45,048 nt of DNA, from contig CAIYEN010000156.1 of the NCBI GenBank assembly GCA_903925205.1, forward strand, positions 1-45,048, given 5' to 3'. The notes under the pieces were generated by a model that did not search any database, had not been told where the DNA came from, and saw nothing but the letters and a program-made list of their open reading frames with translations. Every line of letters starts with the position of its first letter. Within the stretch, counting starts at the first letter, position 1. The stretch comes from an uncultured Opitutia bacterium (GTDB lineage: Bacteria; Verrucomicrobiota; Verrucomicrobiia; Opitutales; UBA953). The translations under genes and the position numbers were made by a program. Of this stretch, positions 1-45,048 are shown one piece after another.

Positions 1-599
<599 letters not shown>

Positions 600-605
600 G
601 CCCCG

Positions 606-1037
606 ATGCCCCTTACGGTCGAAATCGTCACCCCTGACCGCCGCGCCTACGAAGGCACGGCGGATGGTGTGACCCTGCCTACCGCCATGGGCAGCATCGG
701 TATCCTGCCCGGCCACCAACCGATCACCGCGATCATCGCCGCGGGCGAGGTCCTGGTGATGTTGGATGGCAAGGTCAGCCGGCTCGCCATTGACCAAGGT
801 TTCGTCCGCGTCGTCTCCGATAAGGTCTCGGTCGTGACCGAAGCGGCCATTGACGAAGCCAAGATTGACCTGAAAGCCGTGGAGACCGCTGAAGCCCGCG
901 CCCGCGAGGCCGTCGAAGCCGCCCGTGGCCAGAAGGACATCGACCCGGTCGAAATCGCGAAGATGGAGCAGATTCTCCGTTTCGCCTTGGTGCAGCGCCT
1001 GGTCAAGGGCCGCTCCTCGCAGGGAATGACGGAGTAA
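606..1037 (+). CDS. atpC: ATP synthase F1 subunit epsilon
   Basis: The epsilon subunit is part of the central stalk of F1 and can inhibit ATP hydrolysis. The 143-residue product has the typical N-terminal beta sandwich (LTVEIVTPDRRAYEG near the start, then GSIGILPGHQPITAII around residues 30-46) and an alanine- and glutamate-rich helical C-terminus. The length fits the family. ATG at 606 is 6 bases after the atpD stop and has no Shine-Dalgarno motif before it. It is the last gene of the atp operon here and is followed by a strong hairpin at 1064-1105. Confidence 0.96.
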   Translation: MPLTVEIVTPDRRAYEGTADGVTLPTAMGSIGILPGHQPITAIIAAGEVLVMLDGKVSRLAIDQGFVRVVSDKVSVVTEAAIDEAKIDLKAVETAEARAREAVEAARGQKDIDPVEIAKMEQILRFALVQRLVKGRSSQGMTE

Positions 1038-1063
1038 GCGCCGTTTTCGTTTAAAGTCATTTA

Positions 1064-1105
1064 AGCGGAACTTGCCCCACCTGCTCGGTGTGGGCAAAGT
1101 TCGCT
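1064..1105 (+). terminator. Imperfect hairpin between atpC and the next gene
   Basis: AGCGGAACTTGCCCCACC and GGTGTGGGCAAAGTTCGCT are near-complementary arms separated by a short loop, with single-base bulges. There is no T-run behind it, and the GTG start of the next gene follows one base later. It could end the atp transcript without a T tract, or act in the 5' leader of the downstream gene. Confidence 0.55.
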
Positions 1106-1106
1106 T

Positions 1107-1925
1107 GTGATTAAATCTGCGATCACCGTTTCGCTCGTCGCCCAAGCCAAGGGCGGTCCCTTCGTCTATTGGGATGGCTTGGAGTCCGCCGCCGCCTCGG
1201 CCGCCAAGCTGGGCTTCGATGCCATCGAGATTTTTGCCCCATCGGCGGCCGTCATCGACCGGCCCAAGCTCCAGGCATTGCTGAAGCAGCACAACCTCGT
1301 GGCCGCGGCCTTCGGCACCGGCGGCGGTTGGCTCGTCCATAAGTGGCACCTGACCCACGCCGACCCGGCGATTCGTAGCCAGGCCCGCGAGTTCATCCGC
1401 GCAATCATCGACCTCGGCGGTGAATTCCATGCCCCGGCCATCATCGGTTCGATGCAGGGCAAGGCGGAAGGGGACGTCACCCGCGAGCAGGCCTTGGCTT
1501 GGTTGGCCGAGGCCCTCGCGGACCTCGGTGCCCACGCCGCGCAATACGGTTTGCCGCTCCTCTACGAGCCACTCAATCGGTACGAAACCAATTTACTTAA
1601 TCGCCAAGTCGATGCCGCGCAATTTCTGGAATCCCGCCAGATTCCTAACGTGAAGCTCCTGTGCGACCTCTTCCATATGAATATCGAGGAGGTCTCGAAC
1701 GCCGCGACCCTCCGCGCCTGTGGCCCGCACGTCGGCCACGTGCACTTCGCCGACAGTAACCGACAGGCGATCGGCTTCGGTCACACCGAGACGGCTTCGG
1801 TTATCGCCGCGCTCCAGGACATCGGTTTCGCGGGTTACCTTTCTGGCGAGATCCTCCCGTTGCCCGATTCGGAAGCCGCCGCCGCGCAGACCATCAAGGC
1901 CATCCGCACTCACTTACCCCGCTAA
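1107..1925 (+). CDS. Sugar phosphate isomerase/epimerase family protein (TIM barrel, xylose-isomerase-like)
   Basis: A 272-residue protein of the AP-endonuclease-2/xylose isomerase-like TIM-barrel superfamily, which includes hydroxypyruvate isomerases and ketose epimerases. Likely metal ligands of the family are visible: the Glu in LLYEPLNRYETN, the Asp and His in CDLFHMNIEE, the His in GHVHFADSNR and the Glu in LSGEILP. The GTG at 1107 is the most upstream usable start and directly follows a hairpin. Four bases separate it from fucU, so it is the probable first gene of the sugar cluster. The substrate cannot be told from sequence; a ketose or sugar acid linked to fucose breakdown is an inference from position. 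Confidence 0.8.
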   Translation: MIKSAITVSLVAQAKGGPFVYWDGLESAAASAAKLGFDAIEIFAPSAAVIDRPKLQALLKQHNLVAAAFGTGGGWLVHKWHLTHADPAIRSQAREFIRAIIDLGGEFHAPAIIGSMQGKAEGDVTREQALAWLAEALADLGAHAAQYGLPLLYEPLNRYETNLLNRQVDAAQFLESRQIPNVKLLCDLFHMNIEEVSNAATLRACGPHVGHVHFADSNRQAIGFGHTETASVIAALQDIGFAGYLSGEILPLPDSEAAAAQTIKAIRTHLPR

Positions 1926-1929
1926 GACC

Positions 1930-2376
1930 ATGCTCAAGCACCAGCTCATCCATCCGAAGATCTCTGAAGTCCTGGCCCGCGCCGGCCACCACTCGGTCAT
2001 CCTGATTGCCGACGGCAACTACCCGGTCTGGGGGAAGAAGGGCCCGAACGCCGAGCTCGTTTCGCTCAACCTCTCGCCGGGGATTCCCACGGTCGCCCAA
2101 GTCCTGCGTGCCGTGCTCAGCGCCGTCCCCGTCGACGCCGTCAACACGATGGGCATCCCCGCGGATGACTCCTACGCCCAGAAGGGCGAGCCCCCCGTGT
2201 GGGCCGAGTTCCGTCAAGAAGTGAAAGCCGCTGGCCTCAAGTTAGAACTCCAGCCAATCCTGAAGTGGGATTTCTATAAGGCCGTCGAATCCGCCGACCA
2301 TATCCTCACCATCCAAACCGGCGACCAAGCGCTCTGGGGTAACGTGCTCCTCACCGTCGGTTGCCGCACCGCCTAA
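1930..2376 (+). CDS. fucU: RbsD/FucU family sugar mutarotase, probably L-fucose mutarotase
   Basis: FucU/RbsD proteins interconvert the alpha and beta anomers of fucose or ribose. The 148-residue product matches the family length and shows the signature AGHHS near residue 18, then ILIADGNYPVW with the conserved Asp, and the C-terminal TGDQALWGNVLLTVGC. FucU is favoured over RbsD because the neighbouring genes are an aldo/keto reductase and a fuconolactonase-like hydrolase. ATG at 1930 lies 4 bases after the previous stop, and the gene is 11 bases before the next one, consistent with an operon. Confidence 0.85.
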   Translation: MLKHQLIHPKISEVLARAGHHSVILIADGNYPVWGKKGPNAELVSLNLSPGIPTVAQVLRAVLSAVPVDAVNTMGIPADDSYAQKGEPPVWAEFRQEVKAAGLKLELQPILKWDFYKAVESADHILTIQTGDQALWGNVLLTVGCRTA

Positions 2377-2387
2377 TTTCCCCGACC

Positions 2388-3320
2388 ATGAAGACCCGCC
2401 CCCTCGGTAAGACCGGGATCGACCTCCCCATCCTGAGCTTTGGTGCATCCTCGCTCGGCCAAGAGTTCCGCAGCGTGGCGCTCGACGATGCGCTCAAGTC
2501 CGTCCAGGTCGCCCTCGACTGTGGCCTCAACTTCATCGACACCTCACCCTTCTACGGCCGCGGTATTTCTGAAGTGCTCCTGGGTGTCGCCCTCCGCGGC
2601 GTCCCGCGTGATAGCTACAAACTATGCACGAAGCTTGGGCGCTACGACCTCACGCACTTCGACTTCAGCGCCAAGCGCGTCGCCGAAAGCATCGACGTGT
2701 CCCTGCACCGCCTCGGCACCGATCACCTCGATATCATCCTTTGCCACGATATCGAATTCGTCCCGATGCAGCAGATCGTCGACGAGACCATCCCCGCACT
2801 CCGCAAGGCCAAGCAGGCGGGCAAGGTCAAGGCGATCGGCTTCAGCGGCTACCCGCAGAAGATTTTTAAGTTCATCTGCGAACAGACCGACGTGGACTGC
2901 GTGCTGAGCTACAACCAGTACACCCTCCAGAACACCCGCTTCGCCGACGAGACCGTTCCTTACCTCAAGGCCAAGGGCATCGGCGTCATGAACGCCGGCC
3001 CCTTCAGCGCGCGCCTGCTCACCAACGCCCCGCTCCCCGCCTGGCTGAAGGAGCCTGAAAACGTGAAGGCCGCCGCGCGGGCGGCCGCCGCGCATTGTGC
3101 CGCCAAGGGCATCGATATCGCCAAGCTCGCTTTGCAGTTCTCACTCCAGCATCCCGACATCGCCACGACCGTCTCGGGCAGCGCCAACCCAACGAATATC
3201 CGGAACTGGGCTAAGTGGGCCGCCGAGCCGATTGACCAGCAGCTGCTCGCGGAGGTCCAAGCAATCTTCGCTCCAGTGAAGAACCTCGGTCACCTCGAAG
3301 GCTTGAAGGAAAACAACTGA
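2388..3320 (+). CDS. Aldo/keto reductase, candidate L-fucose (L-galactose-type) dehydrogenase
   Basis: A 310-residue NAD(P)-dependent aldo/keto reductase. The catalytic tetrad is visible: Asp and Tyr in FIDTSPFYGRG, Lys in LCTKLGRY and His in ILCHDIEF. The (beta/alpha)8 landmarks follow: GKVKAIGFSGY, then the SYNQYTLQN strand and the SGSANPTNIRN nucleotide-binding region near the C-terminus. The sequence resembles the L-galactose/D-threo-aldose 1-dehydrogenase branch, which oxidises L-fucose to L-fuconolactone. Between a mutarotase and a lactonase-like enzyme, that reaction is the best inference. ATG at 2388 is chosen because homology starts at MKTRPLGKTG; the longer reading frame upstream overlaps fucU. 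Confidence 0.82.
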   Translation: MKTRPLGKTGIDLPILSFGASSLGQEFRSVALDDALKSVQVALDCGLNFIDTSPFYGRGISEVLLGVALRGVPRDSYKLCTKLGRYDLTHFDFSAKRVAESIDVSLHRLGTDHLDIILCHDIEFVPMQQIVDETIPALRKAKQAGKVKAIGFSGYPQKIFKFICEQTDVDCVLSYNQYTLQNTRFADETVPYLKAKGIGVMNAGPFSARLLTNAPLPAWLKEPENVKAAARAAAAHCAAKGIDIAKLALQFSLQHPDIATTVSGSANPTNIRNWAKWAAEPIDQQLLAEVQAIFAPVKNLGHLEGLKENN

Positions 3321-3324
3321 GCTA

Positions 3325-4353
3325 ATGAAGGCCCTCCGACTCGACCAGCCGCAGCAGTTCACGTGGATTGATATTCCCGAACCGCCGGCACCGGCGGCGG
3401 GCGAAGCCGTCGTGCGCGTCCATCGCATCGGCATCTGCGGCACCGACTACGGCGGTTACCTGGGCAAGATGCCGTTCTATTCTTACCCGCGCATCCCGGG
3501 CCATGAACTCGGCGTCGAGGTCCTCGCGGTTGGGCCGGGCGTCACGAACGTCCAGCCGGGCGATCGTTGCTCCGTGGAGCCATATATTAACTGCCAGACC
3601 TGCTACAGCTGCCGGCGCGGCTTCACCAATTGCTGCGAGAACCACAAGACCCTCGGCGTGATGTGCGATGGTGGCATGGCCGAAAAGTTTCTGCTCCCCG
3701 CCCGCAAGCTCCACGTCTCGACCCAGCTTTCCTACGACCAGCTCGCGCTTGTCGAGACGCTTGCAATCGGCTGCCACGCCGTCGATCGCGCCGCGCCGAA
3801 AGCCGGTGAGACCGTCCTCGTCATCGGTTCTGGCCCCATCGGCCTTTCGGCGGTGGAATTCGTTAAAGTCTCTGGCGCCAAATGCGTCGTCATGGACATG
3901 AACGCCGAGCGCCTGAAGTTCTGCACGGACGTCATGAAGGTCGACGGCGTTATCTTGGCCAAGGGGGATGGTTCCGAGGTCGCCGCGCTCGCGGCCCTCA
4001 CCAATGGCCAGCTCGCCGACGTCGTCATCGACGCGACTGGTAGTAATAAGTCGATGGTCGGTTGCTTCGCCTACGCGGCGTTCGCGGCCCGCGTGGTCTA
4101 CGTCGGCATCACCCAGCAGGACCTCACCTTCCCCCACGCCCCACACCTGCACCGCCGCGAGTTGACCATCATGGCCAGCCGCAACGCGCTCTCGAAGGAC
4201 TTCGCCCGCATCATTAAGCTGATCGAAGACGGCGTCATCGATACCAAGCCTTGGATCACGCACCACGCGAAGTTTGCGGACCTCATCGCGACCTTCCCGA
4301 CGTGGCTGAAGCCGGAGTCGGGCGTGATTAAAGCCATCGTTGACGTCGTCTGA
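3325..4353 (+). CDS. Zinc-dependent alcohol dehydrogenase (MDR family), possible sugar-acid or polyol dehydrogenase
   Basis: A 342-residue medium-chain dehydrogenase. The catalytic zinc Cys lies in GICGTDYGG and the His in PGHELGVEV. The structural zinc cysteines are in NCQTCYSCRRGFTNCCEN, and the Rossmann motif is VIGSGPIGLSAVE with an acidic residue after the second strand. Such enzymes oxidise sugar alcohols, aldonates or 2-keto-3-deoxy sugar acids. Its place between the aldo/keto reductase and the lactonase suggests a redox step on fucose or a derived sugar acid, but the specificity is not readable. Four bases separate both its ends from its neighbours, strongly suggesting one transcript. 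Confidence 0.88.
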   Translation: MKALRLDQPQQFTWIDIPEPPAPAAGEAVVRVHRIGICGTDYGGYLGKMPFYSYPRIPGHELGVEVLAVGPGVTNVQPGDRCSVEPYINCQTCYSCRRGFTNCCENHKTLGVMCDGGMAEKFLLPARKLHVSTQLSYDQLALVETLAIGCHAVDRAAPKAGETVLVIGSGPIGLSAVEFVKVSGAKCVVMDMNAERLKFCTDVMKVDGVILAKGDGSEVAALAALTNGQLADVVIDATGSNKSMVGCFAYAAFAARVVYVGITQQDLTFPHAPHLHRRELTIMASRNALSKDFARIIKLIEDGVIDTKPWITHHAKFADLIATFPTWLKPESGVIKAIVDVV

Positions 4354-4357
4354 CCGC

Positions 4358-5185
4358 ATGCGCCTCGACGCCCACCAGCACTTCTGGTCGTACGACGCCG
4401 CGCAGTATCCGTGGATTCCGCCAGGCTCGCCCTTGCACCGTAGTTGGTTGCCAGACGACTTGGCCGCGTTGCAGCAGCCGCTCGGCTTCGACGGTTCGAT
4501 TGCGGTGCAAGCCCGGCAAGTCGTGGAGGAATCGGACTGGCTGCTCGGTTTGGCGGACAAGCATGCCAACGTGAAAGGCGTCGTCGGCTGGGTCGACCTG
4601 CGCGCTGACCGCGTCGAAGTGGACCTCGAACGCTTAGCCAAGCACCCGAAATTCGTCGGCGTCCGGCACGTTGTCCAAGAGGAGCCGGACGACGACTTCA
4701 TGTTGGGCCGGGAATTTCAGCGGGGGATTTCCAAGCTCGCTGCTTATGGCCTGACCTACGACCTCCTCATCTATCCGAAGCAACTCGCGGCCGCCCTTCG
4801 CCTCGCGGAGAACTTCCCGGAGCAGCCCTTCGTCCTCGATCACATTGCCAAGCCACCGATCAAGGCCGGCACGCGGGAGCCTTGGGCTGCGCAGCTCCGG
4901 CAGCTGGCGAAGCTACCGAACGTCCATTGTAAGGTCTCAGGGATGCTGACGGAGGCCGACCACCAAGCTTGGCACGCGGAGCAGTTCCGGCCCTACCTCG
5001 ACACCGTCTTCGAGGCCTTTGGCCCAGCGAGGCTCATGTACGGCTCCGATTGGCCCGTGTGCCTGTTTGCGGGCAGTTACGAGCAAGCCTATCGGTTGGT
5101 GGATGATTACGTGCGTGGCGTGACGGCCGCGGAGCGCGCCGGCCTCTTTGGCGGCAACGCTGCGGCCTTCTACCTCAAGCGCTGA
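4358..5185 (+). CDS. Amidohydrolase family protein, probable L-fuconolactonase
   Basis: A 275-residue member of the amidohydrolase-2 (COG3618) group, which includes L-fucono-1,5-lactonase and L-rhamnono-lactonase. The opening DAHQHFWSYDAAQYPWI is the group's hallmark, with the HxH metal site. FVGVRHVVQ, VLDHIAKPPI and the late MYGSDWPVC with the catalytic Asp follow in the expected order. ATG at 4358 is preferred over the in-frame upstream start, which would overlap the preceding gene and lies outside the conserved region. It closes the sugar cluster; its stop directly abuts the stop of the convergent gene on the minus strand. Confidence 0.85.
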   Translation: MRLDAHQHFWSYDAAQYPWIPPGSPLHRSWLPDDLAALQQPLGFDGSIAVQARQVVEESDWLLGLADKHANVKGVVGWVDLRADRVEVDLERLAKHPKFVGVRHVVQEEPDDDFMLGREFQRGISKLAAYGLTYDLLIYPKQLAAALRLAENFPEQPFVLDHIAKPPIKAGTREPWAAQLRQLAKLPNVHCKVSGMLTEADHQAWHAEQFRPYLDTVFEAFGPARLMYGSDWPVCLFAGSYEQAYRLVDDYVRGVTAAERAGLFGGNAAAFYLKR

Positions 5186-6508
5186 TTAGCGGGTGACGCC
5201 AGTGGGCACCGTCTTGAAGATCCAGCCCTCGGCTTCCATGTCGATGGTGAGTCCGCGACCAGGCTTCTTAATCTCTTCAGGCAACGGTTCGGCGTTCGTA
5301 CGGAAAAGTTTTAGCGTCCCTTCGCCTTCGAACGTGCCGTTCACGCGGGAGCCCGAACGGGCGACCTCGATGGCGAGGTAGACGTCGAAGACGCCGCCCG
5401 GGGTTTCGCCGATGGCGATTTCGAGTGGGACCTTCGTGCCTTTAGGCGCCGTGATCCAGGGGCCGGCCTTGAGGCGGTTGAGGCTACCGGGCTTACGGTC
5501 GATTGGGAACTCCTTCGTCACGACCTGGTTGAAGTCTTTGTATTTCCCATCGGCGCCAACGACCATGTGTTCGTAGCCGTCGTCGAGCGCGATTTTGCGA
5601 TCCCAGCGGACCACGAGCCAGTCATCGCCGGACCCCACGAAACGGAAGGGGAGCGACTGCGGCACTTCGACGGTGGCCTTATAGTGCACGACCCAGCGGG
5701 AAGGCTTCACTTCTTTTTCCACCCCGTAAGCCTGGGGGGCGGCATCGGCCCCGCGGGAGGGAATGAAGACCTGCCCAGCAATCAAGGCTTCGGGGGCCCG
5801 GTAGTATTTCTGGAATTTACCGGGGCTCCAGCCGGACTGGAAGAAGTCCTTCACCGCTTCGCGGTAGGCACCGATACCCGATTGCGGCGCGCATTCGGTC
5901 GGGCTCTTATTGGAAGTCTGCTTCAAGTCGTAGAAAGTGCCGACCATCCCCGAAGAGCCCATCTTGGCGCCGAAGAGGGAGACGAAGTTCTTGCCGTTGC
6001 CGCGACCGACACCCATGCCAGAGCCGATACCGCCGCCGGAGCCGCCGCCGAAGCCCTTGGAGGAACCCCCGCCCATCAGGCCAGCGTTCATGGAAGAAAC
6101 GGCGACGGAAGGGACGTCGGGCAGGGCAATGGTTGCCGTCGTACTCTTGGACGTGATGCGCGTCGGCGTCTTGGCCGTGGTCTTCGGGTTCTTGGGCTGC
6201 AGGCGCGTCTTGAACTGCTTGGCCTTATCGCCCGCGGCACCGCCGCCGGAGCCGGTGGAGAAGGAGTTCGGGTCTTTCTTGGCCGATTCCTTGGACACGG
6301 AAATAATCAAGAACGCGGCGATCAGCACCAAAAAGATGTGGATGCCTACCGAGACCATGAAGCCTTCGCCGCCGACCTTCTGCCAGAACGTCCGCTTGGT
6401 CCGCTTTTGGCCCAGACCTTCCTCTTCTGGGGCCGCGTTATCCACCGCATCCAGGGGCGGGGGCGTGGTCGGCTCTTCGGGGGGGAGGGCTGGAGGGGTT
6501 TCGGACAT
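5186..6508 (-). CDS. Single-pass membrane protein with PA14-like C-terminal domain (paralogue 1)
   Basis: I do not recognise a named family. Of 440 residues, the first ~35 are proline- and acid-rich. A basic stretch (GQKRTKRTFWQKVGG) is followed by one transmembrane segment (GFMVSVGIHIFLVLIAAFLIISV, about residues 48-71). A lysine/threonine linker and a glycine-rich tract (GLMGGGSSKGFGGGSGGG) come next. The C-terminal ~230 residues are probably periplasmic; FRFVGSGDDWLVVRWDRK within them resembles the PA14-type fold, often linked to glycan binding. The topology (basic side in) predicts an N-in membrane protein. It is a tandem paralogue of the gene at 6596-7927 and probably its co-transcribed second gene. 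The function is unknown. Confidence 0.8.
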   Translation of the reverse strand: MSETPPALPPEEPTTPPPLDAVDNAAPEEEGLGQKRTKRTFWQKVGGEGFMVSVGIHIFLVLIAAFLIISVSKESAKKDPNSFSTGSGGGAAGDKAKQFKTRLQPKNPKTTAKTPTRITSKSTTATIALPDVPSVAVSSMNAGLMGGGSSKGFGGGSGGGIGSGMGVGRGNGKNFVSLFGAKMGSSGMVGTFYDLKQTSNKSPTECAPQSGIGAYREAVKDFFQSGWSPGKFQKYYRAPEALIAGQVFIPSRGADAAPQAYGVEKEVKPSRWVVHYKATVEVPQSLPFRFVGSGDDWLVVRWDRKIALDDGYEHMVVGADGKYKDFNQVVTKEFPIDRKPGSLNRLKAGPWITAPKGTKVPLEIAIGETPGGVFDVYLAIEVARSGSRVNGTFEGEGTLKLFRTNAEPLPEEIKKPGRGLTIDMEAEGWIFKTVPTGVTR

Positions 6509-6595
6509 ACCGGGGGTCTTCCTATTCTACCCCGATTATTTTCTAAACAACCCTATTCTGTTGTTTTTCAGTAAACCCAACGCAGCTGGCGTGTT

Positions 6596-7927
6596 TCACC
6601 GTGTAACCGACGTCTTCACCGGCTTGAAAATCCAATCCCCACCCGTCATATCAACGCCCGGGACGCTGGGATGGCCATTCTTGATGGCATCAGGCAACTC
6701 ATCGGTCGTCATCCGGAAAAGTCGGAGGTGTCCATCGGGCTTGCCGGAAGCATCGGCCACTTCGATGAGCACGATGGCGTAGAAAGTACCCCCGGGCGTT
6801 TCACCGATCACAATTTCCAAGGGCGTCTCCTTGTCTTTGGTTGCCGTGATCCAAGGGCCGCAGCGCAACGGCTTGCCGAGCTTGGACGGGTGGGTCTCGT
6901 CGAACGGCTTCTTCCCAAATCCTGGATAGATGTTTTCGTTGCCGACCACGTATTGACCGTAGCCGGAATCGAGGACCACCTTACGATCCCAGCGGATAAC
7001 GAGGAAGTCATCGCCCGAACCGACGAAGCGGAACTTCCCGCCCTGCGGTGGTTTGACGGCGCCCTTGTAGTGGGCGATCCAGCGGGAAGGTTTGCAGAGC
7101 TCGCCGACGCCATAGGCCTTGGGGGCTTCGGTGGCCGGGCAGGGGGGGATGAAGATTTGCGACGCGAGGAGCGTGTCGGGCGCGCGGAAGACGTCATTGA
7201 GGGCCGAAGGCGAGAACCCCTTGTCGAAGAACTCGTTCACTTCTTTGACGTAGAGGCCGATGGCGGCGCTGTTGGACGGGTCACCAAACTTTTCGGGGGC
7301 TCCCCCCATCATGGGGGTCGGCTTGCCGGACTTGTTTTGCTTAAAGTCGTAGAAGGTCCCCGGGAGGCCATTGACGGCCATCTTGCTCCCGAACACGGAG
7401 ACGAAGTTTTTACCGTTACCGCGACCCACGCCCATGCCGGAACCGATGCCACCGCCGGAGCCACCGCCGAAGCCCTTGGAGGAACCGCCGCCCATGAGGC
7501 CGGCGTTCATGGAAGAGACGGCCACCGTGGGGACGTCGGGCAGGGCAATCGTCGCCGTCGTGCTCTTAGAAGTAATGCGGGTCGGCGTCTTGGCCGTCGT
7601 CTTCGGGTTCTTCGGTTGGAGGCGCGTTTTGAATTGCTTGGCCTTATCACCGGCCGCACCGCCGCCTGAGCCCGTCGAGAAGGCGTTAGGGTCCTTCTTG
7701 GCCGACTCTTTGGATACGGAGATAATTAAGAACGCCGCGATGAGCACCAAAAGGACGTGAATGCCCACGGAGACCATGAAGCCTTCGCCGCCGACGCGTT
7801 GCCAAAATGTCCGCTTAGAGCGCTTCTGTCCTAAGCCCTCTTCCGTCTCGACCTCGGCAGGCGGGACCGGCGCCGCTGCGTCGGGCAGCGGAAGTTCTGG
7901 GGGTGCGGGGTCCTGGGGATTGGACAT
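6596..7927 (-). CDS. Single-pass membrane protein with PA14-like C-terminal domain (paralogue 2)
   Basis: This 443-residue paralogue of the neighbour at 5186-6508 has the same layout: proline-rich N-terminus, basic GQKRSKRTFWQRVGG, one membrane helix, lysine/threonine linker, glycine-rich tract and a PA14-like domain (KFRFVGSGDDFLVIRWDRK). From the basic stretch to the end of the glycine tract I count only about 8 differences in ~153 residues, while the C-terminal domains agree at only about half of positions. ATG at 7927 (MSNPQDPAPP) is chosen over the upstream in-frame starts because the other paralogue also begins MS followed by a proline-rich run. It is transcribed away from tdh. The role is unknown; glycan or envelope binding is a guess from the PA14-like fold. 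Confidence 0.8.
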   Translation of the reverse strand: MSNPQDPAPPELPLPDAAAPVPPAEVETEEGLGQKRSKRTFWQRVGGEGFMVSVGIHVLLVLIAAFLIISVSKESAKKDPNAFSTGSGGGAAGDKAKQFKTRLQPKNPKTTAKTPTRITSKSTTATIALPDVPTVAVSSMNAGLMGGGSSKGFGGGSGGGIGSGMGVGRGNGKNFVSVFGSKMAVNGLPGTFYDFKQNKSGKPTPMMGGAPEKFGDPSNSAAIGLYVKEVNEFFDKGFSPSALNDVFRAPDTLLASQIFIPPCPATEAPKAYGVGELCKPSRWIAHYKGAVKPPQGGKFRFVGSGDDFLVIRWDRKVVLDSGYGQYVVGNENIYPGFGKKPFDETHPSKLGKPLRCGPWITATKDKETPLEIVIGETPGGTFYAIVLIEVADASGKPDGHLRLFRMTTDELPDAIKNGHPSVPGVDMTGGDWIFKPVKTSVTR

Positions 7928-8055
7928 GAGCATAACGCTGTCGATTTGACCGAGCCCGCTCAACAAAAAATCACCCCAACGCTGGGCATTTCCTTTCCAC
8001 TTCCAGCCGTGCCCCTTACCTTAATTCGGGCCTAAACACCCAAGAACGACTTTTA

Positions 8056-9087
8056 ATGAAAGCTTTAATAAAAAAAGAGGGCCGTGAAGGCTTGTGGTTA
8101 GCCGACGTCCCTACCCCGACCATTGGCGATCGCGACGTCCTCATTCGTATCCGTAAGGCCGCGATTTGCGGGACCGATGTGCATATTTGGAAGTGGGACG
8201 AATGGGCGGCGAAGACCGTTCCACTGGGCCTGACCGTCGGGCATGAGTATGTCGGCATCGTCGAGGACTTTGGTCGCGAAGTGACGCACCTGCGCAAAGG
8301 CCAGCGCGTTTCGGGTGAAGGCCACATCGTTTGCGGCCATTGTCGCAATTGTCGCGCCGGTCGCCGTCACCTCTGCGCCAATACCTTGGGCGTGGGGATT
8401 CACCGCCCCGGCGCTTTCGCCGAGTTGCTGTCCTTGCCGATGGAGAATGTCGTGCCCGTGCCCGATGAAATCCCGGACGACGTGGCCGCGATTTTCGACC
8501 CCTTGGGCAATGCGGTGCACACCGCGCTGTCGTTCGATTTGGTCGGCGAAGATGTCCTCATCACCGGCGCCGGTCCCATCGGCATCATGTCCATCGCCAT
8601 CGCGAAGGCCGCTGGGGCGCGTAAAATCATCATCACGGACGTCAACCCGTGGCGGCTGGAACTCGCCCGCCAGCTGGGGCCGACGCGCGCGGTCGATGTT
8701 TCCCGGGAAAACCTCCAGGACGTGCAACGCGAACTGGGCATGACGGAAGGGTTCGACGTGGCCTTTGAGATGTCGGGCAATGCCCGCGCCCTTGATCAGA
8801 TCTTGGATAACATGGCGTGCGGCGGCCGCATTGCGCTGCTCGGTATTATTCCCGGCAAGGCCGCCATCGATTGGAATAAGGTCATCTTCCGTGGCCTGCA
8901 CATCAAGGGCATCTACGGCCGCGAGATGTACGAGACTTGGTATAAGATGATTGCGTTACTGCAGTCGGGGATGGACGTCACCCCGGCGATCACGCATCGC
9001 CTGCCGGCCCGCGATTTCCGTCAAGGCTTCGAGGCCATGTTGTCTGGACAATCTGGCAAAGTCGTCCTCGATTGGACGCAAATCTAA
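8056..9087 (+). CDS. tdh: L-threonine 3-dehydrogenase
   Basis: This enzyme oxidises L-threonine to 2-amino-3-ketobutyrate with NAD+, the first step of threonine breakdown to glycine. The 343-residue zinc-dependent MDR protein has the catalytic Cys38 in [16 protein letters not shown], a signature of Tdh, then TVGHEYVG, four structural-zinc cysteines in [16 protein letters not shown], and the NAD-binding [14 protein letters not shown]. The following kbl gene, 5 bases downstream, supplies the second enzyme and confirms the assignment. ATG at 8056 has an A/T-rich leader without a Shine-Dalgarno motif. Confidence 0.95.
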
Positions 9088-9092
9088 CCCGC

Positions 9093-10277
9093 ATGTACGG
9101 CCCACTCCAAGGCATCCTCGCGCAGCGCCTGAACGACGTTCGCGCCAACGGTCTCTTTAAGCAGGAGCGGCTCATCGACTCCGCCCAAGGCACGCGCGTG
9201 CGGCTGAAAGATGGCCGCGAAGTCCTCAACCTCTGCGCGAATAATTACCTCGGCCTCGCCAATCATCCCAAGGTGAAGGCCGCGGCTGCCGCGGCCTTGG
9301 AGCGGTGGGGTTACGGCTTAGCCTCCGTCCGCTTTATTTGCGGCACCCAAACACTGCACCGCGAATTAGAAGAAGCCCTCAGCGCGTTCCTCGGCACGGA
9401 AGACACGATTCTGTACTCGTCGTGTTGGGACGCCAATGGTGGCCTCTTTGAGACGATCTTAGGCCCAGAGGATGCGGTCATCTCCGACGCCCTGAACCAC
9501 GCCTCCATCATCGACGGCATCCGCCTCTGCAAGGCCCAGAAGTTCCGCTACGCCACGAACGACCTGGCCGACCTCGAGGCCAAGCTCGTGGAGGCCAAGG
9601 GCGCGCGCGTGAAGCTCATCGCGACGGACGGCGTTTTCTCGATGGACGGTTTCATCGCCCCGCTGAAGGAAATCTGCGATCTCGCCGATCAGCACGGGGC
9701 CGTCGTCATGATGGACGACTCACATGGCGTGGGGTTTCTGGGTCAGACTGGCCGTGGCACGCATGAATACCGTGGCTGCCAAGGGCGCGTGGACATTATC
9801 ACCGGGACCTTGGGCAAGGCCTTGGGCGGTGCGAGCGGGGGCTACACCTCGGGCCGCAAGGAAGTCATCGACATCCTCCGGCAGCAGAGCCGCCCCTACC
9901 TTTTCTCCAACTCCCTCGCCCCGACGATCGCGGCGACCACGCTCGCGATTCTTAAGCTATTGACCGAATCATCGGAACTACGCGATCAGCTCATGGTCAA
10001 CGCCGCTTATTGGCGCAAAGGCCTCACGGACCTTGGCTTCACGCTCCAGCCAGGCGAACACCCGATTGTCCCCGTTATGCTCGGTGATGCCGTCTTGGCC
10101 CAGAAGTTTGCCGCCGCGCTCTTGGAGCATGGCGTCTATGCCGTCGGCTTCTTCTTCCCGGTCGTCGCGCAAGGCAAGGCCCGCATCCGCACGCAGATGT
10201 CGGCCGCGCACACGCGGGCCGAACTCGATCAGGCTCTGGCGGCCTTTGCGGCGGCCAAGCGCGCCTGCGGCGCATGA
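9093..10277 (+). CDS. kbl: Glycine C-acetyltransferase (2-amino-3-ketobutyrate CoA ligase)
   Basis: This PLP enzyme cleaves 2-amino-3-ketobutyrate with CoA to glycine and acetyl-CoA. The 394-residue product is a class II alpha-oxoamine synthase: [14 protein letters not shown] near the N-terminus, [21 protein letters not shown], and the PLP lysine in [14 protein letters not shown]. Length and motifs fit Kbl closely. ATG at 9093 ([13 protein letters not shown]) is chosen because the longer frame overlaps the end of tdh and the family begins near here. With tdh it forms the two-step threonine-to-glycine pathway. Confidence 0.95.
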
Positions 10278-10317
10278 GGGGCTTGCAGGTTGGGGAGAGT
10301 TCGTTAGCGCTGTAGGC

Positions 10318-10521
10318 ATGCCCGACCGCCAACAAGACCTCGAGGAGAAGCTCGCCTTCCTGCAGCGTCATATCGAACAGCAGGATCGCGCCTTCCTAGA
10401 ACTCTCCAAGGAAGTCTCGGCTTTGGCCGCTCGACTCGCCCGGACAGAAGCCAAGGTCACCGCCCAAGTGAGCGACGCGGACTCAGGCCCGCCGGCCGAC
10501 GAGCGCCCGCCGCACTGGTAA
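10318..10521 (+). CDS. slyX: SlyX family protein
   Basis: A 67-residue protein made mostly of one coiled coil: EEKLAFLQRHIEQQDRAFLELSKEVSALAARLARTEAKV, followed by a short polar tail that ends PPHW. The length, heptad pattern and PPHW ending (family typical: PPHY/PPHW) match SlyX. The biochemical role of SlyX is not established. ATG at 10318 follows kbl by 40 bases; the stop overlaps the spacer to the SRAP gene by only a few bases, so the two may share a transcript. Confidence 0.8.
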   Translation: MPDRQQDLEEKLAFLQRHIEQQDRAFLELSKEVSALAARLARTEAKVTAQVSDADSGPPADERPPHW

Positions 10522-10525
10522 GGCG

Positions 10526-11230
10526 ATGTGCGGCCGTGTGACGCAGTTCTCGCGCTGGGAAGAAATTGTGCGGGGCTTAGGCGCCCCGGCGGTCTCGGCC
10601 CCGCCGCGTTATAATATTTCGCCAGGCACGCCGTTGCTCAGCTTGCGCCGTGAGCAGGGCCGCTTGTTGGCCGAGCCCCTCTTCTGGGGCTTCACCCCCG
10701 CCTGGGCCGCCCCCGAGGCAGGCGAAGCCGGCCACGCGAATGCGCGCGTCGAGGGTATCTTTGAAAAGCCTACCTTTCGGGACGCAGCCCGCTTGCGGCG
10801 CTGCTTGGTGCCGGTGGATGGCTATTATGAATGGAAGACAGAGGGCCGGATGAAGCTCCCCTATTACTTTCGTGCCGCCGACGGTGGGCCCTTGGCTTTC
10901 GCCGGACTTTGGTCGCTCCAAGTCGTGCCAGGCGCCCCCCCGCGTCGGTCGTTATGCCTCCTCACGGTCGCACCGAATCGTGAAGCGGGTGAAGTCCATT
11001 CGCGGATGCCGGTCCTCTTGCCGCCCGAGCTCCGTCAAGATTGGCTATCGGAGCGCGCCCTCGACCCCGCTGCCTTCGCCGCCTTTACCCAGACGGCGCC
11101 AGATCGGAGTCTCACGATGCAGCGCGTCTCGGCCGATGTGAATCGAGTCAGCATCGACCAGCCGCATTTGGTTGAGCCGTTACGTGGCGCCACTGACCAA
11201 CCCGATTTCCTAGGGGATTTACTTGGCTGA
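10526..11230 (+). CDS. SOS response-associated peptidase (SRAP/YedK/HMCES family)
   Basis: SRAP proteins crosslink to abasic sites in single-stranded DNA through the alpha-amino group of the cysteine at position 2. The 234-residue product begins MCGRVTQFS, exposing Cys2 after removal of Met1. It carries the family landmarks: YNISPGTPLL, LFWGFTPAWA, NARVEGIFEKPTFRDA, LVPVDGYYEWK with the active-site Glu, AFAGLW, and HSRMPVLLP with the active-site His. A short AAGG sits just before ATG at 10526. The neighbours give no SOS context and I see no LexA-type site. Confidence 0.93.
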   Translation: MCGRVTQFSRWEEIVRGLGAPAVSAPPRYNISPGTPLLSLRREQGRLLAEPLFWGFTPAWAAPEAGEAGHANARVEGIFEKPTFRDAARLRRCLVPVDGYYEWKTEGRMKLPYYFRAADGGPLAFAGLWSLQVVPGAPPRRSLCLLTVAPNREAGEVHSRMPVLLPPELRQDWLSERALDPAAFAAFTQTAPDRSLTMQRVSADVNRVSIDQPHLVEPLRGATDQPDFLGDLLG

Positions 11231-11260
11231 CTTTAAGAATTAAGGTACAAACTTTTCTGG

Positions 11261-11662
11261 ATGCCCTCGCCCCTGCAGTCGCCTAAAATCGTCCCCAAGC
11301 CCTGGGGGCGCGAAATTTGGTACGCCGATCAACCCGCTTACGCGGGCAAGGTCTTGGAAATCACTGCCGGAAAACGGCTGAGCCTGCAGTATCATGAACG
11401 AAAAACGGAGACCCTTTACCTGCTCTCTGGCCGGGTAACGGTGACCTACCGTCCTTTGGGTGCGACGGAAACGCCTTCCGCCAACAGCGTGAGTTCGGAA
11501 CATGAGTACCTTTGGGAGCCTGGCGCGGTGCTGCATATTCCCGCGCGCACGATTCATCGCTTTCAGGCGATTACGGATGCGGTCTTGCTGGAAGTTTCGA
11601 CGCCGGATCTCACGGATGTCATCCGCCTGCAGGATGACTTTGCTCGACCTGCACGGGATTAA
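11261..11662 (+). CDS. Cupin-type mannose-6-phosphate isomerase-like protein
   Basis: A 133-residue single-domain cupin. PKPWGREIWYADQPAYAGKVLEI and LSLQYHERKTETLYLLSGRVTV contain the cupin metal site (His, Glu and a later His in IPARTIHRFQA). This arrangement is typical of the C-terminal type II mannose-6-phosphate isomerase/mannose-1-phosphate guanylyltransferase module found as a stand-alone protein. It probably binds a phosphorylated sugar or a sugar nucleotide. The next gene encodes a ROK sugar kinase 17 bases downstream, so a joint role in sugar-phosphate metabolism is plausible. The exact reaction is not assignable. Confidence 0.82.
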   Translation: MPSPLQSPKIVPKPWGREIWYADQPAYAGKVLEITAGKRLSLQYHERKTETLYLLSGRVTVTYRPLGATETPSANSVSSEHEYLWEPGAVLHIPARTIHRFQAITDAVLLEVSTPDLTDVIRLQDDFARPARD

Positions 11663-11679
11663 GCCCCTAATGAAGGGGC

Positions 11680-12642
11680 ATGCGTAAAGTCCTCGCTTTC
11701 GATCTCGGTGGTACGAAGTTCGCATTCGGCGTCGTCGCCGAAGATGGCACCGTCCTAGGCTCGGGCCGCGTCGAGACCTGGGCGGAGAAGGGCGCCGCCC
11801 AAGCGGTCTCGCGCGTCGCCGCGGCCGCCCACCAACTCTTGGCTGAGCTTAAGCTGCAGCCTGCCGACCTGTGCGCCATCGGCATCGCCTCCCCCGGCCC
11901 CCTCGACACGGCCCGGGGCTGCGTGGATGGCTCGCCCAACCTCCCAGGCTGGACGGGTTATTCCATCGAAGGTGAACTGAGCCAGTCCTTCGGCGGTCTC
12001 CCCGCTCGCATCGACAATGACTGTAACGCCGCCGCGCTCGGCGAGTACCTTTTCGGTGCCGGCAAGGGTAAGAAGAACGTCGTCTATATCACCATCTCCA
12101 CGGGCATCGGCGGCGGCGCCGTCATCGATGGCCGCCTCATGCGTGGTGCCAACGGCAACGCGGCTGAACTCGGCCACATTCCGCTGACCATGGATGGCCC
12201 GCGCTGCGGTTGCGGCAACCAGGGCTGCTGGGAGGCCTACGCTTCCGGCACGGCCATCGCGCGCCGTACCCGCGAAGCCCTGTCCGCCGGGCGCGCTTCG
12301 AGCATCACCGGTTTTGCTGGGAGCATCGAGCAAGTCACGACGCACCACCTCTTCCAGGCCCTGACGCAGAAAGACCCGCTCGCTACGGAAATCTGGGAGC
12401 AGTCCATCGATTACCTCGGCCGCGGCCTCGGGGCCGTCATCAATACCTTTAACCCGGACGTCATCGTGGTCGGGGGTGGGGTAACCGCCGCCGGCGACGC
12501 GCTCTTCATCCCGATGCGCGCCAAGGCCAATAGCTACGCGTTCCCACGTCTGGCCGCCGTTTGTACCATCGTGCCAGCGGCGCTGGGCGGAAATGTCGGG
12601 GTCGTCGGTGCCGCCGCCTGCGCCTTCGAGGCCGCAGTCTAA
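11680..12642 (+). CDS. ROK family sugar kinase (glucokinase-like)
   Basis: ROK kinases phosphorylate glucose, fructose, allose or amino sugars with ATP. The 320-residue product begins with the phosphate-binding FDLGGTKFAFGVV. It has ASPGPLD, DNDCNAAALGEY with the catalytic Asp, and STGIGGGAVIDG. The ROK zinc signature follows: GHIPLTMDGPRCGCGNQGCWEAYASG, one His plus the cysteine cluster, which separates it from repressor-type members that carry an added HTH. No DNA-binding domain is present. An AAGGGG lies just before ATG at 11680, one of the few Shine-Dalgarno-like leaders here. The sugar substrate is unclear. Confidence 0.9.
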   Translation: MRKVLAFDLGGTKFAFGVVAEDGTVLGSGRVETWAEKGAAQAVSRVAAAAHQLLAELKLQPADLCAIGIASPGPLDTARGCVDGSPNLPGWTGYSIEGELSQSFGGLPARIDNDCNAAALGEYLFGAGKGKKNVVYITISTGIGGGAVIDGRLMRGANGNAAELGHIPLTMDGPRCGCGNQGCWEAYASGTAIARRTREALSAGRASSITGFAGSIEQVTTHHLFQALTQKDPLATEIWEQSIDYLGRGLGAVINTFNPDVIVVGGGVTAAGDALFIPMRAKANSYAFPRLAAVCTIVPAALGGNVGVVGAAACAFEAAV

Positions 12643-12645
12643 TTT

Positions 12646-14049
12646 ATGCTCGCCCTCACCGCTTTCCTGTTGGCCGTCACGCTGCCACCGGAAACGGCGG
12701 CTTATGCCGAGGCCGGGTATGACTTCGGGGCCGACTTGCCGAAGTCGCCCACGGCGACGTGTTCGGTCGCTGATTTTGGCGCGAAGCCGAACGACAAGCT
12801 GGATGACACCGATGCCTTTGAGAAAGCCCTCGAGAAGGGGGGCGTGATTTCCATTCCGGCGGGTGAGTTCACCCTTTCTCGCCGGCTCTACGTGCGTAAG
12901 CCCGGCACGGTCATCCTCGGCGCGGGTGCGACCAAGACGCGCCTCCGCTTCACGAAGTCCTTGGAGGACCTGGAACCGAGCCCGACCAAAAACACGGGCG
13001 GTAAAGAGACGACGCGATGGTCTTGGATCGGCGGTCTGTTGACCTTCCAGGGCACCAGCCGTAACGGCAGCTCCCAGGCCCTGGCGCCAGCCAAGCGCGG
13101 CGACACGAAAGTAACCTTGCGTGCCGCCAGCACGTTCAAGGCCGGCCAAGAAGTCGTCCTCACTTTGCAGGGCGGCGGCGATAAACTGGTCCGTCACATA
13201 TACGCGGGCGACCCGGGCAAGGCCTCTAAACTGAAGCCGCCGGCCCAGGTGGAGATGGCCGCGCGCATCGCCTCCGTGGAGGGGATGGTCGTGACCCTGA
13301 ACGCGCCCTTGTTGGTCGATTTACCCGAGGACTTATCGCCGACCATCGCTGATGCCGGGGCGCGCGATGATTACGGGCTGCGTGGCGTCGGCTTCGTCTT
13401 GGTGGCATCGGCGTACCATGGGCATTTTAAGGAAGACGGCTGGAACCCGCTCGAATTCCACGACGTCCATCACGGCTGGATGGAGGACCTCCTGTTCAGC
13501 GGCGTCGACAGTGGTCCCTTCATTTCCGGGTCACATGTGACGGTCCGCCATGTGCTCCTCGAAGCGGGTCGACCGGTTGGCCCCGGCGGTTTCATCGGGC
13601 ACCACGGCATCACTTTCGCCGGGCAAGCGCATCGCCTGGAAGAGTTCGAGTTCAAGGCGCGCTTTCACCATGACGTCAGTTTTAGTCCGTGGACCAATGG
13701 TAACGTCGTTCGGGCCGGCACGGGCGTCGACCTCACCTTGGATTTCCATAAGCAGGGTCCTTTTGCGAACCTCATCACCAATGTGACCTCGGCGAATGGG
13801 GCCAACTTCTTCGCGTGCGGCGGCGGCGATGACCTGGGCCTTGATGCGGGCGCTTGGAATATCTTTTGGAATCTGAAAGGCCGGAAGGGTATCGGTGCGC
13901 CATCCCCGGAGTTCTGCCCCGCGCAGACGACTTTCGTCGGCGTCGACATGAAGCTCCCGCGGGGCTCGCCGTTGAAAGCGCAGTTGCTGAAGGCCGGGGA
14001 GCCCGTTGATCTTTGGTTGGCCGCCCGCGCCAAGCCGCCCGCCCGCTGA
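12646..14049 (+). CDS. Secreted pectate-lyase-fold (right-handed beta-helix) protein
   Basis: A 467-residue protein with a short hydrophobic N-terminal signal (LALTAFLLAVTLP), so export is likely. The segment SVADFGAKPNDKLDDTDAFEKAL, then ISIPAGEFTLSRRLYV and GTVILGAGATKTRLRF, is the typical start of the pectate_lyase_3 beta-helix. Later parts carry many short strand-turn repeats with histidines (FHDVHHGWMEDLLFSG, VTVRHVLLEAG). Such proteins bind or cleave polysaccharides. I cannot identify catalytic residues with certainty, so the activity is open. It begins 4 bases after the ROK kinase and overlaps the glycosyltransferase start by one base. Confidence 0.78.
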   Translation: MLALTAFLLAVTLPPETAAYAEAGYDFGADLPKSPTATCSVADFGAKPNDKLDDTDAFEKALEKGGVISIPAGEFTLSRRLYVRKPGTVILGAGATKTRLRFTKSLEDLEPSPTKNTGGKETTRWSWIGGLLTFQGTSRNGSSQALAPAKRGDTKVTLRAASTFKAGQEVVLTLQGGGDKLVRHIYAGDPGKASKLKPPAQVEMAARIASVEGMVVTLNAPLLVDLPEDLSPTIADAGARDDYGLRGVGFVLVASAYHGHFKEDGWNPLEFHDVHHGWMEDLLFSGVDSGPFISGSHVTVRHVLLEAGRPVGPGGFIGHHGITFAGQAHRLEEFEFKARFHHDVSFSPWTNGNVVRAGTGVDLTLDFHKQGPFANLITNVTSANGANFFACGGGDDLGLDAGAWNIFWNLKGRKGIGAPSPEFCPAQTTFVGVDMKLPRGSPLKAQLLKAGEPVDLWLAARAKPPAR

Positions 14050-14777
14050 TGCGCATTTCCGTCATCATCCCGGCGTTCAACGAGGAGCGGCTGTTACCGC
14101 TCACGTTATCCGCGGTGGCGGCGGCCGTGCAGGCCTTCCAGGCGCGGGGCTGGGCGCACGAAGTCGTGGTCTGCGATAATAACTCTACCGATCGGACCGC
14201 GGACCTCGCGCGGGCGGCCGGGGCGACGGTCGTGTTTGAGCCCATCAACCAGATTGGCCGGGCCCGCGACGCCGGCGCCCGCGTCGCCACGGGCGACTGG
14301 TTTATTTTCATTGATGCGGACTCTTGGCCGTCGGCGGAATTATTTACGGATATCGCCGACCACATTGCCGCGGGCCGATATCTCGGGGGCGGCAGTACCG
14401 TGGCGCTCGAGGCCGGCACGCCCTTCTTCGCCCGGTTTTTCTGCGGCTGCTGGAACACGGTGAGTCGCCTGGCCCGCTGGGCGGCGGGCTCGTGTGTTTG
14501 GGTCGAGGCCGCGGCGTTCCGCGAAGCGGGCGGCTTTGGCACGGAATTCTACGCGGGGGAGGAAGTCTTCCTGAGTCGCCGTTTGCATAAGATCGCCCGG
14601 ACTCGCCGGCTAAAGTTCCGCGTGCTGGCCGCGCACCCGTTGGCGACTTCCTCGCGCAAGCTCAAGCTCTATACTTTTACCGAATCTGTGCGCTTCTTCG
14701 GCCGGATGTTCTTCAGCGCCGGCCGTGCGGCCAAAGACCCGCAAGCCTGCCACCTTTGGTACGACGGACGACGCTGA
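14049..14777 (+). CDS. Glycosyltransferase family 2
   Basis: A 242-residue GT-A fold glycosyltransferase. ISVIIPAFNEERLLPLTL at the start binds the nucleotide sugar, VVCDNNSTDRTADLA is the second conserved segment, and FIDADSWP contains the DXD-like metal motif. FYAGEEVFLSRRL supplies the acidic ED-type position. No transmembrane helix is visible, so it is a soluble or peripheral enzyme. The TGATG overlap with the preceding secreted beta-helix gene suggests translational coupling. Acceptor and donor are unknown. Confidence 0.88.
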   Translation: MRISVIIPAFNEERLLPLTLSAVAAAVQAFQARGWAHEVVVCDNNSTDRTADLARAAGATVVFEPINQIGRARDAGARVATGDWFIFIDADSWPSAELFTDIADHIAAGRYLGGGSTVALEAGTPFFARFFCGCWNTVSRLARWAAGSCVWVEAAAFREAGGFGTEFYAGEEVFLSRRLHKIARTRRLKFRVLAAHPLATSSRKLKLYTFTESVRFFGRMFFSAGRAAKDPQACHLWYDGRR

Positions 14778-14780
14778 GCG

Positions 14781-15443
14781 TCAGAGCCGCCCGTGTTTCC
14801 AGGCGGGAATCGGGAAAGACGTCACCCGGTCGGAGGCGACTTCGACTGGATCCCGCGGGCGCAGGGCTTCCGCTTGGTCCGGGGTCACGACTGGATAGTG
14901 GCGGGCGGCCGTGATGCGGTCGGCGACTTCCCAGCACTGGTCCAGGTTGTTCACCCATTTTTCGGCCGGGAGTTTGCTGAGGTCAAACGGCCGCGAATAA
15001 CTCCGCAGCGTTTTGCGCGGGCCTTTCGCGTATTCGTGGAAGTAGGACATCACGAGTTCGCGGACGCTGTGATAGATGGGGTCACGCCACCGCAAGCAGA
15101 CGTAGTTCGTCTTCGAAATGGCGCCCCAGCAGCCGTTGACCTTAAACGGCGCGATGACGTGGTCCATGTCTTGGTGCGCCGAGAGGTCGATGAGCAGGGG
15201 CGGGTGGCCTTGGAGCCAGAGGGCGAAGGCCGCGATCATCGCGCCTTCGATGCAGTGCGCACAGTTCGCAGAGAGGGCCGCCTGCACCGAGCGGGCCGTA
15301 TCGCCGTCGGGTTCGAAGTTTTGCGGGAACTTGGCCAAGAAGTCTTGGATCTTCTGCGGGGTCGTCAGGCCCGCGAGCTGCTTGGCCTGCCGAAGCGGGA
15401 GGCCGCGGCGTTGGGCCAAGCGGATGCGGGCAGGGGACGGCAT
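14781..15443 (-). CDS. Unrecognised protein with possible transglutaminase-like Cys/His core
   Basis: I do not recognise the family with confidence. The 220-residue product is soluble, rich in aromatic residues and has no signal peptide. The stretch SANCAHCIEGAMIAAFALW (Cys61 and Cys64), followed by DLSAHQDMDHVIAPF (His90 and His95) and NGCWGAISKTNY, is laid out like the Cys-x-His order of a papain/transglutaminase-like core: a Cys at the start of a helix and a His on a following strand. The rest (LRWRDPIYHSVRELVMSYFHEY) is unfamiliar. It is convergent with the glycosyltransferase (3-base gap) and divergent from the FmdB gene. Confidence 0.7.
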   Translation of the reverse strand: MPSPARIRLAQRRGLPLRQAKQLAGLTTPQKIQDFLAKFPQNFEPDGDTARSVQAALSANCAHCIEGAMIAAFALWLQGHPPLLIDLSAHQDMDHVIAPFKVNGCWGAISKTNYVCLRWRDPIYHSVRELVMSYFHEYAKGPRKTLRSYSRPFDLSKLPAEKWVNNLDQCWEVADRITAARHYPVVTPDQAEALRPRDPVEVASDRVTSFPIPAWKHGRL

Positions 15444-15552
15444 GACGACCCCTCCACCTTAAGCACGCCGCCGAGCACGCTCAAGGCGTATCCCAGCGCG
15501 GGGTCTTTCGGATTGGCAGCGGCCCGTGGGTGCCTATCAACAGGGCACCTTC

Positions 15553-15765
15553 ATGCCACTCTTCGACTTCCATTGCGCCGCTTGCGGGAAAGATTTCGAG
15601 CTACTCGTCCGGTCGACCAAGGAAAAGCCGGCCTGCCCCCATTGCGCCTCCGAGCAGGTCGAGAAGCAGCTCGCCCTGGTGGCGGTCAAAGGGCTGAAGT
15701 CTGACCACGTCCACACCAACGCCTGTGGTTGCGGCAAGGCTCCGGGATCCTGCGGCACCAACTAA
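15553..15765 (+). CDS. FmdB-type zinc ribbon protein
   Basis: A 70-residue protein with the regulatory FmdB/CxxC_CXXC_SSSS zinc ribbon: MPLFDFHCAACGKDFELL (Cys8, Cys11) and PACPHC (Cys28, Cys31) form a four-cysteine metal site. The glycine/cysteine-rich tail (ACGCGKAPGSCG) could hold further metal. Family proteins are small and of unproven function. ATG at 15553 is chosen since the family always begins MP-x-(F/Y)-(D/E)-(F/Y); the upstream in-frame GTG adds nine residues without similarity. It ends one base before the M50 protease gene. Confidence 0.85.
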   Translation: MPLFDFHCAACGKDFELLVRSTKEKPACPHCASEQVEKQLALVAVKGLKSDHVHTNACGCGKAPGSCGTN

Positions 15766-15766
15766 G

Positions 15767-16456
15767 ATGGATTTTTCCCCCGAGCACCTGCGCTGGTCCC
15801 TGCTGCAGCTCATTCTTTTGGTCGTCTCGATTGGCCTGCACGAGTTTGGGCACGCCTGGGTTGCCGACCTCCGGGGGGACCCCTTGCCACGCCTCCAGGG
15901 CCGCGTGACCTTAAACCCCTTGGCCCATGCCGACCCCATTGGGACGCTGTTAATCCCCGGCATCATGATCTTCTTCAGCCCCGGCTTTGGCCTCATCGGC
16001 TGGGGTAAGCCCGTCCAAATCTCCCTGCCTAATCCCGCCACCCGCCGGATGGATGATATCCTGATTACCTTGGCTGGCCCAGCGATGAACTTGGTCCTAT
16101 GCCTCGTCTTGGCCTTTATCGGTGTGGTCATGGACGTGTCTTGGGCTAATCCGGCGACGCACAACCTCGGTAGGTTCCTCGTCCTCGGTATGCTGATGAA
16201 CGTGGGGCTACTCTGCTTCAACCTCATCCCTATCCCGCCCTTGGACGGCTCCAGAGTCCTTTACCGCCTCGGGGTCTATTCCTTGGAGTTCTTCACGATG
16301 CTGAGCCGCTACAGTTTCATCATCCTGATTATCCTGATTAACCTCCCTGGGTTTGGGCGAATGATCTGGACGCTGGAGAGCTTCATTTTGACCCCGATTC
16401 TTGCCGCTCTGCCGTTGGGGTTCCAGGAGCTGTTCCTGCAGGTGCTTCGCCGATAG
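15767..16456 (+). CDS. Site-2 protease family (M50) membrane metalloprotease
   Basis: A 229-residue polytopic protease of the SpoIVFB/S2P-like M50 family that cuts within membranes. The zinc motif is HEFGH at residues 25-29, in the first hydrophobic helix. RVTLNPLAHADPIGTLLIPG and the second active-site motif NLIPIPPLDGSRVLYRL, with the third metal ligand Asp, follow in order. At least four membrane segments are visible. The natural substrate is unknown. It starts one base after the FmdB stop, so the two are probably co-transcribed; a RodZ-like gene follows after 48 bases. Confidence 0.9.
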   Translation: MDFSPEHLRWSLLQLILLVVSIGLHEFGHAWVADLRGDPLPRLQGRVTLNPLAHADPIGTLLIPGIMIFFSPGFGLIGWGKPVQISLPNPATRRMDDILITLAGPAMNLVLCLVLAFIGVVMDVSWANPATHNLGRFLVLGMLMNVGLLCFNLIPIPPLDGSRVLYRLGVYSLEFFTMLSRYSFIILIILINLPGFGRMIWTLESFILTPILAALPLGFQELFLQVLRR

Positions 16457-16504
16457 CCCTAGCCGAGGCTTGCCTATTTTTGGCCCAAGGCTGAAGGTGG
16501 GGGC

Positions 16505-16900
16505 ATGCAGACCCTTGGTGAACGACTTCAGGAAGCGCGTCAGCGCTTGGGCGTGACTTTGCGCGAGGCCGCGGAATTCACAAAAATCCGGACCGACTAC
16601 CTCCAAGCGATGGAGGCCAACCAGTTCGAATCCATTCCTTTAGCCGAAGTCTACAAGCGTGGCTTCGTGAAGGTCTACGCTCGCTACCTTCGTCTCGATG
16701 ACGAGAAGGCCTGTTCTGATTTCAATACGCATCACTCCGTGCGCGCCGCGCGCCGGCCGCTCGATGCTGCCGGCCAGGAAGAAGAAGTGCCCTTTGAACC
16801 TGTCGAAGGCGCAAGCCTCACGGTCAACCGCGACACCATCATTTGGATTGTGCTCGGGGTGGCGTTGACCGCGTTGTTCGCCTGGGTGTTTTTTCGCTAA
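16505..16900 (+). CDS. rodZ: RodZ-like HTH and membrane anchor (N-terminal part; probable frameshift at its end)
   Basis: RodZ links the MreB cytoskeleton to the cell-wall elongation machinery. This 131-residue product has the RodZ-type N-terminal helix-turn-helix (TLGERLQEARQRLGVTLREAAEFTKIRTDYLQAME), the conserved YKRGFVKVYARYL, a linker and one transmembrane helix at about residues 111-130 (TIIWIVLGVALTALFAWVFF). It then stops at once. Full RodZ continues into a periplasmic beta domain, and such a domain is encoded directly downstream in the -1 frame (16888-17319), so this is likely the front half of one gene. An AAGGTGG leader precedes ATG at 16505. Confidence 0.85.
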   Translation: MQTLGERLQEARQRLGVTLREAAEFTKIRTDYLQAMEANQFESIPLAEVYKRGFVKVYARYLRLDDEKACSDFNTHHSVRAARRPLDAAGQEEEVPFEPVEGASLTVNRDTIIWIVLGVALTALFAWVFFR

Positions 16901-17319
16901 GCTCGTCCGCTGGGACGAGCCAACCCCCGCAGTCGAAGAAAGCGTCGCCCGTCGTCTTGGTCGGACGACCGCATCTGGTTGGGATCACGGCCTTACAGAG
17001 CGGCACGAGTTGCCTCGTTCGTGAAACTAATTCCGGCGAAATCCGCTACAATCAAGTCCTCGGCGTCCGGGGTAAGGAAATCTTGGTCACGGTGAAGGGG
17101 GCCTTCTCGGTGACTTCTAATGCGATTGAGAACCTCACGGTCACCATCGACGGATTCCCTTATAAGCCGGAGGAGGAGGTCTATGGTCGGCAGATGGCTA
17201 CGTTTAAAGACGTCGATTCGGTGCCCCCGCCCCAGTCCCCGCCGCCGAGTAAGTCGGCCCCAGCGAAGACCGTCCCCGCCAAGGCTGCTCCGACGAAGGC
17301 GCCCGTCCGTTCCCGTTGA
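16888..17319 (+). pseudogene. RodZ periplasmic domain in the -1 frame, lacking its own start
   Basis: Reading on in frame -1 from the T-run at 16889-16894 gives SLSSSAGTSQPPQSKKA and then a ~80-residue beta domain. That domain (VGITALQSGTSCLVRETNSG, then VLGVRGKEILVTVKGAFSV and NLTVTIDGFPYKP) resembles the RodZ C-terminal DUF4115 domain. A lysine/alanine/proline-rich tail follows. There is no plausible start codon or signal peptide of its own: the first candidate is a TTG inside the HTH gene, so it cannot easily be an independent secreted protein. It is therefore read as the second half of the rodZ-like gene, separated by a frameshift, a sequencing error, or programmed slippage. Confidence 0.65.
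16889..16894 (+). other. Six-T homopolymer at the frame switch of the rodZ-like gene
   Basis: Six consecutive T (GTG TTT TTT CGC TAA in the first frame) sit at the end of the transmembrane helix, two codons before the stop. One extra T would fuse the upstream frame to the periplasmic domain frame without a gap in the expected architecture. A length error, a true indel, or ribosomal/polymerase slippage would all act here. Confidence 0.6.
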
Positions 17320-17363
17320 GGGGCAACGTTTGAGCCGCTGTTGACCGCGGCGGGCCGGCGGGT

Positions 17364-17996
17364 ATGGTTGCCATCGCCTTGCCTCCTCGTCCTGACCATC
17401 GCGTGCTCGTCTTGAACCGCCTCTGGCAGCCGGTGAACATCGTCGGCACCTTGCGCGCCATGAGCCTACTTTTCCGTGGTCGCGCCTCGGTCGTGCATTC
17501 CGATGAGTCGGGCCACCGCGTCTTCGCGGCGGCCGAATGGGTTTCCTATTCTTTAGCGGTGCCGCCGCCGGCCGCCGAGGCCGTGCGTTCGCCGTGCATC
17601 GTCCTACGCATGCCGCGCGTCTTGCTCTTGGGGGCCTACGATCGAGTGCCGCGGCGCGAAATCCGCTTCAGCCGCCGCAATGTCTACCTCCGCGACGCCC
17701 ATACTTGCCAGTATTGTGGCCGCGTCTTCCGGGAAGAAGAGTTAAACCTCGATCACGTCGTTCCGCGCGACGTCGGTGGGAAGACGAACTGGGAAAACAT
17801 CGTGACCGCCTGCGTCCGCTGTAATTCTCGGAAAGCGAACCGCCTACCCGAGCAGGCCGGCATGAGCTTGCGCCGTCCGCCCGTGAAGCCGAAGTGGCGC
17901 CTCGTCGTCGCCTCCTCCTTGGCGCCCGAAGAACAGCTCGCCTGGAAGGAGTTCCTAGAGGTCGCCCCCGCCGGTCAGTTGCCTTGGCGGAACTGA
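17364..17996 (+). CDS. HNH endonuclease family protein
   Basis: A 210-residue protein with a C-terminal HNH nuclease module. CQYCGRVFREEELNLDHVVPRDVGGKTNWENIVTACVRCNSRKANR gives two CxxC zinc pairs around the LDHVVP active-site His and the conserved Asn. The N-terminal ~90 residues (VLVLNRLWQPVNIVGTLRAMSLLFRGRASVVH) match the typical stand-alone chromosomal HNH proteins. The substrate is unknown; this type is widespread and not tied to a mobile element in this window. ATG at 17364 is preferred because VLVLNRLWQPVN is close behind. It ends in a hairpin at 17970-18002. Confidence 0.9.
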   Translation: MVAIALPPRPDHRVLVLNRLWQPVNIVGTLRAMSLLFRGRASVVHSDESGHRVFAAAEWVSYSLAVPPPAAEAVRSPCIVLRMPRVLLLGAYDRVPRREIRFSRRNVYLRDAHTCQYCGRVFREEELNLDHVVPRDVGGKTNWENIVTACVRCNSRKANRLPEQAGMSLRRPPVKPKWRLVVASSLAPEEQLAWKEFLEVAPAGQLPWRN

Positions 17997-18002
17997 ACCG
18001 GC
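17970..18002 (+). terminator. Stem-loop at the end of the HNH gene, between convergent genes
   Basis: GCCGGTCAGTT and AACTGAACCGGC form an 11-bp stem with one bulged base and a 10-base loop. The HNH stop codon (17994-17996) lies inside the stem. It has no T-run on either side, so a bidirectional role for the HNH gene and the convergent tRNA unit is inferred, not shown. Confidence 0.45.
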
Positions 18003-18010
18003 GAAGTCCT

Positions 18011-18084
18011 TGGTGCGGGTAACCAGATTCGAACTGGTGTCACCACTTTGGAAGAGTGGGGTCCTACCACTGAACGATACCCGC
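18011..18084 (-). tRNA. tRNA-Gly (anticodon UCC), CCA encoded
   Basis: The minus strand folds into a cloverleaf. The acceptor stem GCGGGTA (18078-18084) pairs with TACCCGC (18015-18021), the anticodon stem CCACT/AGTGG encloses the loop CTTCCAA with anticodon TCC, and the T-loop is GTTCGAATC. The 3' end carries the discriminator A, then an encoded CCA. It is almost identical to the tRNA-Gly at 18168-18241, differing at the anticodon loop, one T-loop base and the discriminator base. Confidence 0.97.
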
Positions 18085-18167
18085 GTGGCCAGGAAGGCGA
18101 CTATTCCGAGCGGGGCGGGTGAGGTCAAGCCAACCTCAGCCGAGGCGCGGTCCGGAAAGTCATCCTT

Positions 18168-18241
18168 TGGAGCGGGTAACCAGATTTGAACTGGTGTCAC
18201 CACTATGGGAAAGTGGGGTCCTACCACTGAACGATACCCGC
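18168..18241 (-). tRNA. tRNA-Gly (anticodon CCC), CCA encoded
   Basis: The minus-strand cloverleaf has the same acceptor, D and T stems as the tRNA-Gly at 18011. The anticodon loop TTCCCAT gives anticodon CCC and the T-loop reads GTTCAAATC. The discriminator base is U (T in DNA), followed by encoded CCA. The two genes lie 83 bases apart in the same direction and probably arose by duplication. They are likely co-transcribed, with this one first. Confidence 0.96.
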
Positions 18242-18255
18242 GCTAAAGGACCGCT

Positions 18256-18284
18256 AGAATTGCCCACCCCCCGTCCCCAGTCAA
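18256..18284 (-). promoter_or_regulatory. Candidate sigma-70-type promoter of the tRNA-Gly pair
   Basis: On the minus strand TTGACT is followed after 17 bases by AATTCT, a good -35 and a weak -10, placed about 15 bases before the first tRNA-Gly. The location fits; the weak -10 keeps confidence low. Confidence 0.4.
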
Positions 18285-18341
18285 GCCGAGGGCTCGCGTG
18301 TTTGCGCTTTCCGCCCGCCGGCCCATCGTCATCTTGCTCCT

Positions 18342-19535
18342 ATGCCGCGCCCGAAGACCAAAAAGAAGCCCGCCGCCCGCTCGGACGATGTCCTGCTGAT
18401 GGCCACCCCGACCAAGAACGCCGACCTCCGGTGGTTCTCTGGTTTTCACGCCTCGGATCCGTTTCCGGCGTTCAGCGCCCAAGGCCGGAAGGTGGGGCTC
18501 TTGCCTTTATTGGAAGTCGGCCGAGCAAAGGCGGAATCCGATTTGGACGAGGTGCTCAACTTGACGGAGATCATCACCGACCTCCGTCGGACCAATCCGA
18601 CCGCCGCCATTGCCGACGCCATCGTGTTCGCGGCTTTGCAGCGCGGGGTGAAGAAATTCCGCGTCCCCGGCGACTTCCCGGTCGCCCTATTCCTGCGTTT
18701 ACAGGAACTTGGCTTGGAGCTGATCGCCGCCGGTTCCTCGCGCGATGAGCGCTCGACGCCGCACCTTTTCCCCCACCGCTGGGTGAAATCGAAGGCCGAA
18801 TTGGATGGCATTCGCGCCGGTAACCGGGCCGCTTGTGCCGGTTTCACGGCCGTCGAAAACGCCCTCGCCGAAGCCCGTCCGGATAAAAAGGGTCGCTTAC
18901 TTTGGAAGGGAAAAGTCCTCACCTCAGAAATCCTCCAAGAAGAAGTGCAGGCCGCGACGGTCCGCGCGGGAGCTCTCTGTGATACCGGTTTAATCTGTGC
19001 CCCGGGCGACCAGGCCGTCGACTGCCATAATAAGGGGACGGGACCGATTCACATGAATCAACTGATCGTCTTGGACATCTTCCCGCGCGACTTGGCTTCG
19101 TGGCATTACGGCGACATGACCCGCACCTATTTGAAGGGGAAGGCTTCACCCGCCCAGCGTAAGATGGTCGAAGCCGTCAAGGCGGCCCACGGTCGGATCA
19201 TCAAGGCCTTGCGCGCCGGCGTCACCGGCGCTGAGATCCATCGCATCCCCGTCGATTATTTCAAGTCCCTCGGCTACGAGACGGGACCAAATAAACTAGG
19301 CGTGTACGTCGGCTTCTTCCATGGCTCCGGTCACGGCCTGGGTTATGACATCCACGAAGAGCCGTTCCTGTCTTTGCGGAACCCCAACCCTCTGGTGGCG
19401 GGCAATGCAATCACGGTCGAGCCCGGACTTTACTATCCAGGGATTGGCGGCTGCCGCTTTGAAGACTGCGTCGTCATCACGAAGACGGGCTGCGAACTGC
19501 TGTCGAAGCATCCCTACAACTGGGAGATTGCCTGA
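18342..19535 (+). CDS. M24 family metallopeptidase (Xaa-Pro aminopeptidase/prolidase-like)
   Basis: M24 peptidases of this type remove N-terminal residues next to proline using two metal ions. The 397-residue product has an N-terminal creatinase-like domain and a C-terminal pita-bread domain. All five metal ligands are visible: two Asp in LDIFPRDLASWHYGDMTRTY, the His in GSGHGLGYDIHEEP, the Glu in ITVEPGLYYPG and the Glu in CRFEDCVVIT. ATG at 18342 begins a lysine-rich MPRPKTKKKP lead with no signal peptide, so it is cytoplasmic. A small conserved gene follows 1 base later. Confidence 0.88.
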   Translation: MPRPKTKKKPAARSDDVLLMATPTKNADLRWFSGFHASDPFPAFSAQGRKVGLLPLLEVGRAKAESDLDEVLNLTEIITDLRRTNPTAAIADAIVFAALQRGVKKFRVPGDFPVALFLRLQELGLELIAAGSSRDERSTPHLFPHRWVKSKAELDGIRAGNRAACAGFTAVENALAEARPDKKGRLLWKGKVLTSEILQEEVQAATVRAGALCDTGLICAPGDQAVDCHNKGTGPIHMNQLIVLDIFPRDLASWHYGDMTRTYLKGKASPAQRKMVEAVKAAHGRIIKALRAGVTGAEIHRIPVDYFKSLGYETGPNKLGVYVGFFHGSGHGLGYDIHEEPFLSLRNPNPLVAGNAITVEPGLYYPGIGGCRFEDCVVITKTGCELLSKHPYNWEIA

Positions 19536-19536
19536 G

Positions 19537-19833
19537 ATGGCGAAGGGGCGCGGGCGGGCGGGGACGCATACCACCGTCACAGACGCCGCTCGCCCCGTCG
19601 TTGACCTCCTCGAGAAACACGGCCGGGTCTCCCGGGGTGTCATCCAGGCGCGGGTGAGTGCCCGTCGTCATTCCATCAAAGTCATGCCGCTGGAGGGGGG
19701 CTTACGCGTGACCGTCGTTTCCAAGGGCTCGCGCCAGGAACTGCATGCTTACGGGATTACCGTCGCGCAGGCGCGGCAGATTCTCACGTCGACAGCCCTC
19801 GCGGGTTACCTGATAAATTTTGCCGGTGAATGA
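19537..19833 (+). CDS. Small conserved protein, possibly DUF2103-like
   Basis: A 98-residue basic protein. HTTVTDAARPVVDLLEKHGRVSRGVIQ followed by IKVMPLEGGLRVTVVSKGSRQELHAY recalls, from memory, the DUF2103 'predicted metal-binding' family (an N-terminal His segment, then a GxRV...KGS-xQE core); this is uncertain. ATG at 19537 comes 1 base after the M24 stop, and its end overlaps the start of pabB, so it sits inside a compact operon. No function can be assigned. Confidence 0.65.
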   Translation: MAKGRGRAGTHTTVTDAARPVVDLLEKHGRVSRGVIQARVSARRHSIKVMPLEGGLRVTVVSKGSRQELHAYGITVAQARQILTSTALAGYLINFAGE

Positions 19834-21304
19834 CGCGCCCTCCATCCTCGCCGAAACGACCCTCGCCGATTGGGCGGCGGTCGGTCCGGGGTGGACGCAC
19901 CTCCCTTACCTCGCCCGCTTTTCGGCGGCGGGCTTGCCGGCGGATTGGCGTGCGTTGCTCCGCGGCCGTTTTCACGCTGTCCTGGAAAGTGGGCGCACGG
20001 GCAGTCTGACCATCGCCGTGCCGACGTCGGCCCGAGCCACGGTTTTCACCGCCGATGGGCGGGTGGTCGTGCATGCCGACGACGGTGCCCACGAAGCGGG
20101 CACGGATAAGCCCTTGGAGGCTTTGCGGCGCTGGTCGCAGGCCCACCGCACGCCGACTTTCCCCGGCTGGCCGGTTTTTCAAGGCGGCCTCATCGTCGCG
20201 CTCGGTTACGAGCTGGCGACGCAGTTCGAGCCCGTGCCCTCCGCGCGGGCGGATGTGCCTTGTCCGTCCGCTGTTTTCTTAGAGGCGACCGAGGCCTTTG
20301 TTTACGATGACGCACGGCATGAATTGACCGTGGTGGTGCTCGGCCCTGTGGCCAATCGACCAGAGACGACTTGGCGCGAAGCCCGGCGGCGCGCGGTGGA
20401 GTTGAGGCAGGCCTGGCAAGAAGCCAGCACAGTGGCCGCTCCGATTTTACCCACGACGACCCAGCCGGCGGTACCGTTGGCGGAGTCTTTACCACAGCCA
20501 GAATTTGAAGCCGCGGTTCGTCAGGTACAGGCTTATATCTCTGCCGGTGACACCTATCAGGTAAACCTCTCGACCCGTCTCGAGGTGCCGGTGGTTAATC
20601 CGGCCCTTGCCTACGCTGCGCTGCGCCAAGCGAACCCCTCGCCTTACATGGGCTTGCTGAGTCTCCCGGCGGGGACTTTGGCCTGCGGCTCACCGGAACT
20701 GTTGGTCGAAGTGACGGGCGGGCGGATTGCATCTCGGCCAATTGCGGGCACGCGCCCGCGCGGCGCGGATGCGGCTGCCGACGAAGCGTGGGCGCAGGAG
20801 CTGGCGGGCGATACGAAGGAACGCGCCGAGCACTTGATGCTCGTCGATTTATTGCGCAACGATGTCGGGCGCGTGGCGGCCCCAGGCTCGGTCCACGTGC
20901 CCGAGTTCATGGCCGTGGAGAAATACTCGCACGTCATGCACTTGGTTTCACAAGTCGAAGGCCGCTTGGCCGCTGGGATCGGTCCCGCGGACGTCGTCCG
21001 GGCCTTGTTCCCGGGTGGCACCATCACGGGCGCACCCAAAGTGCGAACGATGCAGATTATCACCGAACTCGAACCCGTCGCCCGTGGTTTTTATACGGGC
21101 TCCATTGGTTGGATCGGCGCGAACGGCGACCTCTGCCTCAACATTGTTATCCGTTCTCTCTGGACGACGGCCGGCCGCAGTTTCATCCAAGCTGGCGCTG
21201 GTATCGTTGCGGATTCTCAGCCCGAACGTGAACATGCGGAATCCTGGCGGAAGGCGCAGGCTCCACTCCTCGCCGCCGCCCGGGCGGCCTTGCCGCCATG
21301 CTAG
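19826..21304 (+). CDS. pabB: Aminodeoxychorismate synthase component I
   Basis: PabB converts chorismate plus ammonia to 4-amino-4-deoxychorismate in folate synthesis. The 492-residue product has a variable N-terminal domain and a chorismate-binding C-terminal domain. Visible motifs are SAGDTYQVNLSTRLEV, ASRPIAGTRPRG with the PIAGT typical of PabB rather than TrpE, LMLVDLLRNDVGR, PGGTITGAPKVRTM with the conserved Lys, and GSIGWIG. The start is uncertain: GTG at 19826 or TTG at 19820 both lie inside the previous gene. It overlaps the downstream PabC-like gene by 7 bases. No amidotransferase PabA is in the window. Confidence 0.9.
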   Translation: MNDAPSILAETTLADWAAVGPGWTHLPYLARFSAAGLPADWRALLRGRFHAVLESGRTGSLTIAVPTSARATVFTADGRVVVHADDGAHEAGTDKPLEALRRWSQAHRTPTFPGWPVFQGGLIVALGYELATQFEPVPSARADVPCPSAVFLEATEAFVYDDARHELTVVVLGPVANRPETTWREARRRAVELRQAWQEASTVAAPILPTTTQPAVPLAESLPQPEFEAAVRQVQAYISAGDTYQVNLSTRLEVPVVNPALAYAALRQANPSPYMGLLSLPAGTLACGSPELLVEVTGGRIASRPIAGTRPRGADAAADEAWAQELAGDTKERAEHLMLVDLLRNDVGRVAAPGSVHVPEFMAVEKYSHVMHLVSQVEGRLAAGIGPADVVRALFPGGTITGAPKVRTMQIITELEPVARGFYTGSIGWIGANGDLCLNIVIRSLWTTAGRSFIQAGAGIVADSQPEREHAESWRKAQAPLLAAARAALPPC

Positions 21305-22155
21305 CCTGGTGTTCGGGCGATTACTTAAATGTGCCGGACGGCGCGGAGGTCGCGACGCTCCAGCCCGGGCTCTGCGTCTTCGAGACCTTCGCACTCCGCG
21401 ACGGAAAGGTCGCTTGCTTAGGCGACCACCTCGCGCGCTTGGCCGTGGCCTGTCCGCGCCTTGGGCTCGACCCGCGCCGCTTGCATCTCGGGGCCGGCCC
21501 TTCGGCGGAGGCGTGGGGGCCGATCCTACGCAAGCTGCTCGCCCCCGCTGGCCTGACGGATGCGATTGTTCGATTGATTGTGGCCGCCCGCCCCGATGCC
21601 TTGGCGCGTGAATGGCTCAGCGTGCGGGCTTTACCGCCGACGCCGCCCGCGATGGATTTGTTTACCTTGCAGACCCGTCGCGATGTCCCCGAGTGGTTAC
21701 CCCGACCGAAGAGCGGACCTTGGCTGAACTCCGCCACGGCGTGGCGCGAACTCAAAACGTTCGCCGACCGGAGCGATGCCGAAGGCGTCCAGTGGGATGC
21801 GGCGGGCCATGTCAGCGAAGCCACACGGAGCTCCTTGGCTTGGTGGGATGGCGCCCGCTGGTGTTTCCCGGCGATTTCCACGGGGCGCTTAGGGGGAACG
21901 GCCGCGGCCCAGTTCCGGTCCGTCGTGGCCCAAGCCGGTCGACCCTGCGTCGATGTTGCCGTGCCGTTTCCGGTCGACGCTCAGTCCGTCGTCGTCTTGC
22001 GCTCCACCTTCACGGAGGGGGCGGTCTTGGCGCGTAGTTGGCAGTCGCCGCGGGGAGACGTGCGGTGGAGTCCGGCTGGTGACCAAGCGGAAGCCTTCGC
22101 CCGCCTCGCTGACTTAGCGGCGTGGCGCGCTCAGCGATCGGTCAGCCTGGCGTAA
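21298..22155 (+). CDS. pabC: PabC-like class IV PLP enzyme (aminodeoxychorismate lyase family)
   Basis: Aminodeoxychorismate lyase releases pyruvate from aminodeoxychorismate to give 4-aminobenzoate. The 285-residue protein fits fold type IV: VFETFALRDGKVACLGDHLARL near the start, IVRLIVAARPDA, then GVQWDAAGHVSEATRSSLAWW with the usual acidic residue, and ISTGRLGGTAAAQF. The family lysine normally just before the LN pair appears as Pro-Trp in SGPWLNSATAW, so the Schiff-base residue may be absent or shifted. It overlaps pabB, which supports a folate role. Its 3' end overlaps the convergent membrane gene by 25 bases. Confidence 0.8.
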   Translation: MLAWCSGDYLNVPDGAEVATLQPGLCVFETFALRDGKVACLGDHLARLAVACPRLGLDPRRLHLGAGPSAEAWGPILRKLLAPAGLTDAIVRLIVAARPDALAREWLSVRALPPTPPAMDLFTLQTRRDVPEWLPRPKSGPWLNSATAWRELKTFADRSDAEGVQWDAAGHVSEATRSSLAWWDGARWCFPAISTGRLGGTAAAQFRSVVAQAGRPCVDVAVPFPVDAQSVVVLRSTFTEGAVLARSWQSPRGDVRWSPAGDQAEAFARLADLAAWRAQRSVSLA

Positions 22156-22511
22156 AGCGGGAGGGCGGTCGACAAGATGAACAGCGTGAGGAAGGCCACG
22201 CTGGCCACGGCTGAAAAGCAGACGGCAACGAGGAGCGTCGCCATCTTGCTGGCCCCTTCGGTGTCGGGTTGGCGGTAGCCCTTGATGGCGACCCAGGTCG
22301 CGATGAGCCCGAGCGCGAGGAGGGTGAGGAGCGCGGCGGTGAAATGGTTGAAGAAGAAGCCGGTCACGCTGGGCAGCGTGCCAGGTTCGCCTTGGATCAG
22401 GGTGATGAGAATCGGTTGGGCGCGGAACGCTACGGTGCCCACGGCGGTGGGGAGGGCGGCGCTCAGGAACACGGAAAGGGCCGAGACGATTTGGAGCTCG
22501 CGGGGGTTCAT
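22131..22511 (-). CDS. Small polytopic membrane protein, unrecognised
   Basis: I do not recognise the family. The 126-residue product, starting MNPRELQIVSALSVF, has three to four hydrophobic segments: SALSVFLSAALPTAVGTVAF, HFTAALLTLLALGLIATWVAI, and a long C-terminal stretch with LLVAVCFSAVASVAFLTLFIL. Short polar loops lie between them. ATG at 22511 is chosen because the extra 21 residues of the longer frame are charged and low in hydrophobicity. It is convergent with the PabC-like gene and divergent from the CNNM gene 89 bases away. Confidence 0.65.
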   Translation of the reverse strand: MNPRELQIVSALSVFLSAALPTAVGTVAFRAQPILITLIQGEPGTLPSVTGFFFNHFTAALLTLLALGLIATWVAIKGYRQPDTEGASKMATLLVAVCFSAVASVAFLTLFILSTALPLYARLTDR

Positions 22512-22600
22512 GGCTGGATTGTTTCCATCGGGACCGTCGCGGTCAATGGCGGGATTCTCCCTCGCCAACGTCAAGCCATCGCCCTAGGGTCCCCGCTCCT

Positions 22601-23686
22601 ATGGAAGTCGGTTTTCTTTGGCCTATTTTTATCCTATTAAACGGCAGTGCCGCCGGCGTTTCGCTGGTCGCCGGTGTCGTCGCCGCCTTTTCCCCGGGCG
22701 AAATCGAGGAGCTGCGCCGGCAAGATGCGAAGGCCGCCGTGGCCTTAGAGCGGTGCCGGGGGGACCAAGGGAATACCTTGGCCGCCTTTGAAGTTCTGAC
22801 CGCCGCCTTCGTCGGGATGAGCGCGCTGCTGGGCGGGATTTTAGTTGGTAACCGTTTGTTGTCGGCCGTCGCTGGTTGGCAGATGGCCCTCGGGCTTGCC
22901 TTGGCGATTATCGCGGTTTCTTTCCTGATGTCTTGGCTCACGGTCATGCTGCCCCGCAAGCTGGGGATGCACCTCCGTCTCTCGCTCGCTCCCCGAATTG
23001 CCCCGGCCCTCACGCTCGTGCGCGGCGCCGCTTCCGTGCTGCGTAGCTTCGGTAAATTGCACGACTCCTTGGCCCCGCCCGAAGAGCCTGGGGTCGACCG
23101 CGCCGATGCCGATATCGGGAGCATGGCGCAGGCCGCCGCTCGTGAAGGCAAGATCACGCAGGCCGAAAGCACCTTGGTCGCCAACGCCGTGCGCCTGGAC
23201 GACATTCCCGTTTCGCAGGTCCTCACGCCCCGGCCCGTGGTCACGGCCGTCGATGTCGACCTCTCGGTCGGCGATGTCCTCCGCATGTATCCAAACGTCC
23301 CGCATGGCCGTCTGCCCGTGTGGGAAGGTAATCCTGATCGCATTGTCGGCATCGTTCGCCGGCGCGACATTTTGAAGGCCGCGGGCGAAGGCCGGCGCGA
23401 GGTGAAGGTCCGCGAACTCATGGGCAAGGCCCACATCGTCCCTGAAAATGCGACCCTCTCGGATGCCTTGCACGACCTCGTGCGCGCGCACCAGCAGCTG
23501 GCCGTCGTCGTCGACGAGTTTGGCGCCTTCGCGGGCGTGATCACCTTGGAAGACGTCTTTGAGTCCCTTTTAGGCGTGGAGATTTACGAGAAGGATGACC
23601 CGCATCCAGACATGCGTGAGTTGGCCCGCCAGCGTGGGCATCGGGTGGGCCGCCGTCCCTCGGGTGAAGCAGGCAATAAGCTATGA
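22601..23686 (+). CDS. CNNM/CorC-type transmembrane protein with CBS domains
   Basis: A 361-residue 'hemolysin-like' (CNNM/CorC, TlyC-type) protein, a family tied to magnesium or cobalt transport and ion homeostasis. The N-terminal half has hydrophobic segments (FLWPIFILLNGSAAGVSLVAGVVAAF; GWQMALGLALAIIAVSFLMSWLTVM) around a DUF21-like region. The second half is a CBS pair: TPRPVVTAVDVDLSVGDVLRMYP to GIVRRRDIL, and LVRAHQQLAVVVDEFGAFAGVITLEDVFESLLG, the family hallmark. The C-terminal HPDMRELARQRG is short, with no CorC-HlyC domain. Its stop overlaps the lgt start as ATGA. Confidence 0.87.
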   Translation: MEVGFLWPIFILLNGSAAGVSLVAGVVAAFSPGEIEELRRQDAKAAVALERCRGDQGNTLAAFEVLTAAFVGMSALLGGILVGNRLLSAVAGWQMALGLALAIIAVSFLMSWLTVMLPRKLGMHLRLSLAPRIAPALTLVRGAASVLRSFGKLHDSLAPPEEPGVDRADADIGSMAQAAAREGKITQAESTLVANAVRLDDIPVSQVLTPRPVVTAVDVDLSVGDVLRMYPNVPHGRLPVWEGNPDRIVGIVRRRDILKAAGEGRREVKVRELMGKAHIVPENATLSDALHDLVRAHQQLAVVVDEFGAFAGVITLEDVFESLLGVEIYEKDDPHPDMRELARQRGHRVGRRPSGEAGNKL

Positions 23687-24510
23687 GCCCCCCGGCGGTG
23701 CTGGCGACCCTCGCGTACTGGGTGCACGACCTCGACCCGGTCGCCTTCCGTTTTCCGGATGGCTGGCCATTGCGCGGCGTCCATTGGTATGGCCTCGCCT
23801 ATGCGACGGGTTTCCTCGTCGCTGCGTTGCTGTTGGCGCGCTGGCGTCGCCAGGCGCTGGCGCCCGTGCGGGATGCCCTCGACGAATCCGCGCTCATCAC
23901 CGCCATTATGCTCGGCGTTGTCCTCGGGGGTCGCTTGGGTCACGTGGTCCTGTACGCGCGTGCTGAATTCATGGCGGACCCGCTGATGGTCTTCCGGGTT
24001 TGGCAGGGCGGGATGGCCAGTCATGGCGGCTTCGTGGGCGTGCTCCTTGCGGCGGCCTGGTATGCACGGACTCGGCGGGTGCCGTTCCTTGCCGTGGGTG
24101 ACCTCGTCTGTGCGTTGGCCCCCGCGGGCATTCTCTTCGGTCGCCTCGCCAATTTCGTAAACGCGGAGCTCGTGGGGCGCGCGACGACGGTCCCGTGGGC
24201 GGTGATATTTCCGCGCGAAGGTCAGGAGCCGCGCCACCCCTCGCAACTCTATGAGGCTGTTGGCGAAGGCTTGCTACCGTTGCTCTGGATGCTCTGGCGT
24301 TACCCGCGGCGCTTGCCGCCGGGGCAGGTCGCGGGCGAGTTTCTCCTCCTCTATGCAGTGGCCCGTTTCATCGGCGAATGGTTCCGCCTGCCCGAAGACG
24401 GTTATATTCTTGGCCTGACGGCCGGCCAATTCTGGACCCTGCCGATGGCAATCGGTGGTCTTTATCTTATCCGCCGCGCGCGCGCTGGGGCGAAAGATGT
24501 TGCCCGCTGA
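23683..24510 (+). CDS. lgt: Prolipoprotein diacylglyceryl transferase
   Basis: Lgt adds diacylglycerol from phosphatidylglycerol to the lipobox cysteine of lipoprotein precursors in the inner membrane. The 275-residue polytopic product carries VHWYGLAYATGFLVA, RLGHVVLY, SHGGFVGVLLAAAWYARTR, the signature GRLANFVNAELVGR, HPSQLYEAVGEG and FLLLYAVARFIGEWFR in the right order. About seven membrane segments are apparent. It overlaps the CNNM gene by 4 bases and is followed by an aminotransferase after 30 bases. Confidence 0.94.
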   Translation: MSPPAVLATLAYWVHDLDPVAFRFPDGWPLRGVHWYGLAYATGFLVAALLLARWRRQALAPVRDALDESALITAIMLGVVLGGRLGHVVLYARAEFMADPLMVFRVWQGGMASHGGFVGVLLAAAWYARTRRVPFLAVGDLVCALAPAGILFGRLANFVNAELVGRATTVPWAVIFPREGQEPRHPSQLYEAVGEGLLPLLWMLWRYPRRLPPGQVAGEFLLLYAVARFIGEWFRLPEDGYILGLTAGQFWTLPMAIGGLYLIRRARAGAKDVAR

Positions 24511-24540
24511 AGCCGTCGGTGGGAGAAGCGTGACCGCGTC

Positions 24541-25698
24541 ATGATCACCGTCCCGCTCCTCGACCTTGGCCCGCAGAACCGCGCCCTCGAAGCTCAATTC
24601 GAAGCCGCTTTTCGCGATGTGCTGCGGTCCAATCAGTTCATCATGGGGCCGCGCCTGGAAGCGTTCGAAAAGGACTGTGCGGCTTTTCTGGGCGTCAAGC
24701 ATGCCCTCGGGGTTTCGTCGGGCACGGATGCGCTCCTGTTAGCCCTCATGGCGCTGGATATTGGTGAAGGCGATGAAGTCCTCATCCCTTCGTTCACCTT
24801 CTTCGCGACCGCTGGGTCCGTGGCCCGCCTCGGGGCGGTGCCTGTCTGGGTCGACGTCGACCCGCATCACTTTAACATTAACCTGGAAGACGCGGCCCGG
24901 AAGGTGAGTCCGCGGACGCGGGCGATCATGCCCGTCCACCTCTTCGGCCAGGCTTGCGACCTCGGGGCCTTACAGGCGTTTGCTTCCGCCCATCGCCTGC
25001 GCATCGTCGAAGACGCAGCGCAATCCATGGGCGCCCGCTGGCAGGGCCGTGCCACGATGTCCGTCGGCGAGTTCGGCGCCACCAGCTTCTTCCCCTCAAA
25101 GAACCTTGGCGGCATGGGCGATTCCGGCTTGGTGACTACGTCCGACGACACATTGGCGGAGCGCGCGCGCATCTTGCGCGTCCACGGCATGCAGCCCAAA
25201 TATTATCACCGTGAAGTTGGCGCGAACTTCCGTATGGATCCGCTCCAAGCCGCCTTGCTGCACTTAAAACTCCCGCACTTGCCGGAGTACAATTGCGCCC
25301 GCGCGGGCAACGCCAATTTCTACCACACGGCGCTAAAGGGCCAAGCGGGCATCGCCGAGAACCGCCCGGGCGCGGCCGCGGCGATTCTCCTCCCGGTCGA
25401 TTTTTCCGGCCAAGGCATCTGGAACCAATTCACCCTGCGGGTCACGGGTGGTCGCCGCGATGCCCTCAAGGCGTTTCTCACCGCCCGCAAAATCGGCTGC
25501 GAAATCTATTACCCAATTCCGCTGCACCGTCAGGAATGCTTTTCGTCGGCGGGCTATCGCGGCGGCGACAGCGTGCCGGTTTCGGAGCAGCTCTCCGCCG
25601 AAGTCCTCAGCATTCCGATCTTTCCTGAACTCGGCGCGGACCAGCGCCAGTGGGTCGCGGACGCACTGGCCGATTTTGCGGCTGGGAAGACCGAGTGA
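24541..25698 (+). CDS. DegT/DnrJ/EryC1/StrS family aminotransferase
   Basis: A 385-residue PLP enzyme of the sugar aminotransferase family. It has VSSGTDALLLALMALDIGEGDEV, VPVWVDVDPHHFNIN, IMPVHLFGQACDL, VEDAAQSMGARW, and the PLP lysine in SFFPSKNLGGMGDSG. The C-terminal part has NQFTLRV and GCEIYYPIPLHRQECF. Most members transaminate NDP-keto-sugars in surface polysaccharide or nucleotide-sugar pathways; some are dehydratases or regulatory. A sugar substrate is likely, but which one is not readable. The REP-like element at 25705 begins right behind it. Confidence 0.9.
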   Translation: MITVPLLDLGPQNRALEAQFEAAFRDVLRSNQFIMGPRLEAFEKDCAAFLGVKHALGVSSGTDALLLALMALDIGEGDEVLIPSFTFFATAGSVARLGAVPVWVDVDPHHFNINLEDAARKVSPRTRAIMPVHLFGQACDLGALQAFASAHRLRIVEDAAQSMGARWQGRATMSVGEFGATSFFPSKNLGGMGDSGLVTTSDDTLAERARILRVHGMQPKYYHREVGANFRMDPLQAALLHLKLPHLPEYNCARAGNANFYHTALKGQAGIAENRPGAAAAILLPVDFSGQGIWNQFTLRVTGGRRDALKAFLTARKIGCEIYYPIPLHRQECFSSAGYRGGDSVPVSEQLSAEVLSIPIFPELGADQRQWVADALADFAAGKTE

Positions 25699-25704
25699 TT
25701 CGGA

Positions 25705-25826
25705 GGTAGGGGTGCCACTGCGTGGCGTCCGTTCGCTGCGCAACGGAGTGGTCCGATTAACGTAGCTAAGCCCCGACGACTCTCGGCATCGGTTTCGAAC
25801 GGATGCGACGCAGTCGCGTCCCTACC
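25705..25826. repeat. REP-like pair of inverted palindromic units
   Basis: Two 31-base units (25705-25735 and 25796-25826) are inverted repeats of each other, matching at about 26 of 31 positions, 60 bases apart. Each is itself palindromic: one reads GCCAC-TGC-GTGGC, the other, on its own strand, GCGAC-TGC-GTCGC. The stem bases co-vary while pairing is kept, so the hairpin is what is maintained. It lies between convergent genes, the typical place for a REP/BIME-like element. Confidence 0.7.
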
Positions 25827-25904
25827 CATGACCCCAGGCAATTATCCGGTCTCCGGTTTTCCTTTGAAGCGTATCTAACCCCCAACCGCCAACATCACTT
25901 CCGC

Positions 25905-26243
25905 TCAGAAGAATCGAATCGTCTTCACCCGCATCTTTTCATGCTCGGCGTCCGTGCAAGGGGCGTTCGTCGGGGCATCGGCGGGTTTGTCGGTGGACTG
26001 GACGAGCCCGTTGGCCAGCAGGTACTTTTCCACTTCTTCGCCCGAGACATCGGCGAGCATCACGCCATTGACCTCGACGCAGGGCGACAGGCGTTGGCCG
26101 GTCTTCTCCACCATCTCGGCGTAGTTGGCCGGGACGTTGATGATGTCCACGTCTTCGAAGGCGAGGCCATGCTTCCGCATGATAGCGCGGACGCCGTTGC
26201 TCCAGCCGCAGCTGGGTTTAAGGTAAGCCTTGATGGTGAGCAT
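25905..26243 (-). CDS. Glutaredoxin-like protein with a CGWS active site
   Basis: A 112-residue thioredoxin-fold protein. The active-site region reads TIKAYLKPSCGWSNGVRAIM with a single redox cysteine (CGWS, close to the monothiol CGFS type rather than dithiol CPYC). The cis-proline strand is RLSPCVEVNG, and a final helix VSGEEVEKYLLANG follows. A disordered C-terminal tail of ~25 residues (SVQSTDKPADAPTNAP-type) is unusual. ATG at 26243 is preceded by AAGG nine bases upstream; the alternative GTG at 26249 adds two residues. It follows the response regulator by 30 bases in the same direction, so they may be co-transcribed. Confidence 0.82.
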   Translation of the reverse strand: MLTIKAYLKPSCGWSNGVRAIMRKHGLAFEDVDIINVPANYAEMVEKTGQRLSPCVEVNGVMLADVSGEEVEKYLLANGLVQSTDKPADAPTNAPCTDAEHEKMRVKTIRFF

Positions 26244-26273
26244 GCCCACACCTTGCGCGGCTTTCGGCCGGAA

Positions 26274-27035
26274 TCAAGCGCGACGGCTTTTCGGACCCTT
26301 CTTGCTCGCCTCGGGCTCGTACCAGTAGCCGATGCCATGAATCGTCCGGAAGCACTCGAGCCCCCGCCCGAGCTTTTGAAAGGACTCGCGAATCTTTGCG
26401 ATATATTGGTCTAAGGAACGACTCCGCACGTTAGCGTGGACCCCCCAGACCGCATGAATGAGGCTATTCCGGCTGATGATTACGCCAGGATTAGCGTGCA
26501 GGTGATAAAGAATACCGATCTCCTTCCGCCCGAGCTTGCAGCTTTTGCTGGGGCCAAAGACTAACTCCAGCCGCTCGGGGTGGACTTCGGCGCCATTGAA
26601 GTGGAAGACGTTCGTGGCGAGGTCGGCGTTGCGGGTGAGCCGGCTATCGCCAGCGGTTTCGCTCCGGCGCAGCACGGCATTAATCCGGGCCGTCAGTTCC
26701 TCGGGGTGGTGGGGCTTGCCGACGAAGTCATCGGCCCCCGCTTCCAACGCTTTGACGACAGCAGTCGGCGTCTTAACGCTGGAGAGGAAGATGACGGCCG
26801 AGGGGGCGCCGGATTTACGGATACGTTCCAGAACCGTCAGTCCGTCGAGGTCGGGCAGGGTAGGGTCGAGTAGCACTAGGTGCACATGGTGCTCTTCGAT
26901 GAACTTCAGCGCGGTGGCCCCTTTATGGAAAGTTTGCGTCGCGAACCCGGCGTCGGCGAGCTGCTGTTGCAGGGTCGCGGCTAAACTACGTTCGTCTTCG
27001 ACGATAACGATGAGGGGTCTCTGCTGGGGGCTCAT
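26274..27035 (-). CDS. OmpR/PhoB-type response regulator
   Basis: A 253-residue two-domain response regulator. The receiver domain (residues ~7-120) has VEDE at the start, the phospho-acceptor Asp in LLDPTLPDLDG, Ser in VIFLSSVKT and the conserved Lys in VGKPHHPEE, so phosphorylation chemistry is intact. The C-terminal winged helix (KLGRKEIGILYHL, ISRNSLIHAVWGVHANVRSRSLDQYIAKIRESF, IHGIGYWY) is OmpR-type. The ATG at 27035 (MSPQQRPLIV) is chosen because upstream residues are not conserved. No histidine kinase is in the window. It is divergent from the small membrane protein and the autotransporters. Confidence 0.9.
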   Translation of the reverse strand: MSPQQRPLIVIVEDERSLAATLQQQLADAGFATQTFHKGATALKFIEEHHVHLVLLDPTLPDLDGLTVLERIRKSGAPSAVIFLSSVKTPTAVVKALEAGADDFVGKPHHPEELTARINAVLRRSETAGDSRLTRNADLATNVFHFNGAEVHPERLELVFGPSKSCKLGRKEIGILYHLHANPGVIISRNSLIHAVWGVHANVRSRSLDQYIAKIRESFQKLGRGLECFRTIHGIGYWYEPEASKKGPKSRRA

Positions 27036-27065
27036 GCAGAAAAAACGGGTGAACTGTAGGGGGGT

Positions 27066-27082
27066 CGCAAAGGGGGTTTGCG
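27066..27082 (-). promoter_or_regulatory. Perfect inverted repeat CGCAAA-N5-TTTGCG in the response regulator leader
   Basis: CGCAAA and TTTGCG flank GGGGG, 31 bases upstream of the response regulator start. It could be an operator or a leader hairpin; which is not decidable from sequence. Confidence 0.4.
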
Positions 27083-27091
27083 GCGGGGTGC

Positions 27092-27103
27092 TTACATATG
27101 TAA
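27092..27103. promoter_or_regulatory. Perfect 12-bp palindrome TTACATATGTAA between divergent genes
   Basis: TTACATATGTAA reads the same on both strands. It lies between the response regulator (start 27035, minus) and the small membrane protein (start 27158, plus). This is a plausible operator for either divergent unit, perhaps for the response regulator itself. Confidence 0.5.
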
Positions 27104-27157
27104 AAAACAGGCCGAGGTTGCCAAGCCCATTAGAAACCATTTTATCGGGCATCAGGT

Positions 27158-27334
27158 ATGACCACTTCTGACCCAGCCGAAGCGAAAACCCCTAAGTGGT
27201 TAATCCTGTTATGTTTAGTCATCTTTATAGGTTCTGCGGCGTTTGGCGGCTATGCCTTGGCGAAGTCGGCCGAGGAGAAAGCCAGCCGGAAGTCCGCTGA
27301 TCCTTTTGCCGACCGGAGCTTGTTTGGGCGCTGA
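27158..27334 (+). CDS. Small single-pass membrane protein (58 residues)
   Basis: A short open frame, not similar to anything I recognise. MTTSDPAEAKTPKW is polar, WLILLCLVIFIGSAAFGGYALA (about residues 14-35) is a strong transmembrane helix, and the tail (KSAEEKASRKSADPFADRSLF) is charged. Coding status is supported by the clear hydrophobic segment and by its place before the giant autotransporters, 129 bases upstream and in the same direction. It is 123 bases from, and divergent to, the response regulator. The function is unknown. Confidence 0.55.
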   Translation: MTTSDPAEAKTPKWLILLCLVIFIGSAAFGGYALAKSAEEKASRKSADPFADRSLFGR

Positions 27335-27347
27335 GGCCGAGGTCGTG

Positions 27348-27453
27348 CGGGGTAGGGTAAGTCCGGTAGTAGGGTTTTTACCCTAGGGGGTTCGGGGGTT
27401 GACACTCTTAGGCCTGAAATAGATACCTTAACCCCTATTTTAACCCTACCCCG
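27348..27453 (+). promoter_or_regulatory. Nested inverted repeats flanking the autotransporter promoter
   Basis: CGGGGTAGGGT at 27348-27358 is matched by its exact reverse complement ACCCTACCCCG at 27443-27453. Between them, TAGGGT-TTTT-ACCCTA (27370-27385) is a second perfect inverted repeat. The outer copy on the right lies 10 bases before the autotransporter ATG, where a ribosome binding site would sit. They could be operators or leader structure. Confidence 0.5.
27399..27427 (+). promoter_or_regulatory. Promoter of the autotransporter pair
   Basis: TTGACA (27399-27404) is a perfect -35 match. After 17 bases GATACC (27422-27427) is a modest -10. The start codon at 27464 is about 30 bases behind. 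The -35 match is strong; the -10 assignment is tentative. Confidence 0.55.
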
Positions 27454-27463
27454 ACCCCACACC

Positions 27464-30400
27464 ATGCGGATTTCTAAGTCTCTGTTGGTGGCCGCCGCTA
27501 TGCTTGCTTCCGCAGGCATTGCCCAGGCCCAGCAAAATGTGACCCAGGCCACCTGGATCGGCTCGGCCGGAGACGGCGGCACGGGGATTTGGGACAAATG
27601 GAGCACGGCCCCGACCGCGCACAACTACTGGCGGTCCACCAACTTGACGCCGCAGGTCTTGGTGTCGGGTGCACGCCTGACGAATGCCGCGAACTTGTTG
27701 TTCACCTACACGGGACCAGCCCTCGCCGCCGGCGCCACGAATGATATCCTGATCGATTCGAACATCATCTCGAGCCAGTCCCAAACGCTCCGCTTCCAGT
27801 CGTCCGGGTACCGTTTGCTCCCGGGTGCCTTTGCTTCGGGCATTCAGCCGACCACCAACAACTTCCAAGACATCGACCTGGCGCGTACGCTGGTCAATGC
27901 CCCGTACACCTCGGCTCCGAACGGCACCCTGCAGATTGGCGACGTCACCTTCACCGTGGCCGGGATTGTCGGCCCCGTTGCCGCACAGCCCTTCCTGACG
28001 CTGCGCAACCCGACGAGCTTCGGCGGTGCGATCACCGCGGTGAACGCGAACACCACGATTAACCTAGAGAGCTTCGTCGCTTCCACCATTTCGGGCACCT
28101 TCAAGGGCAACGGTAATATCGCCAAGACCGGTGGTGCCGTCCTGCAGTACCAGGGCTACACGGGCCGCATGTTTAGCTACGGTACCGACACGCGTCCGTA
28201 CTCTTACGTTCAGACGCTTCTCGGGCCAGCGATGAGCTATTCGCGCACCAACCCCGCGACTTACGGCATTCGCCCGCGCGATTTGGCACCGACCTTGCTC
28301 GTCAACGATGGTGGCAACAACGATCGTCTCGCTGGCCTCCAAGGCCAGATGCGCGTGGACGGCGGCCTGCTCATGGTGAGCGGTCACCTCAACATGTGGC
28401 ACGACTTTGGCACGACCGTGGATGGCAATATCCTCGCCGCGACCGAAGTCCCGACGCTCATCGCCAACATCGCCCCCGGCGCCGCTTCTTCCACCCTTAA
28501 TTACAACCTCGCTAAGCGCATGACCGGGGTTTCCTCGGTGGTGCTCAATGGCTCGGCGGAAATCAGCTTCACCAACACCCCGGTGAATGTCGGCACGGGC
28601 ACCAGCGCCCTACGTCTCAACTTCCTCCACAACCTCAAGGCCGGCGACAACAACGATCAGTTCCAGACGACCGTCACGACCGGTCCCGACGACAACTACC
28701 GTCTCGGTATTCACATCGACCAGGGCTTCGATGGCTCCGTCGGCATCCTCGCGGGTTCCGGCAAGGTCATCAAGACCGGTGCTGGCTCGTTGACCGTCCT
28801 TAACGACTCCCGCATGACCGGTGACTTCATCGCCGGCGGCGGCCGTACGGTCTTGGCGAGCGCCACGGGGCTCACCTTTGCCAACAGCAGTTCTTTCAAT
28901 ATCGCCGGCACGCAGGACACGAGCGACTCCAACGCCGCGACCACGACCGAAGGTAGCAAAGGGTTATCGCGCCGCGGCGCAGATATCCGTTACCAGGAAA
29001 CGCCCTCCAACCCGACCGGCGCTGATCCCCACGTGGACTATCGCCCGGCCTTGTTCCCTGACACTGGTACCGTGACCATCACGACCAACGGGGCTAACCA
29101 GTATACCGGCGTCTCGCGCACGGGCGCGGAAGTCGTCCTCATCGGCGATCAAACGGTCCGCAATTTCCAAGCGGATTTCGCGCTCAAGTCTAAGGGCTCG
29201 ACCAATTACGGCTCGGCCACCACGGGCGAAGTTTTCACTGCCGTGGATGCGGTGCGAACGGCGGCCGACGTGAATAATAAAGGTGAGCTCGTCATCGCGG
29301 GCACGGGCACAGGCTCGACCCTTTACCTCAACGGCAATACCCTGACGATTAATCAGGACGCCACCGGCCGCGATGGTTATTACAACGGCAGTATCTTTGG
29401 CGCGGACCTCACCACGGGCGTCGCCGGCGGCCGGATCATCAAGACCGGCGGCGGCACGCTCGTCTTCCTCCTGGAGAACGGCTCTTACGACTACACCGAA
29501 ATCCAAGGCGGTACGTTCATCGCGAACGTGCAGGGCCTCGGTCAGAAGGACGTCTTCATCGGTAATGGTGGTACCTTTGCCATCTTGCAGAACAACGCGG
29601 GCACCCTGTCGGCGAACCTTTCGGGTTCGGCCGGCTCCACCCTGAAACTCTTGGCTTCGGCGATGATTGATAACGGCAGTGGCGCCAAGATTGAGGTCAA
29701 CCCGGGCCGCGATCCAGGCCAAGTCGACATCATCAATGGCCAGGCCAACTTCTACGGCAACATCGTCGTTAATGATGGCGTCAACTTGTCCTTCTCGGGC
29801 GGTGCGAACAACACGTTCATCAACGCCAGCTCGATCACCCTCGACTCCGGTAACGCGCGCGAAACGGTCCTGAAGTTCGGTGACACCAATCAGCTCATCC
29901 GCAATCTCAGCGGCGACCTCCTCTCCCGTGTTGAACTCGGCCGCGGCGACATCACGCTCGAGCAGAACAGTTCCAGCGCTAACTTCCAGGGCTCGATCAC
30001 CGGCGTTGGTAGCTTGATCAAACAAGGCACGGCCAGCTTCACGCTCGTCGGTACGACGACCGCCGGTGCGATCAAGGACTCTTACTACGGTGCAACGATT
30101 GTGCGCCCAGGCGGTGCGCTCATTGCGGGCTCCGCCAACGCGACGCCCAATACCTCCGCCCTCGTGCTCGTGGGGGCAGGCACGTTCAACACCGCCGGCC
30201 TCAACCAGACCTTCGGTGGCCTCTTCGGCTCGGCGGCTTCGACGCTGAATATCGGTACCGCGACGGTGACCGTCGGATACACGCCAGCCCGGGCCGCCTT
30301 AATGGCCTTGGATCTCGCGGGTGCGAACCCCTTACTCGCCGATTACCTCGGGACCACGGACCAGGTTAACCCCGTACTCAACGCGGTCAGCTTTACGGCC

Positions 30401-33400
30401 ACTGGTGGTGCCCTGAATGCCACAACTATCACGACTGCCTCCACGGCCGGCCTCGCTGTCGGTCAAGTGCTCACGGGCACGGGCATTCAGCCGGGCACCC
30501 TCATCACGGGCATCGGTGCTGGCACCGTTAATATCAGTAAGCCGCTGACGGCCGCTGCGGCGGGCGCGATTGCCGCGACCACGACCGTGACCTTTACCCC
30601 GACCTCGGGTCTAGCGGGTGCGTCGCAGTTGACGGCGACCTCCTCGGCCGGCCTCGGCGTGGGGCAAATCATGGTGGGTACGGGCATCGCTGATGGCTCC
30701 TACATCACGGAAATCGTCGCGAACACCAGCTTCACGGTTAGCGCCGGCGCTTCGGGCACGACGACGCTTAAGACCGTCTCTTCGGCTGGCTTGGCCGTGG
30801 GCCAGACCATCGCGGGTACGGGCATTGCGTTGAACAGCAAGATTACCTCGATTACCCCGAACACCACGTTCTTCGCTACCGGCGGCACCTTGGGTACGCG
30901 CACCATTACCACGACCTCGACGACCGGGCTCTTTGTGGGGCAGACGCTGGTTGGCACGGGTATTCCCGTGGGCGCCACCATCACGGCGGTTACCCCGACG
31001 TCCATCACGATCTCCGCTTCGCTCACCGCTAAGGCTTCGGGCACCGTCACCGTCGGCGCCTTGGTCGGCCTCAGCAACGCCTTGACCGCGACGGCTTCGG
31101 GTACGGCGACGGTCAGTGCGCTGATTTCCCTGAACAACCCGCTCACGGCGACCCTCGCCGCGGTGCCAGTCAACGCCGGCGCCGTTCGCACCATCGACGT
31201 CTCGTCGCTCGGCCTCAACGCTGCCGAACTGAATACCCTCTACGCCGGCTCGACCACGATGTCGCAGCTGACGCGCCGCTACCTCTCGACGGTGGCCGTC
31301 GGCATGAATGTCGGCAGCTACGTGGCCCCGACCACGGACATCTCGTTCGCCAACTCCTTGTCCTTCGATGGGCAGTTGGTCGGCACGGGGACTTTCGTGA
31401 AATCTGGCACGGAGACCCTCTTCTTGCGCGGCCTCAGCACTGGCTTCACGGGCCAGGTCTTGGTCACCGGTGGCACGCTCGACATTTCCTTTGTTGGCGC
31501 CGTCAACAACCTCAGCAACGCGGCGGCCATCACGGTCAATGCGGGTGGCAACCTCGCGGTCACGGTCGACGACGTCTATGTCGCGGGCCCAAGCGCCGTA
31601 AAGCGCACACTGACCACGCCGGTTCTCGGCACCGGTAACTTCGTCAAGAATGGCGTCGGTTACCTCATCCTGAATCCGACCCTCGCCGCCGGCCAGGTCC
31701 CTTATTCCGGCACGACCATCGTCAATAATGGTTGGCTCGAAATGAACGCGCTCTCGACCAATGGGGCCGCCGTCATCAATTCCTTCAACGGCACCGCGGC
31801 GCACCTAGTGCTCAATGCGGCCAACGATGTCACCTACTCGGGTCTGGTGTCTGGGACGGGTGAACTCGTCATCCAAGCGGCGGCCGGCAAGACGCTGACC
31901 GCTGGCGGTTCGCTGACTCACACCGGCGGCACCAATGTCCTCACCGGTACGCTCCTCGCCCAGAACGGCTGGGCGGGTGCCACCACGGGTAATATTTCCG
32001 TCGCCGCGGGCGCAAAGGCTCGTCTCAACGTCGCGACCAACCTCGCTGCCACGGGCGTCTTTATCGGCGCTGGCACCATCATCAAGGAAGGCTCGGCATC
32101 CCTGACCCTGGGTACGGCGACGACGGCTTTCGGCGGCACCTACCAGTCTAACGCTGGCACGACAATCTTGGCTTCCGCCAACCTCTTCGGTGGCGCCAAT
32201 CCCACGGATTTGATTGCAGCCATTGACCTGCGCGGCAATTCGATCCTCGACCTCACGGCTGCGCAGACCTTCCGCAACCTCTCGGGTGAAGCGACGACCC
32301 AAATCGCCTATGGCGCCAACGGCGTCCTCATCACCCTGCCGATTGACAGCGGTGCAACGAACAGCTTCGCCGGACGCTTCACGCGTGCGGTGGGCGTGAC
32401 CGACGCCACCATCCTTAAGACCGGCGCGGGCACGTTGGACCTTTCCCCAACGGGCGGCGATAACCAGCTGACTTTAATTGGAGTAGCCGAAGGTCGCTTG
32501 GTCGGTACGGACGCGGGCTACCGCGGCGCTGACATCCAAGTTGGCGCAGGGGCCGAAGTCGCTTTCAACGCCCCGACCGCTGGGGTCGTGGCTACCTTTA
32601 ATAACAACATTTCCGGCTTCGGCGGTGCCGCTGGTACGGGCACGGTTGTCAAGGTTGGTGCGGGCGAGGCCCTCCTCGGCTCCGTCAACCTCAACGCCAA
32701 TACCCCGGACTTCAAGGTCGAGCAGGGAATCCTGACCTTGACCGATAGCCGCGCTGGTAGCGGTCTTCCGATGCTGACGGCTAACGTTTCCGACGGTGCC
32801 ACCTTCCGCGTCAAGCTTGCGAACGCTCGCACCCTCGGTTCCGAAATCACCGGAACAGGTATCCTTGACCTGCAGGCCTCGTCGGCGGGCGTTAAGCTCG
32901 TCACCGTCACCTCGCAGCCGTCGGTCACCACGACCAACATCGGTAACAACGTCCGTCTCGATGTTTCTGGTATCAACGCGATCACTGGCATCACGGCGGA
33001 CACGGGTTCGTTCCTGCAGATTGGCGCCCTCGGCGCAGGTCGCACGCTGACCCTCACGCAGGCCACGGATGGTGTCTTTAACGGCACAATCGAAGGCACG
33101 GCAAACTTCACCGTGAAGGGCGCTGGTCTCTTCCGCTACGCCAATAGCCTCCAGGCGACGACGGTCGGGACGGTCACCGTCGATGGCGGTTTCCTCGGCG
33201 TGAACGTCGACAACACCAAGGCAATCACGTTGGCCACGGCGACGACCGGCACGACGAAGTTGGGCGTGTACGTCGCTCCCGCCGGCAATTCTATCTACAA
33301 CGGTACCCTAACCGGCGCCGCTGGCGCGGCGCAGATGGTCAAGCTGGGTGCCGGCACCCTCAACCTGACGAGCGGCGTGACGTCTTCCCTGAAGGATGAC

Positions 33401-35428
33401 CTGTTCGCTTCTTACGATGTACGCGAAGGCACCCTGGCCACCACCTTGGTAGCGGATCCGCTCAACCCGACCGGCCCCGGCCTCATCCTCCCGAATTCCC
33501 TGAACGTCGGCCGTGCGGTCACGCTCTCCGGCGGCACCTTGGCGCTGACGGTTGGCGCGACGGGCGGTACCTTACTGTCGGGCGCTGGTTCGACCAATAC
33601 GGGCAACCTGAATATCACCACCGCCAATGTCGGCGACGCCTCGCTCTTGAACGTCCTCGGCAATGTCTCCGGTAACGTGAGCGTCGCGGGTGGCACGGTG
33701 CTTAAGTTGGGCTCGTCGGGGGCCACCTTGTTGACGATCGCGGGCGACCTCGGCGTCTCCGCCGGTTCTAAGTTGACGGGCTCGGCGAATGTCGGCGGCA
33801 ACCTCACGGTCGCGGCTGGTTCGACGCTCGCCCCCGGTTACTCTCCGGGCACGTTTAACGTCACGGGCAACTTCACGCTCGCCGGCACGGCGAACATGGA
33901 AGTCTCGGGCAATTCCCTCGGCGGTCTCAAGAACGACTCCGTCACCTTCTCCGGCACGGCCGATCTCTCGGGCGGCAGCGTCCTCGTCCAGCGCTGGAAC
34001 GACGGCACGCTCCCGGCGGTGGCGCCAGCCTTTGGCCAGCGCTTCGTCCTCTTCAAGGGTACCGCGACGCCTGCGGTGGGCGCCAACCTCGTCTCCACTT
34101 ACTTTACCGGCACGATGCCGGCCAGCGTCACGACCGATGACAGCACCGGTCGTTACTTGGTCGTCGCGCCGGCCGCCGTCGATGCGGGCGCCGTCGCTTC
34201 AGGTTACGATGGCCTGATCCACAATGCGGACGGCCTCGTCCATAAGGCGAACGAGGCAGCGGTCTATGCGGTGCGTGACCAAAGCGCTTACGCGGTTGCG
34301 GGCCTCGATGCGGGCATCGTTTCCTACGTCCAGGCGGCGACGAAGGTGGCTGCTGGGACGGTCTATGTTCCCGGTGCCATTAACAACGCTGGCTCCGTGG
34401 CCACCCTCGATCCTTTGGGCGCGCGCTTGATGATCATGACCGACGCACAGTTGACGCCGGCCTTGCTCAGCCTCCAGCCCGCTGCCTTGGCCGCGATTCC
34501 GGCTTCGTTGGCCCTCGGGCAGCGTGCCGAGTCGGGTGCCTTGCTGCGTCGCCTCGAGATGCGTCGCTACGACCGCGCCGGTTATAGCGTCTATTATAAT
34601 GAAGGCTTCGCCCTCGCGACCTCTTCGAGCTTCAAGGGTGGTTCCGGTTCCGGCGCCACGCCCTTCGACTCGACCGTCACGGGTGCCATGGGCGGCCTAA
34701 TTAAGGACCTCAATCCGTGGTCGGTCGCGGGCTTCTCCGCCGGCTACACCAAGAGCAAGTCCGACCTCACGGCTGGGGGCGCTTCGGCTGGCTCAGTCAG
34801 CGGCAACGCTTACCGCCTCACGGGCTTCTTCTCTTCGATGCTCGGCGACAAGAAGGACTCGGTCTTCGTCGATGCCGGCGTTTCGGTCGGCACTTCGACC
34901 AACAAGTCTTCGCGAACGACCTTCCTCGGCACGGAAACCGCTAGCCCGAAGGCCAACTCCTACGGGGCATTTGCTCGCTTCGGTGCAGGTTACGCGACGA
35001 AGGCCGGCGTCAGCTTTTCGCCTTATGTCGGCCTCGACATGGCGAAGGTCAGCGGGAGCGCCTTCGATGAAGCCGGGGACGCCACCAAGCTGAAGGTAAG
35101 TTCCTACTCCTACACGTCGGCTCGGGCCACCGTCGGCACGGGCATGAGCTGGCTCAGCGTTGGCGATGGTGAGACCCTCAAGTTCTCCATCGACTTCGAA
35201 GCCTTCTCCGAACTCGGCGGCGGTAAGTCGACCGACATCTCCGCGAGCCTGGGTGGCATCGAATTCACTTCTTCCGCCAATGTCTCGGCGGGTAGCGGTT
35301 TCCGAGTCGCCCCGTCGTTCACCTACGGACCAAACCCAGATTCGGCGTACTACCTGACGCTCTCGCTGGAAAAGGCCGGGGCTACGCAGACCACCGGCTT
35401 CGAAATCGGCTACCGCCGTCGCTTCTAA
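27464..35428 (+). CDS. Giant autotransporter adhesin with PATR repeats (2654 residues)
   Basis: A type V secreted protein. MRISKSLLVAAAMLASAGIAQA is a Sec signal peptide. The passenger (to ~residue 2350) is built from autotransporter-associated beta-strand repeats such as VIKTGAGSLTVLNDSRMTGDFIAGGG, RIIKTGGGTLVFLLENG and MVKLGAGTLNLTSG, about ten in all. An inserted module with GLAVGQ-like starts recurs at residues 996, 1063, 1109 and 1155. The barrel (~2360-2654) is preceded by RRLEMRRYDRA and ends GYRRRF, with a terminal aromatic as needed for BAM insertion. I saw no cysteine on reading. The leader has no Shine-Dalgarno sequence. The adhesin role is inferred from family. Confidence 0.93.
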   Translation: MRISKSLLVAAAMLASAGIAQAQQNVTQATWIGSAGDGGTGIWDKWSTAPTAHNYWRSTNLTPQVLVSGARLTNAANLLFTYTGPALAAGATNDILIDSNIISSQSQTLRFQSSGYRLLPGAFASGIQPTTNNFQDIDLARTLVNAPYTSAPNGTLQIGDVTFTVAGIVGPVAAQPFLTLRNPTSFGGAITAVNANTTINLESFVASTISGTFKGNGNIAKTGGAVLQYQGYTGRMFSYGTDTRPYSYVQTLLGPAMSYSRTNPATYGIRPRDLAPTLLVNDGGNNDRLAGLQGQMRVDGGLLMVSGHLNMWHDFGTTVDGNILAATEVPTLIANIAPGAASSTLNYNLAKRMTGVSSVVLNGSAEISFTNTPVNVGTGTSALRLNFLHNLKAGDNNDQFQTTVTTGPDDNYRLGIHIDQGFDGSVGILAGSGKVIKTGAGSLTVLNDSRMTGDFIAGGGRTVLASATGLTFANSSSFNIAGTQDTSDSNAATTTEGSKGLSRRGADIRYQETPSNPTGADPHVDYRPALFPDTGTVTITTNGANQYTGVSRTGAEVVLIGDQTVRNFQADFALKSKGSTNYGSATTGEVFTAVDAVRTAADVNNKGELVIAGTGTGSTLYLNGNTLTINQDATGRDGYYNGSIFGADLTTGVAGGRIIKTGGGTLVFLLENGSYDYTEIQGGTFIANVQGLGQKDVFIGNGGTFAILQNNAGTLSANLSGSAGSTLKLLASAMIDNGSGAKIEVNPGRDPGQVDIINGQANFYGNIVVNDGVNLSFSGGANNTFINASSITLDSGNARETVLKFGDTNQLIRNLSGDLLSRVELGRGDITLEQNSSSANFQGSITGVGSLIKQGTASFTLVGTTTAGAIKDSYYGATIVRPGGALIAGSANATPNTSALVLVGAGTFNTAGLNQTFGGLFGSAASTLNIGTATVTVGYTPARAALMALDLAGANPLLADYLGTTDQVNPVLNAVSFTATGGALNATTITTASTAGLAVGQVLTGTGIQPGTLITGIGAGTVNISKPLTAAAAGAIAATTTVTFTPTSGLAGASQLTATSSAGLGVGQIMVGTGIADGSYITEIVANTSFTVSAGASGTTTLKTVSSAGLAVGQTIAGTGIALNSKITSITPNTTFFATGGTLGTRTITTTSTTGLFVGQTLVGTGIPVGATITAVTPTSITISASLTAKASGTVTVGALVGLSNALTATASGTATVSALISLNNPLTATLAAVPVNAGAVRTIDVSSLGLNAAELNTLYAGSTTMSQLTRRYLSTVAVGMNVGSYVAPTTDISFANSLSFDGQLVGTGTFVKSGTETLFLRGLSTGFTGQVLVTGGTLDISFVGAVNNLSNAAAITVNAGGNLAVTVDDVYVAGPSAVKRTLTTPVLGTGNFVKNGVGYLILNPTLAAGQVPYSGTTIVNNGWLEMNALSTNGAAVINSFNGTAAHLVLNAANDVTYSGLVSGTGELVIQAAAGKTLTAGGSLTHTGGTNVLTGTLLAQNGWAGATTGNISVAAGAKARLNVATNLAATGVFIGAGTIIKEGSASLTLGTATTAFGGTYQSNAGTTILASANLFGGANPTDLIAAIDLRGNSILDLTAAQTFRNLSGEATTQIAYGANGVLITLPIDSGATNSFAGRFTRAVGVTDATILKTGAGTLDLSPTGGDNQLTLIGVAEGRLVGTDAGYRGADIQVGAGAEVAFNAPTAGVVATFNNNISGFGGAAGTGTVVKVGAGEALLGSVNLNANTPDFKVEQGILTLTDSRAGSGLPMLTANVSDGATFRVKLANARTLGSEITGTGILDLQASSAGVKLVTVTSQPSVTTTNIGNNVRLDVSGINAITGITADTGSFLQIGALGAGRTLTLTQATDGVFNGTIEGTANFTVKGAGLFRYANSLQATTVGTVTVDGGFLGVNVDNTKAITLATATTGTTKLGVYVAPAGNSIYNGTLTGAAGAAQMVKLGAGTLNLTSGVTSSLKDDLFASYDVREGTLATTLVADPLNPTGPGLILPNSLNVGRAVTLSGGTLALTVGATGGTLLSGAGSTNTGNLNITTANVGDASLLNVLGNVSGNVSVAGGTVLKLGSSGATLLTIAGDLGVSAGSKLTGSANVGGNLTVAAGSTLAPGYSPGTFNVTGNFTLAGTANMEVSGNSLGGLKNDSVTFSGTADLSGGSVLVQRWNDGTLPAVAPAFGQRFVLFKGTATPAVGANLVSTYFTGTMPASVTTDDSTGRYLVVAPAAVDAGAVASGYDGLIHNADGLVHKANEAAVYAVRDQSAYAVAGLDAGIVSYVQAATKVAAGTVYVPGAINNAGSVATLDPLGARLMIMTDAQLTPALLSLQPAALAAIPASLALGQRAESGALLRRLEMRRYDRAGYSVYYNEGFALATSSSFKGGSGSGATPFDSTVTGAMGGLIKDLNPWSVAGFSAGYTKSKSDLTAGGASAGSVSGNAYRLTGFFSSMLGDKKDSVFVDAGVSVGTSTNKSSRTTFLGTETASPKANSYGAFARFGAGYATKAGVSFSPYVGLDMAKVSGSAFDEAGDATKLKVSSYSYTSARATVGTGMSWLSVGDGETLKFSIDFEAFSELGGGKSTDISASLGGIEFTSSANVSAGSGFRVAPSFTYGPNPDSAYYLTLSLEKAGATQTTGFEIGYRRRF

Positions 35429-35462
35429 TTCCTCTCCTGACCCACTCGCATCGCGCCTCGCC

Positions 35463-38400
35463 ATGAAACTCTCCCGTAAGTTCCTCGTCCTCGCCTCGGC
35501 CGCCCTCGTGGCTGGCCTGCCATCAGCGCAAGCGGACGTCACCGTTAATTATTCTTCCGGTTCGCCGACCGCCCTCACGGGGACGGCGCTCACCGCGACG
35601 AACCTCGGCGCCCCGGGCCTACTCGCGCAGCCGACGGCCATTCAGCAAGGGCTGAAGACGGTCACCTCGCTCAATGTCGGCGCCGGGACGACCCTGACGA
35701 TCAACCAGCTCGTCGACGCGACGACGACCACCAAGTTCTTAAGCGCCAATAACGCGGCGCTCATCGACCCGCCGGTGGGCAACTTCTCGACGTTGCCCGT
35801 CTTGGTGAAGACCGGTGGTGCTACGTTGCAGTACGACGCTTTCGCCAGTTTCGATTACCTCGGTAACAACACCTTCAAGATTGCCCCGCCGGCGGCCCCA
35901 GTGTTGCCGAACGACTTGCGTGCTCAGGGTGCTTTCTCTGGCCTGGTCATCGTCAATCAAGGCACCTTGCAGGTCTCCGGTTACCTTAACCAGTGGGCTA
36001 ATTACGGCGTGGCCAATCCGGCCAACTTCACCGCCCGCATGGAAGGCGCGGGCGCCGTCATCCTCCAGGGCTCGGCGACGCTGAGTTTCCAGGGGACGGC
36101 CTATAACGTCGTCGGTGTTGGCCCATCTTTGGGCGACAATCAGCTCTCCAATCCCTCGAGCCCGCTGCTCTTCCGTCTCAATTACGTCCATAACCTCTAT
36201 TCCGGCACGCAGGCCAACTTCCTCGCCGGCAACGATGGCACAGATGTGAACACGGTCCTAGATGTGGGTAAGGACGCTGATTACATCGCCAATATCCACA
36301 TCGACGACGGTGTCGTTGGTTCGGTCGGCCGCATCGATGGTGCGGGCCGCGTCTACAAGACGGGTTCGGGCTCCTTCACTATTCTTAACACCAGCCGCGT
36401 CACGGGCGACGTGTTCGTCGGTGGCGGTGACCTCGTCCTTTCCGACCCGAACAACCTGGCGCTTCGCCTCGCCAACTCGGTCAACCTCATCGGCTCGGAT
36501 GGCTTCCATACGGGTCTCGCCCGTGCCGACGCCGCTAATGACTCCGGCGGCACGACGGAGTGGCGCCCCGGTTACCTGCCGGGCCGTTCCGCCCCACAGC
36601 TCAGCATCACTACGAACCAGTCGATTCGCAACTTCCAGTCCCTCTGGGGCGAAGTCGCCACGAACATGTGGATCGCGGGCACGGGTGCTGGCACGGTCGT
36701 GGATATCGCCTCGGGCACGTCGTTGACGATCCTGCAAGACGCCAACCGCGACGGTTACTTCACGGGCAGCATCAACGGCGGCCTTGGTCGACTGGTTAAG
36801 GAAGGTGTGGGCTCGTTGGCCTTGATGGGCCAAAGCTCCTCGGTCGGTGAAATCGCCATCAACGGGGGCAAGATTATCGCTAACGTCCAGAGCTTGGGTT
36901 ATGGCCGCGTCGTCATCGGCGCGGGCGGCACGCTCAGCATCGTTCAGAATAATGCGGGCACGCTCCGTGCCCAGATCAACGGCGCCGCTGGGTCGACCCT
37001 CACGGTTACCCCGCAGGACCTCATCGTTAGCACGGTCTCGGCCGGCGCGAACGCCAACAGCATCCCCCCGAACGTCGGCAACGGCCAGCTCGGCGTGATC
37101 GACATTTATAACCAGCAACAGGACTTCTACGGGCAGGTCATCGTCAAGGACGGTATCACGTTGGCCTTCTCCTATGGCAAGGATGACACCTTCATCCACG
37201 CTTCGAATATCGTGCTCAACTCTGGCACGAGCGGTCGCGAGACCACGATTCGCTTCAATGACACGACCCAGACGGTCAATAACCTCTCGGGCGATGCCAA
37301 TACGCGCATCGAACTCGGTCGCGGTTCCGTCACGATTAACCAGACGGCCAACACGACCTATGCGGGCAAGGTCACCGGCGCTGGCAATCTCCTTAAGGGC
37401 GGTAACAGTAGCATGACCCTGTCGGGCCTCAGCAGCTACTACGGCGCCACCGTCATCAAGGCGGGCTCCCTGGCCTCCACCGCGGCGGATGGCATTATCA
37501 ATAGCTCGGGCCTGGTTCTGTTGAACGGCACGACCTTCACCGCGGCCGCGAACCAGACGGTCGGCGCGCTCTTCGGCCAAGCCGGCTCGGTGGTCTCTTT
37601 GCAGAACGGTGCCACGTTGACCGTCGGTAAGACGACGGCCCAAGTGACCCAGCTGAATAATGCCTTGGCGAGCTTCACGGGCGTTTCGCCGGACGCTAAC
37701 CCGGCTTACTTCCTCCAGACGGACCTCGGCGCGGCCGCCGTCGCGGGGATGTCCCAGGCCAACACCATCGGCTTCCTGCGCACCGCGATGGGCGAGCCGA
37801 CGAGCTTCACGCCGGTTGTCGGCTCAGGCACCACCCTCATCGTTAAGAATACCTTCGGCCTCACGGTCGGCCAGGCCGTCACCGGCGCCGGCATCAGTGC
37901 CGCTACCACCATCTCCGCGGTCTTGGCCGCGCCTTCCGCCCAAGCCGCGCAGACCGCGGCGGGTACGGTCATTCCGCTGGCGAACACCACCGGTTTCCTT
38001 GTCGGCATGCCGGTCTCCGGCACGGGCATTCCTGCCGGTACCACGATTACCAGCGTGGGCGCTGGCTCCATCACGCTGAGCACGGCGACTTCGGTCGCCG
38101 CCACGGGCATGATCAGCGGTACTGCCGCGGTCACGTTAAGCAATGCCCTGACGGGCTCCGCCGCGGGCGCCTATGCGTTGGCCCCCGTCACAACCGATGC
38201 GCAGGTCCTCGGTTTCCGTGGTGTCATCACCGGTAACGGTGGTCTCACCAAGGTCGGCAACCAGACTTTGGTCTTGTTGACTCCCAGCACCTACACCGGC
38301 GCCACCAACGTCAACGGCGGCACCCTGCAGATTGACCATAACTCGCTGACCAACACGTCGGGTATCAATGTCGGCGTCGCGGGTAACTTGTCGGTCAACG

Positions 38401-41400
38401 TCACGAGCGGCTCCGCCACTTTCACCCGTCAGCTCAGCGGTTCTGGGTCGTTGACCAAGGTGGGCGCTGGTACGCTCGTCATCAACACCTCCACGGGCTG
38501 GGTGAGCGGTGCGATCAACATCCGCGCCGGCCTCCTGGAGTTCAACCCAGGCACCTTGTCGGCCATTACCGGCGGCATCTTGAACGTCGACCGCGGTGGT
38601 TCCTTCCTCATCAACACCCCGACCGACCTCGCATGGACTGGGAGCCTGACTGGTTCCGGCACGGTGACCAAGATCGGTGCGGGCACGCTGACCGTCATTG
38701 GCGGCGTTAACATGGCCGACCCAGTTCTCGGTGCAGGTCTCCTCGATGTGCAAGTGGGCAAGGTCTATGGCTCGAATCTTCCGTCCGCCTTCGGTCCGCC
38801 GGCGGCTTTTGGGGTGGTGCAGCTCGCCGCCGGCACCACCTACCGCGACACCGTTGCCAGCACGACGGCCTCGCAGACGGCCCTCAGTTCTTTGCTCAAC
38901 GTCGGCAGCACCGTCGGCTTCGCGGTCGGCCAGACCGTGAGCGGCACGGGTATCCAGCCGGGCTCCAAGGTCGTTTCGTTGACCGAAAACTCCATCACCC
39001 TCAGCGCGGTGACCACGGCCCTGGCCGCCGGTACGGTGAAGGTCGAAGAGTCCTTCGGGGCTTGGCTCTTCCAGGCGGGTACGCAGACGGTCGCTGGCGC
39101 TACCGTTGGCGTCACGTCCACCGCCGGCCTGCAGGTCGGCATGCGTGCCTTCGATAACAGTGTCACTGGTTATGCTGGCCTGCTCGGCACCATCGTCGCC
39201 CTCGACGATGTCGCCTCGACCATTACCTTGAGCGCGCCGACCGCGGCCGCCTTGAACGGTCCGTTGGCCTTCCAGCTGGGTGATGTCCGTGGTGCTGGTA
39301 AGTTTGAGAAAGCCGGCAATGGCACGCTCACCTTGAATGTCCCGCTGTCGCTTACCGGTTCGGTAGAGGTCCTTGGTGGCACCTTGGTCGTGAACACGGA
39401 ATCGGCTTTCCATAATGCCTCCGCCATCTCCCTCGGTGCCGGCGCGACGCTGGATGTCTCGGGCTTCGACCAGGACTTGGCCAACGTCACGAGCGATGCG
39501 GCTTCCACGCTGATTGGTGCGGGTTCGACGCTGACCTTGAAGGCTTCGGCGGGTGCGACCACCACCTACAGCGGACGCATCACCGGGGCCCCGGACATCG
39601 TCTTCAATGAAGTCCGTCCGTCGGGTAGCACGGCTGCCCTCGGCACGCTGAACCTCCTCCGCCCCGCCGCTTCGGCGAACGCGATTAACTCCATCGACGT
39701 CCAGTCGGGTAGCCTTATCGGCACGATCGCGGGCTTCGGTGGTGCGACCCTGAACGTCGCCGCGGGTGCTAAGATTGGTTTTAACAATGACGACGTCGCC
39801 GTGGCGGAAACCTTCACGGGTCCGGTGACGGGTGCCGGCACCATCTTGAAGACCGGCGCTGGCCAGATCACCCTATCCAATGGCGGCACCACGGCTTCCG
39901 CTTACGAAGTCTTGGGCGGTAAACTCACGGTCCTGGACACGCGTGCCAATGGGGTCGCCAGTGCCGCGATTGACCTAATCAACGCGACGATCGCAGCCGG
40001 TTCGACGCTGGAAGTTCGTTTGGCTGGCTTCCGTGAACGTAACCTTGGCGCCCAGATTTTGGGCCTTAGCCCAACCTCGCAGGGCACGTTGCAGATTACC
40101 AACACGACCAACAATAACTCCAATGTCTACCTGACGTCTGCCGCCTCGTTGGCCGCGGTCACGTTGGGTGATAAGGTCACCTTGCACCAGAACAGCCAGA
40201 GCTCCATCGCGGGGGTCAATGGTTCGTCGGGGGCAGAGTTAAACTTCAACACCGGCGGTGCCGTCACCATCAATCAAGCGATTGATACCAGCTTCGTTGG
40301 CACGGTCGCCGGCGTGGCTTCGCAGTTAACCATTGTCGGTCCGGGTCGTGCGGGCTTCACGAACGCTGCCCTCTCTACGCAGCTCGGCGCCAACATCACT
40401 TTGGCGGTAGGTTCGGGTGCGACCGCGGGTAACCTGGAGATTGATTCACGCTTCAACAACGCGTCACCGATCACGCTCAACGCGGGATCCTTGGCCGTCA
40501 ATGTGGCTGCGGGTTCACCAGCGACCTTTAATACGACGCTCTCGGGCGCGGCTAATGCCGTCAAGTTCGTGAAGACCGGTTTGGGCACGCTGAACGCCAA
40601 CCTCGGCGTTGTCGCTGACCCGATCTTCTCGGCCTACGAGATTGAGGCGGGCACGCTCTTGGTCACGCCGGTCGCCAACCAGATTCTCGGTGGCCGGAGC
40701 GTTTCGCTCAAGGGGGGTAGCCTCTCCATCCAGCAAGATGCCTCCGCGCCGACCATGGGCACCGCGGGCTTCACCACCAGCAGCAGCGCGGGCATGTTGA
40801 ATGTCCTCGGCGCGGCGAGCGGCCCCACGGGCATCTTGACCATCACTGGTTCCTTCGCGGGCGGCCTTAGCCTACAGTCGGGTGCTAATGTCGTCCTCGG
40901 TACGACCGGTGCCAACGCCATCGCCGTCACGGGCGGTGTGACCGTCAGCGCGGGCAGCACCTTGGGTGGCCAAGCCATCATTGGCACCACGGGTACTAAT
41001 GCGAACTTCGTCAATAACGGCACCGTCGCTCCAGGCTACTCGCCTGGTGTCGTCACGGTGAACGGCAATGTGACCAACACGGGTGCGTTCATCATGGAGT
41101 TGTCGGCCACGGCGGCCAATGGCACCTATAATGACCAAGTACTCTTCACGGGTACGGCCGACCTCAATAATGGCGGCACCGGCTCGATTACCCTGAAGCA
41201 GTTCGGCGCCGCCGCCCCGGCCTTTGGCCAGCGCTTCGTCCTCTTCAAGGATACGGTCGGTGCCAATGCGTCCAGCTTCACTTCGGTGATCCCTGCATTG
41301 CAGATCACCTCGCAGGGCATCAGTCCGTTCCGCTACGTCCTCTCTTATCCGACGGATGCGAGCGGTCAGGCGGGCGAACTCGCTGTCTACGTCGTCCGCG

Positions 41401-42575
41401 CTCCGGCCGATTACAACGCCTTCAAGGCGCCCACCTCGCTCTTGGCTTCGGTGAAGTCCATCACCCAAGTGGACTCGGTCCTCGTGAATAACGGTGCCGA
41501 CACCCTGCTGGGGACGGCGGATGACGTGTATCGTTCCACGCCGGCTGCTTCGTACAACCTCGTCGGCGGTGGCTTGGCCATCCTCAGCGACGCGGGTCTC
41601 CAGACTGCCCTCGACAATCTCACGCCGTATGGTGCCTCGGGTACCGTCACGGCCGCTGGCACGCTCTTCCAGCAGAACATCGACAACGCGTCGCGTCGCC
41701 TCGAGCTCCGTCGTTTTGACCGCGCTAGCCTGACGATTCTCTCCAACGAGTGGTACGTCGACACGATTGGCGGTAAGGCCACGGTTGGGGCCTCGGGTGA
41801 GTTGCAGAATAAGGCTACGACCTACGGCGTCACTGCTGGCTACACCACGCAGGTCGGCGTCGATGGCGTCGCCGGTTACGCCCTGACTGCTCAGCACTTC
41901 TCGCTCTCCAGCGATACCTCCACCCGCGCTTCGGGCAATGGCTTTGCTGCCAACGCCTACGTCGGCACGGTGGCGATGCGTGGCCAGCTCTCGCTCGACG
42001 CGGGCGTCTCGGTCTCGCACCTGTCCTCGTCGATCACCCGCGACTCGGTCATTGGTTCGGGCAACACGAACGCCTCTTCGCCGAGCGCTTTGACCTACGG
42101 CGTCTGGGGTCGTCTCGGCACCGTCATCGCAATGAAGTCTTCCGACACCTTCATCACACCGTTCATTGGCGTGCAGTATGCTTCGACCAAGTTGTCGAGC
42201 CTGGCGGAATCCGGCCAGGCCGACGCGATGTCCGTCACGTCCGGCTCGGTTTCGCAGTCCTCGGTCCGTGCCGGCGCTGGCCTTCACCATATGTGGGAAG
42301 AAGGCCGTGGTGATTGGCGCTACCGCCTGTCGCTGGACCTCGGCTACGTGAAGCAGTTCTCGGGTGAGTTCGGTGACTTCACGTCTTCGAACTCGACCGG
42401 CATCAACACGACTTACACCTCCAGCCTGCGCGTGAGCGCTGGTTCGGGGTTCTATGTGAGCCCGTCCTTGAACTTCGGTCCGGACGAGAATTCCACCTTC
42501 TCGATTGGTTTGTCCTACGAACAGGGTAACGGCAATTCGATCGGCGTGAACGCGGGCTACCGTAAGCGCTTCTAA
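35463..42575 (+). CDS. Second giant autotransporter, paralogue of the upstream gene (2370 residues)
   Basis: Signal peptide MKLSRKFLVLASAALVAGLPSAQA is followed by a PATR-type passenger (RVYKTGSGSFTILNTSRVTGDVFVGGG, RLVKEGVGSLALMGQ, LTKVGAGTLVINT, ILKTGAGQITLSNGG and others). The C-terminal barrel (~2090-2370) is introduced by RRLELRRFDRA and ends GYRKRF. Segments match the upstream protein closely in order (FYGQVIVKDGITLAFS, NNLSGDANTRIELGRGSVTI, APGYSPG, APAFGQRFVLFKDT), so the pair is a tandem duplication. GLxVG-type modules occur at residues 799, 844, 1152 and 1222. The gap to the first gene is 34 bases without a terminator, so one transcript is likely. Confidence 0.93.
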   Translation: MKLSRKFLVLASAALVAGLPSAQADVTVNYSSGSPTALTGTALTATNLGAPGLLAQPTAIQQGLKTVTSLNVGAGTTLTINQLVDATTTTKFLSANNAALIDPPVGNFSTLPVLVKTGGATLQYDAFASFDYLGNNTFKIAPPAAPVLPNDLRAQGAFSGLVIVNQGTLQVSGYLNQWANYGVANPANFTARMEGAGAVILQGSATLSFQGTAYNVVGVGPSLGDNQLSNPSSPLLFRLNYVHNLYSGTQANFLAGNDGTDVNTVLDVGKDADYIANIHIDDGVVGSVGRIDGAGRVYKTGSGSFTILNTSRVTGDVFVGGGDLVLSDPNNLALRLANSVNLIGSDGFHTGLARADAANDSGGTTEWRPGYLPGRSAPQLSITTNQSIRNFQSLWGEVATNMWIAGTGAGTVVDIASGTSLTILQDANRDGYFTGSINGGLGRLVKEGVGSLALMGQSSSVGEIAINGGKIIANVQSLGYGRVVIGAGGTLSIVQNNAGTLRAQINGAAGSTLTVTPQDLIVSTVSAGANANSIPPNVGNGQLGVIDIYNQQQDFYGQVIVKDGITLAFSYGKDDTFIHASNIVLNSGTSGRETTIRFNDTTQTVNNLSGDANTRIELGRGSVTINQTANTTYAGKVTGAGNLLKGGNSSMTLSGLSSYYGATVIKAGSLASTAADGIINSSGLVLLNGTTFTAAANQTVGALFGQAGSVVSLQNGATLTVGKTTAQVTQLNNALASFTGVSPDANPAYFLQTDLGAAAVAGMSQANTIGFLRTAMGEPTSFTPVVGSGTTLIVKNTFGLTVGQAVTGAGISAATTISAVLAAPSAQAAQTAAGTVIPLANTTGFLVGMPVSGTGIPAGTTITSVGAGSITLSTATSVAATGMISGTAAVTLSNALTGSAAGAYALAPVTTDAQVLGFRGVITGNGGLTKVGNQTLVLLTPSTYTGATNVNGGTLQIDHNSLTNTSGINVGVAGNLSVNVTSGSATFTRQLSGSGSLTKVGAGTLVINTSTGWVSGAINIRAGLLEFNPGTLSAITGGILNVDRGGSFLINTPTDLAWTGSLTGSGTVTKIGAGTLTVIGGVNMADPVLGAGLLDVQVGKVYGSNLPSAFGPPAAFGVVQLAAGTTYRDTVASTTASQTALSSLLNVGSTVGFAVGQTVSGTGIQPGSKVVSLTENSITLSAVTTALAAGTVKVEESFGAWLFQAGTQTVAGATVGVTSTAGLQVGMRAFDNSVTGYAGLLGTIVALDDVASTITLSAPTAAALNGPLAFQLGDVRGAGKFEKAGNGTLTLNVPLSLTGSVEVLGGTLVVNTESAFHNASAISLGAGATLDVSGFDQDLANVTSDAASTLIGAGSTLTLKASAGATTTYSGRITGAPDIVFNEVRPSGSTAALGTLNLLRPAASANAINSIDVQSGSLIGTIAGFGGATLNVAAGAKIGFNNDDVAVAETFTGPVTGAGTILKTGAGQITLSNGGTTASAYEVLGGKLTVLDTRANGVASAAIDLINATIAAGSTLEVRLAGFRERNLGAQILGLSPTSQGTLQITNTTNNNSNVYLTSAASLAAVTLGDKVTLHQNSQSSIAGVNGSSGAELNFNTGGAVTINQAIDTSFVGTVAGVASQLTIVGPGRAGFTNAALSTQLGANITLAVGSGATAGNLEIDSRFNNASPITLNAGSLAVNVAAGSPATFNTTLSGAANAVKFVKTGLGTLNANLGVVADPIFSAYEIEAGTLLVTPVANQILGGRSVSLKGGSLSIQQDASAPTMGTAGFTTSSSAGMLNVLGAASGPTGILTITGSFAGGLSLQSGANVVLGTTGANAIAVTGGVTVSAGSTLGGQAIIGTTGTNANFVNNGTVAPGYSPGVVTVNGNVTNTGAFIMELSATAANGTYNDQVLFTGTADLNNGGTGSITLKQFGAAAPAFGQRFVLFKDTVGANASSFTSVIPALQITSQGISPFRYVLSYPTDASGQAGELAVYVVRAPADYNAFKAPTSLLASVKSITQVDSVLVNNGADTLLGTADDVYRSTPAASYNLVGGGLAILSDAGLQTALDNLTPYGASGTVTAAGTLFQQNIDNASRRLELRRFDRASLTILSNEWYVDTIGGKATVGASGELQNKATTYGVTAGYTTQVGVDGVAGYALTAQHFSLSSDTSTRASGNGFAANAYVGTVAMRGQLSLDAGVSVSHLSSSITRDSVIGSGNTNASSPSALTYGVWGRLGTVIAMKSSDTFITPFIGVQYASTKLSSLAESGQADAMSVTSGSVSQSSVRAGAGLHHMWEEGRGDWRYRLSLDLGYVKQFSGEFGDFTSSNSTGINTTYTSSLRVSAGSGFYVSPSLNFGPDENSTFSIGLSYEQGNGNSIGVNAGYRKRF

Positions 42576-42602
42576 GAAATCGGCCTAAAAACCTCAGAAA
42601 CA

Positions 42603-42634
42603 GGGGGTGCGTCGTTGGGCGCACCCCTTTTTTT
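42603..42634 (+). terminator. Intrinsic terminator behind the autotransporter pair
   Basis: GGGGTGCG and CGCACCCC form a perfect 8-bp stem with an 8-base loop and are followed by seven T. This is a textbook rho-independent terminator, 28 bases behind the second autotransporter stop. Confidence 0.95.
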
Positions 42635-42651
42635 GTCCCTTGCCTAAAAAC

Positions 42652-42679
42652 TTGACCAAGGGGTGCCGGTCCGTAAGTT
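42652..42679 (+). promoter_or_regulatory. Promoter of tRNA-Glu
   Basis: TTGACC, a 16-base spacer and TAAGTT lie 18 bases upstream of the mature tRNA 5' end. The spacing fits a sigma-70-type promoter for this tRNA. Confidence 0.6.
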
Positions 42680-42696
42680 CCGACTCTCCACCGGAA

Positions 42697-42774
42697 GCCC
42701 CCTTCGTCTAGCCCGGTCCAGGACACCTCGTTTTCACTGAGGTAACTGGGGTTCGAATCCCCAAGGGGGCGCCA
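42697..42774 (+). tRNA. tRNA-Glu (anticodon UUC), CCA encoded
   Basis: The acceptor stem GCCCCCT pairs with AGGGGGC. The anticodon arm CCTCG/TGAGG encloses TTTTCAC with anticodon TTC, the T-arm reads CTGGGGTTCGAATCCCCAA, the discriminator is G, and CCA is encoded. It is convergent with the oxidoreductase gene, whose stop is 12 bases downstream. Confidence 0.97.
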
Positions 42775-42786
42775 AGGTGGAAGTCT

Positions 42787-44061
42787 TTAGCCGGCCGAGG
42801 TCTCAATGACCACGGTGCGGCCTTCTTTGCGGGAAGTTTCCGCGGCAAAGGCCATGCGGTGGCTTTGTATCGAAACCTCGAGTGAGGTGCGCATCGCGGC
42901 GGCGTCGGCTCCCGTCAGCTCGGCATGGAGCGTGGCCATCAGGCCGGCGTCCCCCCCGCCGTGCCCGGCGTACCCGCCCGTGGGGGTCTCCACCGTGATT
43001 TTTTCCGCGGTCTGGTTCCAGCCGTGCGGGGTGAAGACCAAGTCGCAGCCCAGGTGTTTTTTGACGAAAGCCCCGCCGCGCAAGACGCCTTTCGTGCCGA
43101 AGATCTCCAGTTGGCGGCCATCGTCGAAGGCGGTCATGGTGAAGGTCGCGGTTACCTCGCCGGTAAATTTCAGCGCGAGGACTTGGTGGTCGACGACGTC
43201 GTTGTCGCACCGGAAAGCGCAGCGCCCCCATGGACTCGTCCGGAGCCAGGTAATAATCTCCGCGTCCGTGGCTTCCTTGGCGCGGTCATAGACCATGCCC
43301 AGCCAGCGGCGGCCTTCGGGTTGCGCGTAACGGTGCGCGTCATAGGGGCATTGGCTCGCCGCCGGACAGCCATCGGTGCAGCGTGCCGGTGCGCCCGCGG
43401 GGGCTTGGGCGGCGGTGAATTGCGACAGGGCCCCATGCGAGGAAACCGCTAAACACGGCCGGTTAATGAGCCAGGCCAAGAGATCCATGTCGTGGCAGCT
43501 CTTGGCTAAGATCATGGGCGAAGACTTACCTTCGACGGACCAATGCCCGCGGACGAAGGAGTGGGCCTGGTGCCAGGGCTGGACGCCTTCAATGAAGTTG
43601 GCCGTCACGATTTCGCCGACGACGCCGCTCCGGAGCAGGCTTTCGACCTTGGCATAAAAGGGGGTATACCGAAGGACATGGCAGACCACGACGCGGCGAC
43701 CGAGGCGCCGGGCGGCGGCTTGGACGGCGAGGACATCTTCGAGCCGATGAGCGACCGGCTTTTCCAGGAGCAGGTCGCAGCCGAGTTCCATGGCCCGGAT
43801 GGCGTGCTCCCGATGCTGCGCATCTTGGGTGCCGACAATAACGACGTCCGCCGGCTTGCCGGCCGCGAACATGGCTTCGGCCGAAGCGTAGCCCTTGAAG
43901 TCGGTCGGACGGTCGGATTTGCCCCGGATGAACTCGACGCGGCCTTCGACGGGGTCCGCCCCGGCGACGAGCGCGAAGCGGTCGGGCATCTCGGAGGCAA
44001 TGCCCGCGTAGGTCCGGGCACGGGATCCACAACCACAGAAGGCCAGGGTAAGTCGACGCAT
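42787..44061 (-). CDS. Gfo/Idh/MocA family oxidoreductase
   Basis: A 424-residue NAD(P)-dependent oxidoreductase. The N-terminal Rossmann motif is LAFCGCGSRARTYAG, then VVIVGTQDAQH, the signature EKPVAHRLEDV, and KSCHDMDLLAWL with the conserved His. An insert with cysteines (CTDGCPAASQCPYDAHRY) marks a known subfamily that I recall but cannot name with certainty. The substrate is probably a sugar or inositol-type polyol. ATG at 44061 (MRRLTLAFCG) is preferred over the TTG 15 bases upstream. It is divergent from the GbsR-like regulator. Confidence 0.88.
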   Translation of the reverse strand: MRRLTLAFCGCGSRARTYAGIASEMPDRFALVAGADPVEGRVEFIRGKSDRPTDFKGYASAEAMFAAGKPADVVIVGTQDAQHREHAIRAMELGCDLLLEKPVAHRLEDVLAVQAAARRLGRRVVVCHVLRYTPFYAKVESLLRSGVVGEIVTANFIEGVQPWHQAHSFVRGHWSVEGKSSPMILAKSCHDMDLLAWLINRPCLAVSSHGALSQFTAAQAPAGAPARCTDGCPAASQCPYDAHRYAQPEGRRWLGMVYDRAKEATDAEIITWLRTSPWGRCAFRCDNDVVDHQVLALKFTGEVTATFTMTAFDDGRQLEIFGTKGVLRGGAFVKKHLGCDLVFTPHGWNQTAEKITVETPTGGYAGHGGGDAGLMATLHAELTGADAAAMRTSLEVSIQSHRMAFAAETSRKEGRTVVIETSAG

Positions 44062-44161
44062 GGGAGGCAGGCACAATTAGGCCGAGGCCTTCCGGGAGGC
44101 AAGGTCGGGCAGGGGAGGGGCCATAGGTGCTTTAACTCATTCTGGCAAAAAGCCCTTGCGT

Positions 44162-44184
44162 ATGTTCAAAAAATATTGAAACAT
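44162..44184. promoter_or_regulatory. Operator-like inverted repeat before the GbsR-like gene
   Basis: ATGTTCAA and TTGAAACAT are arms of an A/T-rich inverted repeat, with the inner TTCAA-N6-TTGAA perfect and one base offset further out. It lies 25 bases before the regulator start and between divergent genes, a likely autoregulatory site. Confidence 0.5.
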
Positions 44185-44208
44185 CATCCCAGTCCTTCGC
44201 TCGGTCTC

Positions 44209-44733
44209 ATGACACCCCCTGCCGCCAAGCTAACCGCCCGTCGAAAGAGCCGGCCTTCTTTTGCGCCCCTGAGTGCGCATGAGGCCGAATTAGCGGAGTT
44301 TTTCGTGAGAATGGCAGGTATTTTAGGCGTCCCGCGTTCGGTGGCGGAGATCTATTCGCTCCTCTACGCCTCCCCGGAAGCGGTGGATTTTGACCAGATT
44401 CAAGGTCGGCTTGGAATGAGCAAAGGCTCTGTCAGTCAAGGACTTAAGTTCCTCAGAGACCATGGCATGGTTCTCTCGGTTAAGGCCCCAGGTTCTCGTC
44501 GGGAGCGTTGGCAACCGACCCCGTCCTTGGCCGCCTCGCTGGTCACGCTCCTCCGCAGTCAGGTTTTGCCAGCCTTAGAGCAATCGAGCCCTCGCCTCGA
44601 CCGTATCCTCCAAGGTGCCCAGGGCAGTCAAGCCTCCCCCGAGGTCATCGAACGGCTCACCCGGCTTCGCCGCTGGAACGCCCGCGCCCTCGAGCTTTTC
44701 CCTTTGATGCTCCCTCCCCCGAGGGAGTCTTAA
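44209..44733 (+). CDS. GbsR/MarR-type winged-helix transcriptional regulator
   Basis: A 174-residue DNA-binding protein of the GbsR branch of MarR-like regulators. LAEFFVRMAGILGVPRSVAEIYSLLYASPEAVDFDQIQ and RLGMSKGSVSQGLKFLRDHGMVL form the winged helix with recognition helix. A polar C-terminal half (PEVIERLTRLRRWNARALELF) is probably the dimer region. ATG at 44209 is the real start: the open frame extends far upstream, but that part is antisense to the oxidoreductase. It probably regulates itself via the inverted repeat at 44162-44184 and possibly the divergent oxidoreductase. Confidence 0.83.
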   Translation: MTPPAAKLTARRKSRPSFAPLSAHEAELAEFFVRMAGILGVPRSVAEIYSLLYASPEAVDFDQIQGRLGMSKGSVSQGLKFLRDHGMVLSVKAPGSRRERWQPTPSLAASLVTLLRSQVLPALEQSSPRLDRILQGAQGSQASPEVIERLTRLRRWNARALELFPLMLPPPRES

Positions 44734-44773
44734 AGTTTTTGGCCGTTCACGCGGCTGACAGTCGACTCCTCCC

Positions 44774-44805
44774 CCACGTGCGGCGACCAACGCCTCCACG
44801 TGCGG
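44774..44805. repeat. Two direct CCACGTGCGG repeats upstream of the last gene
   Basis: CCACGTGCGG occurs at 44774-44783 and again at 44796-44805, starts 22 bases apart (about two helical turns). Each holds a CACGTG palindrome. They lie in the 224-base gap between the GbsR-like gene and the next gene, where I see no other gene. Confidence 0.4.
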
Positions 44806-44957
44806 TAGCCTACCCGGGTGGGTCCAATAGCCAGTAGCTGTTAGCGGGTAAAAATCCACCGATAAGCATTTCCCTGCCTCGTATCCCAGCCCCGCCTGGC
44901 GGCAACTTCCCATTCGCTTACCGCCAACCGCTCACCGCTTAACCCTTTCGTCACCCC

Positions 44958-45048
44958 ATGCGTATTGCTATCACCAGCGGCTACTTCGACCCCATGCACC
45001 GCGGGCACCTCGAGTTACTAGAACTATCGCGCGCTCAAGGCGATGCGC
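44958..45048 (+). CDS. Nucleotidyltransferase with HxGH motif, N-terminal part (runs off the window)
   Basis: Only 30 codons are visible: MRIAITSGYFDPMHRGHLEL and onward. GYFDPMHRGH is the cytidylyltransferase-like nucleotide-binding signature, with the HxGH catalytic histidines, as in RfaE-type adenylyltransferases and related enzymes. Without the rest, neither the substrate nor the exact family member can be named. Confidence 0.8.
   Translation, partial: MRIAITSGYFDPMHRGHLELLELSRAQGDA

Follow-up and report, generated by a model that had tools for sequence, protein, structure and literature searches.

The twin genes and their surroundings

The window, that is, the whole stretch of 45,048 nucleotides analyzed here, carries two adjacent paralogous genes on its minus strand, twins A and B (table 1). 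In both products an N-terminal part that we call the module, made up of a basic edge, a predicted transmembrane (TM) helix, a Lys/Thr-rich linker and a Gly-rich tract, is followed by a C-terminal head. A and B form a two-gene unit of their own, with no neighbors on the same strand. On the plus strand they are flanked by genes for an aldo/keto reductase, an alcohol dehydrogenase and an amidohydrolase on one side and, on the other, by those for a zinc-type alcohol dehydrogenase, probably tdh, and for an aminotransferase-fold enzyme that is probably kbl. Neither twin matched anything in Pfam or NCBIfam, even at an E value of 1, and a profile of the twins gave no useful match among the sequences of solved structures. 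Elsewhere in the window, two giant open reading frames (ORFs) lie side by side on the plus strand (27464-35428 and 35463-42575; 2654 and 2370 aa), the first of them with no Pfam match.

Table 1. Features of the twin genes, in window coordinates
Feature	Position	Strand	Basis or remark
Twin A (module + PA14-like head)	5186..6508	-	440 aa; ORF, homologues, AF2 model
Twin B (module + second PA14-like head)	6596..7927 (or 7933)	-	ORF; translation may instead begin further upstream, at a TTG at 7966
Twin A module (TM helix, linker, Gly tract; residues 44-176)	5981..6379	-	putative conversion tract
Twin B module (limits as in A)	7400..7798	-	putative conversion tract
Twin A predicted TM helix, residues 49-75	6284..6364	-	AF2 model
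Twin A S-x3-H motif (Ser53, His57)	6338..6352	-	TonB/TolA-like motor-docking signature
Twin B S-x3-H motif	7757..7771	-	
Twin A Lys/Thr-rich linker, predicted disordered	6074..6283	-	AF2 pLDDT 23-44
Twin A Gly-rich tract	5981..6073	-	sole linker part with real conservation among orthologues as well as paralogues
Twin A predicted PA14-fold head, residues 185-436	5201..5956	-	predicted model and fold comparison
Asp295-Asp296 in twin A head	5621..5626	-	position of PA14 Asp-Asp motif; unchanged among heads of types A, B and C
Twin B PA14-like head	6611..7375	-	homology to A head

Divergence of the twins in the window genome

The initial annotation described a near-identical N-terminal part joined to heads that agree at about half of their positions, and our alignments bear this out; the pattern is not due to chance. 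The modules differ at only 5-6 of 133 residues (96% identity; dN 0.02, dS 0.72, hence a dN/dS of about 0.03), against 49% identity over the remaining 254 aligned residues, that is, the heads (dN 0.52, dS 1.10). The edge of the module is sharp: in 15-codon windows, nucleotide identity is 80-93% inside and mostly 42-69% just outside. The many synonymous differences noted earlier in the shared part were also recovered, with 35 of 83 fourfold degenerate sites differing between A and B. From these differences it had been argued that no very recent conversion took place, which is right for the window genome; as a dismissal of gene conversion altogether, the argument fails on the trees and the homogenized DNA of the relatives.

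Gene conversion across the genus

Six genomes of the genus carry both A and B. Within these genomes the modules of A and B are 95-99% identical with a dS of 0.10-0.72, and the heads of the same pairs have a dS of 0.64-1.79. Outside the window genome the twin-to-twin dS of the module is low (0.10-0.40), and low synonymous divergence in the linker, as a mark of recent conversion, is what the initial annotation itself had named as refuting its reading. In the tree of modules, A pairs with the B of its own genome (support values of 98/97 in BS10, 99/95 in hypo, 98/99 in G017 and 83/91 in G032), and a single clade of A modules is rejected (AU test, p 1e-50). In the tree of heads, A, B and a third type, C, separate into one group apiece; trees that group the heads by genome are rejected (p-AU 9e-61), and so is the pairing of the A and B heads of the window genome (p-AU 1e-8).

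In BS10 and hypo, the module DNA of A and B agrees at 98-100% of positions along some 75 codons (about codons 50-128; 15-codon windows), with identities of 42-69% just outside the module. Among the relatives, identities of 89-100% give way to values below 72% no more than about 10-15 codons from the module end. Because synonymous sites were made identical as well, which is beyond the reach of selection at the protein level, these patterns indicate that the module was very probably homogenized between the tandem genes by gene conversion, that is, by concerted evolution. Conversion is confined to tandem neighbors, as unlinked module copies with VWA-like heads group by type and not by genome. In the window genome, the sister grouping of the A and B modules is weakly supported (71/23), and their dS of 0.72 is about that of the split from the nearest relatives (0.73-0.84), which makes the last homogenization there an old one.

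Two loci of relatives contain a third tandem PA14-headed copy, C (L039, 5233-9332; L040, 5241-9323). Its head is only about 32% identical to the heads of A and B, and its module is 90-95% identical to theirs. In genome G021 (L038/L044), B is split into two ORFs (L038, 6970-8558) by a frameshift or an assembly error, and A is intact.

Constraint on the module

Between distant orthologues, the module as a whole evolves no more slowly than the head, with 66-74% identity against 75-79% (up to 83% in single head pairs); for twin A of the window and of BS10, the values are 72% and 79%, respectively. The segments of the module differ widely in this respect. The TM helix is the fastest-changing part (48% identity), the Lys/Thr-rich linker reaches 68-69%, and the Gly-rich tract, about 31 residues long, is 94-95% identical and thus more conserved than the head. 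Higher conservation of the linker than of the folded domain, which the initial annotation had put forward in its title as a general property, does not extend to orthologues, in which both linker and helix fall below the head and the linker drifts freely, the other outcome that the initial annotation had named as refuting its reading; the generalization went wrong because the comparison was between paralogues. More broadly, comparing paralogues within one genome can mistake gene conversion for constraint.

The Gly-rich tract also keeps 94% identity when A is compared with an unlinked VWA-headed copy of the same genome, against 62% for the rest of the linker. As 32-45% of its fourfold sites changed between orthologues, its conservation reflects real selection at the protein level. 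A second element under constraint lies in the helix, where the S-x3-H motif holds while the remaining positions drift. His is present in 106 of 106 module helices and Ser in 101 (otherwise Ala in four and Thr in one). All 64 copies from the genus have the complete motif, and in distant members of the class His is found in 42/42 and Ser in 37/42. In the SHLS motif of TonB, Leu stands at H+7 and Ser at H+11. The module helices do not share these two residues, with Ala (96/106) or Gly (9/106) at H+7 and Val or Ile (101/106) at H+11. No Asp or Glu occurs from H-4 to H+11 in any of the 106 helices. The constraint that had been perceived in the module is thus real, though it concerns only a few positions and the Gly-rich tract.

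Heads attached to the module

A class-wide search for the helix and linker as a separable unit, as proposed in the initial annotation, recovered them with several kinds of C-terminal domain. The 42 class-level module proteins comprise 21 with PA14-like heads, 11 with cyclase-like repeats, nine with VWA-like heads and one that is cut off; the cyclase and VWA labels come from simple sequence patterns, with Pfam support for some of the proteins tested (SQHop_cyclase_C in three, two of them above the cut-off; VWA in L131 and L124). All 21 PA14-like heads are homologous to those of the twins (E values of 1e-9 to 1e-45).

The AF2 model of twin A, built from 14 sequences, predicts the helix, a disordered stretch at residues 76-184 (pLDDT of about 23-44) and a beta-rich head with pLDDT mostly of 75-94. 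In fold comparisons this predicted head matched PA14 sugar-binding domains (Foldseek E value of 8e-7; Z up to 11.7 over 166-174 residues) at only 8-14% sequence identity, and the search with the Pfam PA14 model included returned no family for the twins at E<=1. By the predicted model, the head of the twins is a PA14 fold. Its Asp-Asp pair, the one feature of Ca-dependent sugar binding that is seen, occupies the position of the PA14 metal/sugar motif, as in the Flo/Epa PA14 lectins. Glycan binding by the head is possible on these grounds, at somewhat less than an even chance.

The twins do not have the VWA MIDAS motif D-x-S-x-S. In the corresponding heads of other module proteins from the genus, the D, S and S of MIDAS are invariant, and the profile match to the VWA heads of the class is weak (32 columns, E 2.7e-4). 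Since this MIDAS-like start is the sole support for the assignment, we refer to them as VWA-like. Such a head is present at two loci of the window genome. At one locus of this genome (L042, G000:C184, 5402-13241), and likewise at L046, L049 and L052, a VWA-headed pair of module genes directly follows pilB/gspE-like and pilC/gspF-like genes and precedes genes of about 470 and 310 aa.

An ExbB/ExbD-type motor as the probable shared partner

The initial annotation guessed that the conserved part binds a shared partner, and such a partner very probably exists. Three lines of evidence now give the guess substance, namely the S-x3-H motif, the position of module genes beside exbB-exbD-exbD in relatives, and the co-occurrence of module and motor. 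TonB and TolA carry Ser-x3-His as their docking signature, and vWA proteins of this topology in the PVC group have been modeled to dock through the His (PMC12204202). For the system left unassigned in the initial annotation, an ExbB/ExbD-type motor is thus the most likely partner, and the module proteins are probably motor-docking transducers.

The module was found in 70 of 384 genomes of the class, distributed over 31 genera, in numbers that reach at least ten per genome. In most motor-containing loci a module gene directly follows exbB-exbD1-exbD2 (L106, L111, L115, L116, L118, L119, L130-L133, L137, L139 and L140), and likewise in L112 and L121. The PA14-headed gene itself adjoins the motor in L118, L130, L132, L137 and L121, which ties this type of head directly to the motor. 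Among the 46 genomes with placed module hits, 33 have the module downstream of the cognate ExbB at a distance of no more than 4.5 kb. Of the 384 genomes, 61 have both the module and the cognate ExbB type, nine the module only, two the motor only and 312 neither. The association is strong, but a Fisher value from these counts overstates independence, since the genomes are related and most of the motors behind the ExbB query were module-linked ones.

The window genome has three ExbB-type loci. C134 contains tolQ-tolR and then a TolA-like gene whose match to NCBIfam TolA is below the cut-off, C232 contains a plain ExbB-type pair, and C251 contains TPR-TPR-exbB-exbD-exbD with no transducer gene alongside. 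TonB is encoded separately (C91). The ExbB type of the module-linked motors occurs only once in this genome, at C251, whose motor is the closest relative that those motors have here. No motor gene lies within the window, and none adjoins a module gene in the window genome or at the loci of the genus that we examined; as the motor of the genus sits apart, on another contig, its assignment is based on homology and co-occurrence. It is an even chance that one motor serves all module proteins of the window genome.

The orphan motor operon (L071, G000:C251, 3-4754) is closely followed by a threonine-synthase-like gene that runs toward it. A connection with the Akkermansia mucin locus, through the likeness of a TPR protein of the genome's own motor operon to NCBIfam Mul1B, was rejected (25 bits against a cut-off of 75). 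In five genomes with a second, weaker ExbB type, the ExbB loci contain no module gene. Several ExbB matches carry flags for an in-frame TGA; in G252 (L110) the match runs about six bases past the called ORF end, and the TGA looks like an ordinary stop codon.

Origin and function of the twins

We consider it likely that the twins are TonB-like force transducers of one shared motor, whose modules are near-identical through gene conversion and selection. The S-x3-H motif, the modular architecture, the linkage to exbB-exbD-exbD in relatives, the co-occurrence and the homogenization are all read from the sequences, and to these are added the predicted helix, disordered spacer and PA14 fold. Each twin would be a paralogous, force-transducer-like protein of the inner membrane, with a short basic cytoplasmic tail, a single TM helix bearing the docking motif, some 110 disordered residues as a spacer able to cross the periplasm, and the PA14-fold head. 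The lone orphan ExbB-ExbD-ExbD of C251 would drive several such transducers by means of the proton-motive force, and the heads may grip a glycan or a glycosylated partner at the peptidoglycan or the outer membrane. The near-identity of the modules would have two layers: adjacent genes recurrently convert each other up to the point where the heads have lost homology, and purifying selection holds the docking residues and the Gly-rich tract. In its widest form, with a single ExbB-ExbD-ExbD in a branch of Verrucomicrobiota powering up to at least ten interchangeable transducers per genome, all with the same docking module but with PA14, VWA or cyclase-like heads, and conversion keeping the modules of neighbors compatible, the proposal is tentative and slightly short of an even chance.

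The low dN/dS of the window twins' module would also be expected if the entire linker were held by purifying selection as a surface that binds a common partner and no gene conversion took place. The Gly-rich tract fits such an account: its identity reaches 94% between A and a VWA copy not linked to it, and about 95% in distant orthologues in spite of changes at 32-39% of fourfold sites. Between the same distant orthologues, however, the Lys/Thr-rich linker (69%) and the TM helix (48%) lie below the head, and the module trees group by genome with synonymous sites homogenized too, which makes this account quite unlikely. For the module as a whole it is refuted, and it stands only for the Gly-rich tract and the S, H, L and A positions of the helix.

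The remaining accounts concern function. The twins might be ordinary membrane-anchored periplasmic lectins whose helix is an anchor only, with ExbB/ExbD uninvolved in this genus, as the resemblance of their heads to sugar-binding domains and the lack of motor genes in the window and beside module genes at the genus loci examined would allow. We regard this as unlikely, given that the genus keeps S-x3-H in all of its copies while the rest of the helix freely changes, and that it retains one copy of the motor type to which the module is linked elsewhere. Service to a type IV pilus or type II secretion machinery is suggested by the ORFs of 559-561 and 413-415 aa immediately before the VWA pair in L042, L046, L049 and L052, identified in L042 as T2SSE and T2SSF by Pfam. 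It is nevertheless very unlikely, as the twins are not near pil/gsp-type genes, the VWA pair occurs without pil genes in L048, L053 and L056, and elsewhere the module is linked to exbB-exbD-exbD.

TonB and TolA are usually regarded as two fixed devices. The twins have in common with them the Ser-x3-His positions, a single N-terminal helix, a long disordered spacer and an ExbB/TolQ-type motor. They differ in having a predicted PA14 fold in place of a TonB_C or TolA C-terminal domain, neither of which was found with Pfam or NCBIfam, and in the replacement of the Leu and Ser of SHLS by Ala and Val/Ile; moreover, the window genome has a separate TolA-like protein and a separate TonB. We thus place the twins in the motor-docking force-transducer type, and not in TonB or TolA proper. 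The PA14 sugar-binding domains (MpAFP PA14, Flo1/Flo5 and Epa1) share the predicted fold (Z about 11 over 166-175 residues) and the Asp-Asp motif with the twins' head, but the latter is carried on an inner-membrane arm, has low identity to them and gives no Pfam PA14 match.

A closer parallel is found in the PVC group, in which vWA proteins with TolA/TonB topology, encoded downstream of TPR-tolQ-tolR-tolR, have been proposed as force transducers (Williams-Jones et al. 2025; PMC12204202). Like the twins, these proteins have a TM helix with the motif His, a disordered spacer and a globular head; the motor neighborhood is common to the module genes of relatives, and part of the module family has a VWA-like head. 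The module family is clearly of the same kind. The twins differ in their PA14-fold heads and other members of the class in their cyclase-like heads, and in the genus the module genes are dispersed, several per motor, and homogenized by gene conversion. The second family described in that work, TPH-vWA, has an acidic proton-binding TM residue, which the module helices lack. The terms "PA14" and "prenyltransferase" are absent from the text of PMC12204202; what our data add are the PA14 and cyclase-like heads, the dispersed layout of several heads per motor in the genus, and the apparent concerted evolution of the docking module.

With heads so distributed, the motor-docking arm looks like a reusable socket, fitted several times with unrelated periplasmic heads, the glycan-type PA14 among them, and one motor may serve many arms. 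If so, the twins and their relatives would extend the newly described vWA transducers and would be candidates for force-driven work on polysaccharides in Verrucomicrobiota.
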